A DNA stretch of 44,794 nucleotides from Yersinia artesiana (GTDB lineage Bacteria > Pseudomonadota > Gammaproteobacteria > Enterobacterales > Enterobacteriaceae): contig NZ_CACVAD010000038.1 of assembly GCF_902726545.1 (NCBI RefSeq), positions 1 through 44,794 on the forward strand, written 5' to 3'. Each line of letters opens with the position of its first letter. Position 1 is the stretch's first letter. Shown one piece after another: positions 1 through 44,794 of this stretch. Under the pieces are notes generated by a model, which saw nothing but the letters and a program-made list of their open reading frames with translations, searched no databases and was not told where the DNA came from. The translations under genes and the position numbers were made by a program.

Positions 1-73
<73 letters not shown>

Positions 74-99
74 AATTTTTTCATTCAATTCTGTCTTAA

Positions 100-335
100 T
101 TATCCACAGCCCAGTCACGCGCTGCACCTCATTTAACATACATTGTATTAACTTCTTCAACAGAGTTATCCACAGATTCTGCTGTTTTTGTATTCAGTTC
201 ATAATTTAACCACTTTAATTTCCTGTTTTATAATCATCTGATTTAGTTACATATATTTTTATATAAAAACGTTATGCCGATCACTTGTGCTTTTTTTTGC
301 ACTTGATTGACAAGGTGTTTTTATTTTTATGCACA
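100..335. promoter_or_regulatory. datA: datA-like cluster of DnaA boxes in the tRNA-queG spacer
   Basis: The 343-base spacer between the tRNA and queG has no gene. It is very AT-rich and holds three perfect consensus DnaA boxes, all on the + strand: TTATCCACA at 100-108 and 166-174, and TTATGCACA at 327-335. Weaker matches lie near 206-214 and 272-280. In E. coli the datA locus, which titrates DnaA and with IHF promotes DnaA-ATP hydrolysis, sits in exactly this place between the glyVXY tRNA genes and queG. The AT-rich stretch between boxes two and three could hold an IHF site, but I found no convincing full match. The box sequences are seen directly; the function is inferred from position and motif. 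Confidence 0.75.
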
Positions 336-416
336 GGAAAACTCTGAGTTTATTCATTATAAAAATAGTTGAAAAAAACTCTGCTCAATGTCATCCAACA
401 TCAGGCAAAAGCAGTA

Positions 417-1571
417 TCAGGCATCGCGTGGCAGGCCTTTTTCAATCGCTCTCACCAGCCGTTTTTTCTGCGGTGATTGAACATCCCCAATCAGTGTAGA
501 CCGTCTTTTCAATTGTTGTGAGATGGCCCATTCAATATGTTCATCTAACATGGGATCAATGCCGCGACGCGCTTCCAATGCCAAGACAATATTATCGAGG
601 TAGGGCGCATTGCCCAACGCGACCGAGATATTGCGCAACCAGCGCAGATGACCAATTCGCCGGATGGCGGAACCTTCTGTGATCCGTAAAAACTTCTCTT
701 CATTCCAGGCGAATAGATCCAATAGCTGTGGCGTATGCAATACGGCACGCGGGCTGAAATCTTCTTCATCGGTTAATTGTGAGAAGCGGTTCCACGGGCA
801 GATTAGCTGGCAATCATCACAACCATAAATACGATTACCCATCAGCGGGCGGAACTCTTCCGGTATTGCGCCTTCCAACTCGATCGTCAGATAGGAAATA
901 CAGCGGCGCGCATCAACGGTATAGGGGGCGACGATAGCCCCTGTCGGGCAGGTGGTAATACAAGCAACACAGCGCCCACATTGTTCTTCTTGCGGTTTAT
1001 CGACCGGCAGCGGCAGATCAATGAGTAACTCGCCAAGAAAGAACCAGGAGCCAGCATCACGATTCAAAATTAGTGAGTGCTTACCAACCCAACCAATCCC
1101 CGCTTTAGCCGCCAGGGAACGCTCCATTATTGGCGCAGAATCGACGAACGGGCGAAAATTGATATCGCCGGCCGCCTGCTCCAGACAATAATTCTGAATC
1201 ATGTCACCCAACTTTTTCAGGCGTTGGCGTAACAATTTATGATAATCACGGCCTAAGGCATAACGGCTGACATAACCGAGTTCTGAATTCTTTAATGTGC
1301 TGGCAAATGCGGCCTTGGCTGGCAGATAATTCATTCGCACGCTGATCACCCGCAAAGTGCCGGGTAATAATTCATGGGGGCGCGCGCGCAGCATCCCGTG
1401 GCGGGCCATCCAGGCCATTTCGCCATGATATTGTTTATCAAGCCAGGCTTGTAATCGCGGTTCTTCTGCTGACAAATCTGTATCGCAGATACCGACTTGC
1501 TGGAAACCTAGCGATTGCCCCCATTGCTTGATATGTTGGGCTAACTGATTCAGATCGAGGGGGTGTGCCAT
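417..1571 (-). CDS. queG: Epoxyqueuosine reductase QueG
   Basis: This cobalamin-dependent iron-sulfur enzyme reduces epoxyqueuosine to queuosine in the wobble position of tRNAs with GUN anticodons, the last step of queuosine synthesis. The 384-residue protein has the usual length. Two ferredoxin-like cysteine clusters are visible: C198/C201/C204/C208 in CGRCVACITTCP, and C251/C254/C258 in CDDCQLICPW, with a further C224. The FVDSAPIMER segment around residue 144 carries the conserved aspartate of the family. The start codon overlaps that of the divergent nnr by two bases, so its promoter must lie inside nnr. Downstream lies the DnaA-box spacer. Confidence 0.95.
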   Translation of the reverse strand: MAHPLDLNQLAQHIKQWGQSLGFQQVGICDTDLSAEEPRLQAWLDKQYHGEMAWMARHGMLRARPHELLPGTLRVISVRMNYLPAKAAFASTLKNSELGYVSRYALGRDYHKLLRQRLKKLGDMIQNYCLEQAAGDINFRPFVDSAPIMERSLAAKAGIGWVGKHSLILNRDAGSWFFLGELLIDLPLPVDKPQEEQCGRCVACITTCPTGAIVAPYTVDARRCISYLTIELEGAIPEEFRPLMGNRIYGCDDCQLICPWNRFSQLTDEEDFSPRAVLHTPQLLDLFAWNEEKFLRITEGSAIRRIGHLRWLRNISVALGNAPYLDNIVLALEARRGIDPMLDEHIEWAISQQLKRRSTLIGDVQSPQKKRLVRAIEKGLPRDA

Positions 1572-3084
1572 GACGGACCATAGTAAGAAACAAATCGGAG
1601 CCAGTTTACCACACTCTGTTTTTTCTGCGGACTGGGTGCGCCAGAATGAGGCGATTGCGGCGGCACACTTCTCTCTATCCTTATTTGACCTGATGGTGAG
1701 AGCTGGAGATGCGGCATTTGAACTGGCGCGAAAGCAATATCCCGCCGCGCGCCACTGGCTAATTTTGTGTGGTCACGGTAATAACGGTGGCGATGGCTAC
1801 ATTGTTGCCAGCCGGGCATTGGCCGCGGGTTTGAATGTTACTCTGATTGCTTGCCCTGGTAATCGGCCTTTACCCGCTGAAGCCCATCAGGCGCAATCTC
1901 AGTGGCTGGCCGCCGGCGGTGTGATTAATCAACCTGATATACCATGGCCACAACATATCGATTTAATTATTGATGGTTTATTGGGTATTGGCCTGCGAGC
2001 CGCACCACAGGGGGTTTATGCGACGCTGATTGACACAGCAAACCGCCATCGTGCAGCAAAAATTGCTCTGGATATTCCGTCTGGACTGAGTGCTGATAGC
2101 GGTGCGGCTCCAGGCTCAGTTATTCGCGCCGATCACACCCTAACTTTTGTCACACTGAAACCCGGCTTACTCACCGGGCAAGCTCGTGATTGGGTGGGGC
2201 ATTTGCACTGCAATGATCTGGGGTTAACGCCATGGTTAGCTGCTCAGCCGGTACAAATTGAGCGTATGACGGCGGATCACCTGCCGCAATGGCTGAAACC
2301 GCGCCGCCCCTGTGCGCATAAAGGTGAGCATGGCCGCTTATTGCTGGTAGGGGGCGATAAAGGATTCGGTGGCGCGATTCGCATGGCAGGAGAAGCCGCT
2401 TTGCGCAGTGGTGCCGGGCTGGTGCGAGTACTTACTCACATTGAGCATGTCGCGCCGATTCTGGCTGCACGCCCTGAGTTGATGGTGCAGGAATTAACGG
2501 ATGAAACCCTCGAACAAAGTATGAGTTGGGCTGATGTATTGGTGGTCGGGCCGGGGTTAGGGCAGTCAGATTGGGGCAGGAATGCTCTGAATCTATTGCA
2601 ACAAAGTGATAAACCAGCATTATGGGACGCAGATGCACTCAACTTACTGGCATTAAATCCGCTGAAGCGTCAGAATCGGGTGTTGACCCCTCACCCTGGC
2701 GAAGCTGCACGTCTGCTTGGTTGCCGCGTCGCTGATATTGAGAGTGACCGCTTACTTTCTGCCCGTAACATCGTTAAACAATATGGTGGTGTGGTGGTCT
2801 TGAAAGGGGCTGGTACTCTTATTGCCAGTGAACAAGGCGAGATGGCGATTGCTGATGTCGGTAATGCCGGTATGGCCTCCGGTGGTATGGGGGATATTCT
2901 GTCCGGTATTATTGGGAGTTTGATAGCACAAAAGCTGGTGCTGTATGATGCTGCCTGTGCAGGTTGTGTTGTACATGGCGTTGCCGCCGACACACTGGCT
3001 GAAGTTCAAGGCACCCGGGGTTTACTGGCTACAGATTTGCTGTCAGTTATTCCGAAGTACGTTAATCCTGAGTTAGCAAAATAG
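1570..3084 (+). CDS. nnr: Bifunctional NAD(P)HX epimerase / ADP-dependent NAD(P)HX dehydratase
   Basis: This metabolite-repair enzyme (formerly YjeF) restores hydrated NADH and NADPH. The N-terminal YjeF_N half epimerises NAD(P)HX and shows the glycine-rich [13 protein letters not shown] motif at residues 68-80. The C-terminal ribokinase-like half dehydrates S-NAD(P)HX using ADP and shows [13 protein letters not shown], a VVLKGAG segment and [16 protein letters not shown]. At 504 residues it is close to the E. coli protein. The start is supported by a GAGGGGG ribosome site just upstream. It is the first gene of a long co-directional run, with tsaE 10 bases downstream. Confidence 0.95.
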
Positions 3085-3094
3085 ATATCACAGA

Positions 3095-3565
3095 ATGAAA
3101 GAACTCGTTTTACCTCTGCCCGATGAGGCAGCGACCGTTGCACTAGGAGGCGCTTTGGCTCATGCCTTCGAGGGTGCCAGCGTTATTTATCTATTCGGTG
3201 ACTTAGGTGCCGGAAAAACCACTTTTAGCCGCGGCTTCCTTCAGGCCCTTGGCCATTCAGGGCATGTTAAAAGCCCCACTTATACCTTGGTTGAACCTTA
3301 CGCCTTGACTCCAAGGCCGGTTTACCATTTTGACCTGTATCGTCTGGCTGACCCCGAGGAGCTGGAGTTTATGGGTATTCGTGACTATTTCGATAAGCAG
3401 GCAATTTGTCTGGTGGAATGGCCTCAGCAAGGCGCTGGTTTTTTGCCTCAGGCCGATGTCGAGCTGCATCTGGCTTATCAGGCCGAAGGGCGAGAGGCTC
3501 GTCTGGTGGCTATTTCTGATGCGGGTGCTGATGTATTGCGCCGTTTAGCTGCTGTGCAAGGATAA
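3095..3565 (+). CDS. tsaE: tRNA threonylcarbamoyladenosine synthesis ATPase TsaE
   Basis: This small P-loop ATPase works with TsaB, TsaD and TsaC to make the t6A modification at position 37 of ANN-decoding tRNAs. The Walker A motif GDLGAGKT is at residues 35-42. Further family segments are [18 protein letters not shown] and the EWPQ region. The length of 156 residues is normal. It follows nnr by 10 bases and precedes amiB by 7, as in E. coli, so these genes are almost certainly cotranscribed. Confidence 0.95.
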
Positions 3566-3572
3566 TTTGATA

Positions 3573-5507
3573 ATGACGCATAGCTTGACGCGACTAAATT
3601 GTTTAACGCAAATAAATGGTTTAACGCAAAAAACGCGCTGGAAACGAGCATTTACTGCTGTCATGTTGGTTATTGTGGGGCTGTTCACCCTACCTTCTGC
3701 ATTTGCCGCGAAGCTAACTGATATTAAAGTGAATAACGGCCCGACAGAAAGTCGGGTAACGCTCAGTTTCGATGGGCAGCCGATTTACGCCTTCTTTTCC
3801 CTGAATTCACCCGAGCGGGTGGTGCTTGATGTTCGTCAAAGTGGCAATCTTTCCGGATTACCGCTGGAATTCAGTGGGCAGAATCTGCTGAAAAGAATTC
3901 GCTCCAGCACCCCGAAAGATGCGCAAAGTACCCGTCTGGTACTGGAACTGACCCAAAAAGTTAAAACGCGCGCCGTGACTCAGCAGTCGGGCAACAATTA
4001 CACCGTCGTAATTACTATGTCAGCAGCAGCTAGCGCCCCTGTCCGACAAACGCAACCTGTTTTAAGCCAGAACAATACACCACTGAATCAAACTAATACG
4101 CCCAGCCCCAATGCTGGCCGTTTAACATCGCAGGCGTCGAACACCAATACTGCATCGCGGGTGAGCAGCGTAAACACCAATTCGGTGGCTAAAAATCCGT
4201 TTAACAATAAACCCACCGTGGTGGTGAGCAGCGAAAGTGTCACGACGAATACTTCGCGTCCGATTAAAACATCCAGTGCGGCGAACAGCTCCCGTGTAGT
4301 GGTCGCTATTGATGCTGGTCACGGTGGTCAGGATCCCGGCGCTATTGGGCAAAATGGCTTGAAAGAGAAAAATGTCACTATCGCCATCGCCCGTCGGCTT
4401 GAAACTCTGCTTAACAGTGATCCAATGTTTAAACCCGTGTTGACCCGTAATGGCGACTATTTCATTTCGGTCATGGGCCGTTCCGATGTGGCGCGTAAGC
4501 AGGGTGCTAACGTGTTGGTATCTGTTCATGCTGATGCGGCACCTAACCGCAGCGCAACCGGGGCGTCGGTTTGGGTATTGTCGAATCGCCGCGCCAACAG
4601 TGAAATGGGTAACTGGCTGGAGCAGCATGAGAAGCAATCTGAACTACTCGGCGGTGCGGGTGATGTACTGGCCAATACCGCCTCTGACCCTTATTTGAGT
4701 CAGGCAGTGCTTGATCTGCAATTTGGCCACTCACAGCGGGTGGGCTATGACGTCGCCACCAAAGTGCTCAATGAGCTGCAAAGAGTGGGTGACATTCATA
4801 AACGTCGGCCGGAACACGCCAGTCTAGGGGTGTTGCGTTCACCGGATATTCCGTCATTGTTAGTGGAAACCGGCTTTATCAGTAACAGTACGGAGGAGCG
4901 GCTGCTTGGCAGTAGCGCGTATCAGGAGAAAATTGCTCAAGCCATTTATAAAGGTTTGCGCAGTTATTTCCTCGCGCATCCGCTACAAGCCGACCCAAAG
5001 GTCGAAAACCGCCCGCTCATTGAAACGGCGGCGGTTGATTCTTCTTCACAACGTTCAGGTGTTAGTCAGCCAGAGCCGGTGGTCAGCACTGCGCAAAGTG
5101 GCAGGGTATCTGCTACCAAGCCGGCAGCGGCGGGTGCCGTTACGAAAAATAAAAGTCAGATTCATAAAGTACAACGCGGCGAAACTTTATCCGGTATTGC
5201 CAGTCAATACGGCGTCAGCATGGCGGTGTTGCGGCAAAATAACACTCTGAAAAATGATGTGGTCTGGGTGGGGCAGCGTTTGAAAGTCCCGGCATCGGGT
5301 GCAACAGTCGCGGCCACCGCGCCAAAAGCAGTGGCTAAAGCGAAGCCGAGTAAAAGCCAGCCGGTTAAGCATCAGGTAAAACGCGGCGATACGCTGTCGG
5401 CTATTGCCGCCAGATATGGTGTGTCGATGAGTGAGATTGAACGGGCGAATAAGATAAAGTCAGGTAATGTCCAACTTGGGCAAACCCTGACTATTCCACA
5501 GTCGTAA
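3573..5507 (+). CDS. amiB: N-acetylmuramoyl-L-alanine amidase AmiB, with two LysM domains
   Basis: This periplasmic amidase cuts the stem peptide from N-acetylmuramic acid during daughter-cell separation and is normally activated by EnvC. The ATG at 3573 is preferred over an in-frame TTG at 3567 because AAGGA lies 10 bases before it. The 644-residue precursor has a signal peptide ending near PSAFA (about residue 45), an AMIN domain (about 46-150), an Asn/Ser/Thr-rich linker (about 155-240), the Amidase_3 zinc domain, and two C-terminal LysM repeats (about 530-575 and 600-644). Likely zinc ligands and catalytic residues are H250 (DAGHGG), E265, H319 (SVHADA) and E432 (LLVETGF). E. coli AmiB is near 445 residues with, as I recall, one LysM, so this is a longer form. 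Confidence 0.95.
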
Positions 5508-5522
5508 GCGAAAGGAACTGCT

Positions 5523-7430
5523 ATGCCAATTCAGATTCTACCACCACAGCTCGCTAACCAAATTGCCGCCGGTGAAGTGGTAGAGCGGCCTGCGTCGGTG
5601 GTGAAAGAGTTGGTAGAAAATAGTCTGGATGCGGGTGCCAGCCGGATTGATATTGATATCGAGCGTGGTGGCGCAAAACTGATTCGTATCCGTGATAATG
5701 GCTGTGGCATTGGTAAAGACGATTTGGCATTAGCACTGGCGCGCCATGCCACCAGTAAAATTAGTTCGCTGGAAGATTTGGAAGCCATCCTCAGTATGGG
5801 GTTTCGCGGCGAGGCATTAGCCAGTATCAGTTCAGTCTCGCGTCTGATTTTGACCTCGCGCACCGCTGAACAAAATGAAGCCTGGCAGGCTTATGCCGAA
5901 GGGCGTGATATGGCCGTGACCATCAAACCTGCGGCTCATCCGGTTGGTAGCACGCTGGAAGTGTTGGATCTGTTTTATAACACGCCAGCGCGACGCAAAT
6001 TTATGCGGACTGAGAAAACCGAGTTTGGTCATATTGATGAAGTGGTGCGGCGCATTGCACTGGCGCGCTTCGATGTAGCCATCAATCTCAGCCATAACGG
6101 TAAGTTAATGCGCCAATATCGTGCTGCCCCTGATCCTTCCCAGCATGAACGCCGGTTGGCGAGTATCTGTGGCCCGGCATTTTTGCAGCATGCGCTGGCG
6201 ATTTCCTGGCAGCACGGTGATTTGACCATTCGCGGTTGGGTCGCTGATCTTGCCGCCAGCCGTACACTGAGTGAAATGCAATATTGCTACGTCAATAACC
6301 GCATGATGCGCGACCGGCTGATCAATCATGCGATCCGCCAGGCTTATCAAGATTTACTCAAAGACGACCAGCAGCCCGCCTATGTATTGTATCTGGATAT
6401 TGACCCACATCAGGTCGATGTGAATGTGCATCCGGCTAAGCATGAAGTGCGTTTCCATCAGGCGCGGCTGGTGCATGACTTTATTTATCAAGCGGTCACC
6501 ACGGTATTACAGCAAACGGCGACCCCGGTGCTGAACATCAATGAAGATGGTGAAGAAATCGAGGCTCCGCGTTGGCAGCCAGAAAATCGCGTGGCGGCAG
6601 GGGTTAATAAATATGCACAACCGGAGCCGGCGAAAAGCGCGCCAGTTGTCCGAGCGTCGTCTCCTGAGCGAACCGCTACTACAGAGCGCTCAATAGCCCG
6701 CGAGCGAACTCCCACTTATCACGCGGGCGAACCTTACCAAAAACAGCAAGGTGAGTTATATCGTCAACTGGTACAGCCAGCCGTAGTGAGTAAACCAGCG
6801 GCAGCCAGTCAACCTCCGGTCGTGCCAGCCCCAGCAGCGCGCCAGATACCGACGGATGAGCCGCTACATGGCGATAATTACAGTTTTGGCCGGGTACTCA
6901 CCGTATTTCCGCCTTGCTATGCTCTTATTGAATATAAGCAGGGCATAGCATTACTTGAACTAACGGTTGCCGAGCGTTGGTTAAAACAAGCTCAATTGAA
7001 TCCGCCTGTAGAAGGGCTACGGCCTCAGCCATTACTGATTCCATTAAAACTTACATTAGATAAAAATGAGGTTACTGCCTGCCAGCGCCATCAGCAGTTG
7101 TTAGCGACCATGGGGATAGAATTGGCCGTTGAGCACACAAGAGCGACTTTACGGGCAGTATCTTTACCATTACGCCAACAAAATTTACAAAAACTGATAC
7201 CGGAACTGTTAGGCTATCTGTCGCAACATGAAGAGATATCGCCAGATGCTCTCGCCACATGGATTTCTCGCCATCTTGGCAGCGAACATGAGGTATGGAA
7301 TGTGTCTCAAGCGATACAGTTATTGACGGATGTTGAACGTCTTTGCCCGCAGTTGGTAAAATCACCGCCAGCAGGGCTATTACAACCTATTGATATAAAG
7401 GCCGCATTGGCAACCCTGAAACATGAATGA
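5523..7430 (+). CDS. mutL: DNA mismatch repair protein MutL
   Basis: MutL is the matchmaker ATPase linking MutS mismatch recognition to MutH nicking and UvrD unwinding. The GHKL ATPase motifs are intact: E29 region, NSLDAGA at 34-40, DNGCGIG near 58-64 and [13 protein letters not shown] from 93. A Pro/Ala-rich variable linker (about residues 345-440) joins a C-terminal dimerisation domain. The metal-binding endonuclease motif DQHA(X)2E(X)4E found in MutL of organisms lacking MutH is not visible, as expected for a MutH-type enterobacterium. At 635 residues it is slightly longer than E. coli (615), through the linker. Its last codons overlap the start of miaA by 8 bases. Confidence 0.96.
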
Positions 7431-8364
7431 TATTGAAAATCCAGACCTGCCACCGGCAATATTTATTATGGGGCCTACCGCCTCAGGCAAAACAGCGCTC
7501 TCCATTGCACTGAGACAGCGGCTACCTGTCGAGCTGGTTAGCGTCGACTCAGCCCTGATTTATCGCGGCATGGATATTGGCACGGCGAAACCCAGTGCCG
7601 AGGAACTGGCATTAGCACCACATCGGTTAATTGATATTCGCGATCCAGCAGAATCATACTCTGCCGCCGATTTCCGTAAAGATGCATTAAAAGAGATGGC
7701 CGACATTACCGCAGCCGGGCGTATTCCGCTGCTGGTGGGGGGCACGATGTTGTACTTTAAAGCGCTGTTGGATGGGTTATCTCCATTGCCGTCAGCAGAC
7801 CCGCAAGTGCGCCAGCGTATTGAACAGCAGGCAGCATTGCTGGGTTGGGAGGCATTACATCAGCAATTGGCTGAGATAGATCCCGTGGCTGCGGCGCGAA
7901 TTCATCCTAATGATCCCCAACGGCTCTCCAGAGCACTGGAAGTTTTTTTTATTTCAGGTAAAACTCTAACAGAACTGACTAAAATTTCAGGTGAAACCTT
8001 ACCGTATCGGGTTCACCAATTTGCGATTGCGCCTGTTAGCCGGGAACTGTTGCACCAGCGGATTGAATTACGTTTTCGTCAGATGCTGGATGCCGGGTTT
8101 GAAACAGAGGCTAGGGCGCTTTTTGACCGTGGTGATTTGCATACGGATATGCCAGCCATTCGTTGTGTGGGATACCGGCAGATGTGGTCTTATCTGTCCG
8201 GTGAGATTGATTACGACGAAATGGTTTACCGCGGAATCTGTGCGACACGTCAACTGGCAAAGCGCCAAATGACCTGGTTGCGGGGCTGGGGTTCAGTCCA
8301 GTGGCTCGACAGTGATAAGCCGGGAGAGGCTTTAGACTCTGTAATACAGGTTGTTAGTGCATAG
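7423..8364 (+). CDS. miaA: tRNA dimethylallyltransferase MiaA
   Basis: MiaA transfers a dimethylallyl group to N6 of adenosine 37 in tRNAs reading UNN codons, the first step towards ms2i6A. The P-loop GPTASGKT is at residues 17-24, followed by [17 protein letters not shown] and the [17 protein letters not shown] segment typical of the family. The 313-residue length is normal. It overlaps mutL by 8 bases, suggesting translational coupling. In E. coli, promoters for hfq lie inside miaA; the same may hold here, but I could not identify them by eye. Confidence 0.96.
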
Positions 8365-8480
8365 GTTGAATGATTGTGTACAATTGATTAGTACTCAACG
8401 CGCGGATTTTTTTTACGCAGTTTATTTTCGAGCCGATAGGTTCTTAGTTAATAACAACAAGCAAATAAGGAAAATATAGA

Positions 8481-8786
8481 ATGGCTAAGGGGCAATCTTT
8501 GCAAGATCCGTTCCTGAACGCATTGCGTCGTGAACGGGTTCCGGTTTCTATTTATTTAGTGAATGGCATTAAACTGCAGGGCCAAGTTGAGTCTTTTGAT
8601 CAGTTTGTCATTCTGTTGAAAAACACAGTCAGCCAGATGGTTTATAAGCACGCCATCTCTACTGTAGTGCCTTCTCGCCCGGTTTCGCATCACAGCAATA
8701 ATCCGAGTGGTAGCACTAATAATTATCATGGTAGTAATCCATCTGCGCCGCAACAGCCGCAGCAGGATAGCGATGACGCTGAATAA
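8481..8786 (+). CDS. hfq: RNA chaperone Hfq
   Basis: Hfq is the hexameric Sm-like protein that pairs small RNAs with mRNAs. The N-terminal 65 or so residues, from [16 protein letters not shown] through the Sm2-type [14 protein letters not shown], are essentially identical to E. coli Hfq, including the proximal-face Q8 and Y/K/H segment. The disordered C-terminal tail is rich in Asn, Ser, Gln and Pro and ends in an acidic DSDDAE tip, the part known to autoregulate RNA release. The total is 101 residues. AAGGA lies about 9 bases before the ATG. The 116-base gap after miaA is room for a separate promoter. Confidence 0.98.
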
Positions 8787-8810
8787 AGCGCATTGCTGGT
8801 CAACCATGAC

Positions 8811-8847
8811 GGGGAACATAAGCAACGGATTCGGGCTTATGTTCTCC
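8811..8847 (+). other. Stem-loop between hfq and hflX
   Basis: Bases 8811-8823 pair with 8835-8847 over 13 positions with one G-U pair, around an 11-base loop. No T-run follows, so this does not look like a simple intrinsic terminator. It may stabilise the 3' end of hfq mRNA or be an RNase processing or attenuation site that lowers hflX expression relative to hfq. The role is inferred only. Confidence 0.6.
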
Positions 8848-8884
8848 GCACTAGCGGTTCTGATCCGTTTGAGAGGTTGCTCGT

Positions 8885-10186
8885 TTGTTTGACCGTTATG
8901 AAGGCGGTGAGCAGGCCGTACTGGTTCATATCTATTTCTCGCAAGACAAAAACTCAGAGGATCTGCGTGAGTTCGAAGCGCTGGTATCTTCTGCGGGCGT
9001 AGAAGCTTTGCAAATTGTGACCGGTAGTCGCAAAGCACCGCACCCTAAGTTTTTTGTGGGCGAGGGAAAGGCAGTAGAAATTGCTGACGCGGTGAAAGCC
9101 AGTGGTGCGTCTGTTGTCCTGTTTGATCATGCCCTTACCGCAGCGCAAGAGCGAAATCTTGAGCGTTTGTGTGAGTGCCGGGTTATTGATCGGACTGGCC
9201 TGATTTTAGATATTTTTGCCCAACGGGCCCGTACCCATGAAGGTAAATTACAGGTCGAATTAGCGCAATTGCGCCATATTGCGACTCGTTTGGTACGCGG
9301 CTGGACGCACCTTGAGCGTCAGAAAGGGGGGATTGGCCTAAGAGGGCCAGGTGAAACCCAGTTGGAGACCGACCGCCGTTTGCTGCGTGACCGTATCAGC
9401 TTGATTTTAAGCCGTTTGGAGCGCGTGGCAAAACAGCGAGAGCAAGGGCGGCGTGCGCGTACCCGTGCTGATATTCCGACGGTATCTTTGGTGGGATATA
9501 CCAACGCCGGTAAATCTAGCCTGTTTAACAAAATTACGGCAGCTGATGTCTATGCGGCTGACCAACTATTTGCCACGCTGGATCCCACTTTACGCCGTAT
9601 TAATGTGGCTGATGTGGGCGATACAGTGTTGGCGGATACGGTAGGCTTTATCCGGCATTTGCCGCACGATCTGGTTGCTGCTTTTAAAGCAACATTACAA
9701 GAAACGCGGCAAGCTTCATTACTGCTACACATTATTGACGCAGCTGATCCTCGGGTGGCCGAGAATATGGCCGCAGTCGATTCTGTATTGGCAGAAATAG
9801 AAGCGGATGAAATCCCTACATTATTAGTAATGAATAAAATTGATTTGTTGGATGATTTCGTCCCGCGAATTGATCGCAACGAAGAAAATCTGCCAGTCAG
9901 AGTTTGGCTTTCAGCCCAAACCGGCGCAGGTATCCCGTTGCTCTTTCAAGCGTTAACGGAGCGTCTTTCAGGTGAGATCGCACACTTTGAACTGCGTTTG
10001 CCGCCTCAGGCAGGCCGTTTACGTAGCCGTTTTTACCAGCTTCAGGCAATTGAAAAAGAGTGGATAGACGAGGACGGGAACGTCGGTATGGTGGTAAGAA
10101 TGCCTATCGTTGATTGGCGTCGTCTCTGTAAACAAGAGCAGGAGTTGGTCAGTTATATTATTAGTGAACCAAGCACGGTTAATTAA
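8885..10186 (+). CDS. hflX: Ribosome rescue GTPase HflX (TTG start)
   Basis: HflX is a 50S-binding GTPase that splits stalled ribosomes, notably in heat shock. The 433-residue protein has the N-terminal HflX domain with [12 protein letters not shown] at 148-159, then an Obg-type G domain with G1 GYTNAGKS at 204-211, the [12 protein letters not shown]3 region and NKID for G4. The start is TTG at 8885. The protein then begins MFDRY as in E. coli, and GAGAGG lies about 9 bases upstream. No ATG near this point would give the conserved N-terminus. Confidence 0.95.
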
Positions 10187-10283
10187 TGAGTGACTTGACC
10201 TTTCTTGTGAGATTAAGAGCCAGCTTCTTTGGCATGTGCTCTTGGCCTGAAGAAAACCAATCATAGAAGAATGGAGCTAAAAC

Positions 10284-11567
10284 ATGGCGTGGAATCAGCC
10301 CGGTAATAACGGACAGGACCGCGATCCGTGGGGGAGCAGCAATAATAATGGCGGCAACTCTGGCGGAAATAACAATAATAAAGGTGGTCGTGACCAAGGG
10401 CCGCCGGATCTGGATGATATTTTCCGGAAACTGAGCAAAAAACTGAGTAGCCTCACCAGTAAAGGTGGCGGCAACGGTAACGGCGGTAATGATAACAATG
10501 GTGCGTCAAAAGGCCCTGGTTTCAGTGGTCGTATCGTTGGTATCGCTGTGGTTGCAGTTGTGGTTATCTGGGCGGCAAGTGGTTTCTATACAATTAAAGA
10601 AGCTGAGCGTGGTGTTGTGACTCGCTTGGGTAAATTAAGCCACATTGTACAGCCTGGTTTGAACTGGAAACCGACCTTTATTGATGAAGTCACCCCGGTT
10701 AACGTCGAATCTGTACGTGAATTGGCGGCATCTGGTGTTATGTTGACCTCTGATGAAAACGTCGTTCGCATCGAAATGAACGTGCAGTACCGCGTGACTG
10801 ATCCGGCCGCTTACCTGTTTAGCGTGACTAATCCGGATGACAGTTTGCGTCAGGCAACTGACAGCGCAGTACGTGGTGTTATTGGTAAATACACCATGGA
10901 CAAAATCCTCACCGAAGGCCGTACTATCGTTCGTAGCGATACTCAGCGTGTACTGGAAGAAACTATTCGTCCATACAACATGGGGATCACCCTGCTGGAC
11001 GTTAACTTCCAGGCAGCACGTCCGCCGGAAGAAGTTAAAGCGGCATTTGATGATGCGATTGCTGCTCGTGAAAACGAACAACAATATATTCGTGAAGCAG
11101 AAGCGTACACCAACGAAGTCCAGCCTCGTGCGAATGGTCAGGCGCAGCGTCTGTTAGAAGATGCCCGTGCTTATGCCGCGCGTAAAGTGTTGGAAGCGCA
11201 AGGTGAGGTTGCTGGGTTTGCGAAATTGTTACCTGAGTATAAGGCTGCACCGGAAATTACCCGTGAACGCCTGTACATCGAAACCATGGAAAGAGTCCTT
11301 GGTCATACCCGCAAAGTATTGGCTAATGATAAAGGCAATAGCCTGATGGTGCTGCCACTGGATCAGCTGATGCGCGGTCAAGGTGCAGATAAATCAGAGG
11401 GTAGCAAGGACAGCAGCCTGATTCGCTTGACTTCACCTTCTGCTGCTAATAGCAGCCAGGAATCTGGTGCAAGTAACTCGAATACCAGTTCAACCAGTGG
11501 CTCTATCATGGATCAGCGCCGGGCGAATGCTCAGCGTGATACTTCCACTCGCGTAGGGAGAGAATAA
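10284..11567 (+). CDS. hflK: FtsH protease modulator HflK
   Basis: HflK is an SPFH/band-7 protein that forms, with HflC, a large inner-membrane cage enclosing the FtsH AAA protease. The 427-residue protein has a Gly/Asn-rich N-terminal cytoplasmic segment (about residues 1-80), one transmembrane helix (about 82-102), the periplasmic SPFH domain with AERGVVTRLGK, a coiled-coil helix rich in Ala and Glu, and a Ser/Asn-rich tail. It starts after a 97-base gap behind hflX and is followed after 3 bases by hflC. Confidence 0.95.
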   Translation: MAWNQPGNNGQDRDPWGSSNNNGGNSGGNNNNKGGRDQGPPDLDDIFRKLSKKLSSLTSKGGGNGNGGNDNNGASKGPGFSGRIVGIAVVAVVVIWAASGFYTIKEAERGVVTRLGKLSHIVQPGLNWKPTFIDEVTPVNVESVRELAASGVMLTSDENVVRIEMNVQYRVTDPAAYLFSVTNPDDSLRQATDSAVRGVIGKYTMDKILTEGRTIVRSDTQRVLEETIRPYNMGITLLDVNFQAARPPEEVKAAFDDAIAARENEQQYIREAEAYTNEVQPRANGQAQRLLEDARAYAARKVLEAQGEVAGFAKLLPEYKAAPEITRERLYIETMERVLGHTRKVLANDKGNSLMVLPLDQLMRGQGADKSEGSKDSSLIRLTSPSAANSSQESGASNSNTSSTSGSIMDQRRANAQRDTSTRVGRE

Positions 11568-11570
11568 CCA

Positions 11571-12575
11571 ATGCGTAAGTCTTTTTTACTTATCGTCGTT
11601 GTGGTGTTAGTCGCACTCTACGCTTCGCTGTTTGTAGTACAAGAAGGTCAACGCGGGATCGTGCTGCGCTTTGGCAAGGTATTACGTGATAGTGATAACA
11701 AGCCTTTGGTATATGCACCAGGCTTACACTTCAAGATACCATTTATCGAAACAGTGAAGACGTTGGATGCCCGTATTCAAACCATGGACAACCAGGCCGA
11801 CCGTTTCGTGACCAACGAGAAGAAAGACCTGATTGTTGACTCATATTTGAAATGGCGTATCAGCGATTTCAGCCGTTACTATCTGGCCACCGGCGGTGGT
11901 GATGTCTCTCAGGCTGAAGTGCTGTTGAAACGTAAATTCAGTGACCGTTTGCGTTCTGAGATTGGTCGTCTGAATGTACGCGACATCGTAACCGACTCTC
12001 GTGGTCGTCTGACTTCAGATGTTCGTGATGCGCTGAACACCGGTAGTGTGGATGATGAAGCCGTGACTACCGAAGCAGATGATGCTATTGCCTCTGCGGC
12101 AGCGCGTGTTGAACAGGAAACCCGTGGCAAACAGCCAGCGGTTAACCCGAACAGCATGGCGGCACTGGGGATTGAAGTTGTTGATGTGCGAATCAAGCAA
12201 ATCAACTTACCGGCTGAAGTCTCTGACGCTATCTTCCAGCGTATGCGTGCTGAACGTGAAGCGGTAGCCCGTCGCCACCGTTCACAAGGTCAGGAAGAGG
12301 CAGAGAAGTTGCGTGCAACAGCTGACTATGAAGTGACTCGTACCTTGGCAGAAGCAGAGCGTCAGGCGCGTATTACTCGTGGTGGCGGTGATGCCGAAGC
12401 GGCTCGTCTGTTTGCTGATGCATTCAGTAAAGACCCTGACTTCTATGCATTCATTCGTAGCTTACGTGCGTATGAAAACAGCTTCAGCAGTGGCAATGAT
12501 GTGATGGTTCTGAGCCCGGATAGTGATTTCTTCCGCTATATGAAATCGCCGGATAACTCAAGCAAACGTCCATAA
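11571..12575 (+). CDS. hflC: FtsH protease modulator HflC
   Basis: HflC is the SPFH partner of HflK in the FtsH-HflKC membrane complex. The 334-residue protein has an N-terminal transmembrane helix (about residues 4-21), then EGQRGIVLRFGKV at the start of the SPFH domain and a long charged helix (AEREAVARRHRSQGQEEAEKL region). AGAGAATAACC immediately before the ATG supplies a ribosome site within the end of hflK. The gene is followed by a terminator, which closes the hfq-hfl transcription unit. Confidence 0.95.
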   Translation: MRKSFLLIVVVVLVALYASLFVVQEGQRGIVLRFGKVLRDSDNKPLVYAPGLHFKIPFIETVKTLDARIQTMDNQADRFVTNEKKDLIVDSYLKWRISDFSRYYLATGGGDVSQAEVLLKRKFSDRLRSEIGRLNVRDIVTDSRGRLTSDVRDALNTGSVDDEAVTTEADDAIASAAARVEQETRGKQPAVNPNSMAALGIEVVDVRIKQINLPAEVSDAIFQRMRAEREAVARRHRSQGQEEAEKLRATADYEVTRTLAEAERQARITRGGGDAEAARLFADAFSKDPDFYAFIRSLRAYENSFSSGNDVMVLSPDSDFFRYMKSPDNSSKRP

Positions 12576-12610
12576 CGACTGCTGTGACAGCTCGTTTTGA
12601 CCGTAACAGC

Positions 12611-12637
12611 AAGGCCCGTTCACGCGGGCCTTTTCTA
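12611..12637 (+). terminator. Rho-independent terminator after hflC
   Basis: The 8-bp stem AAGGCCCG/CGGGCCTT (12611-12618 with 12625-12632) has a six-base loop and is followed by TTCTATTT. It lies 35 bases after the hflC stop. Confidence 0.85.
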
Positions 12638-12673
12638 TTTGGGGCAGTCCTTTTCATTTGATTGAGACAGATG

Positions 12674-12874
12674 ATGAATTCAACGATCTTGTTAGCATTG
12701 GGGTTGGTTTTGGTGTTGGAAGGGCTTGGCCCGATGCTTTACCCCAAAGCCTGGCGCAAAATGATTCTGGCAATGACCCAATTACCGGATGCCACTTTAC
12801 GTCGTTTTGGCGGAGGATTAGTGGTTGCGGGCGTCGTTATCTACTACATGTTGCGTAGCCGCATGGGTGGCTAA
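12674..12874 (+). CDS. yjeT: Small inner-membrane protein YjeT (DUF2065)
   Basis: This 66-residue DUF2065 protein consists of two hydrophobic segments separated by a short loop with KAWRKM, and it contains LEGLGPMLYP and RRFGGGLVVAGVVIYY. The start at 12674 rather than the adjacent ATG at 12671 gives the MNST beginning shared with E. coli YjeT and a better distance from GAGA. Its function is unknown. It sits between the hflC terminator and purA, as in E. coli. Confidence 0.85.
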   Translation: MNSTILLALGLVLVLEGLGPMLYPKAWRKMILAMTQLPDATLRRFGGGLVVAGVVIYYMLRSRMGG

Positions 12875-12880
12875 ATGTAA

Positions 12881-12895
12881 GCACAAAAATTGTGC
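12881..12895. promoter_or_regulatory. Perfect 15-bp palindrome upstream of purA
   Basis: GCACAA and TTGTGC form an exact inverted repeat around three A residues, about 20 bases upstream of the proposed purA -35 element and just after the yjeT stop. It could be an operator or a weak hairpin. It does not match the PurR consensus I know. Confidence 0.35.
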
Positions 12896-12914
12896 AGTTA
12901 TGTGTTAAAAAGTA

Positions 12915-14272
<1,358 letters not shown>

Positions 14273-14311
14273 TTCATTAGCAAATAGCTAAATAATCAGA
14301 ATTCAGACGCT

Positions 14312-14339
14312 AATGAACCGGGCTTATGTCCGGTTCATT
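14312..14339 (+). terminator. Terminator-like hairpin after purA
   Basis: A 10-bp perfect stem (14312-14321 with 14330-14339) has an eight-base loop. The following bases are GTCTCAG rather than a T-run, so termination would be weak or factor-assisted. Confidence 0.55.
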
Positions 14340-14550
14340 GTCTCAGATTCACCTGAAAGTTATCTTCGGCCAGCCATTTTTACATCAAAAAACCCGCCCT
14401 TTATCTAAATGATTAGTCGCAAGCTTTGTGGCTGGTTTATCATTCATCTATAAGTTTCTAAATAGCACTTAGAATCGCACTTATTAACCTATCCAAAACG
14501 TGTCATCTTAGATGGGTTTAAGCCGGGTAAACTGATACTCAGGGGTATAC

Positions 14551-14976
14551 GTGCAGTTAACAAGTTTTACTGATTATGGTTTGCGGGCGCTTACTTATAT
14601 GGCCTCGCTACCTGAAGGCCAAATGACCAGCATTTCTCAGGTGACCGAGGTCTATGGCGTGTCTCGCAATCATATGGTTAAAATAATCAATCAGTTGAGT
14701 CGTGTCGGGTTGGTAACCGCTGTACGGGGGAAGAATGGCGGCATACGGTTAGGTAAACCGGCTGACCAAATTCGAATTGGTGACGTTGTGCGCCAGTTAG
14801 AACCACTTTCTCTGGTCAATTGCAGTAGTGATTTTTGCCATATAACCCCCGCTTGCCGCTTGAAACAAGTGCTTAATCAGGCGGTACAAAGTTTCCTTAA
14901 CGAGCTGGATAACTATACTTTAGCCGATATGGTTCAAGATAATACCCCGCTCTACAAGCTATTACTTGTTGAGTAA
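14551..14976 (+). CDS. nsrR: Nitric oxide-sensing repressor NsrR (GTG start)
   Basis: NsrR is an Rrf2-family repressor with an iron-sulfur cluster that senses nitric oxide and controls NO detoxification genes. The 141-residue protein has an N-terminal winged helix ([14 protein letters not shown], then [17 protein letters not shown] as recognition region) and the three cluster cysteines C91, C96 and C102. It starts at GTG with AGGGG six bases upstream, giving the conserved [11 protein letters not shown]-terminus. It heads nsrR-rnr-rlmB. The ytfE target gene that sits between cycA and ytfF in E. coli is not in this window. Confidence 0.95.
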
Positions 14977-15029
14977 TTCTTATAATAAAACACGTATAGC
15001 AAGCTGCTGCTGACAACGGAGGAACCGCA

Positions 15030-17576
15030 ATGTCACAAGATCCATTCTTGGAACGAGAAGCAGAAAAATATGAGTCACCCATCCCTAGCCGGGAATTCAT
15101 TTTGGCTCATCTCGCGAAGCGCGAAACACCAGCCAGCCGTGAAGAGTTGGCAAATGAACTTAATTTATCAGGTGAAGAACAACTAGAAGCGCTGCGTCGC
15201 CGTCTGCGCGCCATGGAGCGCGATGGGCAATTGGTCTTTACCCGTCGTCAGTGCTACGCCTTGCCGGAGCGCCTGGACTTATTGCGCGGGACTGTTATTG
15301 GTCATCGTGATGGCTTTGGTTTCTTACGGGTCGAAGGCAGTAAAGACGACCTGTACCTCTCAGCCGAGCAAATGAAAACCGCGATTCATGGCGATGTGGT
15401 ATTGGCCCAACCTGTTGGCGCTGACCGCAAAGGTCGGCGTGAAGCGCGTATCGTGCGCGTGTTAGTACCGAAAACCAGCCAGATTGTCGGGCGCTATTTT
15501 ACTGATGCGGGTACGGGTTTTGTGGTGCCGGATGATGGCCGCTTGAGTTTTGATATTCTGATCCCACCTGATGCCATCAATGGCGCGCGTATGGGGTATA
15601 TGGTGGTGGTCGAGTTGACCCAGCGTCCGACCCGTCGTACTAAAGCGGTGGGTAAGATTGTTGAAGTGCTCGGTGAGAACATGGGTACCAGCATGGCGGT
15701 AGATATCGCGCTGCGCACTCATGAGATCCCGCATACCTGGCCGCCACAAGTTGAAAAACAAGTTGCTGACCTGAAAGAGCAAGTGCCGGAAGAAGCGAAA
15801 AAAGGGCGAGTGGATTTACGCAATCTGCCCTTAGTGACTATTGATGGTGAAGATGCCCGCGACTTCGATGATGCTGTTTACTGCGAGAAAAAACGCGGTG
15901 GTGGCTGGCGTTTGTGGGTGGCGATTGCGGATGTCAGTTATTATGTGCGCCCGCGCACTGCACTGGATGATGAAGCTCGCAGTCGTGGTAACTCGGTTTA
16001 CTTCCCGTCACAAGTTGTCCCGATGCTGCCGGAAGTGCTGTCAAATGGCCTTTGCTCCCTGAATCCACAGGTAGATCGCCTGTGTATGGTGTGTGAGATG
16101 ACTATCTCCGCACAGGGTAAACTGTCGTCGTATAAGTTCTACGAAGCGGTGATGAGCTCCCACGCGCGTCTGACCTACACCAAAGTATGGCGAATCATTG
16201 ATGGTGAAGAATCACTGCGCGAGCAATATAAGCCGCTGGTGCCGCATCTGTTAGAACTGCATACCATGTACAAGGCGCTGGATCAGGCTCGTGCTGAGCG
16301 TGGTGGTATTGCATTCGAAACCGAAGAAGCCAAGTTTATCTTTAACGCTGAACGGCGTATCGAGCGTATTGAGTCGACAGTGCGTAATGATGCGCATAAG
16401 TTGATTGAAGAGTGCATGATTCTGGCGAATATCGCCGCCGCGCGGTTTGTGGAAAAACATAACGAACCGGCGCTATTCCGCGTGCATGACCGCCCAAGTG
16501 ATGATCATATTTCAGCGCTGCGTAGTGTGCTCAGTGAGCTGGGTCTGACACTGGGTGGTGGTTTGAAACCACAGCCAAAAGATTATGCGGTGCTGATGGA
16601 TGAAGTTGCGGATCGTCCGGATCATGAAATGCTGCAAACCATGTTGCTGCGTTCGATGAAACAGGCGATTTACGATCCGGAAAACCGTGGTCACTTTGGT
16701 TTGGCGTTGGCGTCTTATGGTCATTTTACCTCACCTATTCGCCGTTACCCCGATTTGGCCATGCACCGGGCTATTAAGTACCAGCTTGCCAAAGAGCACG
16801 GTAATGTGAAAGAGCGCTGGACACCAACCGGCGGCTGGCACAGTGAGTACGAAGATATGCTGCAATTGGGCGAACATTGCTCAATGACTGAACGCCGTGC
16901 TGATGAAGCGACTCGTAATGTCGCAGACTGGCTGAAGTGTGATTTTATGCAGGATCAGGTGGGGAAAGTCTTCACCGGGATTATTGCCAGCGTCACTGGC
17001 TTTGGTTTCTTCGTCCGTCTGGATGACTTGTTTATTGATGGTTTGGTACATGTCTCCAGTTTGGATAATGACTACTACCGTTACGATAACATTGGTCAGC
17101 GTTTGATCGGTGAATCCTCAGGTCAGGTTTACCGGTTGGGTGATACCGTGGAAATCCGGGTTGAGGCGGTACACATGGATGAGCGCAAAATTGATTTTGC
17201 TCTGGTTTCCAGTACCCGTAAACCGCGTGGTGAAGGCAAAACGGCGCGTGATAAAGCCAAGAAAGCCGATGGTCAGCGCACGATGCGCGATACCTCCACT
17301 GGCCGTGGTGGTCGTGGTAGTTCATCGAGTTCATCACGGCGTGATAGCGCGCCAGCAGGAAGCGGGCAGAAACGCCCTCGTCGCGCTAAAAAACCGGCAA
17401 ACTTTGAGCCAGATAGTGCTTTCCGTCCGGCAGATGCCGCCGCTAAGTTAGATGACAAAGTGTTGGCCGAGAAAAAGGCCAAAGCTAAAGCGAAAAGAGC
17501 ATCCGCCAAGACCAAGAAAATTGCTGCTGCCACCAAGGCTAAGCGCGCGAAGAAAAAAACCAGCAGTGACCAATAA
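15030..17576 (+). CDS. rnr: Ribonuclease R
   Basis: RNase R is a processive 3'-5' exoribonuclease that degrades structured RNA and acts in tmRNA-mediated quality control. The 848-residue protein has an N-terminal winged-helix segment (about residues 20-85), cold-shock domains, the RNB catalytic domain and an S1 domain (about 645-730). The metal-binding aspartates are D272, D278, D280 and D281 in [13 protein letters not shown], the same numbering as E. coli. The tail after about residue 735 is Lys/Arg/Ala/Ser-rich and longer than in E. coli (813 residues in total), in line with its role in RNA and tmRNA-SmpB binding. An AACGGAGGAA site precedes the ATG, 53 bases after nsrR. Confidence 0.96.
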
Positions 17577-17647
17577 TGGCCTGTTGATTGTCGGGCGGCC
17601 CTGGTCGCCCGCATTCATTTATATTTAATTATTTATAAAAGAGCATC

Positions 17648-18388
17648 ATGAGCGAAATTATTTACGGCATTCACTCCGTTAAAGCCTTGTTAGACAATGA
17701 TCCACAACGTTTTCTGGAAGTTTTTATTCTGAAAGGTCGTGACGATCGTCGCCTACAGCCCTTGATTGCCGAACTGGAAGCTGCCGGTTTGGTGATTCAG
17801 GTTGCCAGCCGCCAGTGGCTGGATTCACAGGTTGAAGGTGGTGTCCATCAGGGTATCGTGGCGCGAGTCCGTGAAGGGCGTCAGTATCAGGAAAATGACT
17901 TGCCAGCATTGCTGGAAAGTGTAGAAACCCCCTTCCTGTTGGTGCTCGATGGCGTTACTGATCCCCATAATCTGGGCGCGTGTTTGCGCAGTGCAGATGC
18001 TGCGGGCGTCCATGCGGTTATCGTGCCACGGGATCGCTCGGCGCAGCTGAATGCCATCGCCAAGAAAGTCGCCAGTGGTGCTGCTGAAAACGTGCCATTG
18101 ATTAAAGTCACTAATCTGGCGCGTACATTGCGAGTGTTACAAGAACACAATGTCTGGATTGTCGGGACTGCCGGTGAAGCAGACCATACATTGTATCAAA
18201 GCAAAATGACCGGCCCGATGGCATTAGTGATGGGAGCTGAGGGCGAAGGTATGCGCCGTTTGACCCGCGAACACTGTGATGAACTGATCAGCATTCCGAT
18301 GGCCGGGAGTGTTTCTTCACTCAATGTGTCGGTTGCGACCGGTGTGTGTTTGTTTGAAGCGGTACGTCAGCGAGCGCTAAAAATTTAA
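17648..18388 (+). CDS. rlmB: 23S rRNA (guanosine-2251-2'-O)-methyltransferase RlmB
   Basis: RlmB is a SPOUT methyltransferase that methylates the ribose of G2251 in the peptidyltransferase P loop. The 246-residue protein has an N-terminal L30e-like substrate-binding domain (about residues 1-80) and the knotted SpoU domain. The family motifs are [30 protein letters not shown] and [15 protein letters not shown], which form the AdoMet knot. It lies 71 bases after rnr. A 6-bp hairpin at 17592-17611 in the gap lacks a T-run. A 167-bp palindromic repeat begins right behind the gene. Confidence 0.96.
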
Positions 18389-18392
18389 TATT

Positions 18393-18559
18393 GAAGTTAA
18401 TGACAAAGTGCCCGTATCGGTGAAAACAGGCAGATCGTAAAGACGCCGTAAACCCTTCCCTGGGGGCTCGAGCCGCGCCTTCCCTGGCGCGGACGCTTTA
18501 CTCTTCTCCCTGTCCTCACCTTGCAAGATCGCGTCGTTGGAGTTTGTCAGCAGTCTGAA
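18393..18559 (+). repeat. YPAL-like 167-bp palindromic repeat, copy 1
   Basis: The element starts four bases after the rlmB stop. It aligns without gaps over its whole length to the element at 39038-39204, with about 15 differences (roughly 91% identity). It can fold into a long imperfect hairpin: TGACAAA near the left end against TTTGTCA near the right, 18419-18430 against CCTGTCCTCACC, GTAAAG against CTTTAC, and a terminal CCGCGCC/GGCGCGG hairpin (18473-18479 with 18486-18492). There is no ORF. The length and palindromy resemble the Yersinia YPAL repeats; that name is from memory. The right end runs directly into the rlmB terminator. The spacer between rlmB and aidB (361 bases) holds this repeat, the terminator and the aidB leader. 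Confidence 0.8.
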
Positions 18560-18590
18560 GCCAACATTTCCGGATGTTGGCTTTTTGTTT
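18558..18590 (+). terminator. Rho-independent terminator of nsrR-rnr-rlmB
   Basis: The 10-bp stem AAGCCAACAT/ATGTTGGCTT (18558-18567 with 18574-18583) has a six-base loop and is followed by TTTGTTTTTTA. The palindromic repeat now separates it from rlmB, so the repeat is part of the transcript. Confidence 0.9.
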
Positions 18591-18749
18591 TTTATTTTTC
18601 ACACAGAGAATTTCGCATCACTATCAGCGATATAGAGTGGATTAATCGCTGTTTGTGATGAGTCTGTCAGCAAAAAACCCCGCCTGCACCATACTTAACC
18701 CTGATTTATGAATGCCGATTTCGCAATAAGTACCGAAATGGAGGAAGGT

Positions 18750-20381
18750 ATGGAGTGGCAGACTCATTTGGTTTTTAACCAGCCAGAACCGTTATCTAAC
18801 AGTAATTTATATCTGTCTGATATGGCCTTGCGGGAAGCAGTGATGCGGGAACATGCTGGCTGGGATGGAGAGGATCTTGCTCGGATTGGACTTCAACTTG
18901 GCTCCCAGGAGTCACTGGAATTAGGGCGGCTGGCAAACGCCAATCCACCAGAGTTATTGCGCTATGATGCCGCCGGGCAACGATTAGATCAGGTGCGTTT
19001 TCATCCTGCCTGGTATGTGTTAATGCAAGAGTTGGTTAATCATCGGGTGCATAATTTGCCCTGGCAGGAAGATGCGCGGATAGGCTCTTTTGTCGCCAGA
19101 GCGGCGCGTTTCATCCTGCATGCTCAGGTAGAAGCGGGGACATTATGTCCAATAACCATGACGTTTGGTGCCATTCCGCTGCTGCAAAAAACACTTCCGC
19201 CGTTATTCCAAAGCTGGATACCGACACTGCTCTCAGACCGCTTTGACTCGCATCAAGTCGTCGGTAGCCAGAAACGTGGTTTATTGATTGGCATGGGCAT
19301 GACTGAAAAACAGGGCGGCTCCGATGTGTTAAGTAACTCCACCAGGGCAGAGCCACTGGAGGCTCGCGGCAATGGTGAGGCTTATCGTCTGGTCGGGCAC
19401 AAATGGTTTTTCTCGGTACCACAAAGTGACGCGCATCTGGTGTTGGCCCAAGCCGAAGGGGGGCTATCTTGTTTTTTCCTACCTAAAATATTGCCAGACG
19501 GCAGCTATAACGCCATTCGCTTAGAGCGCTTGAAAGAGAAGCTCGGTAATCGTTCCAATGCCAGCAGTGAAGTTGAATTTGATAATGCGACCGCGTGGTT
19601 ATTGGGCGATGAAGGTGACGGCATTCGCCAAATCCTGAAAATGGGCGGGTATACTCGTTTTGATTGTGCGCTCGGCAGTCATGGCCTGATGAGAAGAGCC
19701 TTCTCCGTCGCGCTGTACCATGCCTGGCAGCGACAAGCCTTTGGTAAAGCACTCGTTGACCAGCCTTTGATGCGGCAAGTGTTAAGCCGTATGGCATTGC
19801 GTTTAGAAGGCCATACCGCGTTATTGATGCGGTTGGCCAGTGCATGGGAAAAAACCGGCGAGGTTCATGAGCAGGTGTTCAGTCGGCTGCTGACGCCAGC
19901 GGCAAAATATCGTGTCTGTGGGCTGGGCAGCGGGTTTGTCGCCGAGGCGATGGAAGTCCTCGGTGGGATTGGCTATTGCGAACAAAGTGAGCTGCCACGG
20001 ATTTACCGTGAAATGCCGGTCAACAGCATTTGGGAAGGCTCCGGCAATATTATGTGCCTTGATGTGCTGCGCACCTTCCGCAAACTCCCCTCCGCGATAG
20101 AAATGCTTCAGCAAGAGTTTTATCCGGTGCGAGGGCAAAATCGGTTGTTTGACCGGGCATGGCGACAATTGCAGCAGCGGCTGAAAAATCCCAAGGAAGA
20201 GCAAGGGCGGGCGATAACGCAGCAACTGTTTGACTTGTGTTGTGCCTCTCAATTGCTGCGGTTTGCCTCGCCGCCATTGGCCGATGCCTGGTGCCGTATG
20301 ACGCTCGATCATCGGGATCAGTACATGGTACCTGAAGCTGTTTGCGCGCTGCTACTCAGTCGCGGTAGCGGCATGAAATAA
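18750..20381 (+). CDS. aidB: Adaptive-response acyl-CoA dehydrogenase-like protein AidB
   Basis: AidB is a flavin-containing acyl-CoA dehydrogenase homologue that belongs to the Ada adaptive response to alkylation in E. coli and binds DNA. The ATG at 18750 is chosen because it has a near-perfect GGAGGAAGG site and the conserved WQTH(L/T)VFNQP N-terminus; an in-frame upstream ATG at 18708 would add 14 unconserved residues. The 543-residue product has MTEKQGGSDV, HKWFFSVPQSDAH and PVNSIWEGSGNIMCLDVLR, typical of the subfamily. It lies alone behind a terminator. I saw no clear Ada box. Confidence 0.95.
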   Translation: MEWQTHLVFNQPEPLSNSNLYLSDMALREAVMREHAGWDGEDLARIGLQLGSQESLELGRLANANPPELLRYDAAGQRLDQVRFHPAWYVLMQELVNHRVHNLPWQEDARIGSFVARAARFILHAQVEAGTLCPITMTFGAIPLLQKTLPPLFQSWIPTLLSDRFDSHQVVGSQKRGLLIGMGMTEKQGGSDVLSNSTRAEPLEARGNGEAYRLVGHKWFFSVPQSDAHLVLAQAEGGLSCFFLPKILPDGSYNAIRLERLKEKLGNRSNASSEVEFDNATAWLLGDEGDGIRQILKMGGYTRFDCALGSHGLMRRAFSVALYHAWQRQAFGKALVDQPLMRQVLSRMALRLEGHTALLMRLASAWEKTGEVHEQVFSRLLTPAAKYRVCGLGSGFVAEAMEVLGGIGYCEQSELPRIYREMPVNSIWEGSGNIMCLDVLRTFRKLPSAIEMLQQEFYPVRGQNRLFDRAWRQLQQRLKNPKEEQGRAITQQLFDLCCASQLLRFASPPLADAWCRMTLDHRDQYMVPEAVCALLLSRGSGMK

Positions 20382-20388
20382 GCTCGAA

Positions 20389-20436
20389 ATCATTTATACA
20401 ACTAATCATTTATACAGCTAGTTATTTATACAACAG
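20389..20436. repeat. Three tandem 16-bp repeats overlapping the 3' end of bsmA
   Basis: Units at 20389-20404 and 20405-20420 differ by one base. A third, diverged unit at 20421-20436 covers the last codons and stop of the minus-strand bsmA gene. Each unit contains TTATACA or TTTATACA. The array fills the gap between the convergent aidB and bsmA genes. It is a possible variable-number tandem repeat. Confidence 0.75.
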
Positions 20437-20730
20437 CGCGTTGGCATACCAAATACCTGGATAAATACTGTCAGACATCATGATAATCAAATAGTAGGGC
20501 GCGCCACTGGCATCGGCCCTGCGTTTAATTTCAGCTTCGATATCCATTGGGCTGCCGAATACTTGAGCTGAAACGGTGCCCACTTTCTGTAAATTAAGGC
20601 TCTGTGCACGGGTGATTTCCTGGGCATAGGGCTGAGCCACAGGTGGCGGAACCGGAGTTACCTGAAAAGCACTGCAAGCTGAGAGTCCCAGTGTGATCAA
20701 AAAGAACACCATTGCGCGTTTTATATTCAT
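20422..20730 (-). CDS. bsmA: BsmA/YjfO-like lipoprotein, DUF1471 family
   Basis: This 102-residue protein starts at 20730, where AGAGG lies a few bases upstream; an in-frame upstream ATG at 20781 would put 17 hydrophilic residues before the signal and is less likely. The signal peptide ends in a lipobox (LGLSAC), so it is a predicted lipoprotein. After a short Pro-rich spacer comes the DUF1471 (YhcN/BhsA) domain: LNLQKVGTVSAQVFGSPMD, then KRRADASGAPYYLII and the C-terminal ANALLYK. E. coli BsmA affects biofilm formation and peroxide and acid stress. Its 3' end forms part of the tandem 16-bp repeat. Confidence 0.85.
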   Translation of the reverse strand: MNIKRAMVFFLITLGLSACSAFQVTPVPPPVAQPYAQEITRAQSLNLQKVGTVSAQVFGSPMDIEAEIKRRADASGAPYYLIIMMSDSIYPGIWYANALLYK

Positions 20731-20915
20731 TTTTGCCTCTTTATCAGCGACGACATCACTGCTAAACCCATTATTTCTCAAGTGTAACGCTGCAACCCCA
20801 AGTATGAGGGAATATCTTGGAAGAAATTGATTTAAGACTTTATATCTTCATTTTGGCACACTGCATCTCTCTGTTATAAGCCTGTTCGCTGCCTGATAAA
20901 CAAAGGATTCTCACC

Positions 20916-21665
20916 ATGATTGAGATGGCGCTGGAAAACATTAATGGGATTGAAGTCATCCATGCGGCCCCAGCGGGTCAGCGTCAGCAGCCGCTGCCGA
21001 CCATTTTCTTTTACCATGGCTACACCTCGTCAAAAGAAGTCTATTCCTATTTCGCCTATGCTTTCGCCCAAGCCGGTTTTCGCACCATAGCGCCAGATGC
21101 CGATATGCATGGTGCGCGTTTTACGGGCAATGAAACTCAGCGACTGTCCCACTTTTGGGAAATCCTCAAATCGAATATTGATGAGCTACCCGGACTTCAG
21201 CAGCATTATCAACAGGCCGGATTGATTGACGGTGATCGAATGGGGGTTGCGGGCGCATCAATGGGCGGGATGACTGCGTTAGGTGCGTTTGCTCGCTACC
21301 CATGGATCAGTGTTGCTGCTGATTTTATGGGGTCAGGCTACTTTACTTCGCTGGCGCATTCGCTGTTTCCCCCTTTGGACGCTGGGCGGGAGCTTAGCCC
21401 GGCTGAGTTTGAACGTCGTCTGGCACCGCTGGCAGATTACGACCTTTCCCACCAGTTGGAAAAAATTGCCGAGCGGCCTTTATTGGTTTGGCATGGCGAA
21501 GCGGATGATGTGGTACCTGCGGCGGAGAGTGTGCGCTTGGTTCAGGCATTGCGAGTCAGTAGACGTGATAGCCATCTCACCTATCTTACTGAGCCGGGGA
21601 TTGGACATAAGATTACGCCAACGGCGTTGAGCGCAGGAACACTCTTTTTCAGTCAATATCTATAA
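20916..21665 (+). CDS. yjfP: Alpha/beta-hydrolase esterase YjfP
   Basis: This 249-residue cytoplasmic esterase is of the dienelactone hydrolase/prolyl oligopeptidase-like type. The oxyanion segment FFYHGYTSSKEVYSYFA is near the N-terminus. The nucleophile serine is in GASMGG (about residue 113-118), a later aspartate in WHGEADDVVPA and the histidine in PGIGHKITP, so the triad is complete. E. coli YjfP hydrolyses short-chain esters in vitro; the natural substrate is unknown. It lies between bsmA and yjfY, both on the other strand. Confidence 0.9.
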   Translation: MIEMALENINGIEVIHAAPAGQRQQPLPTIFFYHGYTSSKEVYSYFAYAFAQAGFRTIAPDADMHGARFTGNETQRLSHFWEILKSNIDELPGLQQHYQQAGLIDGDRMGVAGASMGGMTALGAFARYPWISVAADFMGSGYFTSLAHSLFPPLDAGRELSPAEFERRLAPLADYDLSHQLEKIAERPLLVWHGEADDVVPAAESVRLVQALRVSRRDSHLTYLTEPGIGHKITPTALSAGTLFFSQYL

Positions 21666-21686
21666 AAAAAACCCCGACAAGCGGGG
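21664..21686 (-). terminator. Rho-independent terminator for yjfY
   Basis: On the minus strand, CCCCG/CGGGG (arms at 21672-21676 and 21682-21686) has a five-base loop and is followed by a run of T (complement of the A-run 21664-21671). The hairpin lies directly behind the yjfP stop but has no T-run on the plus strand, so it mainly serves the minus-strand gene yjfY. Confidence 0.75.
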
Positions 21687-21750
21687 GAATGGGTATGAGC
21701 ATTCTCTTTTTTATTGGTGTTTCTCTGGTGTTATATTTATCTATTGAGTC

Positions 21751-22026
21751 TTAGCGATAGAGAACGGCATTAACGTGCATCGAACTGTTATCGCCGGGTT
21801 CATGCATCGCTATTATCTGATAAGAGGTGGCACCGCGTTCATCAGCTAATTTACTGATTTGTGCAGTGGCATCATCAGGAGAAATGACATTGTGACCTAG
21901 TGACAGAGCACCGATACTGACGCGCTGTTGCTGCATAGCTTGTTGAGCGGTTATTTCTGTGGCGGCAAACGTGCTGGTTGATAATACCAAGCCGAGTGCG
22001 GCTGCGATGGTAAGTGTATGTTTCAT
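21751..22026 (-). CDS. yjfY: YjfY-like periplasmic protein, DUF1471 family
   Basis: This 91-residue secreted protein starts at 22026, where GGAG lies six bases upstream; the ATG at 22038 lacks such a site. The signal peptide ends in STFAA. The mature DUF1471 domain includes VSIGALSLGHN, KLADERGATSYQIIAMHEPG and the C-terminal NAVLYR. It resembles E. coli YjfY more than YjfN, and like yjfY it lies immediately upstream of and divergent from rpsF. Members of this family are small periplasmic stress-response proteins; the specific function is unknown. Confidence 0.8.
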   Translation of the reverse strand: MKHTLTIAAALGLVLSTSTFAATEITAQQAMQQQRVSIGALSLGHNVISPDDATAQISKLADERGATSYQIIAMHEPGDNSSMHVNAVLYR

Positions 22027-22308
22027 AGGTGACTCCAAAATCTTATTTATTTACTTTGAATAACTTTCAGTTAGCTGCGCCGCTTGTTTTGCGGTGGATG
22101 TAAATAATTCTAGTCGCTTTTGTTCATTTAAAAATACGTGGCAATTGATTCACTTTGTCAAAAAAAGTGAATGATATTTATGTTGAGCTAATGATTTGAT
22201 TGAAATATTTAGTAGACTAATGGATCTACATCCATTGGTTATTTAATGAACAAAAAGTGCGGTTTTAGTTGAGTAATGGTTAGAATAAGAATAAATCCCC
22301 GGTAGTCC
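22027..22308. other. Divergent regulatory spacer between yjfY and rpsF
   Basis: The full gap between yjfY and rpsF is 411 bases and AT-rich. It contains no ORF of note. The yjfY leader lies at its left end and the rpsF promoter and leader at its right. An operator-like inverted repeat AATGGAT/ATCCATT lies at 22219-22225 and 22230-22236 with a four-base spacer. I see no other clear structure. Confidence 0.5.
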
Positions 22309-22337
22309 TTGAGTTTCAAACCGCCCGCAAGTATAGT
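22309..22337 (+). promoter_or_regulatory. Sigma70 promoter of the rpsF operon
   Basis: TTGAGT at 22309-22314 and TATAGT at 22332-22337 are separated by exactly 17 bases. Transcription would start near 22344, giving a leader of about 95 bases that contains the S6:S18 motif. Confidence 0.75.
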
Positions 22338-22375
22338 TACGCGTCATTTTTCAGCCGCACACAAATACGTTCCTT

Positions 22376-22410
22376 GCCTCCATGGGCCGCGGTTGACCCT
22401 ATCAGGAGGC
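22376..22410 (+). promoter_or_regulatory. S6:S18 ribosomal protein leader motif
   Basis: GCCTCC (22376-22381) pairs with GGAGGC (22405-22410), and inside it GGG pairs with CCC, leaving an exposed CCG in the loop or bulge. This is the known arrangement in rpsF leaders bound by the S6:S18 complex, which mimics its 16S rRNA site and represses the operon. The stem ends about 27 bases before the rpsF ATG. Confidence 0.7.
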
Positions 22411-22437
22411 TGAATAATCCGTAAGGAGCAATAATCG

Positions 22438-22830
22438 ATGCGTCATTACGAAATCGTTTTTATGGTCCATCCTGACCAAAGCGAACAGGTTCCGGGCATG
22501 ATCGAGCGCTATAGTGCAACTATCACTAATGCTGCTGGTACGATCCACCGTCTGGAAGACTGGGGCCGCCGTCAACTGGCTTACCCGATCAATAAACTGC
22601 ATAAAGCTCACTACGTTCTGCTGAACGTTGAAGCGCCGCAGGAAGCGATCGATGAGCTGGAAACAAACTTCCGCTTCAACGACGCCGTTATCCGTAGCAT
22701 GGTTATGCGCGTTAAGCACGCGGTAACTGAAGCATCACCAATGGTTAAAGCGAAAGACGAACGCCGTGAGCGTCACGACTTCGCGTCAGAAGCCAATGAT
22801 GATTCTGAAGCTGGGGATTCTGAAGAGTAA
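22438..22830 (+). CDS. rpsF: 30S ribosomal protein S6
   Basis: S6 binds the central domain of 16S rRNA together with S18. The 130-residue protein has the RRM-like S6 fold with [19 protein letters not shown] at the N-terminus, [20 protein letters not shown] and [20 protein letters not shown]. The tail is acidic, with several Asp/Glu residues, as in enterobacteria where RimK adds glutamates. AAGGAG lies 10 bases before the ATG. It is the first gene of rpsF-priB-rpsR-rplI. Confidence 0.98.
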
Positions 22831-22835
22831 TTGCC

Positions 22836-23388
<553 letters not shown>

Positions 23389-23415
23389 TCGGCCACTGTC
23401 CATTAACGACTTTGA

Positions 23416-23880
<465 letters not shown>

Positions 23881-23902
23881 GTTACGCTGCTGTCAACCTG
23901 TT

Positions 23903-23937
23903 AAAACGCCAGCCTTGTGCTGGCGTTTTGCTTTTTG
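23903..23937 (+). terminator. Rho-independent terminator of the rpsF operon
   Basis: The 11-bp perfect stem AAAACGCCAGC/GCTGGCGTTTT (23903-23913 with 23919-23929) has a five-base loop and is followed by GCTTTTTGG. The A and T arms make it usable from both sides, so it may also serve the minus-strand gene at 23956. Confidence 0.92.
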
Positions 23938-23955
23938 GTCAAGGGATAAAAGGCA

Positions 23956-24402
23956 TTAGGGTGCCGCTGGCAACATAATATCAAATGCACACAGTTCAGG
24001 TGCCACGCCCGAACAGCTATAAATCTCAAGAAAAGTAGTTTGCTGATACCGCCAATGTGGTTTTCCACTGATAGATGCCCGCCAGGTTTGGTTATCGAAG
24101 TACATATCCATTAACTTACCTTCGGCTTGCAAGTTATAGGTACATTTCTGGAAACGCCCCTGATCAATAATATTATCTTCCCCGCCATCACTATTGAGAA
24201 CCAAAATAGCTTCATTGAAACTCTTAATCGCGCTGTCCTGGGGAATCTCTCCTTGCACGGCGCCGATCCACTCACCCACACCAGCAGTGGTTGCGGTATA
24301 GACTCCATTGTTGTGCTTGATAGTATCAATGGCTGGGCAATGCTGTGTTGCGAATGCACCAAAGGGCATTAGTAACAACACAAAAGGTAATTTATATTTC
24401 AT
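23956..24402 (-). CDS. Secreted protein of unknown function (possibly DUF3757-like)
   Basis: I do not recognise this gene with confidence. The start at 24402 is preferred over the ATG at 24408 because GAGGGG lies six bases before it. The 148-residue product has a signal peptide (MKYKLPFVLLLMPFGAFA) and a mature domain starting TQHCP. Four cysteines in the mature part (HCPAI, KCTYN, YSCSG, LCAFD) suggest two disulfide bonds in the periplasm or outside. The GVYTATTAGVGEWIG segment recalls DUF3757 proteins, though I cannot verify this. It sits alone on the minus strand between rplI and ytfB, where E. coli has unrelated small genes. Confidence 0.75.
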   Translation of the reverse strand: MKYKLPFVLLLMPFGAFATQHCPAIDTIKHNNGVYTATTAGVGEWIGAVQGEIPQDSAIKSFNEAILVLNSDGGEDNIIDQGRFQKCTYNLQAEGKLMDMYFDNQTWRASISGKPHWRYQQTTFLEIYSCSGVAPELCAFDIMLPAAP

Positions 24403-24542
24403 TATCATCCCCTCTATTTTTGAATATAGCCGTCTGCTAGTGGATGGCGTAAACCATCCAAAACAACTTAATTCGAGGGGAGGTAAGATGACAATATCAA
24501 AGAAAATAAGGCGTTAGATAGAAGTGGTTATGATGGCTACCA

Positions 24543-25316
24543 TTAGTGCATGCGACGATAGCTGCCATCGCTTTGGCGGGTAAACAGCACTTCCGTACTG
24601 TTGGTGGTTTCAATAGCTAAAGCGGCAACCACGCCTTGTGCATCCAGCATGATTTTGACTTCCTGACCGGCTTTAAGGTTACTGAGCGGTTTATCATTAC
24701 CTTCGGCTTGCGCCATGGCAAAAACTTCATTTACCGGCAAATTATTATCGCGAAATAGCTGTGCCAGCGTTTTCCCTGCTTGAATTTGATAACTCTGCCA
24801 ATTTCCCTGTAACGGCGGCGTCGCCTCAGGTGCAACTGGAGGTGCCACCGTTGGAGGTGGCGGAGCATCAAGATTGCCCTGTAATTGGGCCTGTAGTGGC
24901 ACGTCAGTGGACGGTGCACTCACCGGGAATGCGTTATTGGTATTATCACGGGAAACCGGCCACAACAGTGCCAGCAGCAATACCGTGGTTGCGATAATGA
25001 CCCAGCGACGGTGAAAGAGAGGTAATGGCTCCATCCACTCAAAACTGTCCGGCAAGTGCCAGATTTTCAGTAGTAGCCGTTTAATCCCTTTTTCCTGTGC
25101 GGCGGTAGCGGCAGTTTCAGGGGACACATTATTTTCAGTAGAGGCGATCTCCTCGGCAGGAGAAATGTGTTCAGACGCACTGACTTCAGACATCAGATTG
25201 TGATCATCAGCATTTTTAGTATCCGGCAATATCCTTTGCCTGATACTTAGCCAGGTGTGCAGCAGTGGCTGATAAACCCGAGTGCTTTTCCTTCTCCTGG
25301 GCGCGATTCTGCCCAT
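24543..25316 (-). CDS. ytfB: OapA-domain cell-division protein YtfB
   Basis: This single-pass inner-membrane protein of 257 residues has a basic N-terminus, an acidic cytoplasmic segment (about residues 36-75), a conserved WHLPDSFEWMEPLPLFHRRW stretch, a transmembrane helix (about 105-122), a Pro-rich periplasmic linker (about 150-170) and a C-terminal OapA/LysM-like domain starting at WQSYQIQAGKTLAQLFRDNNLP. E. coli YtfB is a non-essential cell-division protein whose OapA domain binds glycan. AGAGGT lies six bases before the ATG. It is transcribed divergently from fklB; the 286-base gap shows no certain promoter, only a 6-bp inverted repeat at 25388-25414. Confidence 0.88.
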   Translation of the reverse strand: MGRIAPRRRKSTRVYQPLLHTWLSIRQRILPDTKNADDHNLMSEVSASEHISPAEEIASTENNVSPETAATAAQEKGIKRLLLKIWHLPDSFEWMEPLPLFHRRWVIIATTVLLLALLWPVSRDNTNNAFPVSAPSTDVPLQAQLQGNLDAPPPPTVAPPVAPEATPPLQGNWQSYQIQAGKTLAQLFRDNNLPVNEVFAMAQAEGNDKPLSNLKAGQEVKIMLDAQGVVAALAIETTNSTEVLFTRQSDGSYRRMH

Positions 25317-25602
25317 GGTGACCTCTCTTCAACTACGTAAAACTACATAAATAATAAAATGGCACTTTACCCATAGGCTTCTAAGTATAACCCTTCTTGC
25401 TTGAAGTTGGGTTAAGCTGCTATCTGATTGATACCAAAAGACAGAATATTATGATACCTAAACGGGGTATTCCCCGTTAGCCTGCTGCTATTGTTTCTTT
25501 TTCTACGACAAAAGTCATCATTCGCGAAGCAAGATTTTACCGCGCTCCCCTGCTGCTGTTATGCTGGCGGCTTTGACATGATTAGCGACTAAAGGAAAAT
25601 CC

Positions 25603-26223
25603 ATGACAACCCCTTCTTTTGATAGCGTTGAAGCGCAAGCAAGCTACGGAATTGGTTTACAAATCGGGCAACAATTGCAAGAGTCCGGGCTGGAAGGTTT
25701 ACGGCCAGAAGCACTATTGGCAGGTTTGTGTGACGCAATAGAGGGGAATACACCTACTGTTCCTGTTGATGTGATACATCGCGCGCTACAGGAAGTGCAT
25801 GAAAAAGCTGATAAAGTGCGTGTTGAGCGTCAACAGGATTTGGTAAAAGAAGGGAAAAAATTCCTGGAAGAAAATGCCAAGCGCGATGATGTCACCACCA
25901 CTGAATCTGGCCTGCAATTCTCTGTATTACAGGCGGGTGATGGCCCGATCCCATCCCGTCAAGACCGTGTGCGGGTACACTATACTGGCAGCCTGGTGAA
26001 TGGCACGGTATTTGATAGCTCCGTTGAACGCGGCCAACCCGCAGAGTTCCCAGTTAGCGGTGTTATTCCGGGCTGGATTGAAGCTCTGTCCATGATGCCA
26101 GTTGGCTCTAAGTGGAAGTTGTACATCCCGCATAACCTGGCTTACGGCGAGCGTGGTGCTGGTGCGACTATCCCACCATTCAGCGCATTAATGTTTGAAG
26201 TGGAACTGTTGGAAATTCTGTAA
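25603..26223 (+). CDS. fklB: FKBP-type peptidyl-prolyl isomerase FklB (FKBP22)
   Basis: This is a cytoplasmic dimeric prolyl isomerase of the Mip/FkpA type. The N-terminal helical dimerisation domain (about residues 1-90) is followed by the FKBP domain (about 105-206), with [67 protein letters not shown]. No signal peptide is present. The length of 206 residues equals E. coli. An AAAGGA site precedes the ATG. It lies between divergent ytfB and convergent cpdB. Confidence 0.95.
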
Positions 26224-26243
26224 TTTCCGTGTGCAGTGACAGC

Positions 26244-26268
26244 AAAGGGCGACATGATGTCGCCCTTT
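26244..26268 (+). terminator. Terminator-like hairpin after fklB
   Basis: The 11-bp perfect stem (26244-26254 with 26258-26268), rich in GC, has a TGA loop. The stem ends in TTT but is followed by GGTTAATG, so the T-run is short. The same sequence that follows is the left end of the 167-bp repeats. Confidence 0.75.
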
Positions 26269-26269
26269 G

Positions 26270-26295
26270 GTTAATGACAAATAGTTAATGACAAA
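26270..26295 (+). repeat. Duplicated 12-bp terminus of the palindromic repeat (possible remnant)
   Basis: GTTAATGACAAA occurs at 26270-26281 and again at 26284-26295, two bases apart. The same 12 bases form the left end of both complete 167-bp elements (from 18396 and 39041). The second copy runs into ACTGCTGA, which also occurs, inverted, near the right end of the complete elements. As with those, it abuts a terminator hairpin. I infer a remnant or footprint; no internal part of the element is present. Confidence 0.5.
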
Positions 26296-26352
26296 CTGCT
26301 GATAGCTCTGTGAGTGAAGGAGTTACCGTCAATCTGAGCGCTTTGCCTGAGA

Positions 26353-28314
26353 CTATTTCTGCTGTAAATCTATTTTGTAGACTTCGAAACCAATCTCGTC
26401 AGTACCCATTGCTTTCATTGGGTATTGCGCTTTTTGTTTAATAAATTCAGCTGCTTTGGCACTTGGTGAGGTTTCAAAACGAATATCCAGTGGCTGCTGA
26501 CTATTCAGCGTCGCCAGACGCCAGTTGTTATCCGCTTGCGGGGTCACCTGCCCATGCTTTTTGGTTTCCGCGCTGATATAAGCTGACAGAACTGCCCGGT
26601 TTTCATCTGGAGAAGCGAATGCAATATGATTATCACCGGTACCAGCAAATTTGCCGCTATAGGCGCGGTAGTTGTTGGTGGCAATCAGGAATGTGGCTTT
26701 CGGATCAATAGGTTTGCCATTAAACGTCAGGTTTTTGATGCGCTCAGCTTTGTCATTAATCAGCGCGCATTCGCCGTCATAGCGAGCAGGCTGGCTGACA
26801 TCAATTTCATAGTTAACCCCATCGATAACATCGAAATTATAAGTACGGAAACCATCCCAGTTAATTAGTGATTGCGGTTTACTGCTGTTCACATCAATTT
26901 GATTAAATTGTGCGGCGGAGCACTCCAGCCACTGCTTAACATCCGCGCCACTGGCTTTCACTACCACCAATGTGTTCGGGTAAAGATAGAGATCGGCGGC
27001 GTTGCGGAAGGTCAGTTCGCCTTTTTCCACTTCGACAAAACTGGCAGGGTCATTTTTGCGGCCGCCAGCTTTAAATGGCGCTGCGGCAGAAAGTACCGGT
27101 AAATCGGCCAAGTCAGGATCGCCCTGAATAAAGTGCTCGGTATAGGCGCGTTGGGCATTATTGACAATTTGTACTGTCGGATCGTCTTGGATCAGCGACA
27201 GATAGCTATACATATTATCCGATGCTTTGCCGATCGGCTGGCTGACAAAATCACGAGTGCCTTGGTGATCGGCCGCTAACACTTTCACCAGGTTTGCATT
27301 TTCGGCGGCCAGCGATTTCTGTGTCGCTTTATCAAAGATAGGGCGGGCTTCGGCCTTGGCCTGAGTTACCTGCCATTGGCCTTGGTCATTATTCAACACA
27401 AAATCAACCACTCCCAGATGGTCACCCCACTGGCCTGGCATCACTGCCGGAATGCCGTTTAATGTCCCCTGTGCGATATCCGCACCTTTGATAGTGGCAA
27501 AGTCTTTACCTGGGAAAACGGCGTGGGCATGACCAAACATAATGGCATCAATTCCCGGCACCTGACTGAGGTAGTAAACCGAGTTTTCCGCCATAGTTTT
27601 GTAAGGGTCACTGGAAAGGCCGGAATGGGGAATGGCGACCACTAAGTCGGCACCTTGCTTACGCATTTCCGGTACCCACTTTTTAGCGGTTGCGGTGATG
27701 TCATCGACGGTAACTTTGCCGGTAAGGTTGGCTTTGTCCCATATCATGACTTGCGGGGGGACAAAACCAATGTAGCCGATGCGCAGATTATGACTTTTCC
27801 CGTCGCGATCTTTTACTGGGGTATCAACAATTAAATATGGCTGAAACAGTGGCTTACCGGTTTTGACATCAATAACGTTAGCATTCACATAGGGGAATTT
27901 AGCCCCCGCCAGTGATTTTTTTAGATAATCCAGACCATAATTAAATTCATGGTTGCCGATGTTACCCACAGCATAATCCAGTGTGTTCATCGCCTTATAA
28001 ACAGGGTGAATCTCACCGGCTTTTAGCCCTTTGGCAGCCATATAGTCACCCAGTGGGCTGCCCTGAATCAGGTCGCCATTATCCACCAACACACTGTTAG
28101 TAGCTTGTTGGCGAGCAGCTTCAATCAGGCTCGCCGTACGAACCAGACCGAACTTCTCCGTAGGTTTGTCTTTGTAATAATCGAAATCCATCATATTGCT
28201 GTGCAGGTCGGTGGTTTCCAGTACTCGCAAATCAACGGTCGCGGCCTGCGCGGTTGAGGTTGTGAGAGCAATCAGGCTGGCAAGTAGGGATAACGTCAGC
28301 GGACGCTTAAACAT
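26353..28314 (-). CDS. cpdB: Periplasmic 2',3'-cyclic-nucleotide 2'-phosphodiesterase / 3'-nucleotidase
   Basis: CpdB opens 2',3'-cyclic nucleotides and removes 3'-phosphates in the periplasm, salvaging nucleotides from RNA breakdown. The start at 28314 is chosen because GGAG lies seven bases upstream; in-frame starts at 28326 and 28368 would only lengthen the leader. The 653-residue precursor has a signal peptide ending in STAQA, a metallophosphatase domain with [27 protein letters not shown] and [10 protein letters not shown], and a C-terminal 5'-nucleotidase domain with [12 protein letters not shown] and [11 protein letters not shown]. It is divergent from cysQ. Confidence 0.95.
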
Positions 28315-28684
28315 GGCTTTCTCCATCGTGGTTTTTCCATTAAGAAAACAATTCGACCTGTATCGCAAAAGAATATGTAAATTTAATAGGTCGCCATAGC
28401 AAAGTGTGAAGTTTGGCAGAAAATAGTTTTGGATAACGCGGAGATGCTCACAGTTGCAGCAGGCTAATTTCCCTGATTTTATTGAGAGTTACCCGACAAA
28501 GGTGGCTATTTGGCAGGAAAATAATTAGTCTGCCAAACAGGTATTACGCGTTGCGATGATTAATTTTTATTTTAGCTTTGCGTTCTAAAATGAATATAGC
28601 GTGAGTGACAAGTTCCAGGAACCCTTATTGATTGAACAATCACTATCAATATTCGACATGACTCATAAAACCAAGGGGTGGATG
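28315..28684. other. Divergent cpdB-cysQ spacer
   Basis: The 370-base gap between the two divergent starts must hold both promoters. AT-rich blocks lie around 28540-28600, including TAAAAT at 28586-28591 as a possible -10 for cysQ, but I found no matching -35. An open frame from a GTG at 28601 leads into cysQ without conserved residues and is probably not translated. No repeats, RNA genes or clear operators are visible. Confidence 0.4.
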
Positions 28685-29425
28685 ATGTTAGAGCAAATTT
28701 GCCAGTTGGCCCGCGAGGCAGGCGTGGCGATTATGGCGGTCTATCAGGGCGAGAAGCCCCTTGATGTGGCCCACAAAAAAGATGATTCCCCCGTTACAGC
28801 GGCGGATCTTGCAGCCCATCAAATTATCAAAACCGGGTTGGCGGCATTGACCCCAGAGATTCCTCTGTTATCTGAAGAGGATCCACCGACTTGGGCTGTA
28901 CGCCAGCACTGGCAGCGCTATTGGCTGGTTGATCCGCTGGATGGCACCAAAGAATTTTTGAGCCGCAATGGTGAATTCACCGTCAATATCGCCCTGATTG
29001 ACCAAGGGGTACCGGTATTGGGAGTAGTTTATGCTCCGGCGAGCGAAGTGATGTATAGCGCGGAAAACGGCCATGCATGGAAAGAAGAGTGTGGCCGGCG
29101 CATGCAAATTGAGGTGCGTGATGCCGTTCCGCCGCTGGTGGTCGTCAGTCGCTCCCACAGTGATGCTGAGTTGGAAGATTATTTGGCGCAATTGGGCGAG
29201 CATCAGACGGTAGCTGTTGGTTCATCACTCAAGTTTTGTCTGGTCGCCGAAGGAAAAGCGCAACTATATCCTCGCTTTGGGCCAACCAATGTGTGGGACA
29301 CCGCCGCTGGACATGCTGTCGCTATAGCTGCCGGGGCACAAGTTCACGATTGGCAGGGTAAACCACTTTCTTATATCCCACGTGAATCTTTCCTGAACCC
29401 CGGCTTTAGGGTGTCTCTGTTCTAG
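28685..29425 (+). CDS. cysQ: 3'(2'),5'-bisphosphate nucleotidase CysQ
   Basis: CysQ hydrolyses 3'-phosphoadenosine 5'-phosphate to AMP, removing the toxic by-product of sulfate assimilation. The second of two adjacent ATG codons (28685) gives 246 residues, the E. coli length, with AGGGG six bases upstream. The inositol-phosphatase-like metal motifs are present: [18 protein letters not shown] and [10 protein letters not shown]. Sequence up to [13 protein letters not shown] is not conserved. The gene ends two bases from the convergent ytfJ stop. Confidence 0.96.
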
Positions 29426-29427
29426 TT

Positions 29428-29991
29428 TTACTGTTTCACAAGCTGGTGCAGTTGGTCGATGACCTGCTGCACTTCTTCTGCGGTCAGTGCACCGTCTTTG
29501 ACAAATTTAACGTTTCCTTGCTCATCCAGCACCACAATAGCGGATCCTTTCTCGGCTAAACCCCAGGCCTGTTTGGCATTCCCATTGCTGTCGACCACAA
29601 ATTGCGACCAGGGAAATTCCCGCTTATTGCTTTCAATGCTATTACGCACAAATACCGCGGTGCCGAAGATGGCGTCATCGGTATTGACGATTGTCGTCGT
29701 TTGGTAATGTTCGTGTGGCAAATTGGCGTGTTTAATAGCTTCCACCAACGGCGCATTCAGTTCTTTTGCTGATGTGCGGCCAGCAATATGCTGGACAACT
29801 CGCACTTTGCCGGGCAATTGCGAGCTATTCCAGTTTTTATAGCTAAACTGATCAGTAGCCTTATCGTAGTTTAATTCACCTTTATCGCTGACACCTACTG
29901 GCGGAACCCGCTGGCCAACTTGAATGGTGAGCGCGCTAGCCATCAAGGGGGTTAACAGCAGTGACAGTATAAGCAGGCTATTTTTTATCAT
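29428..29991 (-). CDS. ytfJ: Periplasmic thioredoxin-fold protein YtfJ
   Basis: This 187-residue protein has a signal peptide (MIKNSLLILSLLLTPLMASA) and a mature thioredoxin-like domain, with SQLPGKVRVVQHIAGRTSAKELN, FVVDSNGNAKQAWGL and SAIVVLDEQGNVKFVKDGALT. No CxxC active site is present: the product contains no cysteine. Function is unknown, although the family is widely conserved in Enterobacterales. It is convergent with cysQ. Confidence 0.9.
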   Translation of the reverse strand: MIKNSLLILSLLLTPLMASALTIQVGQRVPPVGVSDKGELNYDKATDQFSYKNWNSSQLPGKVRVVQHIAGRTSAKELNAPLVEAIKHANLPHEHYQTTTIVNTDDAIFGTAVFVRNSIESNKREFPWSQFVVDSNGNAKQAWGLAEKGSAIVVLDEQGNVKFVKDGALTAEEVQQVIDQLHQLVKQ

Positions 29992-30314
29992 GGGATGTCC
30001 TTGTGGATCTTATGAATGATGACTTAGCCCTGATAGCAGGCAAGTTTCCCAATAATAGGTGCAGATCAGAGGTCTGTCCTGTTTGTCTAAAATAATTATT
30101 TCCAACAGTTACCAGATGGTTATTCTGTTACAAACTCTCATTTTCTCTTAATCACACTGTAATATTATGTAAATACAGCATCAATGACTATTTTTGTGGG
30201 AACTTAACGTCATACTCTAGGTCTATTACTCTGCAATTAACTTACGCTACCTGTGATCTTGGTCGCTAAGGCGTCAGAGGGTACGTATTAGTGCTATGGG
30301 AGGAAAGTAAAACA
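29992..30314. other. Divergent ytfJ-ytfK spacer with possible Pho-box-like repeats
   Basis: The 323-base gap holds the promoters for both genes. CTGTTAC and CTCTCAT lie ten bases apart at 30125-30141, and CTGTAAT and ATGTAAA lie ten bases apart at 30157-30173. They resemble degenerate PhoB half-sites (CTGTCAT), but true Pho boxes are spaced at 11 bases. In E. coli ytfK has been linked to PhoB control. No ORF or RNA gene is apparent. Confidence 0.35.
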
Positions 30315-30518
30315 ATGAGGATCTTCCAACGTTACAATCCGGCAAAAATCGCGATGTATGTCAAAACGCTATTTCGTGGTCGGTTGTATATCAAGGATAT
30401 GGGGGCTTTTGAGTTTGATAAGGGCAAAATTTTAATCCCGAAAGTTAGGGATAAACGCCATTTCGAGGTGATGTCGGAAGTTAACCGGCAAGTGATGCGT
30501 TTGCAAACTGAAATCTAG
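30315..30518 (+). CDS. ytfK: Stringent-response modulator YtfK (DUF1107)
   Basis: This 67-residue basic protein begins [17 protein letters not shown]; the ATG at 30315 corresponds to the E. coli start, and GGAGGAAA lies upstream. [25 protein letters not shown] is highly conserved. In E. coli, YtfK binds SpoT and tips it towards alarmone synthesis during phosphate or fatty-acid starvation. It stands between divergent ytfJ and convergent ytfL. Confidence 0.9.
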
Positions 30519-30542
30519 CGACACCCCCGGATCGAATTAATT

Positions 30543-30564
30543 GCGGCCCCTAAATCGGGGCCGC
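30543..30564. terminator. GC-rich hairpin between convergent ytfK and ytfL
   Basis: The 8-bp perfect stem GCGGCCCC/GGGGCCGC has a six-base loop. Neither side has a strong T-run, so it may terminate weakly in both directions or protect the 3' ends. Confidence 0.55.
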
Positions 30565-30592
30565 TAATGTTTCAGTCATCATAAATTAGCCG

Positions 30593-31924
30593 TTATGCGT
30601 CACTGCTTTCATGTGGTGCTTTTGGCAATATCGGTGCTGGCTGGTCACTGAGTTTGGTCACCAGTAGCTGATCGATTTTGTAGCTATCGATGTCCACTAC
30701 TTCAAACTTGTAACCGGCATATTTGACGAAATCGGTGCGCTTTGGAATTTTGCGCAGCATATACATCATAAAGCCGCCGATAGTTTCATAATTGCCCGAT
30801 TGCGGGAATTCGTCGATATGCAGCACGCGCATGACGTCTTCAATTGGCGTACCGCCCTCAATCAGCCATGAGCTTTCATCACGGGCGACAATCTGTTCTT
30901 CCTGCCCCTGACCGACTAAATCACCCATCAGCGTGGTCATTACGTCATTCAGCGTAATTATCCCAACGACCAAAGCATATTCGTTGAGGATAACCGCGAA
31001 GTCTTCACCGGCAGTTTTAAAGCTTTCCAGCGCTTCAGAGAGGGTCAGGGTATCCGGCACAATCAACGCTGAGCGTATTTGTACGCCACTGCTTAGCACC
31101 AGACTCTGGTTACCCAAGACCCGGTTCAACAAGTCTTTGGAATCAACATAACCCACCACTTGATCAATATGACCATCGCAGACCAGGAATTTTGAATGCG
31201 GATGGGTCGAAATTTTCTCTTTAATGCTGTCTTCACTTTCCCGTAGATCAAAATAAATCACACTTTCGCGTGACGTCATGGAAGAGGGGACGGTGCGGGA
31301 CTCCAGCTCAAAAACGTTTTCAATCAGCTCGTGTTCTTGCTTGCGTAGTACCCCTGCTAATGCACCCGCTTCCACGACAGCGTAGATATCATCTGATGTG
31401 ATGTCATCATTGCGAACCATTGGTAGCTTGAATAGGCGGAAGATCAGGTTTGCCATCCCATTGAAGAACCAAACTAATGGACGACAAATCATCAGGCAGA
31501 AGCGCATCGGGTTGACGATCCGCACAGCAACTGCTTCAGGTGAAATCATACCGATGCGCTTCGGAGTTAAATCTGCAAACAGAATAAATAAGCTGGTTAC
31601 CAGGACAAATGAGCAAATGAAACTGACTTGATCGGCAAGCTCAGGCGACATAAAGCGTTCGAATATCACCCTGAAAGAGGGCGAGAACGCGGCGTCACCG
31701 ACAATACCACCGAGGATGGCGACGGCATTCAGCCCAATCTGTACTACGGTGAAGAAAATCCCCGGAGTTTCTTGTAATTTAAGCACTCGTAAGGCGTTGA
31801 TATCGCCTTCATCTGCCAGAAGTTTTAACTTAATTTTGCGCGATGCTGCCAGGGAAATCTCGGATAACGAGAAGAAGGCACTCACTGCGATTAAAAATAG
31901 AATCAGTAAAATACTGTTTAACAT
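30593..31924 (-). CDS. ytfL: CNNM/CorC-family inner-membrane protein YtfL (PaeA)
   Basis: The 443-residue protein has an N-terminal DUF21 membrane domain with several hydrophobic segments (about residues 1-190), a CBS pair (about 205-335) and a C-terminal CorC_HlyC transporter-associated domain (about 350-430). The motif SAFFSLSEISLAASRKIKLK near the N-terminus is typical of the family. E. coli and Salmonella PaeA protects against cadaverine and putrescine and is proposed to export them. It is unlinked to msrA by operon, given the 166-base gap. Confidence 0.92.
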   Translation of the reverse strand: MLNSILLILFLIAVSAFFSLSEISLAASRKIKLKLLADEGDINALRVLKLQETPGIFFTVVQIGLNAVAILGGIVGDAAFSPSFRVIFERFMSPELADQVSFICSFVLVTSLFILFADLTPKRIGMISPEAVAVRIVNPMRFCLMICRPLVWFFNGMANLIFRLFKLPMVRNDDITSDDIYAVVEAGALAGVLRKQEHELIENVFELESRTVPSSMTSRESVIYFDLRESEDSIKEKISTHPHSKFLVCDGHIDQVVGYVDSKDLLNRVLGNQSLVLSSGVQIRSALIVPDTLTLSEALESFKTAGEDFAVILNEYALVVGIITLNDVMTTLMGDLVGQGQEEQIVARDESSWLIEGGTPIEDVMRVLHIDEFPQSGNYETIGGFMMYMLRKIPKRTDFVKYAGYKFEVVDIDSYKIDQLLVTKLSDQPAPILPKAPHESSDA

Positions 31925-32031
31925 AATCTGTCCGTGTCGTACCGACGATAGCGCCGGCGATCGTAAGGAAGGGCCATACTGTTATTTCGGTTAATTCAAT
32001 TAGTTTCTAGATAACGGCAGAAAGTCGCTAT

Positions 32032-32053
32032 CGGGCTGAAAATGAACAGCCCG
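32032..32053 (-). terminator. Terminator-like hairpin behind msrA
   Basis: CGGGCTG and CAGCCCG form a perfect 7-bp stem with an eight-base loop, 38 bases beyond the msrA stop on the minus strand. The downstream minus-strand sequence is not T-rich, so activity is uncertain. Confidence 0.45.
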
Positions 32054-32090
32054 AAGTAGTATAGCAGCAGCGGTGAGAGCGCCGCCAGCC

Positions 32091-32732
32091 TTACAAATTA
32101 GGAGGCATACAAACGCCGATACCGCCCAAGCCACAATATCCATGTGGGTTTTTGTACAGATATTGCTGGTGGTCATCTTCGGCATAGTAAAACGGTAGAG
32201 CAACGGCAATCTCACTGGTGATAGCTCGGTTGTCACCTGCTTTTGTCATGGCCTGTTGGAACAGAGTTTTACTCTCTTGCGCTTGTGTTTCCTGCTCGGG
32301 GGTCAACACGTAAATAGCTGAACGATATTGCGTTCCGACATCTCCACCTTGACGCATTCCCTGAGCGGGATCGTGATTTTCCCAGAAAATCTGCAATAGT
32401 TGCTGATAACTAATGATGGCAGGATCAAACACAACTCGAACTACTTCTGCGTGTGCGGTGCGACCACTACACACTTCATGGTAGGTTGGGTTGGGTGTGT
32501 ATCCACCACTGTAACCCGCGGCGGTGCTATACACGCCCGATTGTTGCCAAAACAGGCGCTCGACACCCCAGAAGCAGCCCATGGCGAAGATAGCAACGTC
32601 CATACCTTCAGGGACATGTGTCATGGAATGCCCATTCACCACATGGAGAGTTGCGACCGGCATCGGTGTCAGTCGGCCCGGCAAAGCATTCGCCGCATCA
32701 ATGACGGCAGTTTTATCAAAATTTTGCACCAC
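32091..32732 (-). CDS. msrA: Peptide methionine (S)-S-oxide reductase MsrA
   Basis: MsrA reduces the S epimer of methionine sulfoxide in proteins and free methionine. The catalytic cysteine is C53 in the GCFWG motif, and the recycling cysteines are C200 and C208 in the C-terminal [12 protein letters not shown]. The family segments [24 protein letters not shown] and [10 protein letters not shown] are intact. At 213 residues it is close to E. coli (212). Three copies of an operator-like 13-base box lie in its 5' region (32746-32801). Confidence 0.96.
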
Positions 32733-32745
32733 AATAGACTCCGAT

Positions 32746-32801
32746 GTTGACAGTGAATCCTAAGTTTACAGTAAATTGCTAACAAGATGTTTACAGTGAA
32801 T
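32746..32801. promoter_or_regulatory. Three repeated 13-bp boxes upstream of msrA
   Basis: The boxes GTTGACAGTGAAT (32746-32758), GTTTACAGTAAAT (32764-32776) and GTTTACAGTGAAT (32789-32801) share GTTKACAGTRAAT. The middle one contains the perfect inverted repeat TTTACAGTAAA. They begin 13 bases upstream of the msrA start codon and could be binding sites for an unknown regulator of msrA, or less likely of tamA, which starts at 33003. I know of no regulator with this consensus. Confidence 0.45.
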
Positions 32802-33002
32802 GGTGATAGACAGTTGTATCTGATTGCGAGTTTGCACACAATAAGACCCATTCCGCCTAAATGTAGCGGCTTAAGGTAGAGTTTTAGGGGTAATGAGCTT
32901 AAATCGGTCTTTGTACGCGGGATGATAGTGTGTTTGAGTCCACTTTTTTGAATGGCCCGTAAGATCGTTTTTACAGGAAAGTAGAATTTATTAGGAGTAC
33001 GC

Positions 33003-34739
33003 GTGCCACGATACCCTATTCTGTGTTTTTTATGTGTATTGCTCGCTACACCTGTCGCCTATGCCGCCAATGTGCGGTTGCAGGTTGAGGGTCTTAGCGG
33101 GGATTTAGAAAGAAATGTCAGGGCACGTTTATCGACAATTGGCACTGATGAAGTCTCGGCTGATGGGCGATTTCGTTCCAGGGTGGATGAAGCCATCCGT
33201 CAGGGGCTGCGTGCTTTGGGTTATTACGATCCCACCATCACTTTTGATTTACAAGAGCGTCCAGCTCCCGCCCGTTCGGTGTTAATCGCCAAAGTGGTTC
33301 CCGGAGAGCCGGTTTTGATTGCTGGTGTGGATATCGTGCTGCAAGGTGGGGCGAAAACCGATCCCGATTATCTGGCATTGGTACGTCGGGATACGCCTAA
33401 AATTGGCTCTATTCTCAATCATGGCGATTTTGATAATTTCAAAAGTTCACTGACCGGCCTGGCTTTACGCCGCGGTTATTTCGACGCCAATATGATCAAA
33501 AGTCAGTTGGGCGTTGCTGCTGAACTGCGCGAAGCATTCTGGGATATCGATTTCGACAGCGGCGAGCGCTACCGCTTTGGTAAAGTCATCTTCCAAGGCT
33601 CACAAATCCGTGAGGACTATCTGCAAAATCTGGTGCCATTTCATGAGGGTGAGCTGTACACCTCTGATGAGTTGGCCGAGTTGAACCGCCGCCTGTCCGC
33701 CACCAACTGGTTTAACTCCGTGGTGGTTTCGCCCGATTTTCGTGATGCGAAAAAAACCAAAATATTGCCGCTTGATGCTGTTGTGACCCCACGAACAGAG
33801 AATACCGTTGAGCTGGGGGGCGGTTATGCCACGGATGTCGGCCCGCGCCTGACGGCGAGTTGGCGTAAACCTTGGGTTAACTCCTACGGGCACAGCCTGA
33901 CGACGAGCACCACACTCTCAGCTCCTGAGCAGACACTGGATTTCAGCTATCGCATTCCGCTGCTAAAAAACCCACTTGAGCAGTATTACCTGCTACAGGG
34001 TGGGTTTAGACGCACTGATCTTAATGACACCAAATCAGATACCACGACACTCAACGTTGCTCGTTTCTGGGATTTATCCAGCGGTTGGCAGCGCGCGATC
34101 AACCTGCGCTGGAGTCTGGATCACTTTACTCAGGGCAGTGTGACTGACACCACGATGCTGTTGTATCCGGGGGTGAGTATCAACCGTACCCGCCAGCGTG
34201 GTGGAGCTATGCCAGTTTGGGGGGATAGCCAACGCTATTCCATTGATTGGTCCGATACCACCTGGGGTTCTGATGTTGATTTCGGTATATTCCAGGCACA
34301 AAACGTGTGGATACGCACTTTGGGTGAGAAGAACCGCTTTGTGGTACGCGGCAATTTAGGCTGGATTGAAACCAATGACTTTGACCGTGTGCCGCCGTCA
34401 CTGCGCTTCTTCGCCGGTGGGGATCGCAGTATTCGAGGCTATAAATTCCGTGATATTTCGCCGCGTGACAGCGAAGGTAAGTTAACGGGTGCTTCTAAAT
34501 TAGCGACCGGTTCTTTCGAATACCAATATAACGTCACTGGCCGCTGGTGGGGGGCGGTGTTCGTCGATACCGGTGAAGCGGTAAATGATATTCGCAAAAG
34601 TGATTTAAAAACTGGCGCTGGTTTTGGCGTGCGTTGGGCTTCCCCGGTCGGCCCGATTAAACTGGATATCGCGAAGCCTATTGGTGATAACGAAGCACAT
34701 GGCGTGCAATTTTACATCGGTTTGGGGCCTGAACTATGA
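33003..34739 (+). CDS. tamA: Outer-membrane translocation/assembly module protein TamA (GTG start)
   Basis: TamA is an Omp85-family outer-membrane protein that pairs with TamB across the envelope. The GTG start has AGGAG six bases upstream and yields a signal peptide ending in VAYA followed by [12 protein letters not shown]. The 578-residue protein has three POTRA domains (about residues 23-265) and a 16-strand barrel with the lid-lock motif [19 protein letters not shown] around 470. The last strands end in the aromatic-poor GPEL terminus, as in E. coli TamA. The stop codon overlaps the tamB start by four bases. Confidence 0.95.
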
Positions 34740-37700
34740 CTCGCATAAAAGAACCGACGCAAATAAAAGAACCGACGCAAATAGAGGAACAGGTGCCGGC
34801 AGAGAAGCCGATACCGGTAAAGAAACTGCGGTGGGTAAAGCGACTCAGTATCGCATTTTTGCTCATTATCCTGTTGTTGGTGGGGACTCTGGCGGGCTTA
34901 CTTGGCACCACCAGTGGTTTGCATTTTGTGATCAACAGTGCCGCGCGTTGGGTGCCAGGCCTGGATATAGCCAGTGTCAGCGGTGGTTGGCGTGATCTGA
35001 CACTTAAAGGCATCCAATACCAAATGCCGGGTGTTACCGTGAAAGCGGGGCAGTTTCATCTGTCATTGCAGCTATCATGTCTGAAACGCAGTGAACTCTG
35101 TGTTAATGCGCTGACGGCACAAGATGTGGATGTGGTGGTGGATACCAAAGCCATGGCACCTGCCGCCCCGGCATCTGCCAGCACGGAACCCATGGGCGAA
35201 TTGAGCACTCCGTATCCCATCACCTTACGTCTGCTATCGCTGAATAATGTCAAAGTCACTATTGATGATACGGCGATTTCGCTAAATGAATTCCGCACTG
35301 GCGCGCATTGGCAGCAGCGTGCATTGAACTTGATGCCGACTAAAATCAGTGGGTTATTGATTGCATTACCGAAAACAGTGCCCGCTATCGTCCCTGATGC
35401 GGCGAAGCCCGCAGTGGAAACCGCCATCGCCGTCAAAGAAGCGGTTGAACAACAAGCGGCGGCCCCCGCGCCAGCCGAAACCCCGCTGGGTGAAACCTTA
35501 AAAGAGCTATTTGCCAAGCCACTATTACCCGATTTGCCCGATTTCCGTTTGCCGCTGGATATACAGATTAAAGAGATTTCAGGGCAACAACTGCGGCTAA
35601 CCGGTGACACCGATGTGCTTATCACCAGTCTGTTACTGCAAGCCAGCACTCAAGAAAACCGCATAACACTGGATACACTTGATATCAAATCGCCACAAGG
35701 CGGGTTGTCTGCCCGTGGTGAGGCGACGCTGGCAGATACGTGGCCACTGAGTATCACCGTCAACAGTGCGTTGAACATTGAGCCACTGAAGGGTGAAAAA
35801 GTGAAGCTGACGGTGGGGGGCGCGTTACGTGAACAGCTCAACGTCGCACTTAATTTGTCCGGCCCGGTGAGCGCGCAATTGGAAGCCGAAACCGCGTTGG
35901 CACAGGCGGGGTTGCCAATGGCACTGACCCTGCAAAGCCAGCAACTGCGCTGGCCACTGAGCGGCGAACCTCAATTTCAACTCGATAATCTCAGAATGCG
36001 GCTTAATGGGCAGGCGACAGATTACGCACTCTCAATCCGCTCGGACTTTAAAGGTACTGACTTGCCGCCCGCTATCTTCACATTGGACGGTAAAGGGAAT
36101 GTTGAGCAATTTAATCTGACGCGTTTGCGTCTGGCAGCGCTGCAAGGTAATACCGATCTGACCGGTGTGGTGGATTGGAGCAAGGCGATCAGTTGGAACT
36201 CGGTATTAACTCTGTCAGGGATTAATACCGCCAAACAGTGGCCGGAGTGGCCGGCAAAACTGGATGGCAAGATTGTGACTCGCGGCAGTATTCATGGCGG
36301 CAGTTGGCAATTACAAGTGCCGGAGCTGACGTTGGACGGCAATGTGAAACAGAATCGCGTTACTGCTCGCGGTTCATTGACCGGCAATGCAGCAGGACAG
36401 TGGCATATTCCGGGTATCAATCTGGCATTAGGCCGTAATAAGCTGGATGTCAAAGGTGATTTAAATGACAACTGGCTGCTTGATGCCAATGTCGATGCGC
36501 CGCAGCTTGATGGTGCGTTGCCGGGGTTGGGCGGCATTGTCAAAGGCACACTGAAATTACGCGGTAACCTTAAAGCGCCACAACTGTTGGCCGCTCTCAC
36601 CGCGAGCCGCCTGCAATGGCAAGAATTGACCATTAATCGGGTCAAGATTGATGGTGATGTTCGCTCGACAGATCAAATTCAAGGTCAGCTAGCCATTAGG
36701 GTCGAGCAGCTCAAGCAAGCCGATCTGGTGGTCAGCCTCCTAACGTTAGATGCCCGTGGCAGTGAAAAACAGCATCAGTTGCGCCTGAATATGCAGGGTG
36801 AACCGGTTTCCGGCCAGTTGGCGCTGGAGGGAAGCTTCGACCGGCAGCAAGAGCGCTGGCGCGGAACGCTCAATAACACGCGCTTTGATACCCCGGTAGG
36901 TGAATGGCGTTTAAGCCGTGCCATCGCATTGGATTATCAAAATACACTTGAGCGGGTCACTATCGGGCCGCATTGCTGGCTTAATCCAAATGCGGAACTT
37001 TGTGTACCGCGTGCGATTGAAGCAGGCCCGAGTGGACAGGCGAGTGTGGTACTTAATCGCTTTGATTTAGCGATGATAAAACCGTTCCTTGGCCCGGATA
37101 CCACCATGAGTGGTGTGTTTACAGGGCGGGCCGATGTGAGTTGGAAAGCCGGTGGTAGCTTGCCAGATGTGCGGGTATCACTCAGTGGCAATGGCGTCAA
37201 AGTCCAACAAATGGTACAGGGTAATCCACTGCCGATCGCCTTTGAAACACTGAATTTAAATGGCGGTTTGGCGAATGGGCAGGTGCGGGCCGACTGGTTG
37301 ATTAAACTGGTAAATAATGGTCAATTCTCTGGGCAGGTGCAGGTGGCTGACCCTGAGGGGCGACGTAATCTATCCGGTAACATTGCTATCAGTAATTTCT
37401 CGTTGGCAATGATCAATCCCATCCTGAGTGATGGTGAAAAAGCTTCTGGCTTATTAAATGCCAATCTCCGTTTAGGCGGTAATGCGAAAAGCCCGTTGGT
37501 CTTTGGGCGGCTGGCGCTGGACAATGTGGATGTCGATGGTAGTTGGATGCCATTTGATATCACCGAAGGGCGTCTGGTGATGAATTTCGACGGTATGACC
37601 TCGACACTAGAGGGGCTAATTCGCACCTCGCAAGGGCAACTTAATCTGTCCGGTGATGCCGATTGGCGTGATATCAATGCCTGGCGAGCCAGAATTGCAG

Positions 37701-38638
37701 CAAAAGGTAATAAATTGCGGGTCACTGTCCCACCAATGGTGCGGATTGATGTTTCTCCGGACATTGTTTTTGAAGCCACGCCGCAATTGTTTAGTCTTAA
37801 TGGCTCGGTGGACATCCCGTGGGCGCGTATTACGGTGCAAGAAGTGCCGGAAAGTGCCGTCGGTGTCTCGCCGGATGAAGTGATGCTCAATAATGATTTG
37901 CAGCCTATTTCACCGCGCTCGGCCGGGATTCCAATTAACAGCAACTTGGTGATTCATGTTGGCAATGATGTTCGCCTGAATGCATTTGGCCTGAAAGCGC
38001 GCTTGCAGGGCGATTTAAAAATGATACAAGACCAGCGCGGCTTGGGTTTGAATGGGCAAATTAATATCCCATCCGGTAGCTTCCGCGCTTATGGGCAGGA
38101 TCTGGTTGTTAACAAAGGTGTATTGCTGTTCTCCGGGCCACCGGATCAGCCATTACTCAATATTGAAGCTATCCGAAATCCTGATGCGACTGCCGATGGT
38201 GTGACCGCTGGTGTGCGTGTGACTGGCATGGCGGATTCACCACGGCTGGAAATATTCTCAGATCCGGCGATGTCACAGCAAGAAGCACTATCTTACTTGT
38301 TACGTGGACAAGGGTTGGGCAATTCAGGAGCAGACAGCGGTCTGATGACCTCAATGCTGGTCGGTATGGGGGTTGCGCAAAGTGGTAAACTTGTGGGTAA
38401 AATCGGCGAGGCATTTGGCGTCAGCAATCTGGCACTGGATACTCAAGGGGTTGGTGATAGCTCGCAAGTAGTGGTGAGCGGCTATGTCACCAAAGATCTG
38501 CAAGTAAAATACGGTGTGGGTATATTTGATTCGCTGGCTACGTTAACATTACGTTATCGGTTGATGCCCAGGTTGTATCTGGAAGCGGTGTCTGGTATTG
38601 ATCAGGCATTAGATGTGCTTTATCAGTTTGAGTTCTAA
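34736..38638 (+). CDS. tamB: AsmA-like translocation/lipid transport protein TamB, with N-terminal extension
   Basis: TamB is a giant inner-membrane-anchored periplasmic bridge. It was first tied to autotransporter assembly with TamA, and later to phospholipid transport together with YhdP and YdbH. The 1300-residue protein has a cytoplasmic N-terminal tail (about 1-34), a membrane anchor (about 36-57), a long repetitive beta-groove region and the C-terminal DUF490/TamB domain with [31 protein letters not shown] and the final YQFEF. The tail is about 30 residues longer than in E. coli and includes a tandem duplication (see 34745-34780). The ATGA overlap with tamA fixes this start and implies coupled translation. 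Confidence 0.95.
34745..34780 (+). repeat. Perfect 18-bp tandem duplication in the tamB N-terminus
   Basis: ATAAAAGAACCGACGCAA occurs twice in tandem (34745-34762 and 34763-34780), followed by a diverged third unit from 34781. It keeps the frame and encodes IKEPTQ twice, then IEEQVP, in the cytoplasmic tail of TamB. Slippage could change the copy number without breaking the frame. Confidence 0.85.
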
Positions 38639-38640
38639 CA

Positions 38641-39003
38641 ATGCGAATTATTGTCTACGGTAGTTTACGGCGCAAGCAAGGTAACAGTCACTGGATGACG
38701 GACGCCCAGTTGTTGGGCGAACATGACCTGGAAGGCTTTGATATGTACAACTTAGGTCATTATCCGGCAGTGGTTCCCGGAGATGGCACTGTGCATTGTG
38801 AAGTTTATCGGATTAACTCATCTATTATGAATGAGTTAGATGAACTGAAAAGTAATACCAAGGATTATCGGCGTGAATTGATCCAGACGCCTTACGGCAG
38901 TGCCTGGATATATCTTTACCGTTTACCGGTTGAAGGATTACCACGGATTTACAGTGGTGATTGGCTTAAGCGCCATGAAGAAAATGATAAGCCGCAAAGC
39001 TAG
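38641..39003 (+). CDS. ytfP: Gamma-glutamylcyclotransferase-like protein YtfP
   Basis: This 120-residue protein has the GGCT/BtrG fold, with the N-terminal MRIIVYGSLRRKQGNS nucleotide-like loop, the FDMYNLGHYPAVVPG segment and the GEVYRIN-type VHCEVYRINS strand. The acidic residue expected in the cyclotransferase site may be in ELDELKSNTKDYRRE, but activity is unproven in E. coli too. It starts two bases behind tamB, so the three genes form an operon. Its terminator appears to have been split by a palindromic repeat. Confidence 0.9.
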   Translation: MRIIVYGSLRRKQGNSHWMTDAQLLGEHDLEGFDMYNLGHYPAVVPGDGTVHCEVYRINSSIMNELDELKSNTKDYRRELIQTPYGSAWIYLYRLPVEGLPRIYSGDWLKRHEENDKPQS

Positions 39004-39010
39004 ATAAGCA

Positions 39011-39037
39011 AAAAAACACCGCACAATGGCGGTGTTT
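39011..39037 (+). terminator. Left half of a split terminator behind ytfP
   Basis: AACACCGC and GCGGTGTT form an 8-bp stem (39015-39022 with 39029-39036) around ACAATG, preceded by an A-run but followed by only three T and then GAGG. The same 23 bases recur at 39203-39225. In the minus direction the A-run gives a T-run, so this copy could still stop transcripts from ppa. Confidence 0.75.
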
Positions 39038-39204
39038 GAGGTTAATGACAAAGTGCCTGTAGTGGTGAAGACAGGCAGATCGTAAAGACGCCGTAAACCC
39101 ATCCCTGGGGGCTCGAGCCGCGCCGTCCTTGGCGCGGACGCTTTACTCTTCTACCTGCCTTCACCTTGCAAGATCGAGTCCTTAGGGTTTGTCAGCAGTC
39201 TGAA
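39038..39204 (+). repeat. YPAL-like 167-bp palindromic repeat, copy 2
   Basis: This is the second complete copy of the element seen at 18393. It has the same orientation and the same length, at about 91% identity. Its main stem pairs 39064-39075 with 39154-39165 with one mismatch; GTAAAG (39082-39087) pairs with CTTTAC (39141-39146), and CCGCGCC/GGCGCGG (39118-39124 with 39131-39137) closes the tip. It is flanked by 23-bp perfect direct repeats, each a complete terminator hairpin. With the two hairpins it fills the 256-base gap between ytfP and ppa. There is no ORF. Confidence 0.82.
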
Positions 39205-39227
39205 CACCGCACAATGGCGGTGTTTTT
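39203..39227 (+). terminator. Right half of the split terminator (between ytfP and ppa)
   Basis: The same 8-bp stem as at 39015 (39203-39210 with 39217-39224), here followed by TTTTT and without the upstream A-run. It acts on plus-strand transcripts from ytfP that have read through the repeat. Confidence 0.85.
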
Positions 39228-39259
39228 GCTATGTATTTTTTGTTATATAAAACAGAAAA

Positions 39260-39787
39260 TTACTTCTTAGCGCGTTCGAAAGAGGACAGGATTTCGGCTT
39301 TAGCGGCAGCGGCATCTTCCCAACCGTCAACTTTCACCCATTTGCCCGTTTCCAGATCTTTGTAATGCTCAAAGAAGTGCTTGATCTGAGCTTTCAGCAG
39401 CTCTGGCAGATCTTGCACGTCCTTAACGTGATCGTATTCTTTGGTCAGTTTGCTGTGTGGAACCGCGACCAGCTTGGCATCTTCGCCTGCTTCGTCAGTC
39501 ATTTTCAACACGCCAACTGGGCGGCAACGAATCACTGAGCCTGGCTGCAACGGATATGGCGTTGGTACCAGCACATCAACCGGGTCCCCATCTAATGACA
39601 AGGTATTGTTGATGTAACCGTAGTTGCACGGATAAAACATCGCAGTAGACATGAAGCGGTCTACAAACAGAGATCCAGTCTCTTTATCGATTTCGTATTT
39701 GATCGGATCCGCGTTTGCCGGGATTTCGATCACAACATAGATATCTTCTGGCAGGTCTTTACCTGCGGGTACTTGGTTCAAGCTCAT
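39260..39787 (-). CDS. ppa: Inorganic pyrophosphatase
   Basis: Ppa is the essential family I soluble pyrophosphatase that hydrolyses PPi to two phosphates and drives biosynthetic reactions forward. The 175-residue protein has the metal-binding motif DGDPVDVLV, with [16 protein letters not shown]-like strands at the start ([10 protein letters not shown]), the active-site FYPCNYGYI segment and [23 protein letters not shown] precedes the ATG on the minus strand. It is a single-gene unit, convergent with ytfP. Confidence 0.97.
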
Positions 39788-39969
39788 GTCGGTTTCCTTT
39801 TATCAAACCAGAAATGGAGTGCTGGCTATTATAGCCAAGTCTTATCTGAATTCCTGTCCTTTTCACTGCTTGATGATGGTGAGATTGCCTGAATCAAGGC
39901 TATTCCAGGGAGATAAAATACTGTCATTATCTAAATGTATCTATTTTAAGCTGTTTTTCCGGTGATGGT

Positions 39970-39996
39970 TCAAGACGACTCTCTTAGCGCCGATAA
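39970..39996 (+). promoter_or_regulatory. FliA (sigma28) promoter for the chemoreceptor gene
   Basis: A perfect 8/8 sigma28 -10 element GCCGATAA lies at 39989-39996. Eleven bases upstream, TCAAGACG (39970-39977) matches TAAAGTTT in four of eight positions. It is 80 bases before the chemoreceptor ATG. Class III flagellar promoters of enterobacteria drive chemoreceptor genes, so motif and gene fit together. Confidence 0.75.
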
Positions 39997-40076
39997 CTTA
40001 ATCAAATAATAAGACCGTCCGCTGTACTGCTAACACTTTGTAATCTTAACCATTTGCACACAACCGGAAAAAACCG

Positions 40077-41657
40077 ATGTTAAAAAAGATTACCATTAAG
40101 AATGGGCTTATTGCCCAGCTAAGCCTTATGTCATTGATTTTATTAATTGTCAGTGTAATTGGCATTAATTCAATCCAGGAAAGCTCACGTGCATTACAGG
40201 CCATAAATCAAATCCAAGGGGAGGAGCTGGGATCATTATCAAATAGCTTTACTGCCACATTAAGTGCCAGAACTGAGGCGGCATTAGCCATTCATCAATT
40301 AGAGATAGGCTTGATTGATGAGTCTTTGCAAACTGCAAAGCAGGCCGAGGAGTCACTGGCATTATCGCAAAAGGAGATGGCACGGTTTGTCAGCGCGGTA
40401 TCTGAGCGCGGAGATGGACAGGAGCTGGCGACTAATATCCAAAAAAGTTATAAAAATTATGTTGATAAGGGCGTTATACCCATGTTGACGGCCATTAAGG
40501 CCGGTTACGCTGACGAGTATTACGAGGTGCTGGAAAAGAGCATTACCGATATCAGCAAAGCATTTAATAATGATGTCGCAACCTTTCGCAGTTATGCGTT
40601 GAATGCTGGCCAGTTACAAATTGATAAAGCCAATAGTGCCGCCAAAATTAAATTAGCCATCATTGTGGCTGCGGGCATAATCACCTTAATTTCTGCGGTG
40701 TTGGCATGGTTTGCGCTTAAATACATCATTTTGCAGCCATTGGAGCAATCAATTCATCAGTTGGAATATATAGCTGATGGCGATTTAACTCACAATATCA
40801 ACAGTGAGGGCAATACGGAATTGGCCCGGCTGGCAAGAGCGCTGCAAACCATGCAGCAATCGCTGGTGGCCTCTGTCAGTAATGTGCGCGATGTTGGTGG
40901 TCAAATTGGCATTGGATCGCGAGAATTAGCCGCTGGGAATAACCATTTGGCGGAACGCACTGAAGAATCTGCATCTTCATTGGAACAGACGGCGGCCAGT
41001 ATGGAACAGTTGACCTCGACGGTGAAAATGAATGCTGAAAACTCGGATCAAGCCAATCGCCTGGCGATGAGTGTGTCGGATATCGCCAGTAAAGGCAGTA
41101 AAGTCGTCAGCCATGTGGTTGATAAAATGCAGGCGATTACCACCAGTTCACGCCGTATCTCCGATATTATTGCTGTGATTGACGGCATTGCGTTTCAGAC
41201 CAACATCTTAGCGCTTAACGCGGCAGTTGAAGCTGCCAGAGCCGGAGAGCAAGGCCGTGGTTTCGCGGTGGTGGCGGGCGAGGTGCGCAATCTGGCTCAG
41301 CGTAGCGCACAATCAGCAAAAGAAATTAAAGACTTGATTGTTGAATCGCAAAATCGAGTGCGGGAAGGGGCGGATATGGCTGAATCCGCAGGGAAAACCA
41401 TGCATGAGATTGCCGATGAAGTGAACCGCGTAACTGCATTGATGCGCGAAATCTCAGCTGCTTCTTATGAGCAAAGTAGCGGAATTGAGCAAGTGAATGT
41501 CGCTATTGCTCAGATGGATCAGGTGGCGCAGCAGAATGCCACATTAGTGGAGCAAGCGGCTGCGGCAACGCGTTCACTAGAGGAACAAGCCGATGCGCTG
41601 TCAGCCAGTATGGCAGTATTTAAATTACAAGGTGATGAGCTGGCGGTCGTAGCATAA
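40077..41657 (+). CDS. Methyl-accepting chemotaxis protein
   Basis: This 526-residue chemoreceptor has two transmembrane helices (about residues 12-30 and 191-213), a periplasmic four-helix-bundle domain between them (about 31-190), a HAMP domain (about 214-266) and the cytoplasmic methylated signalling hairpin. The hairpin tip [43 protein letters not shown] is the CheA/CheW-binding region of the Tsr/Tar class. The C-terminus lacks the NWETF-type CheR/CheB tether of the major receptors, so it probably relies on others for adaptation. The ligand is unknown. It replaces the ytfQRT-yjfF transporter found here in E. coli and stands alone. Confidence 0.93.
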
Positions 41658-41687
41658 AAAAACAGCGGCTTAGTGGGCCGCTGCTTT
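41655..41687 (-). terminator. Terminator shared by fbp and the chemoreceptor gene
   Basis: CAGCGGC and GCCGCTG form a 7-bp stem (41663-41669 with 41676-41682). On the minus strand it is followed by seven T, giving a strong fbp terminator. On the plus strand CTTTCTA follows, allowing weaker termination of the chemoreceptor gene. Confidence 0.85.
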
Positions 41688-41703
41688 CTAATATTAGCGA
41701 TAG

Positions 41704-42717
41704 TTACTTAGCTTCTTCATCCGGGAATTTGGCGATAAAGCCTTCTGCATCTTCAACCATGGATTTAGTGCCGACGAAGAAAGGTGCGCGCTGGTGCAGT
41801 TTCTCCGGCACGATATCCAGAATGCGATTAACCCCATCAGTGGCTTTCCCACCGGCTTGTTCTGCCAGGAACGCCATTGGATTGCACTCATACAGCAAAC
41901 GCAATTTACCTTGCGGATGGCTGGCGGTGCTTGGGTAGATATAAATCCCCCCTTTCAACAAGTTACGATGGAAATCGGCAACCAGTGAGCCAATATAGCG
42001 CGAAGTGTATGGGCGCTGGGTGGCTTCATCCTGCTCCTGGCAATACTTGATGTATTTCTTCACACCCAATGGGAATTTAATGTAATTCCCTTCGTTGATG
42101 GAATACATGCAACCGGTTGCGGGATAACGCACTTTTTCGCCGGACAAACAGAAAACGCCCAGCGATGGATCATAAGTGAAGGTATGGACGCCATAACCGG
42201 TGGTATACACCAACATGGTTGACGAGCCGTACACCACATAGCCTGCCGCAACTTGCTTGGTGCCTGGTTGCAGGAAGTCTGCTTCAGTAATTGGTGTGCC
42301 AAATGGGGTGATGCGACGATAGATGGAGAAAATAGTACCGACGGACACATTCACGTCAATGTTTGAAGAACCATCCAGCGGATCCATCAGAACCACATAT
42401 TTGGCATTTTCTGCGCGGCCACCATCAAAGATAACAATGTCATCTTCTTCTTCTGAGGCGATACCGGCTACTTCGCCACGCGCTTTTAGGGCGGCTTTCA
42501 ATTTTTCATTGGCAAACAGATCGAGTTTCATCTGGTCTTCGCCTTGAATATTTGAAACACCGCTCGCACCTAAAATATCAACCAGACCTGCTTTGTTGAT
42601 GTCGCGATGAATGATTTTTGCGCCGAGTTTGATTGCTGAAAGTAATGCAGTTAATTCGCCGGTGGCGTGAGAGAAGTCTAGCTGTTTCTCAACGATGAAT
42701 TCGCCTAACGTTTTCAT
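41704..42717 (-). CDS. fbp: Fructose-1,6-bisphosphatase class I
   Basis: Fbp removes the 1-phosphate of fructose 1,6-bisphosphate in gluconeogenesis. The ATG at 42717 gives 337 residues with the conserved [12 protein letters not shown] start and AGGGA about 8 bases upstream; the longer in-frame start at 42822 adds 35 unconserved residues. The metal site is in [10 protein letters not shown] and [50 protein letters not shown] and [22 protein letters not shown] are typical. It is divergent from mpl. Confidence 0.96.
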
Positions 42718-42886
42718 GACACAATCCCTGAATCTACGGTTAAATATCGATTTATTAACGAACAACTCACTTAATGGCAGCAGTGTAGCCCAAAGGTAAG
42801 AATTATTCATAGGCAATTCCATTTCTTCTCTTTGATTCTGAGCGGTAGAATGGTGACAAACTCGAAGCTATTAATACGGAAAATTT

Positions 42887-44272
42887 ATGCGCATTCACAT
42901 ATTAGGTATCTGCGGCACTTTCATGGGCGGCCTGGCGATGCTCGCCCGTTCATTAGGTCATGAAGTGACGGGATCGGATGCTAACGTGTATCCGCCGATG
43001 AGCACACTGCTGGAGAACCAAGGGATCGATTTGATCCAAGGGTATGATCCTGCTCAATTAGATCCAAAACCGGATCTCGTCATTATCGGCAATGCCATGA
43101 CCCGTGGTAATCCTTGTGTTGAAGCAGTATTAGAGCAAGGTATTCCGTATGTGTCTGGCCCACAATGGCTGCATGACCATGTGTTGCCGGAGCGCTGGGT
43201 ATTGGCAATCGCCGGTACCCACGGTAAGACTACAACTGCCGGAATGGTGGCCTGGATACTGGAAGCTTGCGGCTATGAGCCGGGTTTTGTGATTGGGGGC
43301 GTACCGGGTAATTTCGATGTTTCAGCCCGCTTAGGGAATAGCCCATTCTTTGTCATCGAAGCTGATGAATATGATTGCGCCTTCTTTGATAAGCGCTCCA
43401 AATTTGTTCATTACAGCCCAAGAACGTTGGTGATGAATAATCTTGAGTTTGATCATGCTGATATCTTTGATGACCTTAAAGCCATCCAGAAGCAATTTCA
43501 TCATCTGGTGCGCTTAGTTCCAGGTACGGGCAAGATTATTGTTCCAGATAATGATAATCACTTAAAACAAGTGATGGCGATGGGCTGCTGGAGCGAACAG
43601 GAACTGGTGGGTGAAACAGGCAGCTGGTTTGCACGTAAAGTTGCAGTAGATGCCAGTGTCTATGAAGTGTTCCTCGACAATGAATTAGTCGGTGAAGTGA
43701 GTTGGTCATTGGTGGGAGAGCATAATATGCATAATGGCTTAATGGCCATTGCTGCTGCCCGCCATGTGGGCGTGCTACCGGCAGATGCATGTCGGGCGCT
43801 GGGGGATTTTATTAATGCCCGTCGCCGGTTGGAATTACGCGGTGAAGCTCATGGTGTCACGGTTTATGATGATTTTGCTCATCATCCAACAGCAATACTT
43901 GCGACACTGGCAGCACTGCGCAGCAAGGTTGGCGGAACAGCGCGAATTCTGGCCGTACTGGAGCCGCGTTCTAACACTATGAAGTTAGGGATGTGTAGAA
44001 ATGAACTGGCTCCTTCATTAGGCCGTGCTGATGAAGTATTCCTGTTCCAGCCACAGCATATCCCATGGCAAGTCGTCGAAGTTGCCGAAGCTTGTATTCA
44101 GCCAGCGCATTGGAGTGCTGATATCGATACATTAGTTGATATGGTGGTCAAAACAGCTCAACCAGGGGATCACATCCTGGTGATGAGTAACGGCGGTTTT
44201 GGCGGTATTCACGATAAGCTATTGAGTGCTTTGAGTAAAAAAGCAGAACATGAGGCTGAGTCTCAAGAGTAG
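42887..44272 (+). CDS. mpl: UDP-N-acetylmuramate:L-alanyl-gamma-D-glutamyl-meso-diaminopimelate ligase
   Basis: Mpl reattaches the recycled murein tripeptide to UDP-MurNAc, bypassing MurC, MurD and MurE. The 461-residue Mur-ligase-family protein has an N-terminal Rossmann domain (MRIHILGICGTFMGGLAMLA), the ATP loop AGTHGKTTTAGMV (about residues 110-122), VIEADEYDCAFFDKRSKFVHY and the C-terminal DDFAHHPTAI and VLEPRSNTMKLG segments. With amiB in this window it belongs to cell-wall turnover and recycling. It is behind a 169-base divergent gap with fbp. Confidence 0.96.
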   Translation: MRIHILGICGTFMGGLAMLARSLGHEVTGSDANVYPPMSTLLENQGIDLIQGYDPAQLDPKPDLVIIGNAMTRGNPCVEAVLEQGIPYVSGPQWLHDHVLPERWVLAIAGTHGKTTTAGMVAWILEACGYEPGFVIGGVPGNFDVSARLGNSPFFVIEADEYDCAFFDKRSKFVHYSPRTLVMNNLEFDHADIFDDLKAIQKQFHHLVRLVPGTGKIIVPDNDNHLKQVMAMGCWSEQELVGETGSWFARKVAVDASVYEVFLDNELVGEVSWSLVGEHNMHNGLMAIAAARHVGVLPADACRALGDFINARRRLELRGEAHGVTVYDDFAHHPTAILATLAALRSKVGGTARILAVLEPRSNTMKLGMCRNELAPSLGRADEVFLFQPQHIPWQVVEVAEACIQPAHWSADIDTLVDMVVKTAQPGDHILVMSNGGFGGIHDKLLSALSKKAEHEAESQE

Positions 44273-44279
44273 AGCAGAT

Positions 44280-44304
44280 AAAAAAAGCCCCCGCATAGCG
44301 GGGG
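44280..44304 (-). terminator. GC-rich terminator hairpin behind mpl
   Basis: CCCCCGC and GCGGGGG (44288-44294 with 44298-44304) have a three-base loop. An A-run precedes it on the plus strand, so the T-run is on the minus strand. It lies close to the mpl stop but by polarity best stops leftward transcription from yhcN. Confidence 0.7.
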
Positions 44305-44447
44305 TAAAAGGGTTCGTCGGATAGACGACGAGGGATTATTCTGTTGTTGTGCTGATTTAACTCACGAACTTGTTGTAAGAGATACTCTATTCAATATGCT
44401 GAAAGCGAATATTCAGTAGATTGGATAAACCACCAGGTTACGAAAGT

Positions 44448-44468
44448 ATGCCCCTTATTACGGGGCAT
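44448..44468. terminator. Hairpin between mpl and yhcN
   Basis: ATGCCCC and GGGGCAT form a 7-bp stem with a seven-base loop. The plus side is followed by TTACTTTTATTT, which suits mpl read-through. On the minus side it lies 26 bases behind the yhcN stop with a short T-run. Confidence 0.6.
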
Positions 44469-44493
44469 TTACTTTTATTTCTTAGAATTAAAC

Positions 44494-44757
44494 TTACTTG
44501 TAGATCTCAGCAGTAGCATGCCAGTTGTTCTCTTCGCGAGCTTCAATCACTTTGTAAGCTTTAGCGCCCATTGCATCGGCTTTCTCAGACAGCGCCTGGC
44601 GAATATCAGAAGGTGCACCATTCAGGCCGCTGACGGTAATAGTCCCCATCGGCTGTAAGTTAGCTGCTTGATTTTCACTAATAGAATCAGCTGCAAAAAC
44701 ACCAAATGACAATGCAGATAAAATGCTCATGGTTGCGATAGTAGTTTTAACTTTCAT
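44494..44757 (-). CDS. yhcN: YhcN-like periplasmic stress protein, DUF1471 family
   Basis: The 87-residue protein matches E. coli YhcN along its whole length: signal peptide MKVKTTIATMSILSALSFGVFAA in two parts, then NLQPMGTITVSGLNGAPSDI, KADAMGAKAYKVIEAREENNW and a C-terminal ATAEIYK. YhcN helps E. coli resist peroxide and acid stress. AGAGG lies eight bases before the ATG. It is the third DUF1471 gene in the window and lies next to mpl, unlike in E. coli, where yhcN is elsewhere. Confidence 0.88.
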   Translation of the reverse strand: MKVKTTIATMSILSALSFGVFAADSISENQAANLQPMGTITVSGLNGAPSDIRQALSEKADAMGAKAYKVIEAREENNWHATAEIYK

Positions 44758-44794
44758 ATTATTGCCTCTATTTATTCTTTTATCACTTCATAGG

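Follow-up and report, generated by a model that had tools for sequence, protein, structure and literature searches.

Insertion of a YPAL/RU-2 element into one bidirectional terminator hairpin shared by ytfP and ppa in Yersinia artesiana

The palindromic element between the ytfP-like gene and ppa is a copy of the Yersinia palindromic sequence YPAL/RU-2, and the comparison with related genomes showed that it was inserted into a single bidirectional terminator hairpin between these genes. The initial annotation of the window, i.e. the whole stretch of 44,794 bp that was analysed, had proposed that the insertion took place in one terminator, composed of A-run, hairpin and T-run, and duplicated the hairpin as a whole. 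This history was supported by single hairpins at all 22 resolved unfilled sites between ytfP and ppa and in 29 of 33 empty-site comparisons elsewhere. Both the observation and, in outline, its interpretation were correct; the element itself belongs to a known kind. As the best explanation for the insertion pattern we favor, with a probability of roughly 0.55, that YPAL is moved in trans by a putative end-recognising enzyme with a short stagger, which would cut across extruded terminator hairpins. The features of the locus and the related features of the window are as follows.

38641-39003, plus strand: ytfP-like gene of the GGACT family, upstream neighbour (open reading frame; Pfam PF06094, E 2.6e-26)
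39010-39016: A-run of the original bidirectional terminator (from the sequence; the same A-run precedes the single hairpin in the G006 empty site)
39015-39037: left copy of the duplicated terminator hairpin, 23 bp (minus-strand terminator-like site at 39037-39014)
39038-39202, plus strand: YPAL/RU-2 element, 165 bp (own-genome matches; Rfam RF02770)
39038-39053, plus strand: left end of the element, GAGGTTAATGACAAAG, common to other bodies, putative recognition site
39082-39146, minus strand: core, a stem capped by two hairpins with loops at 39101-39106 and 39125-39130
39188-39202, plus strand: right end of the element, TTTGTCAGCAGTCTG, common to other bodies, putative recognition site
39203-39225: right copy of the duplicated terminator hairpin, 23 bp
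39223-39227: T-run of the original terminator (from the sequence)
39260-39787, minus strand: ppa, inorganic pyrophosphatase, convergent neighbour (open reading frame; Pfam PF00719, E 9.7e-60)
18393-18557, plus strand: second YPAL copy in the window, with a terminator-like hairpin on its right side only (18558-18583)
26244-26340, plus strand: hairpin at 26244-26268 and, next to it, a remnant whose left-end motifs (26270, 26284) resemble those of YPAL and whose body differs

The sequence AACACCGCACAATGGCGGTGTTT occurs at 39015-39037 and 39203-39225, identical at 23 of 23 positions with 188 bp from start to start, and represents the sole direct-repeat family reported within 38900-39350; by our own arithmetic, an exact 23-mer pair is expected by chance in 451 bp with a probability of about 1e-9. 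Between the copies lie 165 bp (39038-39202), and one flanking T may or may not belong to the element. The identical 23-bp hairpins of the initial annotation therefore stand, but its element length of 167 bp has to be corrected to 165 bp. As it had also stated, the A-run was kept by the left and the T-run by the right copy. The stretch 39005-39235 folds into a long hairpin (DNA parameters, z -5.81; 0 of 200 shuffles equally good), and the element has the ytfP-like gene (Pfam GGACT) and ppa (Pfam Pyrophosphatase) as convergent neighbours. Elsewhere in the window, 22354-22440 corresponds to the RpsF leader (RF02893), an ordinary ribosomal-protein leader.

The assignment to YPAL/RU-2 is based on the match of Rfam RF02770 (Ysr224) at 39038-39144 with 97.2 bits against a gathering value of 70, and on ends and core that are the same as in RU-2 as printed in the part of the report of Delihas considered here (PMC2759123). 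The other complete copy of the window is matched as well, at 18393-18499. The family covers the 5' part of YPAL; the entry described as a small RNA is therefore a dispersed mobile repeat. In the own genome (G000), 40 scored matches with identities of 81-100% were obtained from 67 first-look candidates, and a survey by similarity found YPAL in 21 of 25 genomes of the genus, with no match in G001, G008, G013 and G016. In the sections of PMC2847712 consulted, YPAL is described as abundant in all surveyed Yersinia genomes except Y. ruckeri. The searched phage records gave no match, and among the matches listed for plasmid records at most 54% of the element was covered, around the core. In one contig classed as viral (L121, IMGVR_UViG_2724679354_000001), a YPAL is flanked by copies of an 18-bp hairpin, AGGCCACACAGGTGGCCT.

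Like ERIC/IRU/RU-1, the element is a miniature palindromic mobile repeat of enterobacteria, but it lacks the 127-bp length, the 5'-TA-3' termini and the 7-bp terminal inverted repeats of that family (PMC2229807) and ends with GAGG and CTG. In contrast, it shares with YPAL/RU-2, as far as described in the parts of PMC2229807 and PMC2759123 considered, the sequence, the size of about 167 bp, the internal inverted repeats, the absence of 5'-TA-3' ends, the variable target duplications spanning or adjoining dyads, and the occurrence of empty and filled sites. No difference from YPAL/RU-2 was found at this locus, and 165 bp fits the family range of 165-168 bp. Section 11 of PMC2229807 gives YPAL target duplications of 3-26 bp, with targets that span or adjoin dyads, and judges recent mobility by empty versus filled sites. 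Hence, the core of the finding, long duplications over dyads, is already reported for YPAL, and the mobility that the initial annotation regarded as unusual is not special to this window. In the published accounts examined, as far as their consulted parts go, the two-class duplication lengths, the ends common to other bodies and the core found across Gammaproteobacteria, all presented below, are absent. The family goes back to De Gregorio (2006) and Delihas (2007), and the terminator-like targets of YPAL are reportedly a possible subject of the former work.

Among the 24 other genus members, the ytfP-ppa site was unfilled in 22, filled in G012 and without resolution in G020, and each of the 22 unfilled sites carried a single copy of the hairpin. 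Thirty other insertions were probed in G006, G012 and G018 (10 loci in G018), 28 of which gave 64 comparisons: 33 empty, 19 with YPAL and 12 with another insert. Within the 33 empty ones, one hairpin was present in 29 and two in 0; none was recognised in 2, and 2 were ambiguous. A pre-existing double target hairpin was thus seen in 0 of 22 and 0 of 33 cases, and we regard it as hardly conceivable that the two hairpin copies came first, with the element being a spacer or an assembly artefact. Double terminators do occur, since 10 of the 22 unfilled relatives (counted by eye) have a second hairpin before ppa, but it has another sequence and is not a copy of the target hairpin; moreover, the own-genome copies reside in many unrelated hairpins, and G012 carries an element at the same site. 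In G012, the flanks at this site are 97-99% identical to the window but the element only 92%, below the 95% match of other G012 copies to the window element. This relation may point to a separate insertion event at that hairpin; gene conversion is also possible. In the G005 spacer (L062), the orthologous terminator hairpin holds a further hairpin inserted in its loop. Finally, the 19 sites filled with YPAL in relatives showed the same orientation in 12 and the opposite in 7 cases.

The list of flanking duplications in the own genome comprised 39 copies, after one of the 40 that is cut by a contig end had been dropped. It bears out the suspected association with hairpins for most copies: a clear duplication of 15-26 bp (median 20) was found in 29 of 39 and was absent in 10. 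The centre of the hairpin deviates from the centre of the duplication by at most 0.5 bp in 22, at most 1 bp in 26 and at most 2 bp in 27 of these 29, and the six outermost symmetric positions show a pairing of 0.71 in register compared to 0.17-0.34 at shifts of 1-8 bp. By a stricter test that allowed no gaps, the 38 own copies contained 17 long duplications and 1 short one, and the 27 copies from relatives contained 12 long ones (14-25 bp) and 1 short one; the remaining copies did not pass. Mismatched flank pairs, used as control, were called long in 0 and 7 of 1000. The duplication covers just the inner part of a longer hairpin at L005 in the own genome and at L368 and L365 in G005. The neighbours of 34 classifiable own copies are convergent in 22, '++' in 7, '--' in 5 and divergent in 0 cases; mostly convergent neighbours are expected if terminators are the targets. 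Taken together, the comparison with related genomes suggests that YPAL inserts across hairpins folded out of the DNA.

Two length classes of the duplication became visible in G005. This genome has 131 first-look YPAL candidates, the most in the genus, with many equal scores, which suggests a recent burst, and its YPALs occur as 165- and 180-bp forms. We sampled about 1.2 Mb of its approximately 4.9 Mb, i.e. 20 regions around known copies and then 40 others. One (1778 bp) of 34 end pairs was spurious, leaving 33 elements, including one of 122 bp and one of 245 bp. Their duplications measure 3-9 bp in 13, 16-30 bp in 16 and 2 bp in 1 case; the script found none in 3, one of which has a 20-bp hairpin on both sides differing by an indel. 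Each of the 16 long duplications is a palindrome, 13 according to the script and 3 on visual inspection. In the short class, 7 of the 13 duplications are located on a hairpin arm and 1 near a hairpin, and 5 have no hairpin. In this analysis, 2000 mismatched pairs yielded 1 duplication of at least 15 bp. Lengths of 10-15 bp were not seen in G005, but the gap is not absolute, because 14 and 15 bp occur in other genomes. The two classes were seen in G005 alone; elsewhere the short class amounts to the 1 of 38 and 1 of 27 copies of the strict test. Duplication length rises with hairpin length (rho 0.62, p 0.01, n=16) in G005; among the own-genome copies the correlation is weak (rho 0.28, p 0.13, n=29). 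The 23-bp duplication that had been called long at the ytfP-ppa locus is therefore one case of a pattern of either 3-9 bp or the whole hairpin, as found in G005. The range in our data is 3-30 bp compared to the 3-26 bp given in the consulted section of PMC2229807.

These lengths also bear on other modes of insertion. A transposase with a naturally long and loosely fixed stagger of about 20 bp could bind the hairpin as a symmetric duplex dyad and would need no extrusion. In its favor, most own-genome duplications are close to 20 bp and the length correlation is weak there, but the 3-9 bp class (13 of 33 in G005) and the duplication of 30 bp at a G005 hairpin of this very length argue against it, and we consider it unlikely. 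Still somewhat less probable appears a sequence of two steps, in which an insertion with a short duplication at the hairpin foot is followed by duplication of the hairpin through replication slippage, template switching or recombination. Insertions with a short duplication at a 5' or 3' hairpin foot do exist (7 of 13 short cases in G005), but with 16 long versus 13 short duplications in the apparent burst, the long ones symmetric on the dyad, the second step would need to be frequent and exact. An RNA-mediated insertion by target-primed reverse transcription would produce duplications of variable length and would suit an element matching a described sRNA family. It is highly improbable in view of both orientations in the same hairpins, the lack of an orientation bias toward genes (7 '++' and 5 '--' copies) and the two length classes instead of a spread.

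According to the preferred short-stagger reading, the candidate enzyme would move elements with YPAL ends in trans and probably recognise these ends. It may nick the two strands a few bases apart, with a preference for DNA at or across a folded-out hairpin, i.e. a cruciform or four-way junction. Away from hairpins, or at the edge of one, the duplication would measure 3-9 bp; with an extruded hairpin between the nicks, gap repair would copy the whole hairpin and give about 14-30 bp, so that both length classes could result from one rule. A terminator would remain on either side of the element, and termination for the convergent genes need not be lost. The single-hairpin empty sites, the centring on the dyad, the two classes and the length correlation in G005, both orientations and the convergent neighbours speak for the extrusion model. 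Against it stand that no enzyme was found, the weak correlation in the own genome, the two classes in one genome, the duplications of the inner hairpin part and the cases without clear duplication.

The recognition of the ends is likely, because different bodies share them as well as some of the hairpin sites. A body with GTGAAGGGGTTACCGCACC and CCCCAACGGCAC fills L002, L010 and L015 in G012 and L039 in G006, and it also occurs with both YPAL-like ends in G012 and G005; a third body with YPAL right ends was found in G012. Other miniature bodies of about 100-145 bp with YPAL-like ends are located in terminator hairpins at L305 of G012 and at L313, L320, L423 and L428, and some hairpins filled by other bodies hold YPAL in relatives. 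The remnant at 26270 of the window, which had been listed as a further terminator neighbour, does adjoin a hairpin (26244-26268), but it is not YPAL proper; it is a piece of another body with YPAL-like ends and resembles, when compared by eye, the GTGAAGGGGTTACCGCACC/CCCCAACGGCAC body.

A REP-type transposase had been proposed as one candidate for the mobilising enzyme. The Y1 transposase domain (PF01797; IS200/IS605, REP/RAYT kind) was not found in G000, a draft of 111 contigs, and is also absent from G006, G010, G015, G017 and G024; each of these six genomes has at least 29 scored YPAL matches. Seven of 25 genus genomes are positive for PF01797, and G005 has one Y1 gene. To our knowledge, Y1 elements do not make target duplications, whereas the element has one. 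An autonomous partner was sought in the complete genome G012 among the best 100 of 160 left-end and the best 100 of 150 right-end matches, a set in which ends with mismatches are represented in part. Among the matches listed, three end pairs about 1.5 kb apart are YPALs interrupted by an IS110/IS1111-type transposase gene (349 aa, Pfam DEDD_Tnp_IS110) that exists in 8 near-identical copies in G012. Five of them are located in hairpin 2 of the YPAL core (junction ..CAAGG/AT) and 3 outside YPAL. No near-identical copies were detected in G000 and G006 at E 1e-60, and distant relatives occur in 5 of 25 genomes, G012 included. This transposase was rejected as mobiliser, because no genome but G012 has near-identical copies and because 3 of these 8 are not in YPAL; apparently it belongs to an IS for which YPAL is a preferred target.

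Furthermore, 20 G012 regions with unmatched ends were inspected. The long end pairs in L318 (G012) and L408 (G005, 1778 bp) were rejected as autonomous elements, as they held ordinary genes. At L424 of G005, open frames of 141 and 77 aa, for which no Pfam match was obtained, lie in a stretch that ends with a YPAL-type right end; a degenerate YPAL-like left end lies about 0.7 kb upstream, and the two flanking hairpins differ. Within the approximately 1.2 Mb of 4.9 Mb of G005 no mobilising enzyme was found, a sample in which a single-copy gene may be missed. G160, from another genus of the family, has few good ends with counts near the controls.

Several known systems share single features with the element. 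IS621, IS1397 and ISKpn1 have palindromic target sites as well, but they are tied to particular repeat families and leave a short duplication or none, whereas the element duplicates unrelated terminator hairpins as a whole. Insertion sequences of the IS1202 group also produce long target duplications, of 24-29 bp; one publication on them concerns, by the opening of its abstract, dif/pdif targets, unlike the terminator hairpins here. Group IIC introns likewise use terminator hairpins as targets, but, unlike the element, they do not duplicate the target, and they either encode a reverse transcriptase or depend on one.

The core of the element leads beyond YPAL. Its loops read AGGGAT and AAGGAC on the minus strand of the window element, and both fit ANGGAN. 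In the part of PMC7652899 considered, RsmE is described to bind the hexaloop ANGGAN, with A and GGA contacted and N variable, and the CsrA SELEX consensus is given as RUACARGGAUGU. The shared core emerged from weak RF02770 matches, which were obtained in 27 of 295 genomes of the order (above the cut-off in 4) and in 0 of 14 controls. The core pattern CGCCGTRAATACNTCCNTGTAGGCTC was present in at least 119 stretches (L121-L240). Among the matches listed, 79 of 80 titles refer to organisms we take to be Gammaproteobacteria and 1 presumably to an unassigned Proteobacteria bin. Core and second hairpin recur in dispersed palindromes with lineage-specific stems. Hairpin 1 is fixed by the search pattern and therefore provides no independent evidence. 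The region of hairpin 2 is not fixed by it, and in 116 distinct matches with enough flank it contains TCC in 110 and the plus-strand CNTCCNTG in 84; the hairpin is formed in 114 of 116, with 92 distinct 5' stems and a mean arm-pairing score of 47.3 compared to 23.9 for swapped arms.

Wobble pairs lend slight support to the minus strand (56 elements versus 34 for plus, p 0.03), but the orientation of the core relative to genes (17 '++' and 9 '--', p 0.17) does not agree with this lean, and because the strand evidence is mixed, the CsrA reading stays a lead. The minus strand resembles CsrA/RsmE-binding RNAs of the CsrB/RsmZ type in its two hairpins with ANGGAN loops, but the core belongs to a dispersed mobile repeat with two putative sites and not to a dedicated regulatory RNA gene. 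Rfam at gathering level named no family at the core of 20 other core loci, and the titles and abstract openings of the literature searched gave no description of the core or of two-class duplications; to that extent the element class found across Gammaproteobacteria is unnamed. These core elements were rejected as hairpin duplicators, since flanking repeats above the 99% control level were found in just 8 of 108 matches, all exceeded by the control maximum of 56, and one of the 8 is the YPAL in the viral contig. Hairpin duplication is hence not supported as a property of core elements outside the YPAL type. It is a tentative idea, and we hold it rather doubtful, that YPAL represents one branch of a Gammaproteobacteria-wide element class whose paired ANGGAN hairpins on the minus strand would bind CsrA/RsmA, with mobile YPAL ends that would insert across extruded terminator hairpins.

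Of these findings, the two classes of duplication and the conserved core merit further work. What mobilises YPAL and what causes the length variation is not answered in the consulted parts of the published accounts examined, and the two-class pattern provides a testable rule, namely a short stagger plus the hairpin if it is extruded. If true, this rule would mean that folded-out hairpins are natural targets of transposition and leave their footprint in the duplications, and a genome with an apparent burst such as G005 is the place to seek the enzyme. If the CsrA reading were true as well, bursts of transposition would seed CsrA sites near the 3' ends of many genes with the terminators kept. 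The core with its CsrA-type loops, if functional, would then define a mobile repeat class tied to a global regulator across Gammaproteobacteria.
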